Origin: Armatimonadota bacterium
GTDB taxonomy: Bacteria; Armatimonadota; Fimbriimonadia; Fimbriimonadales; Fimbriimonadaceae
Assembly: GCA_037138755.1 (NCBI GenBank)
Contig: JBAXHT010000003.1
Location: forward strand, 186,001-250,000
Direction: 5' to 3'
DNA length: 64,000 nucleotides
Shown: in pieces, positions 1 to 64,000 of the stretch
Layout: every line of letters begins with the position of its first letter
Position numbering within the stretch: position 1 is the first letter of the stretch
Notes under the pieces: generated by a model
What the model was told of the DNA's origin: nothing
The model's database searches: none
The model's input: the letters and a program-made list of their open reading frames with translations, nothing else
Made by a program: the position numbers and the translations under genes

Positions 1-180
1 AAACACACTTGTAGCCAAACAAAAGCAAACTAGAACTGCGCTACATTTCATAGGAAGCACTATACATCTCAAGCCGAAGCAGAAGGATATGCATACGTTC
101 CGATAATCATTATTATGACTCTTTATGTTGAATCGGAACAGAGTATGCATTTCCTGTTCCGAGTTCCAGCATCTGCTGGG

Positions 181-1062
181 CTATCGAATTCGCTTTTCAG
201 CCAGAGCCAACAAATACTGGCCGTAGTGCGTCTTTTGAAGCGGTCTGCTAATCTCGGTGAGGTGCTGTGCGGAAATCCAGCCTCGACGGAACGCGATTTC
301 CTCTGGACAACACACCATCAGCCCCTGGCGTTGCTCAACAGATTCGACAAACTGAGATGCTTGCAGCATCGACTCGTGCGAGCCAGTGTCAAGCCAGGCG
401 TACCCTCGGCCCATGACCTCAACGCTCATCGAACCCTCTTCGAGGAACAACCGGTTGAGATCAGTAATCTCCAACTCGCCCCTGGCCGACGGCTTGAGGT
501 CCCGAGCCTTGGCGATGACCGAGTTGTCATAAAAGTACAGCCCCGTCACCGCAAAATTGGATTTGGGCGCCTTGGGTTTCTCTTCGAGTCCAATTGCTTT
601 TCCGTTTTCGTCAAACTCGACAACGCCATAAATGGACGCGTCCCTGACCGGATAAGCGAAAACAGTCGCTCCAACCTCCCGCTGATCTGCGTTCTTAAGA
701 AGCAACTCTAAATCGTGACCAAAGAAGATGTTGTCCCCAAGCACTAGCACAGCGGGGTCCTCGCCGACGAAGGAGGCACCAATATGGAAGGCCTGCGCCA
801 GCCCATCTGGCGACGGTTGAACGGTGAATTGAAGAGAAATTCCCCATTGAGACCCGTCCCCCAGCAGGCGCTGGAATGCCGCCTGATCCTCGGGTGTGGT
901 GATGATCAAAATCTCTTTGACTCCGGCCAGCATGAGAACGCTGAGCGGATAATAGATCATCGGCTTGTTGTAGATTGGGCAGAGCTGTTTGCTTGTCCCG
1001 AGAGTTACTGGATACAAACGGGTTCCCGAACCACCGGCGAGAATGATGCCTTTTCGCGCCAT
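181..1062 (-). CDS. rfbA: glucose-1-phosphate thymidylyltransferase (RmlA/RfbA)
   Basis: Makes dTDP-glucose from dTTP and glucose 1-phosphate, the first step toward dTDP-L-rhamnose or related sugars for surface glycans; cytosolic. The N-terminus shows the nucleotidyltransferase loop GGSGTRLYP (residues about 10-18), then [17 protein letters not shown], and [12 protein letters not shown] near residue 107; [10 protein letters not shown] lies near 225. At 293 residues it has the normal RmlA length. The ATG overlaps the stop of the upstream rfbB by one base (TGATG), so the two are probably translationally coupled. rfbC and rfbD are not in the window and could lie left of base 1. Bases 1-180 show no convincing gene. 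Confidence 0.97.
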
Positions 1063-2093
1063 CAGTTTCGCCCCGCGTAGTTTGTCTCAAGCCATTTCTG
1101 ATAATCACCGGACTTCACGTCCGCGACCCATGAATCATTCTCTAGGTACCACTGAATTGTCTTGCGGATACCGGTGTCGAAGGTCTCGGTTGGCTCCCAT
1201 CCGAGCTCGTCCCGAAGTTTTGAGGCGTCGATCGCGTAACGCCAATCGTGCCCAGGGCGGTCAGCGACATACGTGATCAGATGAGAAAGATCGCCCTTCC
1301 CCGTTTCTTCTCCCATAAGCCGGCAGATGGTTTTGACAACGTCAATATTCTTCTGCTCAGCGTTGCCGCCAATGTTGTAGGTCTCCCCTTCCCTTCCTCG
1401 GTCCACGACCGCCATGATCGCCGAGTTGTGATCGTCCACGTAGAGCCAATCACGAGTGTTGAGTCCTTGACCGTACACGGGCAAGGGCTTCCCTTCTAGG
1501 CAGTTCAGAATCATGAGCGGAACAAGCTTTTCAGGGAATTGACGTGGGCCGTAGTTGTTCGAGCAATTCGTGATCGTGACGGGGAGCTTATACGTTCGGT
1601 TGTACGCCCGAACCAAGTGGTCAGAAGCTGCTTTTGAAGCTGAATAAGGGGATGACGGATCGTAAGAGGTGGTCTCGACAAAGAAGCCTTCTTCTCCTAG
1701 CGAGCCATAGACCTCGTCGGTGGAGACGTGGTGGAAGCGGAAGACTCCTTTCTGCTTTGCGGCCTCCAGAAGGTTAAAGGTGCCGACGATGTTGGATTGA
1801 ATGAACTCGGCTGGCCCGGTGATGGATCGATCAACATGGGATTCGGCGGCGAAGTGGATGATGACATCCGGTGCGTACTCAGTGACTAACTCCATCGTGG
1901 CGGCAAAGTCGACGAGATCCAGTCTTGAGAACTGGTAGTTCGGCGATGCATCGATCGGACTAAGTGAGGCCATATTGCTTGCGTACGATAGCTTGTCGAT
2001 GCTATGGAAGTGATCGTTTGGTCGCTCTGCGACGTACTTGACCAAAAAATTTGAGCCGATAAACCCCGCCCCGCCCGTGACCAGATACTTCAT
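1062..2093 (-). CDS. rfbB: dTDP-glucose 4,6-dehydratase (RmlB/RfbB)
   Basis: NAD-dependent short-chain dehydrogenase that converts dTDP-glucose to dTDP-4-keto-6-deoxyglucose. From the chosen ATG the protein begins [16 protein letters not shown], giving the Rossmann motif TGGAGFIG right at the N-terminus. The active-site DEVYG and the YSASK (YxxxK) catalytic pair follow. An in-frame codon 13 residues earlier would add a non-homologous tail, so the ATG at 2093 is preferred. It forms a two-gene unit with rfbA and is divergent from obgE with about 65 bases between. Confidence 0.97.
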
Positions 2094-2158
2094 AAATTGG
2101 AAATCCCCATAAATCGTCGGTTTATGCCGCATGAACCTAAACCGGTAAACTACTTATT

Positions 2159-3424
2159 ATGTTCCTTGACGAGGCCATTGTAGAGTTCACCTCGGGAAAA
2201 GGGGGCAGCGGAGCGGTTGCATTCCATACCGAAAAGCACGTACCGCGTGGCGGTCCGAATGGTGCTGATGGCGGACGCGGTGGAGATGTCATTCTCATCG
2301 CCGAGCGCGGAAAGCGAACGCTATATGACTTCAAGCTCATGGATCACCATGAGGCCGAGAGCGGCGTTCACGGCCTAGGCAACAAGCGGGGTAAGAACGC
2401 CAAGGACATCATCATCAAGCTTCCGGTAGGAACCGTGGTGACGAACGTCGAGACAGGCGAGCTGCTGGTTGACCTCACCAAGCACGGCATGAAGTACATC
2501 GTCGCCAAAGGCGGGCGCGGTGGGCACGGCAATATGCACTACGTTAATTCGGTGCGCCAGGCGCCAAATTTTGCCGAGAAGGGGGGTCCAGCGGAGAAGG
2601 TCAAGGTAAAGCTCGAACTAAAGCTTCTTGCCGATGTCGCCTTAATCGGGCTACCGAATGCCGGGAAGTCGACTTTGATTAGCTCCATTAGTGCGGCGAA
2701 GCCCAAGATCGCAGACTATCCGTTCACGACGATCGTGCCAAACCTCGGCGTCGTCAGCTTCCGCGATACCACTTTTACCGTGGCTGACATGCCAGGTCTA
2801 ATCGAAGGGGCCTCAGAAGGGATTGGCCTTGGTCACCAGTTCCTCAAGCACGTTGAACGTACTCGCGTGCTGGTCCACGTGGTCGACATCCTTCCAATCG
2901 ACGAAAGTGATCCCGTAGCGAACTACGAGCTCATCGAACGAGAACTAGAAAAATACAGTGAAGAGATCGCGGCTCGCCCACGACTCATTGCGCTCAACAA
3001 GATCGACATGGTTCCGGCGGAGTCCATCGCTGAAACAGTTGAGAAGTTCGAAAAGTTTGGTCATCAGATCTTCCCGATATCGGGATTCACGAACCGAGGG
3101 TTGACGGATCTTCTGAACGCCATGACGGACGTTGTAGAAGAGGCTCTGCCAGAGAGCGAGATTCCGGTGTTCATGCCCGCACTCGAGAAGCAAGGCGAAG
3201 ATCATTGGGAGATCATTGAAGAGGAAGATTGCTACCGAGTCGTTGGAAAACGATTGGAACGTATGGTTGCCATGACCGATCTCGAGCGAAAGGACGCGGT
3301 TCGCTACATGCAGCGTCGCCTCGAAAGAATTGGAGTTCTGGAGAAGCTCCGGCTGTGCGGAGCTGAGGAAGGCGACACCGTCGTGATCGGCGATTTTGAG
3401 TTCTCCTACATTGACGAATCATGA
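2159..3424 (+). CDS. obgE: Obg family GTPase
   Basis: Essential ribosome-associated GTPase of late 50S assembly and stress control. The glycine-rich Obg fold fills residues 1-155 (FTSGKGGSGAVAFHTEK, PRGGPNGADGG). The G domain follows, with G1 GLPNAGKST, G3 DMPGLIEGA and G4 NKID. The last about 80 residues form an OCT domain (YRVVGKRLERMV...), so this is the long 421-residue version. No Shine-Dalgarno is visible before the ATG, and a TANNNT-like TAAACT sits 7-8 bases upstream, so a leaderless transcript is possible. The stop overlaps the nadD start (ATGA). Confidence 0.97.
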   Translation: MFLDEAIVEFTSGKGGSGAVAFHTEKHVPRGGPNGADGGRGGDVILIAERGKRTLYDFKLMDHHEAESGVHGLGNKRGKNAKDIIIKLPVGTVVTNVETGELLVDLTKHGMKYIVAKGGRGGHGNMHYVNSVRQAPNFAEKGGPAEKVKVKLELKLLADVALIGLPNAGKSTLISSISAAKPKIADYPFTTIVPNLGVVSFRDTTFTVADMPGLIEGASEGIGLGHQFLKHVERTRVLVHVVDILPIDESDPVANYELIERELEKYSEEIAARPRLIALNKIDMVPAESIAETVEKFEKFGHQIFPISGFTNRGLTDLLNAMTDVVEEALPESEIPVFMPALEKQGEDHWEIIEEEDCYRVVGKRLERMVAMTDLERKDAVRYMQRRLERIGVLEKLRLCGAEEGDTVVIGDFEFSYIDES

Positions 3425-4008
3425 GAATTGGCATTTTAGGCGGGACGTTTGATCCTCCACACTTGGGGCATTTGAGGCTAATCGAGTCCGCTCTCGAAGA
3501 GCTTGAACTTGATGAAGTCATTGTTTTGCCTGCAAACAAGAACCCATTCAAGAAGGGTCGCGCGGGTGCCACGCCTCAGCAACGTATGGAAATGGTGAGC
3601 TTGCTCGCCAAGCAGAACCCGAAGATCATGGTTAGTGACATGGAGATCACTCGAGGGGGACTCAGCTACACGGTGGACACGCTTGGGGAACTCCAGATGG
3701 TTTATCCAGGCGAATACTGGTTCATCATGGGCGCCGATGCCCTCAAAGGATTTGGCGAGTGGAAGAACCCCCAACGCATCCTCCGACAATGCCGATTGGC
3801 GGTTGCGGCCAGGGCACCAATCGTTCAAGAAGAAGTTTTATTGGGACTGGAAGACTATGTTAAAGAAAGAGTCGACATCATCGAAATGCCCCTGATCGAC
3901 GCAAGCAGTACGGACATTCGCCTCAAAGTTCAGCGCGGAATGCCCATCGGAAGCCTCACAACTCCCGAGATCGTCGACTATATTAAGAAGAACAAGTTGT
4001 ACAAATGA
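3421..4008 (+). CDS. nadD: nicotinate-nucleotide adenylyltransferase
   Basis: Adenylates nicotinate mononucleotide to deamido-NAD in NAD synthesis. The N-terminal GGTFDPPHLGHLRL contains the HxGH nucleotidyltransferase signature. SSTDIR near residue 163 is the matching C-terminal ISSTxIR motif. It is 195 residues long, typical for the family. It overlaps obgE upstream and rsfS downstream by four bases each, an obg-nadD-rsfS order common in bacteria. nadC for the same pathway lies at 45.7 kb in this window. Confidence 0.96.
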   Translation: MRIGILGGTFDPPHLGHLRLIESALEELELDEVIVLPANKNPFKKGRAGATPQQRMEMVSLLAKQNPKIMVSDMEITRGGLSYTVDTLGELQMVYPGEYWFIMGADALKGFGEWKNPQRILRQCRLAVAARAPIVQEEVLLGLEDYVKERVDIIEMPLIDASSTDIRLKVQRGMPIGSLTTPEIVDYIKKNKLYK

Positions 4009-4346
4009 CATCACAAGAAACCCTAGAACTGATCCGCAATGCGGCAGACGACATGAAAGCCGAGCGCATCGAAGTGCTTGACGTACGCGCAAAGACCTCC
4101 ATCGCAGACTACTTCCTAGTCTGCTCGGGAACGTCGGATCGACACGTGGACGCGATCGCCGACCGAGTTGCTGAGAAGCTGGTAGAGCACAAGATTAAGC
4201 CCCTGAGAAGCGAAGGAGAACGGAGCGGCTGGATTCTTCAGGACTACGGCGACGTCGTTTTTCACGTCATGAAAGAAGAACAACGGCAGTTTTACGACCT
4301 GGAATCTCTCTGGGCCTCCGCTCAGGTAAACACAGACTTGGTGTAA
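4005..4346 (+). CDS. rsfS: ribosome silencing factor RsfS
   Basis: RsfS/Iojap family protein that binds L14 of the large subunit and blocks subunit joining when nutrients are short. The core DYFLVCSGTSDRHVDAIAD is typical, as is the conserved SGWILQDYGDVVFHV block near residue 74. At 113 residues it is full length. It starts with an ATGA overlap on nadD, consistent with co-translation in the obg-nadD operon. Confidence 0.95.
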   Translation: MTSQETLELIRNAADDMKAERIEVLDVRAKTSIADYFLVCSGTSDRHVDAIADRVAEKLVEHKIKPLRSEGERSGWILQDYGDVVFHVMKEEQRQFYDLESLWASAQVNTDLV

Positions 4347-4352
4347 TTCTCC

Positions 4353-5219
4353 ATGGATCCGAGCGCACACGTTGCTGAACTGAAAGCCGAAATCGCCCGA
4401 CTCGGGGCGAAGATCTCGGCTTCCTCGGACAGCGACATTGTTGAAGCTCTTAAGTTCAAAAAGGACGCTATAGAAGCCCAGCTTGTCGAGGCCATTCAAA
4501 AAGTCGAGGAAGCGAAAGAACAGGAGACGGCAGAAACTGAACCTGAACTGGAGCTGGCGCCTGACGAGCTCGAGAAACTGATCCGCGCCGCCCGCGCGCA
4601 CTTTTCAGCCGAGCGAAAGCCTGCCCTTCGCGAAGCGTTGGCTACTTTGGAGAAAGCATCACCAAATCACCCGGACGTTTTGGAACTTAAAGCTGATCAA
4701 CTGATGGCCGCCAGGGACTTCGTCTCCGCGGTACCCGTGCTGAAGAAAGCCCGAAAGATCGCCCCGAAGAGCAAATCGATCGAGGAAAAACTTGCCCAGG
4801 CGAGCCTGAAGGCTGCTTATGCGGGTTCGATCGAATCTCAACTCCGGGCTGGATTATCGGATTCTCCCTTCATCGGCGAAGGCGACATTACAGCTTCACC
4901 GACCGCCGCCACCTTTGCGTCACTGTTCCTTCCCGGGTCTGGACACATATTCATCGGCCAAACGGTCAAGGGGATTGCCTACCTTTGCTTTTGGCTCTTC
5001 TCTCTGATTCCGCTTCTCATCCTGGTGAAGAATGAATCCGATCGCGGCGGCGGGGCCCGACAGTTCAATTTCTCGATGCCCATGATCGTTTTGGGTTTCG
5101 TTGCTGTCATGACCTACATGATTGCGCTTTTCGAGGTCGCTGCCATTGCGAAACGGGGTGGCAGTCGACGAGAACCCCCGAACCGTCCAAAGCCACCTGT
5201 GGACTTGCCGTTCGAGTAA
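4353..5219 (+). CDS. TPR-like membrane protein, function unknown
   Basis: Unrecognised 288-residue protein, six bases after rsfS and so probably in the same operon. Residues 1-75 are a charged, Glu/Lys-rich helical or coiled-coil region. Residues about 75-145 look like one or two TPR-type repeats (SPNHPDVLELKADQLMAARD, SAVPVLKKARKIAPKSKSI). Two hydrophobic segments follow, around 185-225 and 240-265. The first contains LPGSGHIFIGQTVKG, a pattern seen in TM2/DUF6677-like two-helix membrane proteins. A Pro/Arg-rich tail ends the protein. The function is unknown; it may tether a TPR scaffold to the membrane. Confidence 0.8.
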   Translation: MDPSAHVAELKAEIARLGAKISASSDSDIVEALKFKKDAIEAQLVEAIQKVEEAKEQETAETEPELELAPDELEKLIRAARAHFSAERKPALREALATLEKASPNHPDVLELKADQLMAARDFVSAVPVLKKARKIAPKSKSIEEKLAQASLKAAYAGSIESQLRAGLSDSPFIGEGDITASPTAATFASLFLPGSGHIFIGQTVKGIAYLCFWLFSLIPLLILVKNESDRGGGARQFNFSMPMIVLGFVAVMTYMIALFEVAAIAKRGGSRREPPNRPKPPVDLPFE

Positions 5220-5238
5220 ACCCGAGCGAAAAAACGGT

Positions 5239-5844
5239 CTAGCTTCGTTCACGTCGGAGTTCGGCGATGAGGTTTTGCTGACTGACGGTTAACGTGAGAT
5301 CGCTCCGAGTTCGCTCTAAAACCGCCCGAAGGGCGTCAACCGCACGGCGGAGTCCGTTGGTTAGTGAGTCTGGGAAGTCAAATGTGACGAGTTCTTCGTA
5401 GATTCCGTCCATCTGAGCAAGAATTCTCTCCGCTTCGGGCATCTTCCCTTCCCGAATTAGATCCAAGACAAACCGCCGCACCTCGCTGGCGGCCTCACAC
5501 GCACCGTGGAGATAGGCCATCGTCTGCGCTCCCAGTTCGCTGGGCGATGGCAGTGCTTTGTCCAAAACAATCGCCAGAACGCACGCCGCTTCGACCATTT
5601 CCTTCTCGGTATCGTGGAGGTAGGACGGATTGAGATTGGGTTGGGCGGACAACAACTCTCTGACCGCGCCTGCCTCCGCCTGAGCTTCGGCTAGCAAAGC
5701 ACTAGCCTCATCAAACTGATGCCGATGCACATGCCGGATCGACTTTGCGCTAAGTTGTCCAAGTTTGCGGCACCGTACAAGAACCTGTTCTCTTGCCTCG
5801 TGCATCGCTTGCGCGTCCGACCTCAGTTCATCCCAGTGACTCAT
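5239..5844 (-). CDS. translin family protein
   Basis: All-helical 201-residue protein resembling the translin/TRAX family. In eukaryotes translin binds single-stranded DNA and RNA and forms the C3PO ribonuclease with TRAX; the bacterial role is poorly known. Supporting features are the long charged helices, HDTEKEMVEAACV (the acidic helix in the family core) and the C-terminal FPDSLTNGLRRAVDALRAVLERTRSDLT block, which resembles the translin end. It is convergent with the upstream operon, leaving 19 bases. The assignment rests on pattern memory of the family, so a profile search would be decisive. Confidence 0.7.
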   Translation of the reverse strand: MSHWDELRSDAQAMHEAREQVLVRCRKLGQLSAKSIRHVHRHQFDEASALLAEAQAEAGAVRELLSAQPNLNPSYLHDTEKEMVEAACVLAIVLDKALPSPSELGAQTMAYLHGACEAASEVRRFVLDLIREGKMPEAERILAQMDGIYEELVTFDFPDSLTNGLRRAVDALRAVLERTRSDLTLTVSQQNLIAELRRERS

Positions 5845-5894
5845 AGTTATTACAAAATGGAACTAGGTCGGCAACTTGCCGAGTATCTAGACTC

Positions 5895-6956
5895 ATGCGA
5901 AGGTTACCACTTGCCCTATCTTCCCTTCTTCTCCTGACGGCGACTGCAGTATTCCCACAGGAGAAGGTCAGACTCGCCCCAGGAGACAAACTTCCCGCAC
6001 TCAGGGTGGGGGAGTGGCTCAAGGGTGCCCCACCAAAGAACATCAACAAGGGCATCGCGATCATCGACTTCTGGGCGACATGGTGCGGACCGTGCAAGGA
6101 GATGATGCCAGAACTGTCCGCGCTCGCCGCCGCTAATCCGGATATCTACGTCGTTGGGCTGAGCGTTTTGGAGCGTGACATCACGTCTGCAAAGCTGCGC
6201 TCTTTCGTGGCTGGTATGGGAGACAAGATGAAGTTCAACGTCGCATGTGACAAGAAGGATTTCATCTCGAAGAACTGGATCACTCCAGCTGCAATTAGCC
6301 AAATCCCGACTACCATTTTGGCCAAAGATGGAGTCATCCAGTGGATCGGTCACCCCGAGGATCTCCCCAGAACGTTGAGGGCCGTGCGCGAAGGATCGCA
6401 CGATCTTCCGAAAACGCGCAAGGCTTACGTCGAAACTGGCGACGAGGGACTCCGGGAGCGGGCGTTCAACCAACTCCTCTACGTCGTCGATTCGCAGCTC
6501 GATGAACCGAACCCGACCAAGGGTATTCAGGCCTTCGAAAAGCTTAAGACAGACTATCCGAAGTATTGGGGATTAGCATCTGACTGGGAGTTGAAATACC
6601 TGCTACGAGCCGATTCGCCAAAAGGTGAAGCTCTCATCGCATCATTGTTTGAGAAGAAGAAATATTTCAAACTCTCCATCAGCCTCACCTATGTAAGATT
6701 CGAGAACCAGGTTGCACTGGAGGCTGCGAGGAAGTTGTTGGCCACGGAAGGCATCAAGGACCCCATGGTGTACTTCTTCCTCGCTAACTACTTCGTCGTC
6801 TCCAAGCTCAAGACGGAGGCTTTGACCGCCGTCGACTTGGCGACCAAAGCCTACGATGCGAACGGAAAGGACATTCCGGACATTCCCAAGAATATCGAGA
6901 TGAAGCGAAAGCAAGCCAATGCCCTACCCGGCCTTACATCAACTTCTGTCGATTGA
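5895..6956 (+). CDS. exported thioredoxin-fold protein (TlpA/ResA-like) with helical C-terminal region
   Basis: Likely secreted or membrane-anchored thiol-disulfide protein. The N-terminus MRRLPLALSSLLLLTATAVFP is a signal peptide. A TlpA-like thioredoxin domain covers about residues 25-165, with the CxxC site in DFWATWCGPCKEM near residue 60 and a cis-Pro region ISQIPTTIL. Residues 170-353 are helical, TPR-like sequence without a recognised domain. Its 3' end overlaps the convergent radC by 23 bases. The redox partner is unknown. Confidence 0.85.
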   Translation: MRRLPLALSSLLLLTATAVFPQEKVRLAPGDKLPALRVGEWLKGAPPKNINKGIAIIDFWATWCGPCKEMMPELSALAAANPDIYVVGLSVLERDITSAKLRSFVAGMGDKMKFNVACDKKDFISKNWITPAAISQIPTTILAKDGVIQWIGHPEDLPRTLRAVREGSHDLPKTRKAYVETGDEGLRERAFNQLLYVVDSQLDEPNPTKGIQAFEKLKTDYPKYWGLASDWELKYLLRADSPKGEALIASLFEKKKYFKLSISLTYVRFENQVALEAARKLLATEGIKDPMVYFFLANYFVVSKLKTEALTAVDLATKAYDANGKDIPDIPKNIEMKRKQANALPGLTSTSVD

Positions 6957-7593
6957 GGCTGACAAATCTGCGCTCGCCGATGATGACGTGATCTAGTAGC
7001 TGGATGTCGAGCAACTGACCAGCTTCCTTGATCTTCGCGGTGACCTCGATGTCCTCAGTCGAGGGCTCGGGATCACCGCTTGGGTGGTTGTGGGCCACAA
7101 TCAGGCTCACGGCGCCCTCGCGGACGGCTTCGCGGAAGATTTCTCGGAGGCCGACGATGGATGCGTTGGCCGTCCCAATATGGATGGTCGCGACCCGCAA
7201 GATCACACTCTTGGAATCGAGGTAGATTGCGACAAAGTGTTCTTGCCGTTCATGCCGGAGATCGTCGAGTAGGTCGGCAACATCTTGTGGGTCGGTGATG
7301 GTCTCGATCTCTAGTTCCCCTTTGCCGGCAACACCGACTTTTCGGCCCAGAGTAAACATCGCAACGAGCCGCTTGGCAGTTGGTTCGTCTAAGTCGAAAG
7401 CACGTTGCAGTTCGTCCGCGGAGAGATCGGCGAACTTTCGGAGCTTCCTCCCAGCTAGCATCATTTCTCGCGAAACCCCAAGCCAGCGGTCAACTTCATC
7501 GTCACTCTTGCTCACCGCAAATGCAAGAAGTTCCATCGGAAGCATGGCTTGCATCCCGAGCGTCTTGAGTCGTGCGAGAGTTTCGGATGCCAT
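6934..7593 (-). CDS. radC: RadC-family JAB/MPN domain protein
   Basis: RadC-like protein of 219 residues. The N-terminal helical part resembles the UPF0758 helix-hairpin-helix region. The C-terminal JAB metalloprotease-like domain carries the zinc site HNHPSGDPEPS near residue 166, with upstream IVGLREIFREAV. The role in DNA repair once claimed for RadC is doubtful, so the biochemical function is open. It follows a strong hairpin terminator of the upstream PEP-CTERM gene and is convergent with the TlpA-like gene. Confidence 0.93.
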   Translation of the reverse strand: MASETLARLKTLGMQAMLPMELLAFAVSKSDDEVDRWLGVSREMMLAGRKLRKFADLSADELQRAFDLDEPTAKRLVAMFTLGRKVGVAGKGELEIETITDPQDVADLLDDLRHERQEHFVAIYLDSKSVILRVATIHIGTANASIVGLREIFREAVREGAVSLIVAHNHPSGDPEPSTEDIEVTAKIKEAGQLLDIQLLDHVIIGERRFVSLNRQKLM

Positions 7594-7603
7594 CTCAATA
7601 AGA

Positions 7604-7631
7604 ATAGTCCCGATGCAGGCATCGGGACTAT
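7604..7631 (-). terminator. intrinsic terminator hairpin
   Basis: A perfect inverted repeat of 13 bp (ATAGTCCCGATGC / GCATCGGGACTAT, loop AG, in practice a slightly larger loop). On the minus strand it is followed by a T-rich stretch. It lies just after the PEP-CTERM gene and before radC, so it separates these two transcripts. Confidence 0.8.
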
Positions 7632-7654
7632 GGTTTTGATTCGAAACTGCCTAG

Positions 7655-8821
7655 TTAGGCTTTCTTTCGTCGCTTGAGGAGCCCAAGGACTCCGAGTCCG
7701 AGAGCAGCCATGCTAGCTGGTTCGGGAACTGGCTGGTTAAGCGAGAAAACATAGAGTTGTCGGTTCGCAAAGTCGGTGACTGCCAGAGTTTGGTTTGATG
7801 CGGCATACGAGAAGCCGTAGGCACCGTTTCCGTTCGCCAAACTGAGCGCGGAGCTGTTCATGTCGAACAAGTTCAAAGCGAGGGAACTTCCCGTATTGGA
7901 AATGGCCTTTAGAATGGAGGAAGCTGCTTGTCCAGAAGAGCCGGACGTTCTGTCGTTGAAAATCAAGAACGAATTGACTCCTGCCTCGACATAGGCGAGG
8001 CTGTTATTATCAACGCCTGTTGTGTAGGTTCCAGGCGTGTAGATAATGGAACTCGAACCTCCGAAGTTGTTATCGGCACTCCGGACAGCTTTGGTAACGG
8101 CGTTTCCGTTTCGGGCATACAGGTCTCCGTTGCTGGAAAATGCCATTCCGCGCCATGTGGTTCCACCAGTCACCGGAGCCGCGGTTGCATTGATGATGGC
8201 ACCAGCGTTCTGGCCGTTTATATATCCACCAGTCGTCTCATCCATCAAGTGACGTCGACCGCCGCCGATCCCGAGATATGCCACCCCTACATTGGATCCG
8301 CCACCTAAGAACCCTGGATCAAAACCGACCCCGTTTCCTCTCCGAGTAGCATCTGGAGTGCCGCCGCCCGTCGCCCAATTTAGAGCTCCTGTCGTAGCAT
8401 TAAAAGCGCGAACACTGTTGACGCTTCCAGCACCATTGTCAAGACTCGCTGCCAGAGTGTTGCCTTTGACAGCAAGTTGAGTGAAACCTCGAGTGTTCGC
8501 CGTGCTGAAGACTCCGAATGAAGTACCAAACGCTCCGGCTGATGTGAAATCTGTTGCCTGGTTTAGGCCGTTGAGCGATAAGCTCACCGTTACCGGAGCG
8601 ATTGCTGTGTTCGCTGTACCACCCGCAGCGTTGTAGCCTCCGACGTAGGCTGTGGAACCGTTCCATGCCACGGCGCTCGGATTTGATCCGATGAATTGAG
8701 CATTCGCCCCCACTGCGGTGGAGGACAAGTCAACCTGTCCAACCATGTAGAGGTTAACTTGAGAAAGTGCCGATGCGGAAAGACCACCGAGTGCCAAAAG
8801 GAGACTGCTTCGTCTAAACAT
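7655..8821 (-). CDS. PEP-CTERM sorted exported protein
   Basis: Secreted protein with N-terminal signal peptide (MFRRSSLLLALGGLSASALSQ) and a C-terminal PEP-CTERM sorting tail. The tail consists of PVPEPASMAALGLGVLGLL and a terminal RRKK cluster, the substrate signal for the exosortase system. The body is Gly/Ser/Asn-rich and looks like a beta-propeller-type surface protein (repeated short beta strands). The enzyme that would process it (exosortase) is not in the window. An in-frame TTG two codons upstream is possible, but the ATG at 8821 is preferred. Flanked by its own terminator downstream. Confidence 0.88.
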   Translation of the reverse strand: MFRRSSLLLALGGLSASALSQVNLYMVGQVDLSSTAVGANAQFIGSNPSAVAWNGSTAYVGGYNAAGGTANTAIAPVTVSLSLNGLNQATDFTSAGAFGTSFGVFSTANTRGFTQLAVKGNTLAASLDNGAGSVNSVRAFNATTGALNWATGGGTPDATRRGNGVGFDPGFLGGGSNVGVAYLGIGGGRRHLMDETTGGYINGQNAGAIINATAAPVTGGTTWRGMAFSSNGDLYARNGNAVTKAVRSADNNFGGSSSIIYTPGTYTTGVDNNSLAYVEAGVNSFLIFNDRTSGSSGQAASSILKAISNTGSSLALNLFDMNSSALSLANGNGAYGFSYAASNQTLAVTDFANRQLYVFSLNQPVPEPASMAALGLGVLGLLKRRKKA

Positions 8822-8905
8822 AATCAAAAACTCTTCAAGGAACGCCCTTGATACACTGATTATCCCGAAAACCTAAAGCAAAGTGTTAGATTCACTACCA
8901 GGTTT

Positions 8906-10213
8906 TCAGCCTCGTACAGGAATAGGCTGGGCAATCTTCAGCCCACCTTCGGGCTCAACCCACTTGTGATCAGCCTTAAGCAATTCAATGAGCTCCTCAA
9001 CCCCACGCTCCTGCGGAATGTTGTTCTTTACAACGTCACGTTTCCGGTAGAGGGTGATCTTCCCTCCGGCCGCGCCCACGTAGCCATAGTCGGCATCCGC
9101 CATCTCGCCCGGGCCGTTTACAATGCAGCCCATGACGGCAATATCCAAGCCGACAAGATGCTTCGTCGCCTCTCGAACCTGATTCAAAACGATTGGAAGG
9201 TTGAACTTTGTTCGCCCGCACGATGGACACGCAATGTACTCGACCTTGGTTTTCCGCAAGCCGAGGGACTGGAGGATGTCGTAGCAAACTGGAATCTCAT
9301 TCTTCGGATCCTCACTAAGGCTAACTCGAATCGTGTCTCCGATTCCCTCCATCAGCAAAGTCGCGATTCCAGCCGTGGACTTGATTCGAGCGTATTCGCC
9401 ATCCCCCGCTTCGGTTACTCCCAGGTGCATCGCGTAGTTCATTCCTTCCTCCGCCATTCGCTTTACCATGAGGCGATTCGCGGCGACCATGACGGGAACT
9501 CGCGAAGCTTTACACGAGATATTGAGGTTTGTATAACCGTGCTTTTCGCAAAGCCGAAGATATTCGAGTGCTGACTCCACCATTCCATCCGGGGTATCTC
9601 CATAGGTCACTAGCAACCGCTCGGAAAGGGAGCCGTGGTTCACGCCGACTCGCATCGCCCGGTCGAACTTCTTACAAGCCTCGATGACGGGAACCAAGCT
9701 GTCCTCGATGGCGGCAAGTTCTTGTGAGGATTCGTCCGAGGAATAGGCCAGTTCCTCTCGCAACCGAGCAACCTCGTCTCCTTCCCTTCCGCGAACGTCA
9801 ACTGCGTCACCCACCGCTTTCTTCGCTCGCGACCCGTGTCTTACAAAAACGAACAGCCCAGGATTAAGACGAATCTCGTCGACATGCTTCGCAGCTTCGA
9901 CAGCAATGTCGGTCCCTTGGTGGTGAACGTCAGCGGTGAGAGGCACATACTGGTACTGCTCCGTCACCTTCGCTCGTATGGCTTCCAAACACTCGGCTTC
10001 GCCAAGAGAGGGGGTTGTCACCCGAACCAGTTCGCAACCCGAACGGTGGAGATCAATAATCTGCTCGACACATGCCTCGACATTTCGAGTCTCTTCAGTG
10101 ATCATCGACTGAACCATGACCGGGTGTCCGGCGCCGATAGTCAGTGGCCCGATACGGCATGGGGTCGTCTTTCGCCGAGGATAGGTCGTGTCGAGATTCA
10201 TAGGCCTATCCAT
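8906..10213 (-). CDS. ispG: (E)-4-hydroxy-3-methylbut-2-enyl-diphosphate synthase
   Basis: IspG/GcpE, the 4Fe-4S enzyme of the methylerythritol phosphate isoprenoid pathway that converts MEcPP to HMBPP. The TIM-barrel start [17 protein letters not shown] is diagnostic. Cluster cysteines are seen in [13 protein letters not shown] and [12 protein letters not shown] near the C-terminus. A stretch of about 40 residues with many charges (around residues 130-175) is longer than in E. coli IspG. The open frame extends 43 codons further upstream, but that part is basic and not family-like. The ATG at 10213 or the one four codons later is the likely start. Confidence 0.94.
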
Positions 10214-10395
10214 AGTTTGACACGTCCCAAGTTTTCTCTTCTTTGATAAAATCTTCTTCCAAATCAAACGACAGCGGCGTATATTGAAAACAAGACGACG
10301 CCGTCCCCGAGGTTCCCTTTGCTGGGTAACCACCACGGGCACCCCGGTCTCGACGCCGCCCTAACGATAAATCCTTGCAAAAGGGGGAAAACTAG

Positions 10396-12495
10396 GTGCA
10401 GCGATATACGCCCGAAAACATCAGAAACATCGCCGTTGTTGGTCACGGAGGTTCCGGAAAGACCATGCTCGTGGAGCACATGCTCTACACCGCAGGCGCC
10501 GCCGATAGAGTCGGCTCAGTCGAAGCGGGAAACACCCAAAGCGACTACGACCCGCTTGAGATCAGGCGCAAGATTTCCTTATCTTCTTCTGTTCTGCCGA
10601 TTGAATGGCAGAACACCAAGGTCAACCTGATCGACGTTCCGGGATACCCAGATTTCATTGGTGAACTCCATTGCGTCGCCCGGGCGGTCGAAGCGTTCAT
10701 ATTGGTTGTTGACGCAAAGCGTGACCTCGATGTAGGGTTCGAACTCGCCTGGGAAGTTGCCGAGGAGTACGGACTCGCCAAGTGCATTTTTGTAAACAAG
10801 CTCGAGCGAGACAATGCCGACTACGATGGCTTAATGGAGACCCTGCACGAGCGCTACGGCCGAGCAGTCGTCGGAGTCCAGCTGCCAATCGGCCACCAAG
10901 CCGCCTTCTCCGGAGTACTCGACTTGCTGAGAATGAAGGTCTACAGAGGCAAAGATCGGGGAATCGAGATCGAAGACATCCCGAGTGGTTATGCCGACGA
11001 TGCTGCGTACCGGCGAGAAAAGATGATGGACGCCGCCGCCGAAGGCGACGACGATCTTGCGATGAAGTACCTCGAAGGCGAGGATCTGACTGAAGACGAA
11101 GTCGAGCACGGTCTCCTCGTCGGAGTTGAGCACGGACGGGTCGTGCCAGTCATGCTCGGCTCGGCGCTCAGCGGAATCGGGGTCATGACCCTGCTAGACC
11201 ATATCGTCCACGAACTTCCATCCCCAACTGATGCCCCGAAGGATGCGATGGGAGTTTCGATTCACAAGTCTGGCGACCCCGCCATTGCAATGAATCAGCC
11301 CGATGGACCAGCCGCTGCACTTTGCTTCAAGACAACCGCGGACCCATTCGTCGGAAAGATCAACTTTTTACGGGTCTTCAACGGCACAATCCGGCAAGAC
11401 GATCACCTGGCTAACGTGAATCGCGAGACTGACGAGAGGATTCACAACCTCTTTTTCCCTCATGGCAAAACGCAAGAACTCGCGCCAATCGTCGGCGCGG
11501 GGGACATCTGTGCGGTTGCAAAACTGACCAACACCCACACGGGAGACACTCTGGCCTCCACAAAGACCAAAGTTTTGCTCGAACCAATCCACCTTCCGGA
11601 GCCGATCTACCGAATCGCAATCACGCCAGTCACCAAAGCCGATGAAGACAAACTTCCCGGAGCCCTGGCAAAGCTCATGGATGAGGATCCGACCTTCCGG
11701 TCATTCCGGGATTCAACCGTACACCAAGAAATTGTTGAAGGCATGGGAGACATCCACCTCGATTCGATCATCGAAAGGTTGAAATCGAAGTTCGGGGTCA
11801 GCGTCACGATCAGCGAAGCTAAAGTTGCATTCCGAGAGACGATTCGAAGCAAAGCCAAAGCGCAGGGCCGCCACAAACGGCAGACGGGAGGCAAGGGCCA
11901 GTTCGGCGACTGCCATATCGAAGTCGAGCCGCTTGGGCGCGGCGAAGGCTTTGTATTCGAGAACAAAGTTGTAGGCGGAGCAATCCCCAAGAATTTCATT
12001 CCGGCAATCGAGAAAGGGATTAGGGAGGCAATGGAGCACGGCTTCGTGAGCGGAAACCCCGCAACAGACTTCAAGGTCACCGTCTACGACGGCTCATATC
12101 ATGATGTAGATTCCAGTGAGATGGCATTCAAGACCGCAGGAGCACTGACAATCCGCGAGGCTTTTGGCAAGGCCGACGCGGTCGTTCTGGAACCGATCCT
12201 AGAAGTAGAAGTGGACGTCAACGACGAGAACGTTGGCGACGTCGTCGGTGATCTTAATGGGCGCAGAGGCCACTTACTCGGAATGGATCCCATCTCAGCG
12301 GGAAAGAGCCGAATCCGGGCGACGGTTCCCATGGCAAATATGACCAAGTACGCCTTAGAACTCAGATCTATTACTAAGGGACGCGGCCGCTTCCGTCAAC
12401 ACTTCGCCCACTACGCGGAACTTCCCTATCCGGATCAGCAAGCGTTGGTCACCGAGTACGCGAAGCACCGGGCAGAAGGGGCGGAGGTGCACTGA
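10396..12495 (+). CDS. elongation factor G-like GTPase (EF-G paralogue type)
   Basis: Translation GTPase of 699 residues with all EF-G domains. The P-loop reads GHGGSGKT instead of the GHIDAGKT usual in canonical EF-G, and the G4 motif is NKLE rather than NKMD. Both features fit the EF-G-like or EF-G2 subfamily, whose role is less clear than that of the translocase. G3 is DVPGYPDF. The C-terminal domain IV-V region includes GKGQFGDCHIEVEPL. The start is GTG, supported by the strong ribosome binding site AAGGGGGAAAA seven bases upstream. It is monocistronic and divergent from ispG. Confidence 0.9.
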   Translation: MQRYTPENIRNIAVVGHGGSGKTMLVEHMLYTAGAADRVGSVEAGNTQSDYDPLEIRRKISLSSSVLPIEWQNTKVNLIDVPGYPDFIGELHCVARAVEAFILVVDAKRDLDVGFELAWEVAEEYGLAKCIFVNKLERDNADYDGLMETLHERYGRAVVGVQLPIGHQAAFSGVLDLLRMKVYRGKDRGIEIEDIPSGYADDAAYRREKMMDAAAEGDDDLAMKYLEGEDLTEDEVEHGLLVGVEHGRVVPVMLGSALSGIGVMTLLDHIVHELPSPTDAPKDAMGVSIHKSGDPAIAMNQPDGPAAALCFKTTADPFVGKINFLRVFNGTIRQDDHLANVNRETDERIHNLFFPHGKTQELAPIVGAGDICAVAKLTNTHTGDTLASTKTKVLLEPIHLPEPIYRIAITPVTKADEDKLPGALAKLMDEDPTFRSFRDSTVHQEIVEGMGDIHLDSIIERLKSKFGVSVTISEAKVAFRETIRSKAKAQGRHKRQTGGKGQFGDCHIEVEPLGRGEGFVFENKVVGGAIPKNFIPAIEKGIREAMEHGFVSGNPATDFKVTVYDGSYHDVDSSEMAFKTAGALTIREAFGKADAVVLEPILEVEVDVNDENVGDVVGDLNGRRGHLLGMDPISAGKSRIRATVPMANMTKYALELRSITKGRGRFRQHFAHYAELPYPDQQALVTEYAKHRAEGAEVH

Positions 12496-12542
12496 GCTGG
12501 TTGGATGTTGAAAGACGGTAATTGGCGGATCAAAAGAATCCA

Positions 12543-12560
12543 TCGGAAGCTAACTTCCGA
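12543..12560. terminator. hairpin between convergent genes
   Basis: Perfect 7-bp stem TCGGAAG-CTAA-CTTCCGA between the ends of the EF-G-like gene and the HDOD gene. A second, looser pairing (ATTGGCG upstream, CGCCAAT downstream) encloses it. It could serve as a terminator for both directions, although T runs are short. Confidence 0.5.
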
Positions 12561-12581
12561 CTTTCAACTTCCGGCGCCAAT

Positions 12582-13517
12582 TCACGCTGCTCTTGCGCCG
12601 CCCATCGCCTCGTCGGCGGCGTCAACTTCCACCATGATCTGAGTGGACACGGCATCGATCTTTTCTTGCTCGAGTCCGAGGCTGGAGAGATATGCTTCGC
12701 CATTCTCGCAGCCAGGAAGTCCGGGCATGGCCGGAAAACCGCAGTGATACGCTAGGTGGTTTGCAGCGGCAGCCACAATTGTTGACTGCGTGGTGATTTC
12801 ATCTTCTTCCGGCGTGTCGTGGTATTTGATGACGTTAGCCATCATCGGAGTCAGTTTCCATTTGTCGGCTAGGTAGCCGCCTACTTGAGTGTGGTCAAAT
12901 CCGTTAACCATGAGTTCCGCCTCGCGCAGAGGAATTCGCTTCGCGCTTGCGGTCTGCACGGCTCGTACCAGCTCGGGCTGAGCAAATCGATCCATTGTCA
13001 AGATCCCGATGTCGTGCATTAATCCTGCAACGTACATTTCTTCAGCGAGCCCAATGTTGACGTAGCGCATCAATCCCCTTGCACCAATCCCTACTGCCAA
13101 TGAGTGGCGCCAAAGAGCTAGGTGATCAAACGCTGGACGCACATGCTTGCCCGATAAGATCTGTTGATAAGCAAGCGAAATGGCAATCGAGCGTAAGGTG
13201 TTCATTCCGAGCACGCTGAGTGCACGGTTGACGGTTGTGACGGATTTCAATCCGTACATCGACGAACCCGCAACCCTCAAGACCTTCGCAGCCATTGCTG
13301 GGTCCTGCTCAATGATGTGCTCTAAGCTTCTGGAAGATATATTGGGGTCTTCGTAGAGCTTCAGAATCTGAACTACGACAGTTGGAAGAACTGGCAGGTT
13401 CTCGCTTCGAGATATTTTGAGAATAAGCAGCTGAAGGTCCACGAACTGATTTAAGTGTTGGTTGATCGGAAGCAGATTCTTAGGCGGTACACCAAATCCA
13501 GATTCAGGGAACACCAT
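12582..13517 (-). CDS. HDOD domain signalling protein
   Basis: HDOD proteins are HD-domain relatives found in bacterial signalling, often without intact catalytic sites. The domain covers about residues 25-220, with ILKISRSENLPVLPTVVVQI, the VNRALSVLGMNTLRSIAIS helix and GLMHDIGIL. A C-terminal KYHDTPEEDE part follows. The open frame begins at a GTG seven codons earlier, but the ATG at 13517 has a GAGAT-like binding site and is preferred. No partner response-regulator domain is fused. The output is unknown. Confidence 0.85.
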   Translation of the reverse strand: MVFPESGFGVPPKNLLPINQHLNQFVDLQLLILKISRSENLPVLPTVVVQILKLYEDPNISSRSLEHIIEQDPAMAAKVLRVAGSSMYGLKSVTTVNRALSVLGMNTLRSIAISLAYQQILSGKHVRPAFDHLALWRHSLAVGIGARGLMRYVNIGLAEEMYVAGLMHDIGILTMDRFAQPELVRAVQTASAKRIPLREAELMVNGFDHTQVGGYLADKWKLTPMMANVIKYHDTPEEDEITTQSTIVAAAANHLAYHCGFPAMPGLPGCENGEAYLSSLGLEQEKIDAVSTQIMVEVDAADEAMGGARAA

Positions 13518-14079
13518 CTTTATCTCGACTCTCGGCACATTATTGAACCCAGATCGTTGATTCGTGCCCTGTTCGTTGCCTATTTAGTAGATATAGCGGT
13601 CCGAGGTTTCCCCAAATCAGGCATGACGGCACACACTTGCTGGTGCGTGAATCAATGTGGTTGAACTTCGACCTAAACGATTTGCAAGGCTATACCTGCA
13701 GTCACTCGAATCGACAGATCCAATTGAACTGGCATGAATCGTTACGTGGATGGATTCCTATGGAGCTGCCTGGTACGGCGAGATAGCAATAAGCAAGTCT
13801 CAACTCCAAAAGCAAAGAAGCGTCAATACGAATTGAATCGGGTGGGAATCGCGATGCCCTACGCGTAGTCGTGCTTCTAGAGCAATGCTACTTCTAAGAT
13901 GTATGATTTGGCTCGGAACTCGATCAATTTTTACGGCAAGTCCTACAAGGTTTTCACTTTTCACGATGTGAACCTCATAGTATCGAACGCAGGTCACTAG
14001 TTTCTTCGACAAATTTTCGCCTGACCGTTTGGGTGTTGCTCCAGATTTGGGCGACGAATATTCGCAACAGACCTAGTGA
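13518..14079. other. intergenic region without a supported gene
   Basis: About 560 bases between the HDOD gene and the dnaJ operator. A 70-codon minus-strand frame (13800-14012) exists but has no domain match that I recognise and no clear binding site. No tRNA, riboswitch or repeat was seen. It should contain the minus-strand promoter of the HDOD gene. Confidence 0.4.
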
Positions 14080-14100
14080 CTTGAGCGTCATATACTCATA
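14080..14100 (+). promoter_or_regulatory. HspR operator (HAIR-type inverted repeat)
   Basis: The sequence reads CTTGAGC, seven bases, ACTCATA. This matches the HAIR consensus CTTGAGT-N7-ACTCAAG bound by HspR at 11 of 14 arm positions with the exact spacer. It overlaps a TATAAT -10-like box at 14099-14104 and lies 20 bases before the dnaJ start. The downstream operon encodes HspR itself, so autorepression with heat-induced release is the obvious model. Confidence 0.8.
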
Positions 14101-14120
14101 TAATTGAAGGTGATACGATC

Positions 14121-15029
14121 ATGGCAGACTTCTACCAAATACTAGGTGTTCCGAGGGGAGCGGATGAGAAAGAGATCAAATCCGCTTATCGCAAATTGGC
14201 TCGGAAGTATCACCCCGACGTCAATCCGGGCGATAAATCAGCTGAAGCAAGATTCAAAGAAGCAAGCGAGGCCTACGAGGTTCTGTCTGATCCAGAGAAG
14301 AAATCCCTCTATGATCAGTACGGCTCGAACTGGGAAGCTGTGCGAAACAATCCAGGCGCAGCGGATTTCGGCGGCGCGGATTTCGGCGGAATGGGGGGAT
14401 TCGGATCAATTTTTGAGCAGTTCTTCGGTGGCCAGGGCGGCGGTGGATTCCGAATGCAGGATTACGACGCTGCGCAGCCACGCGACATTGAGCGAGAAGT
14501 GGAGATTTCCCTCGAAGACATTGATGCGGGCACTACCCGTACGTTGACTTACCAAACCATGGATGCCCAGCGCACTCGTGGCGACATTGCCACCGTGCCA
14601 ACTACCAAAAAGGTCGAAGTCAAAATTCCTGCAGGGATTCCGGATGGGAAGAAACTGCGGGTTCCTTCAAAGGGACATGCGGGAGCGAACGGACGCGCCG
14701 GCGATCTTTACGTGCTGATCCGCTGGGCACGAAACGACAAATTCCGAATGGTGGGTGAGCACCTAGAAACCGATGTCCAGGTGTCTTACACCATCGCTGC
14801 GCTCGGAGGCGAGATCAAAATTCCCACCCTTCGGGGTGTTGTTTCGATGAAGATTCCACCTGGAACTCAAAGTGGACAAGCTTTTCGGCTGTCAGGTCAA
14901 GGGATCTCCAGAATGTCTGGTGGCCGAACTGATTTGATGGCCCGAATCAAGATCACTGTACCGAAAAGTCTTTCGGAACACGAACGACAGTTGCTCTCCG
15001 AGCTTCGTGACCTGGAGGTTTCGAAATGA
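14121..15029 (+). CDS. DnaJ/CbpA-type co-chaperone (no zinc finger)
   Basis: J-domain co-chaperone that stimulates DnaK. The J domain is at residues 3-68 with the HPD motif in [11 protein letters not shown] Gly/Phe-rich linker (75-115) and two C-terminal beta-sandwich substrate domains follow ([21 protein letters not shown] ... [15 protein letters not shown]). No CxxCxGxG zinc repeats are present, so it is the CbpA (type II) kind. The binding site GAAGGTGAT precedes the ATG. The gene overlaps hspR by four bases. dnaK and grpE are not nearby. Confidence 0.93.
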
Positions 15030-15430
15030 GACAAGAGAACCAGCCGGTCTACATGATCGGCGTTGCCGCGCAACTCTGTAATGTTCACCCCCAAACTCTG
15101 CGGCAATATGAACGGCTGGGTTTGGTGATTCCGTCTCGAGCAGGAGCAAAGAACCGCTTGTACTCAGAGCTCGACATCATGCGAGTTCGACGCATCCAAC
15201 GGCTTACTCAAGAGTTAGGCGTAAACCTTGCGGGGGTAGAAATTATTTTACGGCTGCTCGATGACATGGAAGAGATGCGGAATGATATGGAGCAGCAGAT
15301 GAACGAGTATGCCGCCGAAGCGGAAAGGAGAATCACCGCAATGTTCACGAACTCAAACATGCCGATCAGAAAGGATGAATCTCTCCTTCCCGTACCAAAT
15401 GTGATTATCCGAAATCGCAGCGAGCTATAA
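15026..15430 (+). CDS. hspR: MerR-family heat shock repressor HspR
   Basis: MerR-type DNA-binding protein of 134 residues. It begins with [27 protein letters not shown], the HspR form of the MerR recognition helix, where HPQTLRxYE is characteristic. A coiled-coil dimer helix ([15 protein letters not shown]) follows. In actinobacteria and others HspR represses dnaK or dnaJ/clpB operons through HAIR sites, with DnaK as co-repressor. Here the gene is coupled to dnaJ by an ATGA overlap, and a HAIR site stands before dnaJ. Confidence 0.92.
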
Positions 15431-15455
15431 CTCGATTTGAGCGCCCCAAAAACGA

Positions 15456-15487
15456 AAAGCGGCACCTGCTTATGCAGGTGCCGCTTT
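15456..15487. terminator. bidirectional terminator hspR/rpoC
   Basis: Perfect 14-bp stem (AAAGCGGCACCTGC / GCAGGTGCCGCTTT) with loop TTAT. It lies between the convergent hspR and rpoC genes and ends in T or A runs on both sides, so it can stop transcription from either direction. Confidence 0.9.
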
Positions 15488-15505
15488 GTCTCGAGCCGAC
15501 GACGA

Positions 15506-18500
15506 TTAGATTTCGTCGAGGCTGATTTCTTCGCTAGCCATATCGGATAGCGATGGGAAGTTGAGGCTCTCGAACTCGTCATCGAACTCCATGTCGTCGG
15601 ATTCGACGAGGGCTTGGAGCGATTGCTCGGCCCACGATCCGCGCTGGACATTGACATCGATCTCTCGATACTCCTTGACACCCGTTCCCGAAGGAATGAG
15701 GCGACCAAGAATGACGTTCTCTTTGAGGCCAACCAGGTAGTCCTTCTTTCCTCGGACCGCCGCTTCCGTAAGAACGCGAGTGGTCTTTTGGAACGATGCG
15801 GCGGAGAGGAAGGAGTCTGTTGCGAGCGACGCTTCGGTGATACCGAGGAGAATCCAGGTTGCGGTTGCTTCCTTAGGATCGCGCTCCACGTTCTCACCGG
15901 TGATCGGGTCGACGTACTTAATCTTTTTACCGGATCGAGCAGCTTCTTTGACCGTGTCGTTTGCCTTGGCGAACGCGAATCGGTCAACGATCTGGCCAGG
16001 GAGGTAAGGCGTATCGCCTGGCTCCTTAACCTGTCGCTTTCGCATCATCTGGCGGATGATGACTTCAACGTGCTTGTCGTTAACGTCAACTCCCTGGCTC
16101 TTGTAAACGCTCTGCAGGTTCTCAACGAAGTACTCGTGAACCGCTGCCGCGCCGGCAAGTTCCAGAACCTCGTGCGGATCGCGAGGACCTTCTGTGAGCG
16201 GGTCGCCCTTGATGATCCGAGTTCCCTTTTCGACCGGAAGCTTTCCGAGCGGTGGAACCAGGATCGCGTAGATCACGTTCACTTCGGTCACTTCGGCCTT
16301 TCGGAGGATCGCGAGAATCGCTGTGGTGAGCTTCTGTCCAACTGCCTTATGGAGACCGCCAGCGTAGCTGCCATTACTGTCCTTTGGCCAGTTCTGCATG
16401 TCACTTACGTAGGCATCCTTCAGCGGTCCGGTGACCGGAACCGTTGCGTTGATGACCACGAATCGACCGAACGATGACTCGCGGATATCTTCGACCACAC
16501 CCGAGACCGGGCAGATGATCGCCTTACCACGAGGCTGTCGTCGTGCTTCAAAGATTTCTTCGACACGGACGATACCGGACGATTCACCAGTCCAAGAGTA
16601 GAAGAACGTCTTTCGTGACTTCTCCCACAGCTTGCGGCTATCGCTATCGCTCTTATCAGCGGCCTTCGCAGCGGCTTTGCTCAATCGCTCAGCCTTTCGC
16701 TTCGCCTTCGGATCCTCAATCTCCTCAATCGGAGTTTGGTTGATCGTCATCGGTGCGACTTCTGGGTTCTGGAACAGCGACTTGACGATGCCTTCTTGAG
16801 TTGCAAGCAGCTTCGTTGGGTCAAAGACCTTCATGTCGTTGTCGGTCGCCATCGCAAAGTCCTCCATGAACTGGCGGATGAACTTACCAGTCTTATACTG
16901 GTTCGTTCGAGCAATGGTGGCCGATCCCGCAACACCACCCGTGTGGAACGTACGCATCGTGAGCTGGGTACCCGGCTCACCGATCGACTGTGCGGCGATA
17001 ATTCCGACCGAGACACCGACTTCGACCAACTTATTGGTCGAAAGGTCGATACCGTAGCACTTGGAACAGACGCCCTGGATGAGGTCGCAATAGAGAGGAG
17101 ATCGAACCTTTGCCGCGAGCAGACCGTGATCAGTCATCTCGAAGCCAGCTTCGACGTATTTCTTGACGATCTTGTCCCGAGCCTTTTCGTCCTTTGCGCC
17201 TTCGACAGCCGCATAGAACTTCTTCTCGATCGCGTTTAGCTTCTTGCTGGTTTCAACCGAGATTGGTGCTTGATACTGAGTCAGCGACTCGCCGGTCTCA
17301 GGGTCATTGATCACCGAAAGAGCAAGTCGTGCGACCATTCGGTCACCGATCGACTCGATCTGCTCTCCCATCGAAACGATGCGGTGCGCAGTCATTCCTT
17401 CGGCGGTTCCGCAGTCATCGGCCTTGATGATGACGTCTTGTGCGACGTCGCAAAGTCGACGAGTGAGGTAGCCAGCGTCAGCGGTTCGGAGCGCGGTGTC
17501 GGCAAGTCCCTTACGTGCACCGTGGGTGGTGACGAAGTACTCAAGCATCGACAAACCTCGGTGGAACGAGTTCTTAACCGGAAGCTCATAGATCGTTTCG
17601 TTGAACTGGTTCAACATCAGACCTCGCATTCCGGAGAGCTGCGCAAGCTGCTTGATCGAACCACGTGCACCGGAAACGGTAACAATGCTGAGCGGGTTGA
17701 ACTGGGTGAGGCCTTGGACGATTTCTTTACCGATAACGTCGTAGGTTTCTTGCCACAGCTTAACCAGCGTGCCCTGCATCTCGTTAAACGCGAGCATTCC
17801 TCGGCGGAACTGACCAAGAATCTTGTTTGATCGGTCATCTGCGTCCTTGATGATCTCGTCTCGGCGAGCAGGCGGGTCCATGTCGGTGATGGCGACCGTG
17901 AGACCGTATTTGGTTGCCCACTTGAAGCCAGTGTCCTTCATGTCGTCAAGGAACTTAATGGTAGCTCCAACGCCAGCTCGCTTGTGAATCACCAGAATGA
18001 TGTCGGCAAGGGCTTTCTTCGTCAACTCAACGTTGAGAAGCGGCTCGGAGTAGCGGAGCGGCCAAGGGAGCGCTGCATGGAAGATCACCTGTCCGGCGGT
18101 CATCATGCGAATCACGTTCTCGTACTCCATGTCCAGAGCTTCCATTTCGGTGAACTCCTTTCCGTCGTCGTCGAGCGATGTGACGTTCTGGTACTCCTGA
18201 CCGGTTACTCCATCTCGGAATGCAACTTCGTCGTCTGGTCGGAAGACCGGGCGAGTGAGCTGGACCAAGATCGGTTCGTTGAGTTGAAGTTTCTTCTCTA
18301 CGGAAGGTGATTCTAGGTTGAATACGACTTCATTGGGGTTAGCGTAAATGTAGGGAGCCGGGTTCTTTTCGGGCTTCGACTTGTGATCAGCGATCTGCTT
18401 CTCAAGCTTGGCCTTACCTTCAATCGACATGAACGTCAGGGCGTAGTTACCCAAAACGATGTCCTGCACTGGCGCACAGGTGGCACGTCCGTCTGAAGGA

Positions 18501-20227
18501 GTGAACAGGTTCTGCGTCGAGAGCATCAGAACTCGGGCTTCGGCCTGAGCTTCCGAGGAGAGCGGAACGTGAACAGCCATCTGGTCACCGTCAAAGTCCG
18601 CGTTGTACATGTTACAAACCAGCGGGTGAAGCTGGATCGCCTTTCCGTCAACAAGGATTGGCTCGAAAGCCTGGATACCGAGTCGGTGAAGCGTCGGAGC
18701 GCGGTTCAGAAGGACCGGATGCTCCTTAATGACCTCTTCGAGGCCGTCCCAAACCGCCGGGTGCATTCGATCAATCATGCGCTTTGCAGTCTTGATGTTC
18801 TGCGTAATGCGCTTTTCAACCAGAGTCTTCATGACGAACGGCTTGAAGAGCTCCAGAGCCATTTCCTTCGGAAGTCCGCATTGGTGCAGTTTAAGGTGAG
18901 GGCCAACGACGATAACCGATCGACCGGAGTAGTCAACGCGCTTACCAAGAAGGTTCTTTCGGAAGCGACCCTCTTTACCCTTGAGCATGTCGCTGAGCGA
19001 CTTGAGCGGGCGAGCGTTAGAGCCAACAACCGGACGAGCACGGCGACCGTTATCGATCAACGCATCGACGGCTTCCTGAAGAAGTCGCTTTTCGTGGTTG
19101 ATGATCGATTCTGGCGCGTGAATCTCGATGATTTTCTTCAACCGGTTGTTTCGGTTGATGATGCGTCGGTACAGATCGTTGAGGTCCGAGGTTGCAAAGC
19201 GACCACCGTCGAGCTGGACCATTGGGCGAAGCTCGGGAGAGATGACTGGAACAACATCCTGGATCATCCACTCTGGGCGGCTCTTGGAGCCTATGAGCGC
19301 CTCAACGACTTCAAGTCGCTTGATCGCACGAGCACGTCGTTGCGACGTGGTCATGACGATCTCTTGTCGAAGCTGGCGAGCTAGTGACTCAAGATCAACC
19401 TTATGGAGAAGCTCCTTAACCGCGTCTGCACCAATGTTGGCGCGAACGAGCGGGCGAAGATCGCGCTCCATGCGCATACCAACACCATCCAGAAGCTTCG
19501 AGACAGCTCGGTACTTATCTTCGTCGATGAGCTGGTTGCGCTCAAGCTTGCCAAGAATTTCGACCGCAATATCAAGATCCTTAATTCGGTCGTCGCAGTC
19601 GCGATACTCGGCCTTGATTCGGTCGTTGACCGCTTTGGAACGCTCCCGAACATAAACCTCGTCGTACTCGTCACCGTTGTTTTTCATGTCCTCAGCGAGG
19701 CGGCTCAGAGATTCCTCTTCAAGCTCGCGCATACCGAGTTGCATGTGCATCTTTTCGATTTCGACGGCCTTGCGAATCTCAGGAAGAAGCTCCTGAATCT
19801 GCTCGGACTCGATGTCGATGATGATAAAGCTAGCGAAGTAGATAACCTTCTCAAGCAGCCTCGGAGAGATATCAAGGATCAGCGAGAGAGGTGATGGAAC
19901 GCCCTTGAGGTACCAAATGTGGCAGATAGGGGCCGCTAGTTCGACGTGGCCCATTCGCTCGCGTCGGACCTTGCTTCGTGTGACTTCAACGCCGCAGCGT
20001 TCGCACACAATTCCCTTGTATTTGATCTTTTTGTAACGACCACACGAACACTCCCAGTCCTTGACTGGTCCGAAAATCTTCTCACAGAACAAGCCATCTC
20101 GTTCTGGTTTGAAGGTCCGGTAGTTAATGGTCTCCGGCTTCTTGACTTCCCCATGCGTCCATGAGAGGATGTCCTCCGGGCTTGCGATTCCAATTTTGAT
20201 TTTGTCGAACAGACTAACGGCTGCCAT
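15506..20227 (-). CDS. rpoC: DNA-directed RNA polymerase subunit beta'
   Basis: Largest RNA polymerase subunit, 1573 residues. The N-terminal zinc ribbon reads [20 protein letters not shown]. The catalytic Mg-binding motif NADFDGD lies around residue 545. The second zinc site includes [13 protein letters not shown], and the trigger-loop region ends near [13 protein letters not shown]. It starts with an ATG 80 bases after rpoB and is co-transcribed with it. A strong bidirectional terminator follows. Long antisense frames within it are shadows. Confidence 0.98.
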
Positions 20228-20306
20228 AATTTCCTTTTCGTGTTCCTATTTCTGTAAAGCTGCGAGTGAGAGTTCCGCTCCGTTTGCAACCGGAGCGGAA
20301 TGTGAA

Positions 20307-23300
20307 TTAGTTAAAGAACCCAACTGATCGAGCGAGGCGCATGTCGTCGCCGCCGCTGAGCTCATCAAGATCCTTGAGCGGGAGTTCCTTGTTGTTGGAA
20401 TCCTCAACGCTGACCTTCAGACCGAGTGAGCGGAGCTCGTTCACTAGAATCTTAAAGGACTCAGGAATGCCAGGCTCAGCGATGCTTTCGCCCTTGACGA
20501 TGCTTTCGTAAGCGCGAACTCGGCCAACGACATCGTCTGACTTGATGGTCAGAAGCTCCTGGAGGGTGTACGCAGCGCCATAAGCTTCAAGCGCCCACAC
20601 TTCCATTTCTCCAAATCGCTGTCCACCGAACTGAGCCTTACCACCCAGCGGCTGCTGAGTAACAAGGGAGTATGGTCCAATCGAACGAGCGTGAATCTTC
20701 TCGTCTACCAAGTGTTCAAGTTTGAGGATGTAGATGACGCCGACCGTAATCTTGTTCGGAAGCGTGTCTCCGGTGAGACCGTCGCGGACCGTTGACTTAC
20801 AGGTGTGTGGATCAAGACCCGCTCGCTCGAACACGTTGTGCTTCAGCTTTGCGATGAGGTTCGTGTAAACGTCATCTTTGGCCTTGACTGGCTTCTCGTC
20901 GATCTCAATCTCAAGATCTTCGAACTCGAAGTTCTCTGCATCAACTTCCATAAGCTCGGATACCGGCTTAACAGGAGGTGCGGCGAGGATTCGAGCCACG
21001 CGCTCAAGGCCGTTGACGCCGAGGGTTCGGAGTTTCGCCTCAACCTTTGCCATCATCGCGTCAATTCCGTCGCCCTTACCGAAGTCAACTTCAAGTTGAA
21101 GCTCAGACTTGATATAGCTATCAAGAACGCGCTGTCGGAAGTGCTCGGCAAGCCGCTCCATTTCCTCAAGAACTTCGTGCTCAGTAGCTCCCTGGAACGC
21201 CGGGCACTTGTACTCGATTCCCAGGTGCTTGCCAACATAGCCAAGGTGGGTTTCAAGAATCTGCCCGATGTTCATTCGCGAAGGAACACCAAGTGGGTTC
21301 AAGACGATGTCGACCGGAGTACCGTCCGCAAGGAACGGCATATCCTCAGCCGACATAACCCGAGAGACAACTCCCTTGTTACCGTGTCGTCCCGCCATTT
21401 TGTCTCCGACCATCAGCTTTCGCTTCTGAGCAATGAAGACCTGAACGGTCATGTTAGTACCGGCTGGCAACTCGTCTCCAGGAATCTGCAGAAGAGGCTC
21501 TTCGGTTCGGTCGCAAATAAGGCGATCTCGCTTCTTGGACTCTTTGTAGATGTAGTTGATCGAAGGCGAGAGGTACTTGTAGCGGCTAAAGACTTTCACG
21601 TCGATAACCGTTCCCTTCTCACCGTGCGGAACTCGGAGCGAAACGTCTCGGGTTTCTTCGGCCTTTTTACCAAAGATCGCGATAATCAGCCGCTCTTCTG
21701 CGGTCATTTCGACCTGACCCTTCGGAGCAACCTTTCCAACCAGAATGTCTTCCGGACGAACCTCGGCACCGATTCGGATAATTCCGTTCTCGTCGAGATC
21801 CTTCAGGGCATCTTCGCCGACGTTAGGAATATCTCGGGTGATTTCTTCAGGGCCGAGCTTGGTGTCAACCGCTTCGGTTTCGTATCGCTCGATGTGGATC
21901 GAAGTATAAACATCGTCCTTCACCACGCGGTCACTGATGAGGATCGCGTCCTCATAGTTGTAACCGTTCCACGGCATGAACGCGACAACCACGTTCTTAC
22001 CAAGAGCCAGCTCGCCATTGTCAACACAAGGACCGTCCGCAAGGGCGTCACCCTTCAGAACGTACTGACCGAGTCCAACGACTGGTCGCTGGGTGAAACA
22101 GGTCGACTTGTTCGACTGCACCATGTGCATCAGCGAGTAGTTATCAAGCTGCCCGTCATCCTTTCGGATGCGAATCTCGGTCGCCGAAACGTACTCAACC
22201 TTACCAGGATTGTGAGCAACAACCGCCGCACCAGAGTCAACCGCCGCAACACTTTCATAGCCAGTTCCAACGAGAGGCTTGTCAGCGCGAAGGCAAGGAA
22301 CTGCCTGTCGCTGCATGTTTGCGCCCATCAAAGCGCGGTTCGCGTCATCGTTCTCAAGGAACGGAATGAGCGCGGTTGCAACCGAAATGATCTGAGCAGG
22401 CGAGACGTCGATGTAGTCAATCTTTTCGCGAGGAACCGTCGGATACGAAGCACCCTGGAGAACTCCACCGGCGCAGCGAACCTGAATTCGCTCGTCAAGG
22501 AAGAGGCCAGCGGCGTCTGTCTTGATGTCCGCAGGAGCAACAAGAATTCCATCTTCCTGCTGAGCGGTTAGGTATACGACCTGATCTGTAATGTGCCCTT
22601 CGGTCACCTTACGGTACGGCGTCATGATGAAGCCAAACTCGTCCACTCGAGCGTGCGAGGTGAGCTGCGAGATCAGACCAATATTCGGACCTTCTGGAGT
22701 CTCAATTGGACAGATTCGACCATAGTGCGAACGGTGGACGTCGCGAACTTCCAGCTTTGCGCTGGACCGCTGAAGACCACCAGGTCCGAGCGAGGAGAGA
22801 CGCCGCTTGTTGGTGATTTCCGACAGCGGATTCGTCTGATCCATGAACGTCGAAAGCTGGTTAGAACTGAAGAAGCTCTTGATGGATGCCGAGATCGGTT
22901 TGACCGAAAGGATTATTCCCGGCAGCAAGTTCTCTTGATCCTGCGAGGTCATTCGCTCACGAGCAACCTTCTCCATTCGGACGAAGCCGAGGCGAAGTTG
23001 CGACTGGAGAAGCTCCCCAACAGAGCGGACTCGCTTGTTCTTCAGATCGTCAATATCGTCCCGATCTTTCTCACGGTTGACGTAAGGCGTCATCGCGATC
23101 ATGATGTTCGCGAGGTCTTCGGCGGTCAAGTTTCGGACGTTCAAAGGAATGTCGAGGCCGAGCTTCTGGTTCAAGAAGCGGCGACCGACACGACCGAGGT
23201 CATATCGCCGAACATCGAAGAACAACCCGTAAACGAGCTGCTTAGCCGCATCCTCGTTAGCCGCTTCGCCCGGACGCATTCGCTTGTAAATGTCGAGAAG

Positions 23301-24353
23301 AGCATCGCGCGAGTTGTTGGTCGGGTCAGCTTCGAGAGTTGCGTCAACGAGAACCGGCACGTGGCGCACGTCGAGCGACGGCAAGTCCATTGCCACAATT
23401 CGCTTGGCAACCGCTGTATCGATCTTCCCACCAGCGGCAATCACGAGCTCGCCAGCTTCAACGATGTCGGCAAGCACTCGCTTGCCAACCAAATCTTCTT
23501 CAGAAGGCTTTTCGAGAGTCACGATCTTGGACATCGCCATCATGATCTCTTCGTTAGTTCCCAGCGGAGTTGCCGAGAACACTTCAATCTCAAGCTGATC
23601 CTTGTCGAGACCCTTCAGGGTTTCAGCAGAAATCGTCGTATTGATATCAAGAATAACTTCGCCAGTAGACGGATCGACGGCCTTTTCAACGGTTCGCTTT
23701 CCGATGGAGTCCTTCAGTGCGCGCTTTCGAGCACCGCGACCGTCAGTCTTCATCTTGCCTTGGTCATCAACCATGTAGAAGCCGTAAAGGGCCTTTACAA
23801 GCTGGGTGATCGGGAGCTTCTTGGTCTGAGAAATCTGGGTCCGGACAACGAAGTTACCATCAGATTCAACTTCAAGCCAAGGCCCCTCGTTCGGAATGAC
23901 ACGAGCTGAGATGATGACTTGCATCGCAGAATCAACGCCTTCTTCAAAGTAGAGACCCGGCGAACGGGAAAGCTGCGAAACGATGACACGCTCGCGGCCG
24001 TTGATGATAAAGGTTCCGCGGTCGGTCATCAGAGGCAGGTCGCCGAGATAAACTTCGGACTCAATGACTTCGCGCTCCTTTCCGCCAAAGCGGACGATGG
24101 CCTTGATGGGGGCTTCGAAGGTGATGTCGCGATCGCGGCAATCCTGAATGGAGTACTTCGGCTCACCGAGAGAGAAGGAGACGAGTTCGATAAAGTTCGA
24201 CTGCGTAAAGTCGTAGATTGGGGAGAACGTCTTGAAGAGTTCTGAGAGTCCTTCTTCGACGAACCAGCGGTAGGAATTTAGCTGGAGCTCGATAAGATTT
24301 GGGACTTCGATGTGGCGGTCAATTCGTTTGGAAGCAGCTTGGATAACTCTCAT
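20307..24353 (-). CDS. rpoB: DNA-directed RNA polymerase subunit beta
   Basis: Second-largest RNA polymerase subunit, 1348 residues. Diagnostic segments are [19 protein letters not shown] and the C-terminal [19 protein letters not shown]. The rifampicin pocket (residues 500-522) reads [19 protein letters not shown], giving Thr, Thr and Asn where E. coli has Gln513, Asn518 and His526. The last part ends in VGFFN after an acidic linker. Upstream on the same strand are two small membrane protein genes instead of the usual rplJ-rplL pair. Confidence 0.98.
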
Positions 24354-24441
24354 TCAGACTCCGGGGCAAAAACCGAGGAACATACAGTCTATCCCCTGAA
24401 CCCTCCGGAGTTCAACGCTAACCTTAAAATTGTAACGCAAG

Positions 24442-24711
24442 TTACGCGTTTTCGCTTACTCTTTCTTGCAAATTCTTGTTTTGTGATCGAATATCGTCCA
24501 GCAAGATTGACTGTTGATTAAGTTGTTCGCGCAGTAGACGCATTTCTTCGCGCATCTGACCAACCGCCGGATCCTGCACAGGAAGCTGTTGCATGTTCTG
24601 CTGAGCAAAGTGCTGCGCCATCTCTTTCTGGTGCTTCGTCAAAATCGCGACGATGGGGATGCACAGCGCGAAAATAGGGATCATCAATGCGATAACGCCT
24701 TCAATTTGCAT
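24442..24711 (-). CDS. small membrane protein with coiled coil (paralogue 1)
   Basis: 89-residue protein: short exposed N-terminus, one transmembrane helix (residues about 5-25, LMIPIFALCIPIVAILT), the motif KHQKEMAQHF, then a Gln-rich helix that should form a coiled coil (MREEMRLLREQLNQQS). It is a clear paralogue of the next gene (IPIVAILT.HQ..MA shared). The layout recalls small PspB-like or DUF-type single-helix proteins; no function is assigned. It sits 88 bases before rpoB on the same strand. Confidence 0.75.
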   Translation of the reverse strand: MQIEGVIALMIPIFALCIPIVAILTKHQKEMAQHFAQQNMQQLPVQDPAVGQMREEMRLLREQLNQQSILLDDIRSQNKNLQERVSENA

Positions 24712-24716
24712 ACTCT

Positions 24717-24989
24717 CTATTCTCCCACACGAAGTCGCTCGGATAGTTCACTCTGTGCCTTTACCTCGTGCCTGAGAGAGTCAACATTCATCGAAAGAGA
24801 ATTAATGGAGTCGCGCAAGTTTTTAAGCTCGTGATAGATTGGGGCAAGGTCCTGGGCCGGAAGCTGGCCTTGCTTCCCGTGGATCAACTCCGCCATTTTG
24901 CGCTGATGACTCGTGAGAATGGCAATGATTGGGACTCCAAAAATCATCGCACATGCAATCAAAGGGGCTATGTCGCGCGCTTCCATCAT
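24717..24989 (-). CDS. small membrane protein with coiled coil (paralogue 2)
   Basis: About 90 residues from the double ATG at 24989/24986; the longer frame to 25064 adds a tail that the paralogue lacks. One membrane helix (IAPLIACAMIFGVPIIAILT) is followed by SHQRKMAELIHGKQGQLPAQD and a coiled-coil helix. Alignment to the neighbour downstream is obvious over the whole length, so this is a tandem duplication. The two genes are separated by five bases and are divergent from the SDR gene. Confidence 0.7.
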   Translation of the reverse strand: MMEARDIAPLIACAMIFGVPIIAILTSHQRKMAELIHGKQGQLPAQDLAPIYHELKNLRDSINSLSMNVDSLRHEVKAQSELSERLRVGE

Positions 24990-25077
24990 GCAGTCTGATA
25001 CGGTCGAGCCAAATGAAAGGATTCGCACAAACTCTACAAGCGTCGTTTTGTTAGAGATTGTCAAGTATCCCAGTCAA

Positions 25078-25812
25078 ATGGTAGCCTCCCCAACGATGAG
25101 TCCCGTTGCAGTAGTCACCGGAGTTGGAAAGCCCACCGGGCTCGGATTTGAAGTTTGTCGACAGCTCGCCCAAGAAGGATTCAAAGTCATCCTCACCGCG
25201 CGCAATAGTGATGCGGCTTCCGAACTCGCATCTACGCTTGCCGCCGAGGGACTTTCCGTGGAGGGGAGGCAACTGGATATATCCAGCGACGAATCCATTC
25301 GCCAGTTTGCCAATTCTGTCCAAACTGTCGACGTATTGATCAACAACGCTGTTGGCATGGCCCCCTGGGGAGAAACCGCCTCTAATCCAGATTTCGCCGC
25401 CGTCCAATCGGTCCTAGACACAACCCTCTTTGGAACTTGGAGATTGACAGTAGCTCTTCTTGAGAAATTGAAAGCCTCTCCCGGCGGGCGAATCGTCAAC
25501 GTGTCGAGCGGTGCGGGCTCATTCCACGACACCATTTTTGGAGTCTTTTCGGGAAACCCGATGGGGACTTCGTACCCACTATCAAAGGCCGCTCTCAATG
25601 TGTTGACGGCGAAGCTGGCCCAAGAGCTAAGGGATTCGAATCTAAAAATCAATGCCGTCTGCCCAGGATTCACTGCTACGTTTCCAGGCGGTGCCGAAAT
25701 GGGAGCCAGACCAGCATCAGAGAGTGCGAAAGGCGTGGTTTGGGCGGCGACGCTTCCGTCCGACGGCCCTACCGGAGGGTTTTTTCGAGATCGAAAGCCG
25801 CTCGACTGGTGA
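25078..25812 (+). CDS. short-chain dehydrogenase/reductase
   Basis: NAD(P)-dependent SDR of about 244 residues. From the ATG at 25078 the protein reaches VAVVTGVGKPTGLGFEV, a TGxxxGxG cofactor motif. NNAVG near residue 90 is the NNAG equivalent, and the catalytic Ser and Tyr/Lys lie in NVSSGAGS and SYPLSKAAL. An open frame extends 55 codons upstream, but it crosses the divergent gene and is not SDR-like. The substrate is unknown; in sequence style it resembles carbonyl-reductase-like SDRs. Confidence 0.9.
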   Translation: MVASPTMSPVAVVTGVGKPTGLGFEVCRQLAQEGFKVILTARNSDAASELASTLAAEGLSVEGRQLDISSDESIRQFANSVQTVDVLINNAVGMAPWGETASNPDFAAVQSVLDTTLFGTWRLTVALLEKLKASPGGRIVNVSSGAGSFHDTIFGVFSGNPMGTSYPLSKAALNVLTAKLAQELRDSNLKINAVCPGFTATFPGGAEMGARPASESAKGVVWAATLPSDGPTGGFFRDRKPLDW

Positions 25813-25813
25813 A

Positions 25814-26419
25814 CTAACCGATCCGACCTTTTGTTGATGTACTTCCCTGTCTCTCGACTCGGGTCGTCGCAGCATGGAGAGCGCGTCCCACCGACTTGAA
25901 CATGCCTTCAACAACGTGGTGATCGTTGTCACCGGCAAATTTTCGAATATGTAGGGTCAGCCCCGCGTTCACCGCGAAGGACTTCCAGAACTCGCGAACG
26001 CACTCGGTCGAGAGTTCGCCCACTCGTTCCCGCTTGAACTCAACATCCGTGTAAAATCCGCCCCTTCCGCTGATATCGACGACGGCTTGAATCAGTGCCT
26101 CGTCCATTGGTACGACCGCAACACCATACCGTTCAATCCCGGTGTTGGACTCCAGAGCCTCATGAAATGCGCGCCCCAGAACGATACCGACGTCTTCCAC
26201 CGTATGATGGTCGTCGATAAACAGATCGCCCTCAGCTTCAATTCCCACGTCAAACTGACCGTGAAAAGCAAGCTGCTGGAGCATATGATCGAAGAAGCCG
26301 ATTCCGGTGGAGATGTCCTGCTTGGTACCACCGTCAAGATCCAGCACCACATGAATCCGAGTCTCCTTCGTTTCTCGATCAACCTCTGCGAACCTGACTC
26401 CCGGCGCGGACTTGCTCAT
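25814..26419 (-). CDS. hisB: imidazoleglycerol-phosphate dehydratase
   Basis: Seventh step of histidine synthesis, removing water from imidazole glycerol phosphate. The His/Glu-rich metal motifs are all present: FFDHMLQQLAFHGQFD, DDHHTVEDVGI and DNDHHVVEGMFKS. It is monofunctional (201 residues), without the phosphatase domain of enterobacterial HisB. It is a single gene here, convergent with the SDR with one base between stops, so histidine genes appear dispersed. Confidence 0.97.
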   Translation of the reverse strand: MSKSAPGVRFAEVDRETKETRIHVVLDLDGGTKQDISTGIGFFDHMLQQLAFHGQFDVGIEAEGDLFIDDHHTVEDVGIVLGRAFHEALESNTGIERYGVAVVPMDEALIQAVVDISGRGGFYTDVEFKRERVGELSTECVREFWKSFAVNAGLTLHIRKFAGDNDHHVVEGMFKSVGRALHAATTRVERQGSTSTKGRIG

Positions 26420-26637
26420 TACAGGTTAAGATTACACCCTCTTAGGTTGGGATTTGGGAATTTGGAGTGGGGAGTTAGGAAAACGCTTCGAACTTGCTGA
26501 TGCCGATCAGCAGGGTGTGCGAAACTGCGAAACAGGAGCGCGCCGAAACTTTTCTCACAACTCCCCATCCCAAACCCCCAACAAGATGGGGTATATTTCC
26601 ATGTTCGCGGGTTCTCTCGCGCATTAGCGACTTAGAA

Positions 26638-27246
26638 ATGGCAACTTATCGAGGAAGAAAGACAGACATCTGCCGCACTGTCGGCTACGACATTTGGGGG
26701 CGACCAAACAGCCCTGTTACCAAGCGCCCATACCCGCTCGGTCAGCACGGCCCGAACCTGAAGGATCGACGGCAGTCCGAATACGGCGAGCAGCTTTTGG
26801 CCAAGCAGGTCATCCGACGCTACTACAACATGCTCGAGAAGCAGTTCTCGAACACGTTCAAGAAAGCGCAGCGAATGAGCGGCAACACCTCGCTTAACTT
26901 CCTTCGCCTTCTCGAGCTTCGACTCGCAACCGCAGTCTGGCGACTCGGATACGCAAAGACGATCTTCCAAGCCCGTCAGATGGTCAGCCACTGCCACATC
27001 CTGGTCAACGGAAAGGTCGTTAACATCGCTTCCTTCCAACTAAAGGTCGGCGATGTCGTCGAAGTCCGAGATCGAAAGTCGAGCCGAGACATCGCTCGAA
27101 ACAACAACTACGAAGGTGCTCCGGTTCCTGCGTACATCGAGGCCAACGTTCAAGGAATGAACGGAAAGATCATCGCCATGCCAGAGCGAGAAGATTTCCC
27201 TAAGTTCTTCCAAGAGCAGCAGGTCGTCGAATTCTACGCTCGTTAA
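26638..27246 (+). CDS. rpsD: 30S ribosomal protein S4
   Basis: Primary 16S rRNA binder of the small subunit, 202 residues. From the ATG at 26638 it starts MATYRGRKTDICRTVGYDIWG. The S4 RNA-binding domain (RLATAVWRLGYAKTIFQARQ, GKVVNIASFQLKVGDVV) follows. The frame remains open 48 codons upstream, but only the start at 26638 gives a normal S4 N-terminus. It is isolated from rpsM/rpsK/rpoA and followed by its own terminator. Confidence 0.97.
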   Translation: MATYRGRKTDICRTVGYDIWGRPNSPVTKRPYPLGQHGPNLKDRRQSEYGEQLLAKQVIRRYYNMLEKQFSNTFKKAQRMSGNTSLNFLRLLELRLATAVWRLGYAKTIFQARQMVSHCHILVNGKVVNIASFQLKVGDVVEVRDRKSSRDIARNNNYEGAPVPAYIEANVQGMNGKIIAMPEREDFPKFFQEQQVVEFYAR

Positions 27247-27269
27247 TTTCGAGCATCCATACAAGTCGC

Positions 27270-27303
27270 AACTCTTCCCGATTTCATCGGGAAGAGTTTT
27301 TGC
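27270..27303 (+). terminator. rpsD terminator
   Basis: Perfect 13-bp stem AACTCTTCCCGAT / ATCGGGAAGAGTT with a TTC loop followed by TTTTTGC. A textbook Rho-independent terminator just after rpsD. Confidence 0.92.
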
Positions 27304-27336
27304 TTTATCAGGGGCTGTCTGATATCATTACCCTCC

Positions 27337-27852
27337 ATGCTTGTTCTTCAAATCCTACTGCTTGCCTTTATTCTGTTGCTCATCTATGTCCAGTCCCGGC
27401 CCAATGACTTCCGGTATGAACGGTCAAGATTGATCAACGCTTCGACAGAAAAGGTGTTCGAGCAAGTCAACGAATTCCGGAACTGGGAAAAGTGGTCCCC
27501 CTGGATTGAGATGGAACCAACCGCAGTTCTGACTTACGGAGACAAGACCGAAGGCGAGGGCGCATTCTATCGATGGGATGGCAAGAAAACCGGCTCAGGC
27601 TCCTGCACCATCCTTCGCTCTGCTCCACACCTCGCGGTCGATGTCGCACTCGAGTTTGAGAAGCCCATGAAGTCCTCAGCCCGGGCCGACTTCAAACTCG
27701 TTCCTGAAGGCGCCGGCACCCGAGTCTCCTGGATCATGTCAGGAACCAACAACTTCATCGCCAAGTTCTTCGGAGTGTTGTTTAACTCCGAAAAGATGAT
27801 TTCAAAGTCGTTCGATCGTGGGCTCGAGCGAATCGCTCAGCTTGTGGAATAG
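27337..27852 (+). CDS. membrane-anchored SRPBCC (polyketide cyclase-like) protein
   Basis: 171 residues. One N-terminal membrane helix (MLVLQILLLAFILLLIYVQS) is followed by an SRPBCC/START-like fold (SRLINASTEKVFEQVNEFRNWEKWSPW, and the C-terminal helix SFDRGLERIAQL). Such domains bind hydrophobic ligands in a deep cavity, and no ligand can be inferred here. The ATG has no clear Shine-Dalgarno, and TATCAT lies eight bases before it, so it may be leaderless. Convergent with the acyl-CoA dehydrogenase. Confidence 0.85.
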   Translation: MLVLQILLLAFILLLIYVQSRPNDFRYERSRLINASTEKVFEQVNEFRNWEKWSPWIEMEPTAVLTYGDKTEGEGAFYRWDGKKTGSGSCTILRSAPHLAVDVALEFEKPMKSSARADFKLVPEGAGTRVSWIMSGTNNFIAKFFGVLFNSEKMISKSFDRGLERIAQLVE

Positions 27853-27863
27853 CGACTCTACTC

Positions 27864-29054
27864 TCAGACAACCGGCCAAGTCGGAAGTACACGTGCGATC
27901 GGACGATCCACCCGGTATCCCAACTCATACTCCGCCTGCATCAGCGTGTGAATCTCGTGTGTTCCCTCATAGATCATCGCCCCTCGCGAGTTCCTAAAAT
28001 ACCGCTCGACCGGAAATTCATCCGAGAAGCCGTACGCTCCGTGAATCTCAACCGCCTTATTCGCCGAGTCAAACGCCGCCTCGCAGTTCACCCACTTCGC
28101 CATCGAGCACTCCCTAGTATGTCGAAGCCCCTGATTCTTCATCCAACCAACTTGGTAATAGAGCAACCGCCCAACATCTCGACCCCGAACCATCGAGGCA
28201 ATCATTTGCTGAACCAACTGCTTCTTGCCGATGACCTCACCGCCAACCGAACGCTCATTCGCGTACTTCACCGAAGCATCAAGGCAAGCGGTAATGATCC
28301 CCACAGCTCCTGCTGCAACCGTGTACCGACCATGATCCAAAGCCGACATCGCGACTTTAAACCCATCGCCTTCCTCGCCGAGCATGCAAGACTTGTCGAC
28401 CCGCATGTTCTCAAAGAAGATCTGTCCGGTATTCCCTGCCCGAACTCCCAACTTCCCTTTCAGAGCTTTCGAAGAAAATCCCGGCGTATTCCGATCTACG
28501 ATAAACGCGGCGTACGGAGCCTTCGCGTCCGTATTCGTCAAACGAGTAATGACCAAAAACTGGTGGGCATAGTCTGCCAGCGAGATCCAAGTCTTCTCTC
28601 CATTGAGAATGTAGGAATCGCCGTCTCGAGTTGCCGTAGTCCGCAAGTTAGCCGCATCAGAACCAGCATTCGGCTCCGTAAGTCCAAACGCCCCCCATCG
28701 GTTCCCTTTCGCAAGATCCGGCAGCCAGTGCTGCTTCTGCTCCTCGGTGCCCCACTGAAGCAGAGTCAAGGAGTGCAAACCACTGTGAACCGACATCACA
28801 ACGCGAGCCGTTGAGTCCGCTCGTTCAAGCTCCTCACAAACAATTCCAAGTGAGACGTAATCTGTATCCGACCCGCCGTACTTCGCCGGGATCGAGATGC
28901 CCATGATGCCGCCTTCCGACATCTTCTCGAGCATCGAAGCATCGCTTCGGTGCTCACGGTCGCGCTCGGCGAGGCCGGGAAGAACCTCGTTTTGTCCGAA
29001 TTTGTAGGCCATCTCACGAATCAACTCGTGCTCTTGCGTCAGGGCAAAGTCCAT
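27864..29054 (-). CDS. acyl-CoA dehydrogenase
   Basis: FAD-dependent acyl-CoA dehydrogenase of 396 residues. Segments of the family are WGAFGLTEPNAGSDAA, NGEKTWISLADYAHQFLV, and the C-terminal MIYEGTHEIHTLMQAEY, whose Glu is the catalytic base. The HSGL motif near residue 94 and the overall length suit short- or medium-chain, or branched-chain, substrates; exact specificity cannot be read. No other beta-oxidation gene is adjacent. Confidence 0.93.
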   Translation of the reverse strand: MDFALTQEHELIREMAYKFGQNEVLPGLAERDREHRSDASMLEKMSEGGIMGISIPAKYGGSDTDYVSLGIVCEELERADSTARVVMSVHSGLHSLTLLQWGTEEQKQHWLPDLAKGNRWGAFGLTEPNAGSDAANLRTTATRDGDSYILNGEKTWISLADYAHQFLVITRLTNTDAKAPYAAFIVDRNTPGFSSKALKGKLGVRAGNTGQIFFENMRVDKSCMLGEEGDGFKVAMSALDHGRYTVAAGAVGIITACLDASVKYANERSVGGEVIGKKQLVQQMIASMVRGRDVGRLLYYQVGWMKNQGLRHTRECSMAKWVNCEAAFDSANKAVEIHGAYGFSDEFPVERYFRNSRGAMIYEGTHEIHTLMQAEYELGYRVDRPIARVLPTWPVV

Positions 29055-29083
29055 GGGAGAAGTTTACCGACCCTGAAACACAA

Positions 29084-29110
29084 AACACCCCTCGGTTCAC
29101 GAGGGGTGTT
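29084..29110 (-). terminator. intrinsic terminator
   Basis: Stem AACACCCCTCG / CGAGGGGTGTT (11 bp) with loop GTTCA. On the minus strand it is followed by TTTTG. It ends the two-gene transcript of the envelope proteins just before the acyl-CoA dehydrogenase. Confidence 0.88.
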
Positions 29111-29124
29111 GAATCTCTTCGAAG

Positions 29125-30093
29125 TTACTTGATCTTGAGCTTTATCCAGGCTTGCTGTCGAGTCTTCAAGTTCTGCGCAGTGATCTTTCGGAAGCCAGGT
29201 TTAGCGACTTTCACCGGGAATGACCAGCGACCGTCGGCCTTAACCGTTCCTCGCATCGATGGCTTTCCATCCACCAATAGCATCACCTTATCGCCAGGAG
29301 TTCCCTTTCCTCCGATTTTGATGACTCCATGGGGAACCACATTGAAATTGGAATGGGAGCTGATAGCGAATTTGCTGACCGGCTTGGTCGGTGCAGGCTT
29401 CTTCGGAGCCGGCTTCTTTCCGCCAAGTGCCTTCGGTTTTTCGTGCGGCTTCGCGGCAGGCTTGCCCTTTGCTTCCTCGGCGACGACCTTGTCCTTCTTA
29501 GCCACGTCGTCCGTGCCTAAGTCTGAACTGCCGGGGTACACCACATCCGATCCGTCGTCTTCTGGGAGGAGGTCGATCGGAAGCTCGTCTGAATCCTTGT
29601 GCGCGTCGTTCTTCGCCACTTTAGGAGAAACTTTCGCTGAGCCTTTCGGGGAAGAATGGGCAACGATTTCTTTCGGAGCGTCCTTTGAAACGGTGAACTC
29701 GAGGCTCTGCGTCTCAGGCTTCGAATCGCTCTTGCCAGCGTCCTTGACGATAACTTCGATACTGTGAGCGCCTTCCTTCACTTTTTTGGCTTCAAATCGA
29801 TACGCCCCATCCGAATCCGCGCTCATCTGAACAGGATCACGTTCATCGAGTCGCACTTCGACCTTCTTACCCTTGCCAATCTGTCCCTCGAAAACGTACG
29901 TACCCTCGCCGTAGTGCTTTTCATCGCTGGGATGGGTAATCGCGAGTAGACCAACCGTGTCGGCGGTCTTTGCTCCCTTCTTTACCTTTGTTGCCACAGG
30001 AGTGGCTGGGGAAGGCCCCATGCCGAATGCCAAAGCCCCACCCAAAAGGACGAGTCCGGCGGCGAGTTTGGTCTGCTTCGAAGTTAGCTTCAC
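29125..30093 (-). CDS. membrane-anchored protein with Ig-like domains, function unknown
   Basis: 322 residues from a GTG start. The GTG at 30093 is chosen because AGGAG lies seven bases upstream and because GTGA overlaps the stop of the preceding gene; an ATG 14 codons earlier lacks such support. One N-terminal helix (TKLAAGLVLLGGALAFGMG) anchors or exports the protein. Two beta-rich Ig/Big-like segments (VGLLAITHPSDEKHYGEGTYV..., VVPHGVIKIGGKGTPGDKV...) flank a long Lys/Pro/Ala-rich linker. It probably works outside the membrane, possibly binding cell wall. No family is named. Confidence 0.75.
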   Translation of the reverse strand: MKLTSKQTKLAAGLVLLGGALAFGMGPSPATPVATKVKKGAKTADTVGLLAITHPSDEKHYGEGTYVFEGQIGKGKKVEVRLDERDPVQMSADSDGAYRFEAKKVKEGAHSIEVIVKDAGKSDSKPETQSLEFTVSKDAPKEIVAHSSPKGSAKVSPKVAKNDAHKDSDELPIDLLPEDDGSDVVYPGSSDLGTDDVAKKDKVVAEEAKGKPAAKPHEKPKALGGKKPAPKKPAPTKPVSKFAISSHSNFNVVPHGVIKIGGKGTPGDKVMLLVDGKPSMRGTVKADGRWSFPVKVAKPGFRKITAQNLKTRQQAWIKLKIK

Positions 30094-31016
30094 GACTTTT
30101 CTCCTGCGGCGTACAGAGCGGCTTCTCGGCGCCACTTCATGACGTCAATGTGCTGCCAGTTTTGGGGCTCAATCACCTCGGTGATTCGACTCGGCGAAGC
30201 TGCTGCGAGCTGGGCAAAGGTTTTAATGCCGGCTTCATAGAGCTTTTGCTGATACACAGGACCGATGCCGTCAATGTCTTCGAGCGGATCGCGATTATCA
30301 CCCACGGCAACGGGAGTTGGAACTTCGACCCGCAAAGCAGGGCGGTCCTCAATCGGCTCAAGCTGGGCGGCGGTTGCTACGCCACCTGAGGCAACCATCG
30401 GCTGAGCGGTCGGAGGCACAGGATTATCGTTATGAACAACTTCCATTTCAACCGGAGCTGAAGGTTCTTCGACCTTGACAGGCTCGGCGAAAGGAGAAAC
30501 GACTTCTTCAAGCTTTGGGGTTTCGACAACTTGTGGAGCTTCTACTGCAGCCGGTGCAGAGGCGGGCTCTGGCTTAAGTTCTGCGACCGGGGAAGCTACC
30601 GGAGTCGGAACTGACATCGCCTGGTGCATTTCAAACTTGGCTTTGAGATCAGACAGTTCCTGTTGAGTCGCAGCAAGTTTTGCTTCTAGTGCAGCCTTTT
30701 CGCTCAGCTGCTGTTCAAGCACCTTCACGCGCATCTCGTGCTCTTCGCTTCCTGGCTCCGCAGAGGCTGCTTCTAAAACCTGTACCTTGGCTTCCAACTG
30801 TCGAGTGTAAGAGTGAAGATCGGCGACTTTGTCAGCTTCTTCCTTCACGCCCGCCAATTCGGCCTGGAGTCGAGCGACCTCCTCGGATGAATCGCCCACA
30901 AAAGCCTGGGTTGCGGTCTTGCCGGAATTCCCCTTATCAAGTAGCAACCAGATGAAGGATGCAATTCCACCCCCGGCGAGGAGAGACGGTAACACTGTTA
31001 GTTGATCGAAGTTCAT
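30090..31016 (-). CDS. membrane-anchored coiled-coil protein with C-terminal helix-hairpin-helix
   Basis: 308 residues. A short N-terminal membrane helix (VLPSLLAGGGIASFIWLLLD) is followed by a coiled coil (about 45-145), a Pro/Val/Glu-rich disordered stretch (145-245) and a C-terminal HhH domain. That domain reads DIDGIGPVYQQKLYEAGIKTF and then WQHIDVMKWRREA. This C-terminus is the kind often labelled flap endonuclease-1-like in envelope or helical proteins; it is probably a nucleic-acid or protein-binding module. It is translationally coupled to the downstream Ig-like gene. Confidence 0.75.
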   Translation of the reverse strand: MNFDQLTVLPSLLAGGGIASFIWLLLDKGNSGKTATQAFVGDSSEEVARLQAELAGVKEEADKVADLHSYTRQLEAKVQVLEAASAEPGSEEHEMRVKVLEQQLSEKAALEAKLAATQQELSDLKAKFEMHQAMSVPTPVASPVAELKPEPASAPAAVEAPQVVETPKLEEVVSPFAEPVKVEEPSAPVEMEVVHNDNPVPPTAQPMVASGGVATAAQLEPIEDRPALRVEVPTPVAVGDNRDPLEDIDGIGPVYQQKLYEAGIKTFAQLAAASPSRITEVIEPQNWQHIDVMKWRREAALYAAGEKS

Positions 31017-31144
31017 AACGACAGACGCTTCCTTAAAGCTCTACACTCATTTTCGTGCAACTTGCCACGAAACATTAGGTGTTACGACAAATTCTTTCCG
31101 GTACTGGAACTCATTTGACCCTAGAACAAGGTAAAAGCCTCCCT

Positions 31145-33979
31145 ATGCATTATCGGCAACTCCTTGCCCTCTCTGCCGTCCTCTGTTCACTTCCCGGACT
31201 TAGCATCGCACAAACTCCGATTCCGCGTCCGAAGAGCGAGGGCAACCTCGCCATGATCCTCGACGCACTTCGACCCCGAGAAGTTGGACCGACCAACATG
31301 GGTGGACGAATCATGGACTTCAGCGTTTCGGAAGCTAATCCGGACCTGTTTTACGTCGCAACGGCGAGCGGTGGACTCTTCAAAACCCAAAACGGTGGCG
31401 ACACATTCGATGCAGTTTTCGATTACGGAAACTCAGTCAGCATGGGGGCTGTGGCCATTTGCCAATCAAAACCAAACGTTGTGTACGTGGGAACAGGTGA
31501 GCAATCAAGTCGAAATTCAGTCGCCTGGGGAGATGGCGTCTACAAGTCTGTCGACAGTGGGAAAACCTGGGCTCACATTGGCCTCCGAGAAACTCGACAC
31601 ATTTCCGAAATCTACGTCGACCCGAAGAACCCAGATGTCGTTTTCGTCGCCGCCATCGGTCGGCTTTGGGGTCGGAGCGAGGAGCGCGGTCTTTACAAAT
31701 CAACCGACGGTGGAAAGACCTGGCGCATGGTCCTCAGTCGAGGCGACCGAGCGGGAATCATCGACCTCGACGTCAACCCCAAGAACCCTCGCATCATGTT
31801 CGCTTGTGCCTGGGATCGGTTAAGAAAGCCGTATGTGATGGCAAGCGGCGGACTCGAAAGTGGACTTTTCAAAAGCACCGATGGAGGAGAAACCTGGAAG
31901 CCGGTTACGAAGGGACTTCCAAACACGGTGCTCGGCCGAACTTCGGTAAGCATCCACGCCAAGAACCCCAACATCATGATCGCGACTGTGGAGTTCGTTC
32001 CACCCAAGGATCCCAAGAATCCATTCGCCGGAGAAGGTGAAGAGGAACAAGAGCGCGAGAGAGACATTGACGGAAGTGAAGCCAACCTGTTTGTTCAGCA
32101 GGGTGGGCAGGTCCCACCAGCGCCTGCAACCCAAAAGCCGCAGGAAAAACCAGCACCCAAGAAGCCTGAAGACCCCAATGCATGGCGCAATTCGGTCCCG
32201 GCTGGCAGCCAGATGAACGGCGGAGGCATCTTTATCAGCCGGGACGGAGGCGAGTCTTGGTCGCTGCTCAGAATGCTCAATCCAAGACCGTTCTACTTCA
32301 GCAACCCAACCATCGATCCGATCAATCCGAACCGAATCTACATCGGCGGCCTCAACCTCCTTGTGACCGAGAATCAAGGCAAAGACTGGAAAATGATTGG
32401 TCAGAACACTCACGCTGATCACCACGCTTTTTGGGTGGATCCCAAGAACACTAATCACCTGCTCACCGGTTGCGATGGTGGAATCTACTCATCCAAGGAC
32501 AAGGGCGTCACTTGGCGGCACCACAACCAGCTCGCTCTTGGTCAGTTCTATGCCGTCGACTTTGACAGCCAGTTCCCATACTGGGTGTACGGCGGACTGC
32601 AAGACAACGGTAGCTGGGCGCTTCCCACTCAAACCACCAACGGACCGGTCGGACCTTGGCACGCTACAAACCTGAACGGAGGAGACGGCTTTCACGTCGC
32701 AGTCGACAAAGACGAATCGGAGTGGGTATTCAGCGAAAGCCAAGGCGGGGCAACGTCCCGTGTTAACCGAAAGACCGGTGCCCGGAAGAGTATTCGACCA
32801 GCTATCAACGGAGAGACTCTGCGCTTCAACTGGAGCACCCCGTTTATGCTCTCGCCTCACGATCAGAAGACGATCTTTATCGGTGCTAACCGACTGATGA
32901 AGTCAACCGACCGCGGCGACACTTGGAACCCAATCTCTCCTGATCTCACCACGATGAGCCCAAGGAAGATCAAGTCGGGAGAACTCAGTAAGCGGCTCAG
33001 TATCAACATCGAATCGACCGGTGCGGAGAACCACTGCACCATCATCACGCTCGACGAATCTCGACTCGTGAAAGGTCGATACGCCACTGGCTCTGATGAC
33101 GGACAAGTCAACATCTCGCTCGACAATGGCGAAACTTGGACGGACGTCACTGCCAAACTTTCTGGCTTGCCAGCGAACACATGGATCAGCCGAGTGCTTT
33201 GGTCAAAGTGGGAAAAGGATCGCCTCTATGTCACGGCCGACGGACACCGAAACAATGACTTCCGGTCGTACGTGTACGTCAGCGAAGACGCCGGGAAGAC
33301 CTTTAAGTCTCTCGCTGGCTCGCTTCCTGATTACGATAGCGTCTACGTTGTAAAAGAGGGCGAAACCAACCCGGACCTGCTCTTCCTGGGCTCAGAGATG
33401 TCCCTTAGATTCTCAACGGACCGAGGCGCCACTTGGAGCAGAATCCGAGGAAACTTCCCTACCGTCGCCGTCCACGACCTCAAAGTTCACCCAAGAATGA
33501 AGGATCTGGTGATTGCAACTCACGGCCGTTCGATCTGGACGATTGACATTTCCGCGCTGGAAGGAATGCCGAAGACTTTCGTTGCAGACTCAACCGATCG
33601 AGCGCCAAAAGAGCCCGTGATCCTTGGTGCATCACCAGCGGTCTACAGCGCCTGGGAGTCGGGATCGCCTCTCGATGGCGACACCTTTGGTGGTTCGGCG
33701 AACACCGGAAGCTCAGTCCGCGTCTACGTTTGGATTCCCAAAGACCTTCCGGAAAACGCAGCCATAACTGCCACCTTCCAAGGAGCTACAGGTGATGAGC
33801 AATCAATCATCATTTCGGACCCTCAAATGTCGGCGATGAAGAAACGTGGAGTCAGCGTCCTCACCTGGCAAGCCAGGGGGTTCACTCGCCCTCAGCCTGG
33901 CGAGTACACCATCCGCATCAACGTCAACGGAACAATCCTGAAGACAAAGACCGAGATCATCGCGCCTAAGTCGTACTGA
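31145..33979 (+). CDS. secreted BNR/VPS10-like beta-propeller protein
   Basis: Exported protein of about 944 residues. From the ATG at 31145 it has a signal peptide (MHYRQLLALSAVLCSLPGLSIAQ); a GTG 22 codons earlier would put a non-signal tail in front. Many Asp-box/BNR motifs occur (KSVDSGKTWAHIG, KSTDGGKTWRMV, KSTDGGETWKPV, STDRGATWSRI), which build one or two beta-propellers as in sortilin/VPS10 and sialidase-like glycosidases. A Pro/Lys-rich insert lies near 330-370 and a fibronectin-like strand region at the end. Catalytic activity cannot be claimed. Confidence 0.88.
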   Translation: MHYRQLLALSAVLCSLPGLSIAQTPIPRPKSEGNLAMILDALRPREVGPTNMGGRIMDFSVSEANPDLFYVATASGGLFKTQNGGDTFDAVFDYGNSVSMGAVAICQSKPNVVYVGTGEQSSRNSVAWGDGVYKSVDSGKTWAHIGLRETRHISEIYVDPKNPDVVFVAAIGRLWGRSEERGLYKSTDGGKTWRMVLSRGDRAGIIDLDVNPKNPRIMFACAWDRLRKPYVMASGGLESGLFKSTDGGETWKPVTKGLPNTVLGRTSVSIHAKNPNIMIATVEFVPPKDPKNPFAGEGEEEQERERDIDGSEANLFVQQGGQVPPAPATQKPQEKPAPKKPEDPNAWRNSVPAGSQMNGGGIFISRDGGESWSLLRMLNPRPFYFSNPTIDPINPNRIYIGGLNLLVTENQGKDWKMIGQNTHADHHAFWVDPKNTNHLLTGCDGGIYSSKDKGVTWRHHNQLALGQFYAVDFDSQFPYWVYGGLQDNGSWALPTQTTNGPVGPWHATNLNGGDGFHVAVDKDESEWVFSESQGGATSRVNRKTGARKSIRPAINGETLRFNWSTPFMLSPHDQKTIFIGANRLMKSTDRGDTWNPISPDLTTMSPRKIKSGELSKRLSINIESTGAENHCTIITLDESRLVKGRYATGSDDGQVNISLDNGETWTDVTAKLSGLPANTWISRVLWSKWEKDRLYVTADGHRNNDFRSYVYVSEDAGKTFKSLAGSLPDYDSVYVVKEGETNPDLLFLGSEMSLRFSTDRGATWSRIRGNFPTVAVHDLKVHPRMKDLVIATHGRSIWTIDISALEGMPKTFVADSTDRAPKEPVILGASPAVYSAWESGSPLDGDTFGGSANTGSSVRVYVWIPKDLPENAAITATFQGATGDEQSIIISDPQMSAMKKRGVSVLTWQARGFTRPQPGEYTIRINVNGTILKTKTEIIAPKSY

Positions 33980-33993
33980 GGTTTGGTTAGATT

Positions 33994-34042
33994 GCCCCGG
34001 TGCAATCGGGGCTTTAGCAGTCCCGATTACATCGGGACTGCT
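33994..34042. terminator. tandem terminator hairpins
   Basis: Two successive hairpins between convergent genes: GCCCCG...CGGGGC (33994-34012) followed by TTT, and a perfect 12-bp stem AGCAGTCCCGAT / ATCGGGACTGCT (34016-34042) with loop TAC followed by a short T run. Confidence 0.85.
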
Positions 34043-34047
34043 TTCCT

Positions 34048-34509
34048 TCACAACCCTTTCAAAGAGTTGATAATTTGCCACTCGGCTTCGGTGACGGGCA
34101 TCACGGAAAGCCGCTGTCCTCGTGCCAGCACTAGCATGCTTTCTAATCCCGAGGTCTCCCGCAATTCACTCATTGGAATCAACCTCTTAAACTTTTGAAC
34201 GAGTTGGACATTTCGGCAAATCCAGCGCGACCCATCCGCCGGAGCTTTGGGGTCATAGTAGTCGCTGGAAGGATCAAACTGAGTCGGGTCGGGAAACGCG
34301 TCACCAACGATTCGCATCGTCCCCACGATCCCGCTTGGGGTGGCATTCGAGTGATGAAAAAACGCAAGGTCGCCATCCGACATCGAATCCCGAAAAATAT
34401 TCCGAACGGTATAGTTTCTGCATCCCTCCCACATCGCAGGAACCTTGGATTTTTCAAGGTCATCGATAGAATATGTGTCAGGTTCAGACTTCATCAACCA
34501 GTAGCGCAT
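34048..34509 (-). CDS. EVE domain protein
   Basis: EVE-domain protein of 153 residues, a PUA-like fold that binds modified bases in DNA or RNA. It begins MRYWLMKSEPDTYSIDDL and continues WEGCRNYTVRNIFRDSMSDGDLAFFHHSN, the standard family pattern. Such proteins occur both as housekeeping proteins and in restriction or defence contexts; here the neighbours give no defence link. The frame has the normal length. Confidence 0.93.
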   Translation of the reverse strand: MRYWLMKSEPDTYSIDDLEKSKVPAMWEGCRNYTVRNIFRDSMSDGDLAFFHHSNATPSGIVGTMRIVGDAFPDPTQFDPSSDYYDPKAPADGSRWICRNVQLVQKFKRLIPMSELRETSGLESMLVLARGQRLSVMPVTEAEWQIINSLKGL

Positions 34510-34624
34510 TTGAACCTAAGTCTACGCAGTTCGTCGTACTCGAATCGCTACCGAAACAGCTTGAACTTCGTTAAAAACATCACGAATACGTCACTTACTG
34601 CCGGGTATCGTATTCCTCACACGG

Positions 34625-35347
34625 ATGAGACAGACTATTCTGGATTTGAGCGACGCCAAGGGCATTTTCGACCGCATTCTTAGCCACTGGAACACAGCAA
34701 ACCAGGGTCTCACTTCCCCAGGGATCGTCTTGAAGGGCGACTTTGATCGCAACGCATTTCTCAACAAAGCCGTGGAATTCGATCATCTCACAGCTGAGAT
34801 TGAACGCATCACTGATATTCGTGATAAGGCGAGCGCACAACTCACTCTTTACAAACACAACATGCGCTCCACAATGCAGAGATTTGCCTATTTGGTGCGA
34901 GGACTCTACCCGGATTCTGACTTCTCCAAGGGACTTCCCGCTCTGCCCGACACTCGGTCCAACGAAGCTCGCTACATGGCCCCAGTCGAGCGAACGCTCA
35001 TGATTTGGCGCCACGCCAATTCGGTTCGACCCCTTATCCTGCCTGATGGAACCTCAATCGAGATGTTTGCTGCGGGAGTCCAGGTGCTTCGACAAGCATT
35101 CAAAGCTAGAGACAAAGCATTCGCCCAAGAAAGGCAAATTCGAGCAGATCGTCGTCGGCTTCACCAAATTTTGGTTGACCGAGCCGTTCAGTACCGCCAG
35201 GTTGTGCTGGGTGTTTTCGGAGACGAGCACGCGCTGGCCTTTGCTCTGCCAACTCTATGGCCCAAGCAAGACCGCCGCAAGAAGCCTGCGCAGCGACTTG
35301 AGATTGTCGAGCACCATCCAGAACCTGCTCGTGCGCTGCTCGCTTAA
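34625..35347 (+). CDS. hypothetical protein
   Basis: 240 residues with no family recognised. It is rich in Arg and His, predominantly helical, and ends with a basic segment (WPKQDRRKKPAQRLEIVEHH). No signal peptide or membrane helix is visible. It stands alone between the EVE gene and mqnC, 43 bases before the latter and on the same strand, so co-transcription is possible. Confidence 0.65.
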   Translation: MRQTILDLSDAKGIFDRILSHWNTANQGLTSPGIVLKGDFDRNAFLNKAVEFDHLTAEIERITDIRDKASAQLTLYKHNMRSTMQRFAYLVRGLYPDSDFSKGLPALPDTRSNEARYMAPVERTLMIWRHANSVRPLILPDGTSIEMFAAGVQVLRQAFKARDKAFAQERQIRADRRRLHQILVDRAVQYRQVVLGVFGDEHALAFALPTLWPKQDRRKKPAQRLEIVEHHPEPARALLA

Positions 35348-35393
35348 CTCAACTTTCAAACTTTCCTGAAACCAAGGGAGTAGAATAGTTGTG

Positions 35394-36479
35394 ATGGCAC
35401 TTCTCGACGCAATTTCTATCGACTCGATTTCCGAGAAGGTCTACGCCAACGAGCGGATCAGTGCCGATGAAGCTCTGTTTCTCTTCCATCACGAGAATCC
35501 ACTCGAGTTGGCAGCCCTCGCCAACTTTCGCCGACAACAACGCACTGACCCTAAGGTCGTCACCTATATCGTGGGGCGAATCCTCAACTACACTAACGTC
35601 TGCTGGGTTCGATGTAAGTTCTGCGCCTTCTACCGAACTCCGGGGCATGAGGAGGGTTACCTCCACTCCGATGAAGACATTCTGGCAAAGGTCAAGGACA
35701 CTGTCGACAAGGGCGGCGTCGAAATCCTCTTCCAGGGTGGTCTCAATCCCAAGCTCAAGATCGAATACTTCGAGCACATCTTCTCCCTGATCAAGCGGGA
35801 GTATCCTTCGGTCATTCTCCATGCCCTCAGCCCGGCGGAGATCATTTACATTGCCCACATCAGCAAGATCACTCTAGAAGAGTGTCTGACCCGCCTCAAA
35901 GCAAGTGGACTCCACTCGATTCCCGGAGCCGGTGGCGAGATTTTGGTCGACCGTGTCCGAAAGATTATCGCGCCCTACAAGGACACCACCGACGAGTGGC
36001 TCGCCTGCATGCGCGCCGCCTCCGCGATGGGAATCCGAAGCACGGCCTCCATGATGTTCGGCCATGTCGAGACGCTAGAGGACCGAGTTGAGCACCTCGG
36101 TCGAATCCGTGATCTCCAAGACGAGTGCCAGCCGTTCCGCGCCTTCGTCACTTGGTCATTCCAACCAGAAGAAACGATGCTCCAAATCCCCGCCAAGGCC
36201 ACCGCCGCTGACTACCTCCGCACCTTGGCTGTGAGCAGAATCTTCCTCGACAACTTCGACAACATCCAACTCTCCATCCTCACCCAGGGTCCCAAAATTG
36301 CCCAACTTGGCCTCGGCTACGGCGCCAACGACTTCGGCTCGGTTATGATCGAAGAAAATGTCGTCTCGGCGGCCGGAAACAAGTTCATCCTGAACGCAAC
36401 GGAGTTTGAGCGGTTGATCACAGATGCTGGGTACGAGGCTAGACGGCGGAACACGCGATATGAGCTCCTCGAAGCCTGA
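35394..36479 (+). CDS. mqnC: cyclic dehypoxanthinyl futalosine synthase (radical SAM)
   Basis: Radical SAM enzyme of the futalosine route to menaquinone. The cluster motif CKFCAFYR, preceded by ILNYTNVCWVR, is near residue 72. GGLNPKLKIEYFEH and LHSIPGAGGEILVDRVRKII are typical of MqnC rather than MqnE or CofH. The first start is a GTG directly before ATG 35394, with GGGAG upstream; the ATG is preferred. No other mqn gene is in the window, so the pathway is spread out. Menaquinone-based respiration is implied. Confidence 0.92.
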   Translation: MALLDAISIDSISEKVYANERISADEALFLFHHENPLELAALANFRRQQRTDPKVVTYIVGRILNYTNVCWVRCKFCAFYRTPGHEEGYLHSDEDILAKVKDTVDKGGVEILFQGGLNPKLKIEYFEHIFSLIKREYPSVILHALSPAEIIYIAHISKITLEECLTRLKASGLHSIPGAGGEILVDRVRKIIAPYKDTTDEWLACMRAASAMGIRSTASMMFGHVETLEDRVEHLGRIRDLQDECQPFRAFVTWSFQPEETMLQIPAKATAADYLRTLAVSRIFLDNFDNIQLSILTQGPKIAQLGLGYGANDFGSVMIEENVVSAAGNKFILNATEFERLITDAGYEARRRNTRYELLEA

Positions 36480-36777
36480 AGTCTGGTTTTGGGCGGAAGT
36501 CAAAGAACTCCCGGAACGATATCGAACAGTTCCTATGGTCCATAGACTCGACTTCTTTTTCCCAGACGAGTTCCACAGGGGCTATTGCATATGGCCATGC
36601 GCAGAGCGTGACGGACACGAACTCGGCTTCACTCCTCTCAATCCTGAGCTCTGTGAGCGCGAGGTGCACCCCCGCCTCTACATTGGAGCGGAATTCCACA
36701 TTAGGCAGGCCACCCACCCTCATGCTGTTTGCAGAATTACTGAAATCTATGACAAAACCTCGGTCGCGACGATTTGA
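36460..36777 (+). CDS. hypothetical protein
   Basis: 105 residues starting at ATG 36460, inside the last 20 bases of mqnC in another frame. It is rich in aromatic residues (EVWFWAEVKELPERYR, RLDFFFPDEFHRGYCIW) and has an even spread of beta-type residues, like a small beta-barrel domain. A resemblance to EF-Tu-domain-2-like barrels is possible but weak. No function is offered. Confidence 0.6.
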   Translation: MSSSKPEVWFWAEVKELPERYRTVPMVHRLDFFFPDEFHRGYCIWPCAERDGHELGFTPLNPELCEREVHPRLYIGAEFHIRQATHPHAVCRITEIYDKTSVATI

Positions 36778-36868
36778 TTCACGTCTAACAACTTCCCCGC
36801 AACATCACCAGAAGTGATACAATAAGAAGTTCTTTTGCGACCTTCTAGCGGGTCGCTCCGTCTATACC

Positions 36869-37405
36869 ATGCCCGGTGAAACCAATCACGATTCCCTCCA
36901 GGAAAAGCGCTGGCTTACCGCTCTCAATGAGGGCGATACCAAGGCTTTGGGTGGAATTTATGAACTGTACGGAGAAAGGATTTTCCGATACACCTTCAGA
37001 ATGCTGGGCAACCGTTCTGATGCCGAAGACATCACTGCCGAAACCTTCCTTCGCGTCCTTCGCCGATCAGGCGAACTCCGCGCAGATGGTGCATTTCGAA
37101 CCTGGCTCTTCCGCATCGCAAGGAACCTTTGCATCGACAAAATGCGGCAGCACAAACTTATGGAGCTGCCCCCAGACGCATCAATCGCGGGAACCGAAGA
37201 GAAGTCAACGCTGCGCATCACAGTCCAGCAAGCTCTCTCCGAACTCCCCACCGAATACCGGGAGCCATTAGTGCTTTGTGATCTCGAAGAGATGGCGGCC
37301 CGGGAAGCAGCGGAGGTTCTGAAAATCAGTGTTCCGGCACTGAAATCTCGCCTATACAGAGGACGTAGGGCGCTCCGTGACAAGCTAGGAGGCACACAAG
37401 AATGA
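36869..37405 (+). CDS. ECF-type RNA polymerase sigma factor
   Basis: 178 residues with sigma-70 region 2 (YGERIFRYTFRMLGNRSDAEDITAETFLRVLRR, then WLFRIARNLCIDKMR) and region 4 (ALSELPTEYREPLVLCDLEEMAAREAAEVLKISVPALKSRLYRGRRAL). It lacks region 1 and 3, as in extracytoplasmic-function sigma factors. It overlaps the short companion gene by four bases (ATGA) and is followed closely by dnaN. Confidence 0.95.
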   Translation: MPGETNHDSLQEKRWLTALNEGDTKALGGIYELYGERIFRYTFRMLGNRSDAEDITAETFLRVLRRSGELRADGAFRTWLFRIARNLCIDKMRQHKLMELPPDASIAGTEEKSTLRITVQQALSELPTEYREPLVLCDLEEMAAREAAEVLKISVPALKSRLYRGRRALRDKLGGTQE

Positions 37406-37686
37406 ACACCATCTACAACAAACTTGTTGATATGTACGCGGGCCAAGAGCTCGCTGAAGACCTGAACGCCGAACTCGAATCGGCCGCAGAAAACGATCCT
37501 GCCCTCAAAGCAGACATGACTTCCCTTCGCGCGACCGTCACCCGGTTGCAGAACGAAGACAACGGGGCCTACACCGATGAAACCCACGCTCGAATCCTTA
37601 TGAAAATCTACGCGCGAGCCGGGGAAATGCAACAGGGCGCTCCCGAACCGATTTACCTTCAATACCAATTGCCGATGTCCGGCTAA
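37402..37686 (+). CDS. short protein after ECF sigma factor (possible anti-sigma remnant)
   Basis: 94 residues in the usual place of an anti-sigma factor. It is acidic and helical (ELAEDLNAELESAAENDPALKADMTSL) without the HxxxCxxC zinc motif of ZAS anti-sigma proteins and without a membrane helix. This may be a soluble cytoplasmic regulator or a reduced anti-sigma factor. It ends ten bases before dnaN. Confidence 0.7.
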   Translation: MNTIYNKLVDMYAGQELAEDLNAELESAAENDPALKADMTSLRATVTRLQNEDNGAYTDETHARILMKIYARAGEMQQGAPEPIYLQYQLPMSG

Positions 37687-37696
37687 GACCAACCAG

Positions 37697-38800
37697 ATGA
37701 AAATCACCTGTCCACGAAAAGAGTTCTTCGAAGCCGTCAGCGCCGCTGGCCAGGCCGCTTCGACCCGCACATCGGTCAACATCCTCCAGACCCTCAAGGT
37801 CGAGGCGACCGACACCACCATCCGCGTTGTCGGGTGCGATGGCGAAATGTGGGTCGAAAGGTCACTGCCGTGCGTTGTCGAAGAGCCCGGCGCAATCTGC
37901 GTTCCGGCCCGCCTTCTCGTGGACATTGTTTCTTCCCTTCCCGACGGCGATATCAGCCTCTCCACTTCGGACGGCACTAACGTTTTGCTCACCCATGGGG
38001 CTTCCGAGTACCGATTGCACTCGTTGGATCCTGTCGATTTCCCCGACGCCCCCACATTTGGCGGCGAGAGCGATTTCAAGATTCCTGCCGGCGAGCTTCG
38101 CTCGGCGGTGGATTCCGTCATCTTCGCGGTTTCGACAGATCCACACCGTCAGCTTCTCACCGGCGTAATGCTCAATTACACCGGCGATCGACTCCTTCTC
38201 GTAGCAACCGACACCCACCGACTTGCAGTTCGACAGATCACCAAGCCAGGTCTTGGCGGTGAAGTCAATGCAGTGGTGCCGGAGAAAGCTCTTAAAGCGA
38301 TCAAGGCTCTACCGGTTTCCGACGATACCGAGGTCAAGCTCGAGTTCGGCGCAGGACGCGTCGGCGTCGATGCTGGTTCCGCGAAAGTCGTCACCCAGCT
38401 CCTTCAGGGCACCTATCCCAACTGGGAGCGCGTCGTCCCTGCCGAGACAACCCGAACCTGGTCCATCGAAGCCGACCAGCTCGGTAGCAAAGTTAAGCGC
38501 GCAATGATCGTTGCTCGAGACAGTGCCAACCGAATCCGATTCAAAGGTGGCGAAGAGACCCTGACAATCGTTGCTCGATCCGAAGAGAAAGGCGACGCGA
38601 AGGAAGAACTGCCAATCATCTCGTCCAACGGCGAGATCGAAATCGCTTTCAACGGCAAGTACGTCCTCGACGCCCTAGAACCCATCAGCGGCCCCGGAGT
38701 CAAAGTCGAAATGACCGAACCCTCCCGCCCTGCAGTGTTCAAGTCCGGCGACGAAGAGTCCAGCTACTTCTGCGTCATTATGCCGATGTCGTTGATGTAG
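37697..38800 (+). CDS. dnaN: DNA polymerase III sliding clamp beta
   Basis: Ring-shaped processivity clamp, 367 residues in the three-domain DnaN format. The N-terminal start MKITCPRKEFFEAVSAAGQAAS, the central TDTHRLAVRQI and the C-terminal YVLDALEPISGPGVKVEM ... YFCVIMPMSLM match the family. It is not next to dnaA or recF; instead it follows an ECF sigma gene by ten bases, which would place clamp expression behind stress-linked transcription unless dnaN has its own promoter. Confidence 0.97.
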   Translation: MKITCPRKEFFEAVSAAGQAASTRTSVNILQTLKVEATDTTIRVVGCDGEMWVERSLPCVVEEPGAICVPARLLVDIVSSLPDGDISLSTSDGTNVLLTHGASEYRLHSLDPVDFPDAPTFGGESDFKIPAGELRSAVDSVIFAVSTDPHRQLLTGVMLNYTGDRLLLVATDTHRLAVRQITKPGLGGEVNAVVPEKALKAIKALPVSDDTEVKLEFGAGRVGVDAGSAKVVTQLLQGTYPNWERVVPAETTRTWSIEADQLGSKVKRAMIVARDSANRIRFKGGEETLTIVARSEEKGDAKEELPIISSNGEIEIAFNGKYVLDALEPISGPGVKVEMTEPSRPAVFKSGDEESSYFCVIMPMSLM

Positions 38801-38810
38801 TAAGTTCTAA

Positions 38811-40160
38811 ATGAAAAAGTCCAATCTGGTCTTGTACCTACAGCAAATGCTGGATAACAGTGCCGATGGCTTTCCCGACTTCAAACATCATAATTCTGTT
38901 CACGTTTATGGCGGAGACTCACTTGGAGTCTCGTTTGCTCCTGCAGGCGTTCATCCGCCAAAGCCTGAAGTACCTAAGCCCGAAGAAGTGTCGAGACCAT
39001 GTTTCTACCTTTACGACCAGGGTGCCGATGCTCTGACGAGCTTCATTCAAGAAACGAGAAGTGATGCGACCCTTGCCCGAGTTAGCCCAGGTGAGGTCAG
39101 AGACGAGTGCGAGATATGGCTTCGCGAGAGGAGGGGTTCCCCTAATCCTGCACCTCTGTGCGAAGAAAACGTCAAGACCATTCTAAAAGCGCTGAGAGCG
39201 AGAGTTGAACCTCGAGAAGTCACGGTTCACATACCTGGCGTCCACCTTGAGGGAGTGGTGATCAACGTTGGTTCTGTTAGATTTGAACCAATAGCACTCA
39301 CGAGGGAACGCATATTCGGCGCGTCAAAGAGGCATATTGAGTCCTCCGCACACCCACCCGATCAACATGAACAATTGTTCGTATCTAGTACGCCTTGGAT
39401 CGAACAAATTCTTCCAAAATCGGGCTGCTCCGCATCCTTCGAAGTATCCGCCACTCCCGCAACCGCTGCTGAGTTGGCACTAAAGGATATTCGAGCCGCC
39501 TGTTCCCTGCTGCAAGTCTACGCTTGGTTCGTCGACCGCCGGGAAGATCGGACACGAAATACAATGCCAAGTTGTGATGTCTCAGTCTCAATGGACGGAA
39601 CGGTTTCGAAGTCAGAAACTGGTATTAGCTACAACTTTAGTCGTCGTGGATGGGATGAACATTTTGTGCTCACCGAAGAGATGACTAGACATCTTGTTGA
39701 ACGATGTTTTTTGGGGGAACTCTCAGGGTTGTTTCTCTCGGATGTAAATTTGACTACCACTGATGAGTCGGTGCGAACGGCAATTTGGTGGCTCAGCAGG
39801 TCGACTATCTCGATCATCCCGTCAGAAGCATTGATGTTTGCAGTGATCTCTACGGAGCGACTCCTGTTCCCGATTGGTAGCCAGAATACTAAAGACAAAT
39901 GGGAGACCCGCTTACTGTGGCTGCTCAAGGACGAATCAGAAGCTTTTAGAAAGATCGTAGCTTCAAATCTGGCACAAATCTATGAGGCACGAAGTAGGAT
40001 GGTGCATAGTGGAATCACCCAAGTGGAGATGGAGACTGCAAAATTGTCACGTGAAATTGCATTTTCGGTCCTGATGGCTTTTTGCGACTTTTGGGCTCAA
40101 GGCAAGTCACAATCCGAGATATTGTCTGGTTTAGATATCAAAGCCAAAGGGCTCGGTTAG
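38811..40160 (+). CDS. ApeA-like HEPN domain protein
   Basis: 449 residues beginning ten bases after dnaN. The C-terminal about 150 residues are helical and hold EARSRMVHSG, an Rx4H motif (R394, H399) of HEPN ribonucleases. The layout (long beta-rich N-terminus plus C-terminal HEPN) is like Apea-HEPN proteins, some of which act in anti-phage defence. Codon choice looks more A+T-rich and less CGA-dominated than neighbours, suggesting acquisition. Substrate and activity are unknown; catalysis is inferred from the motif only. Confidence 0.65.
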   Translation: MKKSNLVLYLQQMLDNSADGFPDFKHHNSVHVYGGDSLGVSFAPAGVHPPKPEVPKPEEVSRPCFYLYDQGADALTSFIQETRSDATLARVSPGEVRDECEIWLRERRGSPNPAPLCEENVKTILKALRARVEPREVTVHIPGVHLEGVVINVGSVRFEPIALTRERIFGASKRHIESSAHPPDQHEQLFVSSTPWIEQILPKSGCSASFEVSATPATAAELALKDIRAACSLLQVYAWFVDRREDRTRNTMPSCDVSVSMDGTVSKSETGISYNFSRRGWDEHFVLTEEMTRHLVERCFLGELSGLFLSDVNLTTTDESVRTAIWWLSRSTISIIPSEALMFAVISTERLLFPIGSQNTKDKWETRLLWLLKDESEAFRKIVASNLAQIYEARSRMVHSGITQVEMETAKLSREIAFSVLMAFCDFWAQGKSQSEILSGLDIKAKGLG

Positions 40161-40180
40161 CACCACCTCAGAACTCCTAA

Positions 40181-40768
40181 ATGCCATTCAACTTCCCCAC
40201 TCTCACCGGACGGACCGTCCGCATCCGCCCACTCCGGCGAGAAGACGCAAATCTTCTCGCCGGGATCACCTCCCTCGACACCTTCAAATACTACGTCACC
40301 AGCGTCCCCACCAGCCAAGACCCCGAAGGCTGGCAACCCTTCGTCGACTACATCCTCGAAACCCCCACCATCCACGGCCAAGTCATCGAAGACCTCCAAA
40401 CTGGCCAGATTCTCGGAATGTCCAACTACCTTGACATCCGCGAAATCGATCGCCAGGTCGAAATCGGAATGACCTGGTACATCGAAGAACGCCGGGGCAC
40501 AACCCTCAACCCCGAAGCAAAGCTCCTCCTGCTCACCCACGCTTTCGAAACCCTCGGCTGCATCAAAGTCACCCTCAAAGCGGACGACCGCAACGCTCAC
40601 AGCAAAGCCGCCATCCTCAAACTCGGAGCCAAACCCGAGGGCGTTTTCAAAAAGCACCGCCTCACCCCTTGGGACGAGTTCCGCGACACCGCCTGGTTTG
40701 CCATCATGGCGGAGGATTGGCCCGAGGTGAAGCAGTCCCTGCTCGCACGTCTCAAGACCCAAGACTAA
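40181..40768 (+). CDS. GNAT family N-acetyltransferase
   Basis: 195 residues of the RimJ/RimL-like GNAT type. It starts MPFNFPTLTGRTVRIRPLRR, a common opening of this subgroup. It continues with RQVEIGMTWYIEERRGTTLNPEAKLLLLTHAF (beta-4/helix region binding CoA pyrophosphate) and LKADDRNAHSKAAILKLGAK. The substrate is unknown; N-terminal protein acetylation and small-molecule acetylation are both possible. Confidence 0.88.
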   Translation: MPFNFPTLTGRTVRIRPLRREDANLLAGITSLDTFKYYVTSVPTSQDPEGWQPFVDYILETPTIHGQVIEDLQTGQILGMSNYLDIREIDRQVEIGMTWYIEERRGTTLNPEAKLLLLTHAFETLGCIKVTLKADDRNAHSKAAILKLGAKPEGVFKKHRLTPWDEFRDTAWFAIMAEDWPEVKQSLLARLKTQD

Positions 40769-40782
40769 AGACTCAAGACCCG

Positions 40783-41250
40783 ATGCAAATCCTTCCCGCC
40801 ACCCCAAAAGACATCCCAATCATCCGTCGCCTCATTGAGGCGCTGGCGGATTATGAAAAGTTGCGCGATGAATGCGTCATCACCGATGACCAATTGGAGC
40901 AGTGGCTCTTCAAGACCCCAAAGGCGAAAGCCGTGGTCTGCTGGCACCAAGGTGAGCCAGTCGGCTTCGCGCTTTACTTTAACAACTTCAGCACATTCAA
41001 AGGCAAACCCGGAATCTATCTCGAAGACCTCTTCGTCAAACCGGAACATCGGGGAAAAGGGTACGGAAAAGCGTTGCTCAAATACCTAGCTAAAGAAGCA
41101 ATTGACAACGGTTACGCACGCTTCGAGTGGAGCGTTTTGGATTGGAACCAGCCAAGCATCGACTTCTACGAATCCATGGGAGCAAAGCTCATGCACGAGT
41201 GGAAGATTTGCCGCGTGGACGGCTCGGCACTGGAAAATCTAGCAAGGTAA
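40783..41250 (+). CDS. GNAT family N-acetyltransferase
   Basis: 156 residues starting at ATG 40783; the frame is open upstream but that part is an out-of-frame read of the previous gene. It is of the diamine/arylalkylamine-acetyltransferase-like GNAT type: IYLEDLFVKPEHRGKGYGKALLKYL contains the RGxGxG/A CoA loop, and EWSVLDWNQPSIDFYESMGA is the usual C-terminal block. The intergenic bases repeat the end of the previous gene (CTCAAGACCC twice), a small duplication. Substrate unknown. Confidence 0.9.
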   Translation: MQILPATPKDIPIIRRLIEALADYEKLRDECVITDDQLEQWLFKTPKAKAVVCWHQGEPVGFALYFNNFSTFKGKPGIYLEDLFVKPEHRGKGYGKALLKYLAKEAIDNGYARFEWSVLDWNQPSIDFYESMGAKLMHEWKICRVDGSALENLAR

Positions 41251-41302
41251 CCTCGGCGTCTCGCCGGGATCCGGAACCCGGCGAGACGCCGGGGGTACCT
41301 TG
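41243..41302. repeat. long REP-like palindrome
   Basis: Perfect 15-bp stem CGGCGTCTCGCCGGG / CCCGGCGAGACGCCG (41254-41268 with 41277-41291, loop ATCCGGAA), extended outward by CAAGGTA / TACCTTG with few mismatches. No T run follows, so it is unlike an intrinsic terminator. It resembles dispersed REP-type extragenic palindromes. Confidence 0.7.
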
Positions 41303-41354
41303 AACTCTCACAACTCTCTTCAGGAATTACTAAAACTGCCAATAAGAGAAGCAT

Positions 41355-41783
41355 ATGGCGGAAACAGCGTTTCAATTTCGGCTCCAGCGCGTGCTGGAGT
41401 ACCGAGAGATGGAGGAGAAATGGGCAAAGGACCACTTCCTTGAGAAGCAGGCCGCCCGCTATGAAGCCGAATCAGAGCTGAACGAGATCGACCGAACCCG
41501 TCGAACCTTCCTCGGAATGGGCGCCGATGACCTGACTCAACGACGAGAACTTGAACTCCGCCTCCAAAAGCTCGACGACAACGAGCGAGCACAGCGGCTT
41601 CTGATTTATACACTTCAAGAAGAAGAAGACGAAGCTCGTTCTGTCTGGCTAGACAAACGCCAAGAGAAGTCAGTCATGGAGAAACTCAGGGAACGCGCCT
41701 ATGATGAGTTCAAAACCATTATGGAAAGGCGAGAGCAAAACGCTCTCGACGAATTTGCTACCCAACAAAGAGTCGCCGCATGA
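41355..41783 (+). CDS. fliJ: FliJ-like coiled-coil protein
   Basis: 142 residues, nearly all helical, with the opening FQFRLQRVLEYREMEEKWAKDHF typical of the flagellar export chaperone FliJ, followed by a long coiled coil. FliJ bridges the FliH/FliI ATPase and FlhA in flagellar type III export. Here it overlaps a lytic transglycosylase gene by four bases and is followed by a MotE-like gene, a fragment of a flagellar or export gene set. No fliI, fliH or fliG is in the window. Confidence 0.8.
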   Translation: MAETAFQFRLQRVLEYREMEEKWAKDHFLEKQAARYEAESELNEIDRTRRTFLGMGADDLTQRRELELRLQKLDDNERAQRLLIYTLQEEEDEARSVWLDKRQEKSVMEKLRERAYDEFKTIMERREQNALDEFATQQRVAA

Positions 41784-42385
41784 GCTTCGACATCGACTTT
41801 CAACCCAAAGGTCCCGAAGCAGTTCGGCAACGGATGGACGAGATCAGAGAGCGTCTCGGTGTCAAGGATCCCGACGAGTTCAAAAAGGCAATGAAGGAAG
41901 CGGCCAAGCCTCCGATGCGGATGCAAGGCTACATTGGGAATGGCACACCAGATCTGCACATGGAAGACGGTTTGGCTCCGTTCGATCCGGGTCGGCCAGG
42001 ATCAAAAGTACAAGTTCAGGCTATGATCGAGCGCGTTGCACGAGAGCAAGATATAGACCCGAAAATCATCAGAGCAGTGGTGGAAGCCGAAAGCGACTAT
42101 AAGATCAACGATGTTTCCCGCACTGGGGCTAAGGGCCTCATGCAACTCATGCCTGACACCGCGCGCGAAATGGGAGTCACAAATCCGTTCGACCCATACG
42201 AGAACCTCACCGGCGGAACGAAGTATCTCAAACAGATGATCGCGCGTTACCCAGGCCGCCTTGACCTGGCTTTCGCGGCCTACAATGCCGGTCCCGGAAA
42301 CGTTGACAAAGCTAAAGGGATTCCAGATTTTGCCGAAACTAGAAACTACGTGGACAAAATCACCGCGAAACTTAACCGACGATAA
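41780..42385 (+). CDS. lytic transglycosylase (SLT-like)
   Basis: 201 residues. The C-terminal half is a goose-lysozyme-like SLT domain: VEAESDYKINDVSRTGAKGLMQLMP with the catalytic Glu near residue 95, then FAAYNAGPGNVDKAKG. The N-terminal 75 residues are charged without a visible signal peptide, so how it reaches the wall is not clear; it may be exported by the type III-like system or carry its targeting elsewhere. It is translationally linked to fliJ and to the next gene (TAATG). Confidence 0.88.
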   Translation: MSFDIDFQPKGPEAVRQRMDEIRERLGVKDPDEFKKAMKEAAKPPMRMQGYIGNGTPDLHMEDGLAPFDPGRPGSKVQVQAMIERVAREQDIDPKIIRAVVEAESDYKINDVSRTGAKGLMQLMPDTAREMGVTNPFDPYENLTGGTKYLKQMIARYPGRLDLAFAAYNAGPGNVDKAKGIPDFAETRNYVDKITAKLNRR

Positions 42386-42858
42386 TGGCTGAAGGAAGCA
42401 AGAAGACGAAGAAAAAGGGGTTGATGATCGTCATCATCCTCGTCGTCGTGCTTGTCCTCGCCGCTGTTGCCGTGGTGGTTCTCGCTAAATTGGGCAAAAT
42501 CAACATCCCTGGTCTGACACCCAAGAAGCCAGCGGCAGCCTCGGCCAAAAAGCCGGAAGTGAAACCCAAAGCCGCTCCAAAGAAAAAAGTTGAGGAACCT
42601 AAGGCTCCAATCATCGCCGAAGCTCCACTGAACGATAAAGAGGGCGCAATCAAACTTGCAACCGTCTGGAACGAGATTCCGACAGAGGGCCTAGTCAAGA
42701 TTACAAAGGCCATGACGCCAACAGAACTAGCTCCTGTGCTCGTCGAGATGGATGCCGAAAAGTCCGCCGCCCTTCTTGCGGCGATGGATGCCAAAACCGC
42801 CACCGTCGTCAGCCGAGAACTCAAGCGAGTGGCATCCGCAGTTCAACGAGCAGAATAA
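42385..42858 (+). CDS. MotE/MgtE-N-like membrane protein
   Basis: 157 residues. A basic N-terminus (KKTKKKG) is followed by one membrane helix (LMIVIILVVVLVLAAVAVVVLA), a Lys/Pro/Ala-rich linker and a C-terminal helical MgtE-N-like domain (ELAPVLVEMDAEKSAALLAAMDAKTATVVSRELKR). This architecture matches MotE, a chaperone of flagellar motor assembly, and FliG-like superfamily helices. It starts at the stop of the transglycosylase gene. Confidence 0.75.
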   Translation: MAEGSKKTKKKGLMIVIILVVVLVLAAVAVVVLAKLGKINIPGLTPKKPAAASAKKPEVKPKAAPKKKVEEPKAPIIAEAPLNDKEGAIKLATVWNEIPTEGLVKITKAMTPTELAPVLVEMDAEKSAALLAAMDAKTATVVSRELKRVASAVQRAE

Positions 42859-42878
42859 CCGGGTACGCTGGCTGTTCG

Positions 42879-43571
42879 ATGGTAAGACAGGTTATCTGCG
42901 CCCTCGACACCGGCAACCTCGATGAGGCCATTGCCACCGTACGCCGCCTCAGCCCTTGGGTGAACACCTTCAAGATCGGCCACGGACTGACCCTTCCGAA
43001 CGGGCTATCGTGCATTGACAAGCTCCAAGACGCCGGTGCGGAACGAGTATTTCTTGACCTCAAGTTCCACGACATCCCCAACTCGGTCGGTCTAGCCGTT
43101 CGAGAAGCCGCAAAGCACAACGTCTGGATGATGACCCTTCATCTCACCGGGGGGCCGGCGATGCTGAGTGCCGCGGTGGAAGAGGCAAACGCATACTCTG
43201 ATGAGCGGCGTCCGCTTCTCGTTGGCGTCTCAGTCCTCACTTCACTTGACCAAAGCACGCTGACCGAGCATCTTGGTGTTAACCGAACCATCGAAGAGCA
43301 TATGGTGAAACTCTCCGCCGACGCCATCAATCTCCAGCTCGATGGTGTCGTCTGCTCCGCATTCGAAATCAAGCCGATCAGAGAAGTGATTGGTAAGCAA
43401 GGAATCATTGTCACGCCGGGAATTCGCCTCAGCGGCCCGAGCCATGATCAGAAGCGAGTAGGCACTCCGGCACAGGCGATCGCCGATGGTGCCGACTACC
43501 TCGTCATTGGACGGGCCCTCACCGACGCCGCCGAACCCGAAGCCGTCCTCGCTGAGATTGGGCTTGAATAG
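42879..43571 (+). CDS. pyrF: orotidine 5'-phosphate decarboxylase
   Basis: Last step of UMP synthesis. The catalytic loop DLKFHDIPN (residues about 62-70) and the C-terminal TPGIRL ... ADYLVIGRAL phosphate-binding parts are present. At 230 residues it is of the short, prokaryotic group I type. mutY begins at or just before its stop, so the two are likely co-translated. Confidence 0.97.
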   Translation: MVRQVICALDTGNLDEAIATVRRLSPWVNTFKIGHGLTLPNGLSCIDKLQDAGAERVFLDLKFHDIPNSVGLAVREAAKHNVWMMTLHLTGGPAMLSAAVEEANAYSDERRPLLVGVSVLTSLDQSTLTEHLGVNRTIEEHMVKLSADAINLQLDGVVCSAFEIKPIREVIGKQGIIVTPGIRLSGPSHDQKRVGTPAQAIADGADYLVIGRALTDAAEPEAVLAEIGLE

Positions 43572-44535
43572 CCTCCACGAAAAGCTCCTCCCCTGGTTTC
43601 GGGCGAATCAACGCCCGATGCCTTGGCGTCGAACCAAAGATCCCTATGCCATTTGGGTGAGTGAAATCATGCTCCAGCAGACCCAAGTCAGCGTCGTGAT
43701 GCCCTATTATGAGCGTTGGATGGCTCGCTTCCCCTCCGTTGGCTCTTTGGCTGCGGCAACCGAAGAGGAAGCGCTTCAACTCTGGCAGGGGCTCGGCTAC
43801 TATCGCAGGGCAAAGAGCCTCCTGTCAGGTGCAAAACACGTCGTCGAACACGGTTTTCCATCTGAGGTCATTGGCTGGAAAAAGGTGCCCGGCGTCGGTG
43901 ACTACACCGCCGGAGCGATATGTTCCATCGCTTACAACTTAGCGGTTCCCCTAGTCGATGGAAACGTCGAGCGAGTCTATGCGCGCCTCAACGGCGACAG
44001 ATCATCGGGTCCCGACCTCTCTAAAGCTGCCTGGCGCTGGGCAGAAGAGAACGTCGCTCCGTCAGCTCCAGGAGATTGGAACCAGGGCCTCATGGAGCTC
44101 GGAGCAACCGTTTGCACTCCACGTGAACCCAGCTGCTCAGCTTGCCCGATCAAGCTGAATTGTCGAGCATTTCTTCGGGGGTTAACAAATGAACTTCCGG
44201 TAGCTTCTCCAAAACCCGAAATCAAGCGACTCAACCAAACAATGTGGGTTCTCATATGCGACGGGCAAATCCACCTAACGCACTCGGTCGCCGGCGAGTG
44301 GTGGGCCGGGATGTACTTATTACCAACCGTTGACGAGCAGCCCACCGAAGGCTGGGTGGAGGACCTCGGCCGATTGACCTACTCTATCACAAACCACCGG
44401 ATCAAAGCAGACGTCAAGCTAGTTCGGCTCGAGTCAGCCATGGAAGGTTACGTGCTCCACCCATTGGACGCAATCCAGTCGCTTCCTATTCCTGCTCCTC
44501 ACCGTAAGGCCCTTGCGCTCTATCAGAGAATCTGA
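43564..44535 (+). CDS. mutY: A/G-specific adenine DNA glycosylase
   Basis: Removes adenine mispaired with 8-oxoguanine. SEIMLQQTQV holds the catalytic Glu. VPGVGDYTAGAI is the helix-hairpin-helix, with Asp in LVDGNVERVYAR. The 4Fe-4S loop has C-x6-C-x2-C-x5-C spacing (CTPREPSCSACPIKLNC). The frame is open to 43486 inside pyrF, but homology begins at HEKLLPWF. The start is probably TTG at 43564, overlapping the pyrF stop. A C-terminal NUDIX-like domain follows. Confidence 0.95.
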   Translation: MNSLHEKLLPWFRANQRPMPWRRTKDPYAIWVSEIMLQQTQVSVVMPYYERWMARFPSVGSLAAATEEEALQLWQGLGYYRRAKSLLSGAKHVVEHGFPSEVIGWKKVPGVGDYTAGAICSIAYNLAVPLVDGNVERVYARLNGDRSSGPDLSKAAWRWAEENVAPSAPGDWNQGLMELGATVCTPREPSCSACPIKLNCRAFLRGLTNELPVASPKPEIKRLNQTMWVLICDGQIHLTHSVAGEWWAGMYLLPTVDEQPTEGWVEDLGRLTYSITNHRIKADVKLVRLESAMEGYVLHPLDAIQSLPIPAPHRKALALYQRI

Positions 44536-45626
44536 AGTTTGAGCGGTTCTTGGCTATCTCCACCTCGAACTCCTTTCAGGTTTAGCTCAACGGAAATTCG
44601 GAAGTTTGTTTCAATGATCAGTTCGCCGGGTCGGTTGGGATCAATTCTGCTTAAAATATTCGGCGGGAGGGTAGCACCACTCTGCCCCGGCCGGGTTACT
44701 GTTGCGCCTCCGGATTGCTTCTCGCTGAGAGACCGAATGAAGTCTCCAATCGGACGTTTCAGACCAGGATAGTTGTTGAGGTTAAGCCTCGTCGTCGTGT
44801 TCGAGTAAGCAAAAGTTTGCTCGATCAGGCTATCACTAAGTACTCCGACAGTTTGGCTCAGCAAGCTGAGGGCTAGTTCTCGACTCTCCTTACTCTTGGC
44901 TAAGCTGGGCATTTGCGGCTGGTATTCGTATACTTGACCGCCCGACGGGTCGTATTCCGGCTGGGAGCTCGGGCTCGTGCCTTTACGCACCCCCTCTTGA
45001 GCTTTTGATAGCAACACCGAGAAGCTGCGGCGCCACGACGCGGCGTCGAAGTCGATTATCCAAGCGGTGTCCGTTACCCGAAACTTTCCGCCCAGCCCGG
45101 TCGCCAGGGACTGCGCCAAGACAACTCCATCCACTCCACCAGGCGCTGAAATCGCTACTTTGAACGGAGACATTTGGGCTCCGACAAAGTAACCGGCTAG
45201 CTGAATTTGCTTGCCCAGATTGAGTGGAGCCAGTGTGCGAAGGCTGACGACCGATCCCGAGGCGGATGAGAACACTAGTTTTCCACCTTTTATTGCAGAA
45301 CCGGGAACGACCTCCTCTGTAGACTTCGTCGATTGTGAGGCACCAACCAAGGGCTTCAGAATCCCCCAATTGCTTTCCGGCAAAATCGTCGGTCGCAATA
45401 CGGTCATATCGCTTCTGAGTAGCAACGAACCAAGACGGACGATTGGGTCGACAAATGCATCTGGATCCGCGACTCCGCTGTCTACCGAGAACTGCGATGG
45501 GCCAGCAGAAACAACCATGCTGGGTCGCTTAGTCTTGAGATTGAGTTGCTCCGAAATCTGAGAGAGGTTTTGTGATTTCGCCTCCGGAAGCATCGCCGTG
45601 ACCATCAATAGAGTGAGCATTGACAT
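44523..45626 (-). CDS. exported hypothetical protein
   Basis: 367 residues with no family recognised. The N-terminus MSMLTLLMVTAMLPEAKS could be a short signal peptide. The middle is Ser/Gly/Val-rich and beta-type (SKTEEVVPGSAIKGGKLVFSS would be a strand-rich part), and a helix-containing region follows. The end GELIIETNFRISVELNLKG is strand-like. It overlaps the 3' end of mutY by 13 bases, convergent. It may be an outer-layer or pilus-type subunit, but this is only a guess. Confidence 0.6.
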   Translation of the reverse strand: MSMLTLLMVTAMLPEAKSQNLSQISEQLNLKTKRPSMVVSAGPSQFSVDSGVADPDAFVDPIVRLGSLLLRSDMTVLRPTILPESNWGILKPLVGASQSTKSTEEVVPGSAIKGGKLVFSSASGSVVSLRTLAPLNLGKQIQLAGYFVGAQMSPFKVAISAPGGVDGVVLAQSLATGLGGKFRVTDTAWIIDFDAASWRRSFSVLLSKAQEGVRKGTSPSSQPEYDPSGGQVYEYQPQMPSLAKSKESRELALSLLSQTVGVLSDSLIEQTFAYSNTTTRLNLNNYPGLKRPIGDFIRSLSEKQSGGATVTRPGQSGATLPPNILSRIDPNRPGELIIETNFRISVELNLKGVRGGDSQEPLKLQIL

Positions 45627-45683
45627 CTAGACGTGCCGCGGCGCCAGAAGCTACTTGACTCTTCTGGTAAATTAGGCAATCTG

Positions 45684-46517
45684 ATGAAAAACGTGTGGCA
45701 AGAGCCGCAGCCGTTCGGCTGGGAAGACCATGTTAAGGCCGCACTTCATGAAGACGTGTTCTCGGGTGATATCACTTCTTCAGCAATTCCGGAGGGCAGA
45801 CTCGTCAACTGGTACATCGAAGCCCAGGCGACGGGAGTTGCATGTGGCGTCGGCATTGTCTCCCACCTTTTCGGCGAGACCACCGAGTGCCTTGTCTCTG
45901 ATGGTGCCCCGGTGGGTTCCGGAACAATGATTGCCCGCGGTTGCCTCGAAGGCAACCGAGCACTCCAAGTTGAGCGAACCGCGCTGAACTATCTGATGAT
46001 GCTTAGCGGCGTCAGCACTCTCACAAGTCTCTTTGTCGATACTGTCGATGGCACGAAAGCAAGAATCGTTGATACTCGCAAGACTGTTCCCCTGATGCGG
46101 CACCTTCAAAAATACGCAGTCCGGTGTGGAGGCGGTCACAGCCATCGAATGGGTCTCTACGATGCCGTGATGATAAAAGATAACCATATACGAGCCCACG
46201 GCTCAATCGAGTCCGCAGTAAAGGCCACAAGAGGCAAGATCTCACACCTCTACAAAATCGAAATCGAATGCGACCACCCGGAGCAAGTTTCCGAAGCAGT
46301 CGCCGCTGGCGCAGACGTCATTCTCTTGGACAACATGTTGCCCGCAGTCATGGCCGAGGTCGTGGAGTTGTATCAAGGTAAAGCTCTTTTTGAAGCAAGT
46401 GGTGGAGTTTCGTTGTCAACGGTACGAGCCATTGCCGAGTCCGGCGTCGATGTCATTTCAGTGGGTGCTCTCACCCACTCTGCACCTTCCCTTCCTTTCC
46501 ATCTAGAGCTCAACTAA
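45684..46517 (+). CDS. nadC: nicotinate-nucleotide diphosphorylase (carboxylating)
   Basis: Quinolinate phosphoribosyltransferase of NAD synthesis. It starts at ATG 45684, 17 codons after the frame's GTG; from there AALHEDVFSGDITSSAIPE gives the usual DxxxGDxT opening. TRKTVPLMRHLQKYAVRCGGGHSHRMGLYDAVMIKDNH is the active-site block. Total 277 residues, normal for NadC. It ends three bases before birA. Catalytic Arg and Lys residues of the family are present. Confidence 0.95.
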   Translation: MKNVWQEPQPFGWEDHVKAALHEDVFSGDITSSAIPEGRLVNWYIEAQATGVACGVGIVSHLFGETTECLVSDGAPVGSGTMIARGCLEGNRALQVERTALNYLMMLSGVSTLTSLFVDTVDGTKARIVDTRKTVPLMRHLQKYAVRCGGGHSHRMGLYDAVMIKDNHIRAHGSIESAVKATRGKISHLYKIEIECDHPEQVSEAVAAGADVILLDNMLPAVMAEVVELYQGKALFEASGGVSLSTVRAIAESGVDVISVGALTHSAPSLPFHLELN

Positions 46518-46519
46518 CC

Positions 46520-47230
46520 ATGTACCCACCTAACGGTCCAACAGTATTTGTTTCCGCGGCAACCTCCACCCAAGATCTTATGAAGTCTTCTGAGGATGCT
46601 GGAGTCATCTGGACGGACAACCAAACCCAGGGTCGAGGTCGCCACGAACGGTCATGGCTCTGCGAACCAGGAACCGCCCTTGCTGCTTCGTTCAGGTTCG
46701 ACGAGTTTACAAACCACCCGAGTCCGTATCTGGTAGGCATGGGGCTGGCGGTAGTTGTAGCAACCGAGTTCGACCTCAAAGTTCAGTGGCCAAACGACAT
46801 TGTATGGGAGGGGATGAAAATCGGAGGAATACTGACCGAAGTTGTGGACGGGGTCCCAATAGTCGGCCTCGGCCTCAACTTAACAACAACAGATTTTCCT
46901 AATGAACTTCGACACAGAGCCACAAGTTTGCTTGTCGCGAAAGGAGTTGAAGTCACTCCTCAAGAGGCAATTGACCGGATCCTCCTCGCAATTGGACGCT
47001 GCTTGCTCTGCGTCGACAATTGGGGCAGCCTTGCCACTGAGTGGCAAAAGCGAGATGCAACTCGTGGCAAGACTTACACCATCAACGACGGCCGTAAAGT
47101 AGTAGCCCAACACGTCACCGAAGCCGGTCACCTCTTCTGGATGGGTGAGACGGACTCAGGAATCACCACTCTGGCGGAGGCGTACTATGAGCCCGGTTCG
47201 GCTCGGCAGGAACAGCCCCGAAGGGTTTGA
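46520..47230 (+). CDS. birA: biotin-[acetyl-CoA-carboxylase] ligase
   Basis: Attaches biotin to carboxylase carrier protein. It has NQTQGRGRHERSW (biotinyl-AMP loop), VQWPNDIVW and MKIGGILTE, the three hallmarks. At 236 residues it has the catalytic and C-terminal SH3-like domains but no N-terminal helix-turn-helix, so it is a non-repressor BirA. It is the last chromosomal gene before the tRNA-derived attachment site. Confidence 0.95.
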   Translation: MYPPNGPTVFVSAATSTQDLMKSSEDAGVIWTDNQTQGRGRHERSWLCEPGTALAASFRFDEFTNHPSPYLVGMGLAVVVATEFDLKVQWPNDIVWEGMKIGGILTEVVDGVPIVGLGLNLTTTDFPNELRHRATSLLVAKGVEVTPQEAIDRILLAIGRCLLCVDNWGSLATEWQKRDATRGKTYTINDGRKVVAQHVTEAGHLFWMGETDSGITTLAEAYYEPGSARQEQPRRV

Positions 47231-47235
47231 AATAT

Positions 47236-47307
47236 TGGTGGGCGGTGCGGGACTTGAACCCACGACCCCTTCGGTGTGAACGAAGTGCTCTACCACTGAG
47301 CTAACCG
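47236..47307 (-). repeat. attachment site, 3' remnant of tRNA-Val (left end)
   Basis: 72 bases identical to the tRNA-Val at 62.3 kb. Its 5' end reads ATACGGTTAG instead of GGGCGGTTAG, so three of seven acceptor-stem pairs are lost and it should not be a working tRNA. It marks the chromosome-side junction after birA. Confidence 0.9.
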
Positions 47308-47759
47308 TATGCTTTTTAGGTTCAGCACTCGGGCGGTTTTGACTCCCGATAATGTCGAACGAAGTGGTGTATCAAAACACCCTACTATCCATTTATACCC
47401 TGTTCTTAAAAGTTTCCGTCAATGAATTTATAGTCGGCGTTAATCAGTAGACGACTTTTGCTCGATTGGCGGCCTGTAAAGCTGAAATAGGTTGAAATCT
47501 TCACCATGCTCTGTCATACTTGTGTAGTAAGGAATGATACATGCTTCAGGGAAAACCCCTTTGCAATTGTCAAACTGAGGTATTCCGCCAAAAACCGAAA
47601 GGATAGTGTGTTTGCTGGCGAAACAGTGAACTATTCAGAAGTGAGAGATATGAACTTCTAGCGGCAGATTCCGGCGAATCGGGAATCCACAACAATAATC
47701 TAGGCGGGTAGCTCTAAGCACTCAGTTGTTGTGTAAGCCGAAAGAAGGAACTCTCGTGT
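47308..47759. other. intergenic region inside the element's left end
   Basis: About 450 bases without a gene that I can support. It is A+T-rich and should include the promoter of the replication gene, but no strong consensus promoter, long repeat or RNA gene was seen. Confidence 0.4.
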
Positions 47760-50009
47760 ATGAAATTTCGCAAACCTACTCAATCAACTACTGGGCAACT
47801 TAAGCCTGATCACCTCGAACAACTGAAGTCTTCTGGAATCTCAGAAGAAGTGATCGCCGAAAGAGGCTACGAAACCGTAACGGAACAGGAAAAGTTGAAG
47901 AACTTGGGCTTTCCTTGGTATCAGGCCCTAGTTCCAACACTTCTAATTCCTCTCCACCCAGTCGGGGACAATCCGAACGGAGCTGAATTTGTCAGCCGTC
48001 CAGACAAACCACGTCATGGCGAAAAAGGAAAGCTCATCAAGTATGAGGCTCCGGCTGATTTCGAGGTACCGATTGACTGCCCTCCAAGGTGCAAAGATGA
48101 TCTCGAAGACGCAACCGTTCCCCTATTTGTCACTGAGGGAATAAAGAAGGCCGATTCAGCGGCCTCAAAGGGCCTTTGTTGTGTGGCTCTCCTGGGCGTC
48201 TGGCAGTTTAGGAATCACGAGTGGGATTCTATCGAGCTAAAGCGTCGCAAAGTTTACATAGCTTTTGATTCCGATTCAATCGAAAATGCTCATGTAAACG
48301 ACGCGGCAAATAAGCTCAGAAGCTACTTGCGAGGTTTAGGAGCTACGGTTGTTAGACTCTTCATACCTTCCGGGCCGAACGGAGAAAAGGTTGGGTTGGA
48401 CGACTACTTTGCAAACGGAGGAACGCCAGAGGAGTTAGTCACTTTCACACAAAGGTTTAGAAGTGGAAAGCTCAAAATTCGGGCTGATCTTCCAACCATC
48501 GAAAGCCACGAAGAACGCCTCGAAGAAATGGTTGACAGTTCGATTCAGGCTTTGGTGGACAAAAATGATCCTCCGTATCTGTTCGTTTATGGGAGTCGGT
48601 TGTCTAGGCTCAAACGGTGTGAAGTCAATGGAGTCATGCTTCCTCAAATCGAAGACGGAACCAAGGATGTAATCATTGACCGTCTGAGTCAGTGTGTGAA
48701 CTATGTGAGTGTGAGTTCCAGTGGAAGGAGGATTGTCAATCCCCCAGATATTGTTGCTCGAATGATAACAGCACGACCTGAGCTACCGGGAATTCCATCA
48801 ATCAAGGGAATTGCCACTTCCCCATTCTTTTCCAGAGATGGAAAGCTGATCTCAGAGCCGGGGTTCGATCCAGAAACCGGGGTTTTCTTGTTCATCCGGG
48901 ACGGCCTGAGATTGCCAAAGCTGGACACTTCCAAAGAAGGTGTTGCAAGGGCCGTTGATCTGATCGAGGACTTGATTTGCGATTTCCCTTTTGAAGATGG
49001 CTCTTCAAAATCTCATGCAGTCGCATTTTTGATTACACCGTTTGTTCGGGAAATGATCCACGGCCCAACCCCAATGTTTCTCTTCAACGCTCCCAAGCCG
49101 GGGAGCGGGAAGACTCTTCTCATGACAACGCTTGCAAGAGTGTTCGTTGGCGATGCAGTAGCGTTCACATCGGCCCCCCAATTTGAGGAAGAATGGCGAA
49201 AGCGATTAACTTCGCTTTTCAAAGAGGGAGTTACACACGGACTTTTCGATAATCTGGCAAAGTTCGGAAGCGAAGCACTCAACACGGCTCTAACTGCACC
49301 GGACTGTATTTGGAAGGATCGTCTACTCGGACGGAATGAGACCCCTCACTTACCAATTCGATGTACCTGGGGAGCAACAGCAAACAACTTCGAGGGGACT
49401 GAGGAAGAGCTTCGAAGATGTATCAACATTCGGATAAACCCCAATGACGAAAACCCAGCTTCCAGACGTGGTTTCAAACACGCTGATTTGAAGCGATTTG
49501 CGGAATCAAATCGGCCCCAACTTTTAGGAGCGGTTGTAACCATCGTCAAAGCTTGGGTGGAGGCTGGTCAAGCCGAGTACTCAGAGACCGAACCTCTCAT
49601 GGGAAGTTTTGAGAACTTCTGCCGAATCGTTGGTGGAATTCTTGAGTTCGCTGGTTACCCTGGATTTCTCAGTAATCGTGAGGAATTCCTTGAACAATCA
49701 GACATTGAAACAGAACAGCACAAAGGGTTCATTCAGGCGTGGTCGGACAGATACGGCAAATCCCTCGTTCGAGCAAGAGACCTTCAGGATATGGCTTGCA
49801 ACCATTACCCCGAAATAGATGTCCTCTCTCCGACGGTGGCAAGAGTCCAACTTGGAAGACTTCTCGGAAAACTGAGAGATCAAGTGATTCTTGGAAAGAG
49901 AATTTGTCGAAAGCAGAGTGACGAAGGATTCCGATATTGGCTTGCTGATGCAGTCAAACCGGGGAAAAGGGTTGCAACCGGGTACATCGGCGAAGACGAT
50001 CCTATCTAG
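47760..50009 (+). CDS. primase/helicase-like replication protein
   Basis: 749 residues. The N-terminal part resembles DUF3854/TOPRIM-like primase proteins of phages and plasmids (LFVTEGIKKADSAASKGLCCVALLGVW, then VYIAFDSDS, where Glu and the DxD-like acidic pair fit TOPRIM). The central part has a P-loop ATPase (FNAPKPGSGKTLLMTTLARV). AGAAGGA lies ahead of the ATG. It probably starts replication of the excised element. No origin was identified. Confidence 0.75.
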   Translation: MKFRKPTQSTTGQLKPDHLEQLKSSGISEEVIAERGYETVTEQEKLKNLGFPWYQALVPTLLIPLHPVGDNPNGAEFVSRPDKPRHGEKGKLIKYEAPADFEVPIDCPPRCKDDLEDATVPLFVTEGIKKADSAASKGLCCVALLGVWQFRNHEWDSIELKRRKVYIAFDSDSIENAHVNDAANKLRSYLRGLGATVVRLFIPSGPNGEKVGLDDYFANGGTPEELVTFTQRFRSGKLKIRADLPTIESHEERLEEMVDSSIQALVDKNDPPYLFVYGSRLSRLKRCEVNGVMLPQIEDGTKDVIIDRLSQCVNYVSVSSSGRRIVNPPDIVARMITARPELPGIPSIKGIATSPFFSRDGKLISEPGFDPETGVFLFIRDGLRLPKLDTSKEGVARAVDLIEDLICDFPFEDGSSKSHAVAFLITPFVREMIHGPTPMFLFNAPKPGSGKTLLMTTLARVFVGDAVAFTSAPQFEEEWRKRLTSLFKEGVTHGLFDNLAKFGSEALNTALTAPDCIWKDRLLGRNETPHLPIRCTWGATANNFEGTEEELRRCINIRINPNDENPASRRGFKHADLKRFAESNRPQLLGAVVTIVKAWVEAGQAEYSETEPLMGSFENFCRIVGGILEFAGYPGFLSNREEFLEQSDIETEQHKGFIQAWSDRYGKSLVRARDLQDMACNHYPEIDVLSPTVARVQLGRLLGKLRDQVILGKRICRKQSDEGFRYWLADAVKPGKRVATGYIGEDDPI

Positions 50010-50194
50010 GTGAATTGCTTTGACCAATCTAGAGAGAACCCGGAGTCCACCGGGTTCTGCCCAGTTGCAACCAGAACAGGACAAAAAACGCCAAGTATCA
50101 CCCTTGGCAACACGGAACCTTTGACGCTCAGAACTGAGCAACGGGGTTTCCAGAATCAACGAATCCTCGAAGATCGGGGAGGGAAACAATTCAA

Positions 50195-50698
50195 ATGCAA
50201 GTCAAGAACGAAACAGAACATATTCGTCAACAAAAGAACCTGGGCAAAATCTTAATCACTCAGGCCGCTACAGTCAAAGAGAATTTAGACATACAGCTTA
50301 TGATTCTTCATCAGGGCATGAGACCACATTTACACGAAGGAGAATGGACGGGTTCGATCCAATTCCCAAACGGAGTCGTTGGAACTGCATCCAAGAAAGT
50401 GCTAAACCAGATTGCTCGAATGATTGTAGATGGAGTCTTTCATGTACCTAGTGTTGACATCCTTCACGAAAGGAAACGACGCGCGAACTACTTACTTCGT
50501 GTTGCTCCGTACCGAAGAGAGCATCTCCCAATCAGATATGCATTGAAGCAATCTGGTTTTCTTCCTGAACATCTTAACAGAGAATGGACGGGGCAAGCCG
50601 TTGACAACCTCGGAAACAAAGTGAGACTCAGTGCCGAACAGGAAATCCAAATGGCAAAGCTCATCTATGAGCGGTTTTACGGCAACGGCTACACCTAG
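50195..50698 (+). CDS. hypothetical protein of the element
   Basis: 167 residues, unrecognised. Helix-rich, with a basic stretch (HERKRRANYLLRVAPYRREH). It follows the primase-helicase gene by 185 bases in the same direction, so it may belong to the replication module. No function is proposed. Confidence 0.6.
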   Translation: MQVKNETEHIRQQKNLGKILITQAATVKENLDIQLMILHQGMRPHLHEGEWTGSIQFPNGVVGTASKKVLNQIARMIVDGVFHVPSVDILHERKRRANYLLRVAPYRREHLPIRYALKQSGFLPEHLNREWTGQAVDNLGNKVRLSAEQEIQMAKLIYERFYGNGYT

Positions 50699-50715
50699 CC
50701 AAGGAAAGCGGGGGT

Positions 50716-50754
50716 AGTGGGGGTTTCGGGCCCGCTCTTTCCCCCCACCCCACT
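50716..50754. terminator. G+C-rich hairpin
   Basis: AGTGGGG (50716-50722) pairs with CCCCACT (50748-50754), with GGGCCC inside the loop. It lies between the convergent 167-residue gene and the exported-protein gene and may terminate both. Confidence 0.5.
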
Positions 50755-50789
50755 CTCCGCAAAATTTCGTTAAGATTTTAATGGGGTAA

Positions 50790-51344
50790 CTACTTCAGAA
50801 TTTGGAGCCGTAGGGCCTCAAAATTTTCCGTGAATTTCCGAGCATCCGAACGCTTCTCAAACTGAAACGACACGGACTTTACAAGCTTCTTACTCTCACG
50901 GGGCTGAATCTCCGACGGATCATTTGGTTTAACCTCAGCAATCTTTTGAACCTCTTTCAGTTCTAATTCCCCCGTGAATAGAATCTGAGCTTCAAACCAC
51001 TTGGTTCCTTCGAGAGGTTCAACCTTTAGCTCCTTTACATTCTGCCAGGGGATCGTCGCAGTTCTGGTCACGACTAAGGTCGTTGTTCCAGATCGTGGTG
51101 AAATACTCTTTCGGCGGTAAGTTGTTTCGAATCCAAATTCAGACTTGGTGCATGTCTTGATTCGAGTGAAGAGGGTCTCACTTCGGGTCTGTATGGAAGT
51201 ATTGTCTTCTAACTGGTCTCTAAAATCTTCGAACTGCTTTTTTAGATTTTCTGGCACCTCAATTCGCGGCTCCTTCTCCCGCTCTTGATAGTAGGAAACA
51301 GCACTTGATAAGGAGAGAATCGAAGCACAAAGAAGAGCACCCAT
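50790..51344 (-). CDS. exported hypothetical protein of the element
   Basis: 184 residues with an N-terminal hydrophobic stretch (MGALLCASILSLSSAVSYY), probably a signal peptide or anchor. The rest is charged and strand-rich (TTLVVTRTATIPWQNVKELKVEP). It is the only other minus-strand gene of the element besides the integrase. No family is recognised. Confidence 0.6.
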   Translation of the reverse strand: MGALLCASILSLSSAVSYYQEREKEPRIEVPENLKKQFEDFRDQLEDNTSIQTRSETLFTRIKTCTKSEFGFETTYRRKSISPRSGTTTLVVTRTATIPWQNVKELKVEPLEGTKWFEAQILFTGELELKEVQKIAEVKPNDPSEIQPRESKKLVKSVSFQFEKRSDARKFTENFEALRLQILK

Positions 51345-51404
51345 TACAGGTTCATTTTACATAAAAGAACCTTAATTAGGTTTCATCCGACTGTCAGCTT
51401 CTGG

Positions 51405-51662
51405 ATGTTGCCAGCCAGACACAAGATAATCTCCGATATTGAGCATGTCCGATTCGGCGCATATATGCGTTCGGTCCGAGAGTCCGTTGGTGTGTCCCAG
51501 CGGGAGTTAGCAAAGCTTTTAAACTTGCCACAAAGCTATGTTTCCAAGATTGAGCGTGGAGAACGACAACTTCAAGCCCTTGAGCTGATCGAACTTTGCC
51601 GACTCCTGAAAGTGAATCCAGTCGATATTCTAAAGGGCTACGTTACAACTCCCTCGGACTAA
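51405..51662 (+). CDS. Xre-family regulator (controller-protein-like)
   Basis: 85 residues, of which residues 20-80 are a helix-turn-helix of the Xre/Cro type (MRSVRESVGVSQRELAKLLN, QSYVSKIERGERQL, LELIELCRLLKVNPVDILKG). Its size and position before an R-M-like operon fit controller (C) proteins that time restriction genes. The ATG at 51405 or 51465 could be the start. The element's promoter region with inverted repeats lies downstream. Confidence 0.8.
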   Translation: MLPARHKIISDIEHVRFGAYMRSVRESVGVSQRELAKLLNLPQSYVSKIERGERQLQALELIELCRLLKVNPVDILKGYVTTPSD

Positions 51663-52153
51663 CATCGGGTAGCCCTGGACTGTTTCCAAAAATGTTAAGG
51701 CTTTTGGCCGAATCATGCTCCCAAACGATGCTTTGAGATAACACTTGTATAAAGCAGACTAAATATACTAGCCAAAGCTCTACATCCCTGTGTCAAGAAC
51801 CGTTGACATTGCCGGGTATAATCTTTGCACTCAATCCGAATCAGATTCTGTAGACCAATGATGGCTTCACGATTCGTTGAGGAATTTCAGAGAATTTCAG
51901 TCATGTATTGACTTGCCTGACGTCACTCTGTCATTCTGTAATGATTTGGCCCGCTCCCATACGGGTAACGGGCCGAAATCGAGTTTCATTTTTTCTCTGC
52001 GCTAACAGAGAACCCGACCAATCTGGCGAACCAATTTGACAGGCCTCCGTATTATGACGGTAGGTTTACAGAAATGTAAACCCTTTACTTACATGATATG
52101 GCAAGATTGCTTGCTTCAAATTGGTTCTGTCATCTACCTAGACCGAACTGATA
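51663..52153 (+). promoter_or_regulatory. long leader/regulatory region before the R-M-like operon
   Basis: About 490 bases without a gene. It contains three hairpins: GGCCCG...CGGGCC (51948-51974), TTCTCTG...CAGAGAA (51993-52012) and a perfect operator-like repeat at 52063-52082. TTGACA boxes at 51803 and 52036 are each followed eight bases later by TATAAT or TATTAT, which is too close for a sigma-70 promoter but notable. A 25-base segment at 51663 recurs at 61231. Confidence 0.6.
52063..52082. promoter_or_regulatory. inverted repeat, possible Xre operator
   Basis: GGTTTACA-GAAA-TGTAAACC, an 8-bp perfect inverted repeat with a four-base centre, 71 bases before the DUF2130 gene. It could be an operator of the adjacent Xre regulator or a GAAA-capped RNA hairpin in the leader. 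Confidence 0.6.
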
Positions 52154-53479
52154 ATGAATACAACATCTAATTCAGCACTCGCCGTCATTGATACGGCCTC
52201 TACCGAACTCGTCGTCACCTGCCCAGCATGTGACCATGAATTTGAGATTGCGGGAAGCATTCTCTCCAAGCTTCAGCAAGAAGCAAAAGCCACCCTCCAA
52301 GCGTGGCAGTCGGACTTCCTTTCGAAGCACCGAGAACGCGAAAAGCAACTTTCCGAGAAAGAAGAGGCACTGAAGCAAAGTGCCGCAGAACAAGCGAAGC
52401 TCGTTGAACAGCAGGTTGCAGAGCAACTTGCCACACGGTTCAAGGCCGAATATCCAGACCTGATCAAAAAGGCCAAACAGGACGCCCAGCTAGAGGCAGA
52501 GAAGCAGGTGCAGTCGGTTCAGGCTGATCTTGATGCAAAGTCAGAACAGATCGCACAGCTTCAGGCCTCGCAAGCTGACCTTTTGAAAGAGAAGCGCGAA
52601 CTCAAAGCAAAGCAGGATCAATTCGAGCTTGATAAGCAAATTGCAATCAGTAAAGCTATCCAAGAGGAGTCAGCGAACCTTCAAAAGTCGATCTCCGAGA
52701 AGTTTGACACGCAATTCCAGGTTCAAAAAGTCGAACTCGATAGAGCAAGAAAGACCATTGACGAACTCAACGAGAAACTTAAGGCAAAGCCATCTCAAGA
52801 ACTCCAAGGTGAGGCCCTTGAATTGGATTTGGAAGCCAAGCTTGGTGAAGAGTTCCGAACGGATGAATTCACGCCGGTCAAAAAAGGCCAACGAGGAGCG
52901 GACATTCTTCAGGTTGTCAACAACCGACTGTCCCAACCTTGTGGTTCGATTCTCTGGGAGACAAAAAGGGCTCAGAACTGGGGTGGGGATTGGATTCAAA
53001 AACTCAAGCAAGATCAACGAGAAGAACGGGCAACCGTGGCAATCATCGTTTCACAAGTGACCCCTGCTGGAGTTGACACTTTTGACATGGTTGAGGGGGT
53101 GTGGATTGTAAAGCCGCAATACGCAGTTGCTCTTGCAATTGCAATTCGTGAAGGGATTCTCCAGACTTCGGAGGCACGAAAGGCCGCAGAAGGGATTGAA
53201 TCAAAAGCGACTCTTGTTTACAGCTACCTGATGGGAGAAGATTTTAAGAGTCGTTTTGGGGCTATTGTCGAAACATTCGTGACAATGCAAAAGCAACTTA
53301 TCAAAGAGAAGATTGCTGCTACCAAAGCCTTTAATCAGCGGGAGAAGCAACACGAAACGGTTTTGAAAGCTTGTTTTGGTGTGATCGGTGATCTTCAAGG
53401 CATCGCTGGGCAAGATCTCAAATCCCTCGAAGAAATCGAGTTAAAGGCGTTGCCCTCCGGCGACGAGGAGGAGAACTAA
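52154..53479 (+). CDS. DUF2130 protein: coiled coil plus PD-(D/E)XK-like domain
   Basis: 441 residues. A CPACDHEFE zinc-like knuckle near residue 22 is followed by a long coiled coil (about 35-225) and a DUF2130 domain. In that domain GADIL (Asp250) and ILWETKR (Glu269, Lys271) form the D-x18-ExK pattern of PD-(D/E)XK nucleases, and the segment WIQKLKQDQREERATVAIIV is typical for DUF2130. It is first in the operon and its stop is followed at once by the next start. DUF2130 proteins have no settled role; nuclease activity is inferred. Confidence 0.8.
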   Translation: MNTTSNSALAVIDTASTELVVTCPACDHEFEIAGSILSKLQQEAKATLQAWQSDFLSKHREREKQLSEKEEALKQSAAEQAKLVEQQVAEQLATRFKAEYPDLIKKAKQDAQLEAEKQVQSVQADLDAKSEQIAQLQASQADLLKEKRELKAKQDQFELDKQIAISKAIQEESANLQKSISEKFDTQFQVQKVELDRARKTIDELNEKLKAKPSQELQGEALELDLEAKLGEEFRTDEFTPVKKGQRGADILQVVNNRLSQPCGSILWETKRAQNWGGDWIQKLKQDQREERATVAIIVSQVTPAGVDTFDMVEGVWIVKPQYAVALAIAIREGILQTSEARKAAEGIESKATLVYSYLMGEDFKSRFGAIVETFVTMQKQLIKEKIAATKAFNQREKQHETVLKACFGVIGDLQGIAGQDLKSLEEIELKALPSGDEEEN

Positions 53480-54439
53480 GTGGCGAAGTCGCTAGAAAAC
53501 GTTCTTGTGGTTGCCATTTCTTCAAGAGCTTTGTTTGACTTCGAGGAGGAGAACAAAATCTTTGATGAGAGTTCTGGCGACCACTCCGAGCGAGAGGAGA
53601 GATATATGCAACTTCAAAAAGAGCGGTGGGAGATTCCTGCCGAACCTTCTGTTGGCTTCCAGCTTTGCCGAAAGCTACTCTCGATGAACGCTGACGGAAC
53701 CAAACGTACTGAGGTCGTGGTCATTTCTCGAAATGACCCGATCAGTGGAGCAAGAGTTTTCCGAAGTGCTCAACATCACAATTTAGCCCTCACACGAGGT
53801 GCGTTTGTTCGTGGGGACGATCCCTTTTTGTATCTCGAACCATTTAAAGCCAAGTTGTTTCTTTCCGCAAAACCTGAAGACGTGAAAAAGGCCCTCGAAA
53901 TGAATATCCCAGCCGCGACAGTGTTTCCAAGAGTCGTTGGTGACGATCCTCACCCAAACGAACTGCGGATTGCATTTGACGGCGATTCGGTGCTTTTCAG
54001 CGACCAAGCAGAGCGAGTCTATAAGGAGCAAAAGCTGGAGGCATTCATGACTCATGAAGTTCAGAACGCGTCCCTCCCCCTTCCCCCAGGCCCTCTGCAA
54101 CCGTTTCTGAGCGCACTCCATTCTCTACAGAACTCACTACCCAAAGGATCAGGATGCCGAATCAAAACGGCTCTTGTAACAGCTCGTGGTGCTCCGGCAC
54201 ATGAAAGAGCACTAAAAACTCTGTTGCATTGGGGAATTCAGGTAGATCAGGCCCTCTTCCTTGATGGCCTAGAAAAGCGACCGTTCTTGGACGTTTTTCA
54301 GCCTGATTTCTTCTTTGACGATCAGCTCGCGCATATCAACCCTGCAATGGGAACTACACCATCGGGCCATGTGCCCTACGGGATTGCCAACGAAGCACCC
54401 GTTTCTGAGACGACCACTCAAGACAAGGAGAAAAATTAA
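53480..54439 (+). CDS. 5'-nucleotidase (cN-I family)
   Basis: 319 residues, GTG start directly after the DUF2130 stop, with GAGGAGGAG upstream. It matches the cytosolic 5'-nucleotidase I family: LSMNADGTKRTEVVVISRNDP, the LRIAFDGDSVLFSDQAERV core near residue 165, ALVTARGAPAHERAL and FFFDDQLAH with the acidic C-terminal motif. The expected reaction is dephosphorylation of (d)NMPs. Its place between a nuclease-like gene and an R-M module suggests nucleotide depletion or signal-nucleotide removal, which is inference. Confidence 0.82.
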   Translation: MAKSLENVLVVAISSRALFDFEEENKIFDESSGDHSEREERYMQLQKERWEIPAEPSVGFQLCRKLLSMNADGTKRTEVVVISRNDPISGARVFRSAQHHNLALTRGAFVRGDDPFLYLEPFKAKLFLSAKPEDVKKALEMNIPAATVFPRVVGDDPHPNELRIAFDGDSVLFSDQAERVYKEQKLEAFMTHEVQNASLPLPPGPLQPFLSALHSLQNSLPKGSGCRIKTALVTARGAPAHERALKTLLHWGIQVDQALFLDGLEKRPFLDVFQPDFFFDDQLAHINPAMGTTPSGHVPYGIANEAPVSETTTQDKEKN

Positions 54440-54440
54440 A

Positions 54441-55076
54441 ATGGCATTAGCACTCGCAGATAATCGACGGACTCCCTCAGCACTGGAGATTAGCCAGTTG
54501 CACGACAAACCAGCCGCTCAATGGGAGCGGAAAATTCGAGAACTAGAAGAAGAGAAGAAGTATCGAGTTTTGGAGTACCTCCCTATTCGGAAGGCGATCA
54601 TCTCCGAACTGGAAACTCCAGGATCAGGAAAAGCCGTTTTGGTTGAAGAATTGGACGGGTACAACTCGGGATTCTCTACCGACTCCATGATTAAGACCAT
54701 GAAGGACGGCTTTAATCTGTTCATGTCGAAGAACAGAAAGGTCTTCACCGGAATCTACAGCGAAAATGTTCGGAACTCAAATCCTTACCGGATTCGACTT
54801 GGTGGAGGAGAAGTCAAAGTAACACTTCACGCTGAAGTGGAGCACTCCAGGTACGGAAGAAAGAGACTCTTCATCTATTCCTCACAATACTCTCGGCCCG
54901 AGGTCAATGCACTTCAGGAGTTGCTTGGTATGGTTGCCGAACAAAGAGACAATGGTACAGCCGAAGACGTTCTTTGGCTTGATCTCAGAGCGGGCACCGT
55001 TTCAAAGCTAAAGTCGCGCTCTTCTGTTAGGGCGAATTTGGTTGATACGGTCAACCTTTACAACAAGCTCTTCTGA
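54441..55076 (+). CDS. hypothetical protein of the R-M-like operon
   Basis: 211 residues from ATG 54441, ten bases after AAGGAG; the longer frame upstream overlaps the nucleotidase gene and is not used. Residues 25-45 form a charged helix (WERKIRELEEEKKYRVLEYL), followed by a mixed alpha/beta region (GGGEVKVTLHAEVEHSRYGRK). No family is recognised. It is 46 bases before the methyltransferase gene. Confidence 0.75.
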   Translation: MALALADNRRTPSALEISQLHDKPAAQWERKIRELEEEKKYRVLEYLPIRKAIISELETPGSGKAVLVEELDGYNSGFSTDSMIKTMKDGFNLFMSKNRKVFTGIYSENVRNSNPYRIRLGGGEVKVTLHAEVEHSRYGRKRLFIYSSQYSRPEVNALQELLGMVAEQRDNGTAEDVLWLDLRAGTVSKLKSRSSVRANLVDTVNLYNKLF

Positions 55077-55122
55077 GGGCAGTTTGTAAGATTGAAATAA
55101 GGGTAAGAAGATTGAATCTAAG

Positions 55123-57249
55123 ATGAGTGAACAGAAACCTTGGGGGCCGGAGAATCCTCATCCGTTGAGTCGGATGAAGACGGAGCTTGTTTGGGAAGGC
55201 AAGTACGACGAATATGGTCGGCGGCGGGAAATTCAACTTCCGAACTTTCCATTGGTGCTCCAGAAGGTTGAAACCATTGATGAACCCAGAGATAGAGAAA
55301 GGGCTGAACAGGGGAATCTTTTCGATGAAGGTGCGTTCACCAAATCTGCACACCGAGATGATTTTCGAAATCGACTCATCTGGGGTGACAACAAGCTTGG
55401 CCTGTCTGCCCTACTCAATGATTACCGAGGCAAAGCGAAATTGATATACATTGATCCTCCGTTCGATGTCGGATTGGATTTTGGCACCAGAGTAAGAATT
55501 GGTGACGGCTCAGACAGATTTGCAAAGGATCAATCGATTTTGGAAGACGTCGCTTACAGAGACACATGGGGGCAATTTGGGGAGGCGTACCCTAGCTTTT
55601 TGAGTGAACGGCTCTCCGTAGCCCGAGACTTATTGTCCGAAGACGGATTCATAGTGGTACATGTGGGTGATAAAGTTGGCCCAGTCGTTAGAGGAATTCT
55701 GGAGACCATATTTGGAGCAGAAAACTACCGATCCACCATTATTGTTAGGCGCGGTACAAAGAATGTCCAATCCCAATTTGAGAACATCTCAGCACTTTCA
55801 GTTGGGCACGACTATTTGTTTCTCTTCTCAAAGCGGAAGTCGTCAAAGCTCAAAAAACTGACTCTACCTGGAGAGGATGCAAAGCCTGGAAAGTGGGACA
55901 CGTTTTGGCGCGGGACCGACAGACCCACCATGAGATATGAGTTGCTCGGTGTGAAACCTAATTCGGGCCAATGGAGGTGGAAAGAACAGCGGGCCCAGAA
56001 AGCAATCGACAACTACAGTGAGTTCCTCGACAGTGACGAGGAAAGCCTGGATGCCTACTATACACCTCGCTCCGATGAGGGTATCGAGCTAGATTTCCTT
56101 AGACTCAGCGACGACGGAGTTGTTCAATATTTTGTCCCTCCGCGTGACTACAAACTAGCCAGCACAAACTGGACCAGCCTTAGAACGGTTGGGAGTAGCA
56201 CCGACTACGATACCGAAAAGCATGAAGAACTCTTGCATATTGTTGTAAGTTGGCTGACTGATGATTCTGACTTGGTTTTGGATTTCTTTTGTGGCTCTGG
56301 TACGACCTTGGCTGTTGCCGAAGAATTGAACAGAAAGTGGATTGGGATTGACCTCGGCAGATACGCAGTCCACACAACAAGAAAGCGACTCATCGGCGTT
56401 CAACGCGAGCTACACAAAGCGAATCTGCCATATCGTTCATTCGACGTTTACAATCTTGGACGCTACGAACGGCAATGGTGGCAAGCAGAGAGATTGAAAG
56501 GGGCGAATGAAGAGCATCGAGCCACTGTTCTGAAATTCTTCAGAGCAAACACGATTCAAAACCCGCCCAGTGGATTGATCCACGGAACGAAGGGAGGAGC
56601 TTACGTTCATATCGATAACATCGATAGTATTTTCACGATCAATGAGCTTCGAGAGGTGGCGAAATCGATAGCTTCGGTTGAGGGCCTGGAAGATTGGCAG
56701 AATCACGGCACAGTGCTAGGAAGCAGAAACAAGCCAAAGCTGATTGTGCTTGCCTGGGAGTTTGAGATGGACCTTCGACGAAGAGTTGAGGGGGTTGAAG
56801 CCGAAACTGGAGTCGAAATAACGCTCAAATACATTCCTCGTGAAATCATGGAGCCGAACAGGGATACCGTTCAGTTCTTCGATGCGGCGGCCCTCGATGC
56901 TGAAGTCTTGGTTTCCGAGGTTGACGGAAAGAAGCAAATTGATGTGAAACTCACCAACTTCTATCCAGCCCTTACCGAGGTGCCGGACCGGGAACTCAAC
57001 GCACTGAAAGAGCGAGCAGTCAAATCCCCTTTTGATTTCATTGATTTCTGGGCGGTGGACTTTGACTACCAGGAGAACAAACCTTTTGAACACCACTGGC
57101 AGGACTACCGAACTCGCAAAGATCGCTCCCTAAAAGCGTTTTCCGATCTTGGTTGGGAATACGAGACCCCAGGGACCAAAAGAATCTGTGTGAAAGTAAT
57201 CGACGTTTTCGGAATCGATACAACCAAGGTGATTGAGGTGAAGGTTTGA
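55123..57249 (+). CDS. DNA methyltransferase, type III Mod-like (beta class)
   Basis: 708 residues. The catalytic motif IV DPPF is at about residue 111, before the AdoMet motif I (VLDFFCGSGTTLAVAEELNRKWIGIDL) near 388, the order of beta-class N6-adenine or N4-cytosine methyltransferases and of type III Mod subunits. The region between should hold target recognition, and a C-terminal domain of about 260 residues follows. It overlaps the GIY-YIG gene by four bases. In the family, Mod recognises the site and works with Res. Confidence 0.92.
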   Translation: MSEQKPWGPENPHPLSRMKTELVWEGKYDEYGRRREIQLPNFPLVLQKVETIDEPRDRERAEQGNLFDEGAFTKSAHRDDFRNRLIWGDNKLGLSALLNDYRGKAKLIYIDPPFDVGLDFGTRVRIGDGSDRFAKDQSILEDVAYRDTWGQFGEAYPSFLSERLSVARDLLSEDGFIVVHVGDKVGPVVRGILETIFGAENYRSTIIVRRGTKNVQSQFENISALSVGHDYLFLFSKRKSSKLKKLTLPGEDAKPGKWDTFWRGTDRPTMRYELLGVKPNSGQWRWKEQRAQKAIDNYSEFLDSDEESLDAYYTPRSDEGIELDFLRLSDDGVVQYFVPPRDYKLASTNWTSLRTVGSSTDYDTEKHEELLHIVVSWLTDDSDLVLDFFCGSGTTLAVAEELNRKWIGIDLGRYAVHTTRKRLIGVQRELHKANLPYRSFDVYNLGRYERQWWQAERLKGANEEHRATVLKFFRANTIQNPPSGLIHGTKGGAYVHIDNIDSIFTINELREVAKSIASVEGLEDWQNHGTVLGSRNKPKLIVLAWEFEMDLRRRVEGVEAETGVEITLKYIPREIMEPNRDTVQFFDAAALDAEVLVSEVDGKKQIDVKLTNFYPALTEVPDRELNALKERAVKSPFDFIDFWAVDFDYQENKPFEHHWQDYRTRKDRSLKAFSDLGWEYETPGTKRICVKVIDVFGIDTTKVIEVKV

Positions 57250-57710
57250 TTATCCAAGGGTTCGATTTCGTTGACTTAGGAGAAATCGACTTTCTTAGAG
57301 ACGAAACAGGGGAGATTCAACAACTGCACCCCCAACAGCTTTTCTCAAATCCGGATGGGCTTTCACTCCATCGGTATGGAGATTTGGAATACTGCAAGTT
57401 CTCCGTTCCGGGTTTGCCCAAAGGCCCTGGTGTCTATGCCTTTGCCACGAAAGAAGAAGTGCTCTACATCGGAAAAGCGTCAAAAATATCGAAAAGATTT
57501 ATGCCGGGGTATCGGTCGATTTCACCGAGAATGTGCTTCACGAGAGGCCCTGAAACTACCTGTCGAATCAATGCGACCATACTAGCCGAAGCGTTAAAAG
57601 GGGTCCGACTACATGTCCATGTGTTTGAAACAGCAGAATATGGAAAGGTCGAAGAAGCTTTGCTGAAAGTTCTTACCCCTAAGTGGAATCGAGCAGGGGT
57701 GATTCGATGA
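57246..57710 (+). CDS. GIY-YIG nuclease-domain protein
   Basis: 154 residues from a TTG start that overlaps the mod stop, supported by GAGGTGA upstream. The GIY-YIG pattern is seen as GVYAFATKEEVLYIGKA (residues about 61-77), with a basic residue in KRFMPGYRS and the later Glu and Asn in EEALLKVLTPKWN. An intact active site is therefore plausible. It sits between mod and res and overlaps both by four bases (GIY-YIG stop and res ATG form ATGA). This placement inside a type III-like pair is unusual. Confidence 0.85.
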   Translation: MIIQGFDFVDLGEIDFLRDETGEIQQLHPQQLFSNPDGLSLHRYGDLEYCKFSVPGLPKGPGVYAFATKEEVLYIGKASKISKRFMPGYRSISPRMCFTRGPETTCRINATILAEALKGVRLHVHVFETAEYGKVEEALLKVLTPKWNRAGVIR

Positions 57711-60700
57711 GCAAAGGCTTCGCGGCCCTTGAACCGTTGTATGCTCCATGGGAAGAACCCAACAAACATCGCGTCAAAGGCGTTGGAATCGTCCCAGGCC
57801 GGCGAGCTTCAAGAACTGTTCTTGCCCCGTACATCCGAAGCCAGGTTTCAGACTGGAGACATTCAGGATATGAGGGAGCTTCTGAGACCACAAAAACCCT
57901 TCTGAATCATTGGTTTGAAACCGCCCATGAGGACGACTTCCGTTATCACTTCTGCCAACGAGAAGCAGTGGAAACGATTATTTGGCTTGCGGAAGTCAAA
58001 CGCTATTTGATCCCTTCGGACTTGTTCAGCTCAATTCTTCCTGAAGAAGACAAACGTTATACAGCACTAACCAATATCAAACCAGAGGATGATTTGTGGG
58101 CTAGATATTGCTCAAAGCTCGCTACCGGAGCCGGGAAAACTAAGTGCATGAGCTTGGTTATGGCTTGGAGCTACTTCCATAGCCTTTACGAATCCAACTC
58201 CATCTTTCCTCGGCACTTCGTAGTTGTCGCACCAAACTTAATCGTTTTTGATCGGCTTAAAGACGACTTCGAATCAGCGAAGATTTTTTACTCCGATCCG
58301 ATCCTTCCACCAGAGTTCAGAGACGACTTCAACGTTCAAGTCGTCATGCAAGACGACTCAGGAGCCGGAAGCTACCAGGGCACAATCTACCTAACGAACA
58401 TTCACAGGCTGTTTCCCAAGAATTCCGACAATGAAAACAGTGTCGGAAACTCTAGTTTGCTCGGGCCAACGGTAAACAAGAACCAAGTTTTCAAGGTTGG
58501 CGAAGTCCTACGGAATCGAATATCAGCCCACCCTTCCGTGATGATCTTGAACGATGAGGCACATCATCTTCACGATCCAGAATCCGCTTGGAACGAGGCC
58601 ATCGATGCGATCCATCATCAAAGCCTCACGAAAGGAAATCGAGGAGTTGTCCTTCAAGCAGACTTTACTGCGACACCCAAACACAACAACGGAGACCTTT
58701 TCCGGCATATCGTCAGTGACTTTCCACTGGGAGAGGCAGTTGACGCGGGAATTGTCAAAGTTCCGGTCATTGGACGATCCGAGGAAATCAAAGCGAATGA
58801 CGCGGCAGGAGACGCATTCGAAAAGTACCGAACCCACTTGCTACTGGGCTATCAGCAGTATCAATACATGTGGGAAGAGTGGAGCAAGGTTCGAAAACCG
58901 ATTCTCTTCGTAATGTGCGAGACGGCTCAAGCCGCGAACGAAATTGCAGCGAAGCTGAATAACGATGAGCGTTTCCCACTACTCAATGGAAAAGTGCTCA
59001 ATCTTCACACTCGACTAGAGGGCAAGATTGTTACTCGAAATCCGGGAAAGAACGAGTGGAAAGAGTTCGTCTATTCGGAATCGAAGCTCAAAGACGATGA
59101 TCTTAAAGAAATCCGCCGTTGGTCGGCTGATCTGGACAAGGCTGAATCGCCTTATCGATGCGTTGTCTCGGTGCTTATGCTCAGAGAAGGATGGGACGTT
59201 CGGAATGTCACTACAATTGTTCCTCTACGACCATATACAGCGAAATCGAACATCCTCGCGGAACAAACTCTAGGCCGTGGTCTTCGACGTATGGAACGGC
59301 CCGGCCCAGATGCCGCTTTCGAAAGGGTGACCGTTGTTGAGCATCCCTCAATGCTCGCACTTTACAATGAAGAACTTGAGCAAGAAGGGCTAGAGATAGG
59401 TGAAATCGATCTTGATGAGCGGAAACCCCAGACAGTTCCGATCTTTATTGATCCAAAGAAGGATGCTGAAAAGCTGGATATTGTGATTCCTCAGGTTTCA
59501 GATTCTATCGAGACAACCGTCACACTGAATGAAATCAAATTCGAGCAAATCGAGGCTCAGTTCAAAAAGATTTCTAGCGGAAAACTTCCCGTTGGTAAAG
59601 CAAAAGATGGGGCAATCAAATTTGAGGAGCGAACCCTTTTCACCGATGAGGTAGTTAAGAGTTATGAGATTGACCGAGGACTACTTGCCCAAGGTTACAC
59701 GGCTGTTTCGGTTTTCGTGAAAGTTCTTGAAAGGGCCTGTCGGCTCCAAGGTTCTCACGCAACACTCTCACCGCTGGTTCAAAGATTCATCGAAGAAACG
59801 CTCTTTGATCGAAAGGTAAATCTGTATCAGGGAGAGGTTGATCATCGTCTAGGAGACATCGATGTCAGAGAGCACATCGAAGCCACATTTGCACCACTGA
59901 TCAAGAGTCAAACAAACAAAGAAACTAAGCGTAAAAAGCAGAGTTCAGGATTTGCCCTTTCATCATGGAGAGCCTTTCAAGCAACTCAAAGTCAAAAACG
60001 TCCCTGCGATGAAGCGGAGAAAACAATCTTCAATCTGGTGGCCTGCTCGAACTACTTTGAAGCAGAGTTTGCGGCCTTCTGTGACGACTGCCTTGATGTA
60101 GTCGCATTTGCCAAAAATACTGGCCCCCAGAAGCTGGCAATCGATTACCTCTCGATGAATGGTCGGCCCTCGCTCTATTGGCCTGATTTCTTTGTGAAGT
60201 CGGCGGCGGGAATCAACTACCTTGTTGAAACCAAGGGTCAAGAGGATACTTCTGTTGCATTGAAAGCGAAGGCCGCTATCGAATGGTGTAAGGCCGCAAC
60301 ACATGGGGACCAAAAGTGGGAATACGCATTCATTCCCCAATATCTGTTTGATCAGAACACTGAGCCTTCATTAGAAGGGCTTCTACGGGCATGTGAACCG
60401 AAGAAGAAGGCTCTTCTGGAATCCTTAAAATCAGCCCAACTGGTGCTTCCGCTAGAGGCAACTTCAGGCGAAATTCGAGCACAAAAATCTTCAGAATTTT
60501 TGGGTGCAACCGATGTTTCGATCCTGCCGGACTCTATTCTTCAACTTGTCAATCACAGTATCGTTCTCCTCGATTACGACAAGAGAATGCAGAGTCCAAG
60601 ATACGGAGCTTGCTTCCAGACACTTTTAGAGGCTCTCGAAAACTTGTGTGGAGCTTCGCTCATTTCGCTTGCAACTCCGTTCATCCCGCAGAACATGGCA

Positions 60701-61096
60701 GAACACAAGACTTTCTTTGAGCCTTACTATGCTGGTTCAAACGAGGCTATTCTTCGGGATCAAGGGAGAAAGCTTCGAAGAAACGTGGTTGACCGGGGGC
60801 GGTCAAACCTACTCGGCAATTTCCTGTTCATGCTTGGCTTCTCTCGTCAATCCAAATTCGATTCCGTCTCTGGAATCGCCTTGTGGGATTCAGTTAGGTT
60901 AGCTTTTGGAAAGCCCGAGTTTGACGGCTTGTACGATCAACTCTCCACATGCAACAACTTCAGAAACAAATACATCGCGCATGGCGATACACCATTGACT
61001 GACCCCAAGGTCGCTGAAGAAAATTTGCACATGTGGATAGAGTGCATCATAAGGCTGTTCGAAGTCACAAAATCCCTTGGCCTCAAAACACCCTAG
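57707..61096 (+). CDS. Res-like helicase-nuclease with C-terminal HEPN-like domain
   Basis: 1129 residues from the ATG at 57707. It has SF2 motifs LATGAGKTK (about 139), LNDEAHH (about 282), ADFTATP and LGRGLRRM (about 521), then a PD-(D/E)XK site YWPDFFVK...LVETKG (824-841). This is the order of type III Res subunits. The last about 190 residues are helical and contain FRNKYIAHGD, an Rx5H motif (R1086, H1092) typical for HEPN RNases. It forms a module with mod and the GIY-YIG gene. Activity of the HEPN part is inferred. Confidence 0.88.
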   Translation: MSKGFAALEPLYAPWEEPNKHRVKGVGIVPGRRASRTVLAPYIRSQVSDWRHSGYEGASETTKTLLNHWFETAHEDDFRYHFCQREAVETIIWLAEVKRYLIPSDLFSSILPEEDKRYTALTNIKPEDDLWARYCSKLATGAGKTKCMSLVMAWSYFHSLYESNSIFPRHFVVVAPNLIVFDRLKDDFESAKIFYSDPILPPEFRDDFNVQVVMQDDSGAGSYQGTIYLTNIHRLFPKNSDNENSVGNSSLLGPTVNKNQVFKVGEVLRNRISAHPSVMILNDEAHHLHDPESAWNEAIDAIHHQSLTKGNRGVVLQADFTATPKHNNGDLFRHIVSDFPLGEAVDAGIVKVPVIGRSEEIKANDAAGDAFEKYRTHLLLGYQQYQYMWEEWSKVRKPILFVMCETAQAANEIAAKLNNDERFPLLNGKVLNLHTRLEGKIVTRNPGKNEWKEFVYSESKLKDDDLKEIRRWSADLDKAESPYRCVVSVLMLREGWDVRNVTTIVPLRPYTAKSNILAEQTLGRGLRRMERPGPDAAFERVTVVEHPSMLALYNEELEQEGLEIGEIDLDERKPQTVPIFIDPKKDAEKLDIVIPQVSDSIETTVTLNEIKFEQIEAQFKKISSGKLPVGKAKDGAIKFEERTLFTDEVVKSYEIDRGLLAQGYTAVSVFVKVLERACRLQGSHATLSPLVQRFIEETLFDRKVNLYQGEVDHRLGDIDVREHIEATFAPLIKSQTNKETKRKKQSSGFALSSWRAFQATQSQKRPCDEAEKTIFNLVACSNYFEAEFAAFCDDCLDVVAFAKNTGPQKLAIDYLSMNGRPSLYWPDFFVKSAAGINYLVETKGQEDTSVALKAKAAIEWCKAATHGDQKWEYAFIPQYLFDQNTEPSLEGLLRACEPKKKALLESLKSAQLVLPLEATSGEIRAQKSSEFLGATDVSILPDSILQLVNHSIVLLDYDKRMQSPRYGACFQTLLEALENLCGASLISLATPFIPQNMAEHKTFFEPYYAGSNEAILRDQGRKLRRNVVDRGRSNLLGNFLFMLGFSRQSKFDSVSGIALWDSVRLAFGKPEFDGLYDQLSTCNNFRNKYIAHGDTPLTDPKVAEENLHMWIECIIRLFEVTKSLGLKTP

Positions 61097-61155
61097 TTCC
61101 TTGAACTCTCAAGTGTCACTATTCAGACACCACTGTGTGAACTTGGGTAACCAGG

Positions 61156-61242
61156 GGCTACCGGGTGATCTTAAGCCTTGGTCAAGTAATTCGACAAAGG
61201 ATATTCACTCTGCCTAAGCGGAGTGAATATCACCCGGTAGCC
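61156..61242. repeat. nested inverted repeats after the Res gene
   Basis: Outer arms GGCTACCGGGTGAT (61156-61169) and ATCACCCGGTAGCC (61229-61242) are a perfect 14-bp inverted repeat. Inside, ATATTCACTC (61201-61210) and GAGTGAATAT (61221-61230) form a second one that shares two bases with the outer arm. It lies between convergent res and int; the inner hairpin may terminate. The right arm region recurs near 51663. Confidence 0.75.
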
Positions 61243-61261
61243 AACTGTTTCACCTTAAAAG

Positions 61262-62299
61262 CTATCGTTTCAAGGCTTGAACAGGGCTGAATTGACGGTG
61301 CTGGTTCTGAATGTCGGCTTGGGCAAGGCTAACGTACCTGTTAGTCATGGCTAGATCGGTATGACCCAACATTTCCTTCAGGGTGAAAACGCTCCCCCCG
61401 GCTCGAAGAAACATCACGGCGAACGTATGCCTCAGAGTATGAGGGGAACAACGAACGGCCTCGATCTTAGCCGATTCTCCGAGTCTTTCCAAGATTTGAC
61501 GAACTCCATAGCGAGTAAATCTTTCCCCACGTTTCGATTCGAAAAGAGGTGATGCCTGTTCAAGTTCTCTTTCTCGCAAGTATCGCCATAGGACTCTTCC
61601 AGTTTCCCGGCTGAAATAGATCGCCCGATGTTTGTTTCCCTTCCCTCGAACAATGGCCTTTCTATTCACGATGTCAATATCTGAATAATCCAGTTCGCAA
61701 AGCTCACTGACTCGAACTCCAGTATCGAGCATGAAAAGAACAAGGGCTTCATCTCTCCTAGGATGCTGAGTTTGCTTCGAAACCTTCAACAACTTTTGAA
61801 CCTGTTCAGCCGAGAATGGTTGAATCTGGTCAGCCCGATGAACTGGAGGCTTCAAATTCTGCATCGGTGACTCTGAAATGTATCCTTCAGCTACCAGGAA
61901 TCGAAAGAAGGTTCGAAGAATGCCATACACGTCTTTAACCGTTCGAGCATTCACCGGAGCTTTCAAACTCGAATTTCCCCAGCGGCCCTCTTCATCCTTG
62001 TGTCCGTTCGCAACGTAGCCAAGAAAGGCCCGAATTTCGAACGTTCCGCATGACTGTAAACCTTCGGTTTCGAGCCACCAAGCTAACTTATCTAAGAAGT
62101 GACGACGGAGCGAAAGTGTGTTTGGACTGAGCTGACGGTATTCCCCGTCAAGTATCCATCCTTTAGCGAATCGGCGAAGATCATTGATTCCAATTGTGGA
62201 ACCAGAATTGAGTGAACGAAGTGCTGTCTGCAAGTTTCTAGGTCTCGTTTTGGTGGTCGATGGAAGACCAAAACTGAGAACGAAGTGCTGAATTTGCAC
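61262..62299 (-). CDS. tyrosine recombinase (site-specific integrase)
   Basis: 345 residues. The catalytic set is visible: Arg196 in DTGVRVSEL, Lys in VRGKGNKHR, His287 and Arg290 in HTLRH, His313 in LGHTD and Tyr322 in TNRYVSL. An N-terminal SAM-like core-binding domain precedes it. It is XerD-like in style. It lies 27 bases from the tRNA-Val attachment site and reads away from it, so it is the obvious integrase of the element. Confidence 0.95.
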   Translation of the reverse strand: MQIQHFVLSFGLPSTTKTRPRNLQTALRSLNSGSTIGINDLRRFAKGWILDGEYRQLSPNTLSLRRHFLDKLAWWLETEGLQSCGTFEIRAFLGYVANGHKDEEGRWGNSSLKAPVNARTVKDVYGILRTFFRFLVAEGYISESPMQNLKPPVHRADQIQPFSAEQVQKLLKVSKQTQHPRRDEALVLFMLDTGVRVSELCELDYSDIDIVNRKAIVRGKGNKHRAIYFSRETGRVLWRYLRERELEQASPLFESKRGERFTRYGVRQILERLGESAKIEAVRCSPHTLRHTFAVMFLRAGGSVFTLKEMLGHTDLAMTNRYVSLAQADIQNQHRQFSPVQALKR

Positions 62300-62326
62300 C
62301 TAGAAAGCTCTTGCTAACTTCAGGAC

Positions 62327-62398
62327 TGGTGGGCGGTGCGGGACTTGAACCCACGACCCCTTCGGTGTGAACGAAGTGCTCTACCACTGAGCTAACCG
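62327..62398 (-). repeat. attachment site within tRNA-Val (right end)
   Basis: Second copy of the 72-bp repeat. It restores a complete tRNA because the chromosomal 5' end (GGG) is retained on this side. Confidence 0.9.
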
Positions 62399-62401
62399 CC
62401 C
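62327..62401 (-). tRNA. tRNA-Val (anticodon CAC)
   Basis: 75 bases with encoded CCA. Acceptor stem GGGCGGT / ACCGCCC, D arm GCTC/GAGC, anticodon stem CTTCG/CGAAG with loop TTCACAC (anticodon CAC, reads GTG), and T arm GTGGG-TTCAAGT-CCCGC (one G-T pair) all form. Bases 62327-62398 are the right attachment site; the first three bases lie outside the repeat. Confidence 0.97.
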
Positions 62402-62454
62402 CAAGGTGAGGGAGTATACCGCGAGGTTTACGTTAGAGGCATTTGGTGAAGCCG

Positions 62455-62757
62455 TCAATCGAAATCGAAAATATCACCTAGGAAGCTACGTCTCTTCTTC
62501 TTCCCGTTGTAGCGATAGTCGTAGTCGTCATGATCGTTTCTTCGGTGAGCTTGTTGGGGAGATACTTGTTGGTGGGGGTGCTGCGGGTACACAGGTTGTT
62601 GATAAGCAGGGAGCGGCTGCAGGGAGAGCTGAATCATCTTTTCGAGCTCACCTCGGTCCAAGAAAACCCCGTGGCACCGTTGGCAGTAGTCAATATGGAT
62701 GCCTTGTCGTTCAACGATCATCATAACTTCGGTGCACTTCGGGCAAAGGATGCTCAT
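62455..62757 (-). CDS. TFIIB-type zinc ribbon protein
   Basis: 100 residues. The N-terminal zinc ribbon is CPKCTEVMM ... DYCQRCHGVFLDRGELEKMI, the common zf-TFIIB small-protein pattern with a conserved WLDxGE-like end (here FLDRGE). The C-terminus is Gln/Pro/His-rich, then basic (NGKKKRRS). Function unknown; it is a chromosomal gene right of the element. Confidence 0.85.
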   Translation of the reverse strand: MSILCPKCTEVMMIVERQGIHIDYCQRCHGVFLDRGELEKMIQLSLQPLPAYQQPVYPQHPHQQVSPQQAHRRNDHDDYDYRYNGKKKRRSFLGDIFDFD

Positions 62758-62890
62758 AGTTCGGTTTCTACGAACTGGTATTCGACGAGGTTGCCTATTT
62801 CGGCTTTTGGCAAAATGAGATCGATAATGCTCTGCAAAAGCTGATAGTTTCAGGGGCTATGCAGTCTGATCAAAGCGGAACAATGCAGTG

Positions 62891-63424
62891 ATGAGCTTGA
62901 TCGCCGCACTAGTCATTGGCGCTCCGTCCACGTTGACTAAGACAAAGCTGAATGGGATTCTCTTTGGAAAGTCGATAGTGTTTGATCACGTCCAGATTCT
63001 TAAGCTCTCCCACAGAGCTTCCGTAAAGAGTGGAAGCAAGAAGGATGAAGCAGAAGTCTATGTTTTCACGTTTCAGCAAGGTGCCGATCTGCTGTACGAC
63101 AACGGGATCAAGTTTCACGTCAACTTGAACCCTGGATCAAAACTTGAGAACACTATGATCAATCAGCAGTCCCTTAAGTTCGGCACACCGGAGTACAGCA
63201 AGATGGTTCACGGCCACACAACTGGCCCGTCATGTGGTCGAGGTGCTCTCGCAGTGTTTATCGATGCCAATGGCAAAATCGAGTCTGCGAGTGACCGAAT
63301 CAAATTCAAATTCTTCTGTAAGGCACTGGGAAACGGAGAATACAAAGCCTCGATTTTTGGCTACGCTGCTGAGCACAAAGCCGGAGTTCAGGGCAACTTC
63401 AGGTTCAAGCTTGAGAAAGCTTAG
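62891..63424 (+). CDS. exported hypothetical protein
   Basis: 177 residues from ATG 62891 (a GTG precedes it directly). The N-terminus MSLIAALVIGAPSTLT is a short signal-like stretch. The rest is Lys/Ser-rich beta sequence with one Cys pair candidate (GPSCGRGALAVF, KFFCKAL). No family recognised. It is single between divergent and downstream genes. Confidence 0.6.
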   Translation: MSLIAALVIGAPSTLTKTKLNGILFGKSIVFDHVQILKLSHRASVKSGSKKDEAEVYVFTFQQGADLLYDNGIKFHVNLNPGSKLENTMINQQSLKFGTPEYSKMVHGHTTGPSCGRGALAVFIDANGKIESASDRIKFKFFCKALGNGEYKASIFGYAAEHKAGVQGNFRFKLEKA

Positions 63425-63498
63425 CCCAGCCCGTAACTAGTCCGGCCGGGGTCGCGGCGACTTGCTCACTTGAAGCTCCAACGAGCTAAGCTAGGAGG

Positions 63499-64000
63499 AT
63501 GACTGCTAGGCAGCTTTCTGATGCGCTCCACACGCTTTGGCCGCACTGCGATCCGAACAAGACTGTTGACCGAGTGATTGCAGGTGACTCAAATCAAGAA
63601 ATCAATGGAGTCGCCGTCTGCTGGATGCCCTACTCGGCGACTTTAAGGCAGGCGGCGGCGATGGGAGTCAACACAGTTGTGACCCACGAACCGACCTTTT
63701 ACGATCATTGGGAGCTCAAAAAGGAGGTTTCACACGCTCGATATGAGTCGGCCAAACGCGAGAAGGAAGCCCTGATTGAAGCGCTCGGGCTGACCGTCAT
63801 TCGATGCCACGATGTCTGGGACGCGATTCAGGAGATAGGTGTGCCATTTGAATGGGGAAGGTTTCTAGGACTCAGCGACTTGGTCAAGTCGGAGCAGTAC
63901 GTGAACCTGTATCGTATCGAACAGCAAACCGCGATTACCTTCACCCAGTATTTCGCCTCACGCACGGCGGTTGCGGGGCAAGCTACGGTCGAATTCTACG
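63499..64000 (+). CDS. Nif3-family dinuclear metal protein (truncated by window end)
   Basis: The reading frame from ATG 63499 stays open to the last base (167 codons) and continues beyond the window. GGAGG lies just before the ATG. The translation begins MTARQLSDALHTLWPHCDP, and the metal-binding segment TVVTHEPTFYDHWE fits the Nif3/YqfO family (GTP cyclohydrolase 1 type 2-like), which forms hexameric toroids with two metals. The exact function is unsettled in the family. Confidence 0.85.
   Translation, partial: MTARQLSDALHTLWPHCDPNKTVDRVIAGDSNQEINGVAVCWMPYSATLRQAAAMGVNTVVTHEPTFYDHWELKKEVSHARYESAKREKEALIEALGLTVIRCHDVWDAIQEIGVPFEWGRFLGLSDLVKSEQYVNLYRIEQQTAITFTQYFASRTAVAGQATVEFY

Follow-up and report, generated by a model that had tools for sequence, protein, structure and literature searches.

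The window, by which we mean the whole stretch of 64,000 nucleotides analysed here, carries six consecutive open reading frames on its plus strand between positions 52,154 and 61,096, with spacings of 0, 1, 46, −4 and −28 bases between successive genes. These coordinates bear out an earlier, sequence-only reading of the locus, which had described six same-strand genes that overlap or are separated by at most 46 bases. The order and identities that it gave to the genes (a DUF2130 coiled-coil protein, a cN-I 5'-nucleotidase, a protein without an assigned family, a beta-class methyltransferase, a GIY-YIG protein and a Res-like helicase-nuclease) were recovered with Pfam, PADLOC and NCBIfam and by reading of the motifs, the GIY-YIG match of gene 5 being weak. 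The operon lies inside an island of 15,091 bp that is bounded by two copies of tRNA-Val (Table 1). Its host is an Armatimonadota bacterium close to Fimbriimonas, with Fimbriimonadaceae ACE_ARM8 and a Fimbriimonas ginsengisoli bin as the nearest named matches.

Table 1. Features of the island and its six-gene operon (positions in the window; a dot marks an unassigned strand).
Feature	Position	Strand	Support
Left island end: tRNA-Val (cac) copy, exact 72-bp direct repeat	47236..47307	-	
DUF3854 primase/helicase-like island protein	47760..50009	+	PF12965 E 1e-14
Xre-type regulator, like R-M controller proteins	51405..51662	+	HTH_3 E 3e-14; PADLOC Control_protein E 3.5e-10
Conserved structured element, several hairpins, ~150 bp	51938..52085	. 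(either strand may be RNA; minus slightly favoured)	Model R1, fold z-scores, pair counts
Promoter-like site, points leftwards, TTTACA-18-CATAAT, overlaps palindrome 52063-52082	52051..52080	-	
Gene 1: DUF2130 coiled-coil protein, PD-(D/E)XK-like motif (D250, E269-x-K271)	52154..53479	+	PF09903 E 7e-56
Gene 2: cN-I type 5'-nucleotidase, active-site motifs present	53480..54439	+	PF06189 E 6e-112; PADLOC PDC-S08 E 8e-120
Gene 3: 211-aa protein, predicted Cas4/RecB-like PD-(D/E)XK fold, catalytic residues apparently lost	54441..55076	+	
Gene 4: beta-class type III-like Mod methyltransferase, central recognition region exchanged	55123..57249	+	N6_N4_Mtase E 6e-30
Gene 5: GIY-YIG-like protein, TTG start	57246..57710	+	Weak UvrC-type match E 3e-5; motif
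Gene 6: type III-like Res, long 1137-aa form, SF2 helicase and C-terminal PD...ExK	57683..61096	+	ResIII E 2e-13
XerC/XerD-like tyrosine integrase, adjoins right tRNA-Val	61262..62299	-	PF00589 E 1.6e-38; XerC/XerD models
Right island end: tRNA-Val (cac) copy, exact 72-bp direct repeat	62327..62398	-	

The GC content of the island is 0.48, compared to 0.54 in the part of the window to its left. An integrase gene sits beside a tRNA gene and a direct repeat marks the opposite border, the arrangement by which integrative elements at tRNA genes are recognised. In two congeners (G016 and G001), a tRNA-Val 100% identical to this one is found near the genes of the right flank, and the 15 kb are lacking. 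A clean empty site was not found in either genome, the left flank not being conserved there. Judged by these sequence features, the island is mobile. Neither its borders, with their 72-bp repeat, nor the structured element upstream of gene 1 had appeared in the sequence-only reading.

The DUF2130 protein contains a WETKR motif, identified by reading. Pfam found no RmuC domain in it, the domain that ShdA of the Shield system carries. Its build resembles that of RmuC-type nucleases and, with less certainty, it may cut or bind DNA in the same way. The nucleotidase matched positions 15–318 of the 323 in the PDC-S08 model of PADLOC, and its DGD, TARG and DDQ motifs were intact by reading.

Gene 3 had no family match in Pfam, PADLOC or NCBIfam. 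A structure model, for which three sequences were available and which reached a modest confidence (pLDDT 67), was compared with known structures. Foldseek placed the Argonaute-associated Cas4 protein ACE1 at the top (E 1.9e-5), followed by Dna2, AdnA and AddAB chains, while VIA-align gave Dna2 a Z-score of 9.7 (rmsd 6.1, 185 residues aligned) and ACE1 one of 8.8 (rmsd 3.9, 150 aligned), and almost all rows below these two belonged to the same nuclease superfamily. The acidic and lysine residues expected of such a nuclease were not conserved in the alignment of the three sequences, and gene 3 therefore probably encodes an inactive Cas4/RecB-like fold. No homologue was detected among the genes of about 200 codons that adjoin cN-I in Caballeronia and Arcobacter, or on the plasmids searched, and viral contigs yielded no confirmed match for gene 3 or for this DUF2130 clade.

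Mod and Res have the sequence hallmarks of type III restriction-modification (R-M). In Mod, DPPF (residue 111) comes before FCGSG (389), so that motif IV precedes motif I as in the beta-class N6-adenine methyltransferases of type III systems, and the PADLOC model MTase_III matched at E 1e-215. The central recognition region is variable: between the window and genome G169, both end portions of Mod are 86–97% identical and the middle only 19–40%, which is the pattern expected of exchanged recognition domains. Res, encoded after mod, combines SF2 helicase motifs (GAGKT at 149, DEAH at 291) with a PD-(D/E)XK nuclease (PDFFV at 834, ETKG at 849). It matched REase_III of PADLOC at E 2e-28 and scored 286 bits against the BPTD_3080 family (NF046055), under the curated cut-off of 800.

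The operon of the window (G000) was compared with those of a congener (G011), of members of two other genera (G024 and G169) and of two more distant genomes (G156 and G030). In G169, the order is DUF2130 (72% identical to the window), nucleotidase (43%), a 116-aa protein, a 338-aa protein, Mod, a 202-aa protein and Res (83%); the 202-aa protein occupies the GIY-YIG slot, differs from gene 5 and has an apparent membrane segment. In G024, one contig ends after DUF2130 (71%), nucleotidase (44–45%) and a 130-aa relative of the 116-aa protein of G169, and a second opens with Mod (91% identical across the C-terminal portion) directly followed by Res (84%), with no gene between the two. We infer that the two contigs represent one operon split by the assembly. 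The GIY-YIG gene between mod and res was seen only in the window among the operons compared. In G156, the genes after DUF2130 (36%) encode a metallo-beta-lactamase-fold protein, a protein of 234 aa, Mod and Res (56%), and in G030, DUF2130 (35%) is followed by five genes that include NYN and PIN domains, and then by Mod and Res. The combination of DUF2130 with mod-res is thus common to the three genomes with cN-I (G000, G024 and G169), to G156 with its metallo-beta-lactamase-fold gene and to G030 with NYN and PIN.

G011 has genes 1–3 alone (DUF2130 64–65%, nucleotidase 86% and gene 3 71% identical to the window); its genome contains no homologue of the window Mod, and its matches to Res were weak and partial. 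Elsewhere in this long-Res clade, mod-res pairs occur with no adjoining DUF2130, indicating that the front module is dispensable. These two observations, a trio without mod-res and many mod-res pairs of the clade without DUF2130, would also be explained if the operon consisted of two independent cassettes, one with the upstream element, DUF2130, nucleotidase and gene 3 and the other with mod, GIY-YIG and res, lying side by side and co-transcribed with no functional link. We regard this as possible, if doubtful: the same order recurs in the window, G024 and G169, and DUF2130 together with other genes precedes the same mod-res clade in G156 and G030.

The co-occurrence of all six families that the sequence-only reading proposed to look for was found in part. 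DUF2130 and the nucleotidase accompany this mod-res in the two other genera (complete in G169, split over two contigs in G024), but gene 3 is absent there, and an unrelated protein of 116–130 aa stands in its place. A conserved six-gene system did not emerge, since genes 1–3 occur by themselves in the congener and both the gene 3 and the GIY-YIG slots vary. The replacement of these two genes in relatives, together with the solitary trio, shows a modular operon with exchangeable parts. Rather than a fixed set of six genes, the locus is a type III-like R-M operon whose front cassette is exchangeable and whose structured leader is conserved.

The histories of the first two genes are discordant. 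The window nucleotidase shares 86% identity with its G011 counterpart and about 44% with the one in G024, whereas the window DUF2130 is about 64% identical to that of G011 and 71% to that of G024. The DUF2130 and nucleotidase trees disagree accordingly, the DUF2130 branch being supported at 0.89 and the nucleotidase pair at 1.0. The discordance implies that a cassette was exchanged, and in the simplest reading of the sequences the swap would have taken place near the boundary between DUF2130 and nucleotidase.

The non-coding DNA 5' of DUF2130 is near-identical in the window, G024 and G169 and recognisable in G011, and in each genome the element folds better than dinucleotide-preserving shuffles. 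A covariance model, R1, was built from these four genomes. It matched G156, which lies outside the model, directly upstream of DUF2130 at E 1.2e-8, and G030 weakly, just 5' of DUF2130 (E 0.2, or 0.035 in a smaller search). Across 291 Armatimonadota genomes, R1 gave five confident matches, all at these operons, and three further ones with E 0.03–0.06 that are probably noise. The carriers of the element are six genomes only, all of one family. In an Rfam search of the window, only tRNA passed the gathering score, and nothing was matched at the position of the element up to E 1.

Paired changes on both sides of a stem were counted by script in hairpin 1 (columns 14/36 and 17/33) and hairpin 2. 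Several positions that form A-C mismatches in a plus-strand RNA become G-U pairs in its complement, and z-scores were lower for the minus strand in four of the six genomes, clearly so in three. An RNA on the minus strand is slightly favoured by these comparisons; the call is a leaning only, because the numbers are low and MAFFT aligned the later hairpins poorly. The minus-strand promoter-like site occupies the same position of the alignment in each of the six genomes, with 9–11 of 12 consensus matches, and its plus-strand counterpart is strong in G024 and G156 only; both are consensus matches, which in the whole window region are no commoner than expected by chance. The sites sit at the two ends of the element and face each other across about 100 bp. 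The palindrome that the leftward site overlaps in the window, GTTTACANNNNTGTAAAC, has no exact copy in the other loci. With promoter-like sites that face each other and hairpins that are slightly better on the minus strand, an antisense RNA probably limits expression of the operon, in a manner analogous to that of EcoRI.

The neighbours of other DUF2130 genes were also surveyed. Fifteen of the 19 Armatimonadota DUF2130 loci above the Pfam cut-off adjoin an effector-like gene, as judged by hand and without a matched control in the phylum: four have cN-I, one a metallo-beta-lactamase-fold gene, one NYN/PIN, two SIR2-HerA, two AAA_13/PDC-S06, two OLD-like genes and one PHP-SMC, and two are Res-OLD-DUF2130 operons. 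Among 60 Bacteroidota loci, drawn from the best-scoring matches and leaning to one DUF2130 clade, the immediate neighbours had no clear excess of PADLOC families over control genes, and DUF2130 as a general marker of defence was rejected on this account.

The survey bears on a reading in which the core of the defence would be DUF2130, the structured RNA and the exchanged gene, with mod-res optional, and in which the RNA, bound by DUF2130, would restrain the effector until infection, much as in RNA antitoxins or retrons. The element is indeed kept in the stand-alone trio and before three kinds of effector, and at some loci DUF2130 is paired with an effector of the SIR2-HerA, PrrC-like, OLD-like or PHP-SMC kind. 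However, R1 had no convincing match in Bacteroidota or at the DUF2130 loci with SIR2-HerA, OLD-like or PrrC-like genes, and promoter-like sites on both strands are better suited to regulation in cis. We consider this reading unlikely. We give a similarly low probability to the broader idea that the structured RNA and DUF2130 form a general control unit for varied effectors, one that would use the type III-like R-M as its sensor and fire when restriction fails. If true, it would amount to an RNA-containing, plug-in second line of defence with nucleotidase, metallo-beta-lactamase-fold or NYN/PIN effectors.

Metabolism and repair also employ nucleotidases of the cN-I type and RecB-like folds, and genes 1–3 might be cargo for DNA repair or nucleotide salvage carried alongside the R-M genes. 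In G140, cN-I has an ordinary chromosomal setting, and other cN-I genes, some in plasmid records, stand alone or beside metabolic genes. Against this, cN-I genes on plasmids adjoin Dsr1 and type I R-M, Hhe/HEPN/AbiH, SIR2 or other R-M genes, and PADLOC lists the family as a defence candidate. A role as repair or salvage cargo appears very improbable.

We favour, with a probability that we put a little above even, a mobile island with a type III-like R-M operon of constant frame and exchangeable slot, in which the nucleotidase is a second line and an antisense RNA limits expression. The frame would consist of the structured upstream element and DUF2130, with mod-res at the far end, and the slot would hold the effector genes between DUF2130 and mod, here the cN-I nucleotidase and the degenerate Cas4/RecB-like protein. 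Going by their families, Mod would mark the host DNA and Res would cut DNA that is unmarked. Less certainly, the nucleotidase may drain nucleotide monophosphates once restriction has failed. The antisense RNA would hold down the operon as the EcoRI reverse promoter does, and limited expression would help the island to enter an unmethylated host. The layered defence put forward in the sequence-only reading is likewise something that we infer.

An R-M operon with a fixed front and back and a swapped middle gene makes the idea of a back-up effector directly testable by cassette exchange, and it gives the candidate defence nucleotidase PDC-S08 a defined set of partners. With the upstream element, R-M regulation would come to include a structured RNA; none was found described for the phylum in the literature searched.

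We found no description of this arrangement in the databases searched, and PADLOC and literature searches returned no system with this gene set, as the sequence-only reading had supposed. Several known systems share parts of it. Gene 2 matches PDC-S08 over its whole length, but PDC-S08 is a single-gene candidate, whereas gene 2 sits in a DUF2130/R-M operon. The CARF-HAD phosphatase Chp depletes ATP and IMP (PMC12715507); it is a phosphatase effector that acts on purine nucleotides, as the window nucleotidase may be, but Chp is activated by cyclic oligoadenylate and the window nucleotidase has no CARF domain. In Shield, the RmuC-domain nuclease ShdA can degrade DNA in defence (PMC10270631). The likeness lies in a restriction-endonuclease-fold protein as a defence nuclease (a putative role in the window) and in variable accessory genes, with copies embedded in DISARM-like operons; the window protein differs in belonging to the DUF2130 family, in having no RmuC match and in sharing an operon with mod-res. 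Type III R-M systems share the beta-class Mod with DPPF before FCGSG and a long central variable region, the position of mod before res, and a Res with SF2 helicase and PD...ExK nuclease motifs. The window operon departs from them in its extra genes before mod and between mod and res, and in a Res that is 1137 aa long and scores low against the REase_III and BPTD_3080 models. In EcoRI, a reverse promoter and an 88-nt antisense RNA limit expression (PMC3874152, a review of R-M regulation). The window element differs in lying in the leader before DUF2130, in being strongly structured and in belonging to a type III-like operon, and its sites are known from sequence alone. With its facing promoters and a small antisense transcript that limits an R-M unit (all of them predicted in the window), the EcoRI reverse promoter is the closest precedent that we found for the element.

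The tRNA-Val site has served other insertions, since in two congeners it is occupied by a 178-aa gene in two copies around a 59-bp tRNA remnant. A minus-strand ORF of 184 aa separates the primase-like gene from the Xre gene in the window. In G169, a genome of another genus with DUF2130 and the nucleotidase before the same mod-res pair, a 201-aa ORF that by eye looks to be of a similar kind lies just upstream of the structured element.

The cN-I nucleotidase also occurs in other settings. At one locus it is adjoined by two proteins, one a coiled-coil protein of 500 aa, the other 692 aa long and with the look of a DUF2779/RecB-type nuclease; neither has a Pfam family over the cut-off. Plasmid defence clusters of E. 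coli and Vibrio contain cN-I genes as well, with Dsr1 and type I R-M, or with Hhe, HEPN, GIY-YIG and AbiH, as companions.

DUF2130 features in a second R-M layout, in which (Mod-)Res comes first, an OLD-like ATPase/TOPRIM gene next and a divergent DUF2130 gene last; the overlaps are short. At five loci it is followed immediately 3' by a PrrC-like AAA_13 (PADLOC candidate family PDC-S06), OLD-like or PHP-SMC gene, frequently with start/stop overlap.

Locations of the genes and arrangements described
Feature	Locus	Coordinates	Strand
184-aa ORF	window	50790-51344	minus
201-aa ORF, G169	L025	8115-8720	
Paired 178-aa genes	L179	8050-9767	
Paired 178-aa genes	L180	2307-4026	
cN-I, 692-aa and 500-aa proteins	L026	9496-13897	
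cN-I, plasmid cluster	L160	2048-7907	
cN-I, plasmid cluster	L164	1-12597	
(Mod-)Res, OLD-like, DUF2130	L034	5475-13581	
(Mod-)Res, OLD-like, DUF2130	L033	154-6106	
DUF2130 + PrrC-like/OLD-like/PHP-SMC	L031	3617-7459	
DUF2130 + PrrC-like/OLD-like/PHP-SMC	L095	9110-12717	
DUF2130 + PrrC-like/OLD-like/PHP-SMC	L030	8005-11192	
DUF2130 + PrrC-like/OLD-like/PHP-SMC	L096	6495-9602	
DUF2130 + PrrC-like/OLD-like/PHP-SMC	L098	6781-10963	
DUF2130, SIR2, HerA	L032	8378-12645	
DUF2130, SIR2, HerA	L094	6705-11006	

The genes of SIR2-HerA, a pair known from defence, come directly after DUF2130 in two Armatimonadota genomes, a placement that makes DUF2130 look like a third component.
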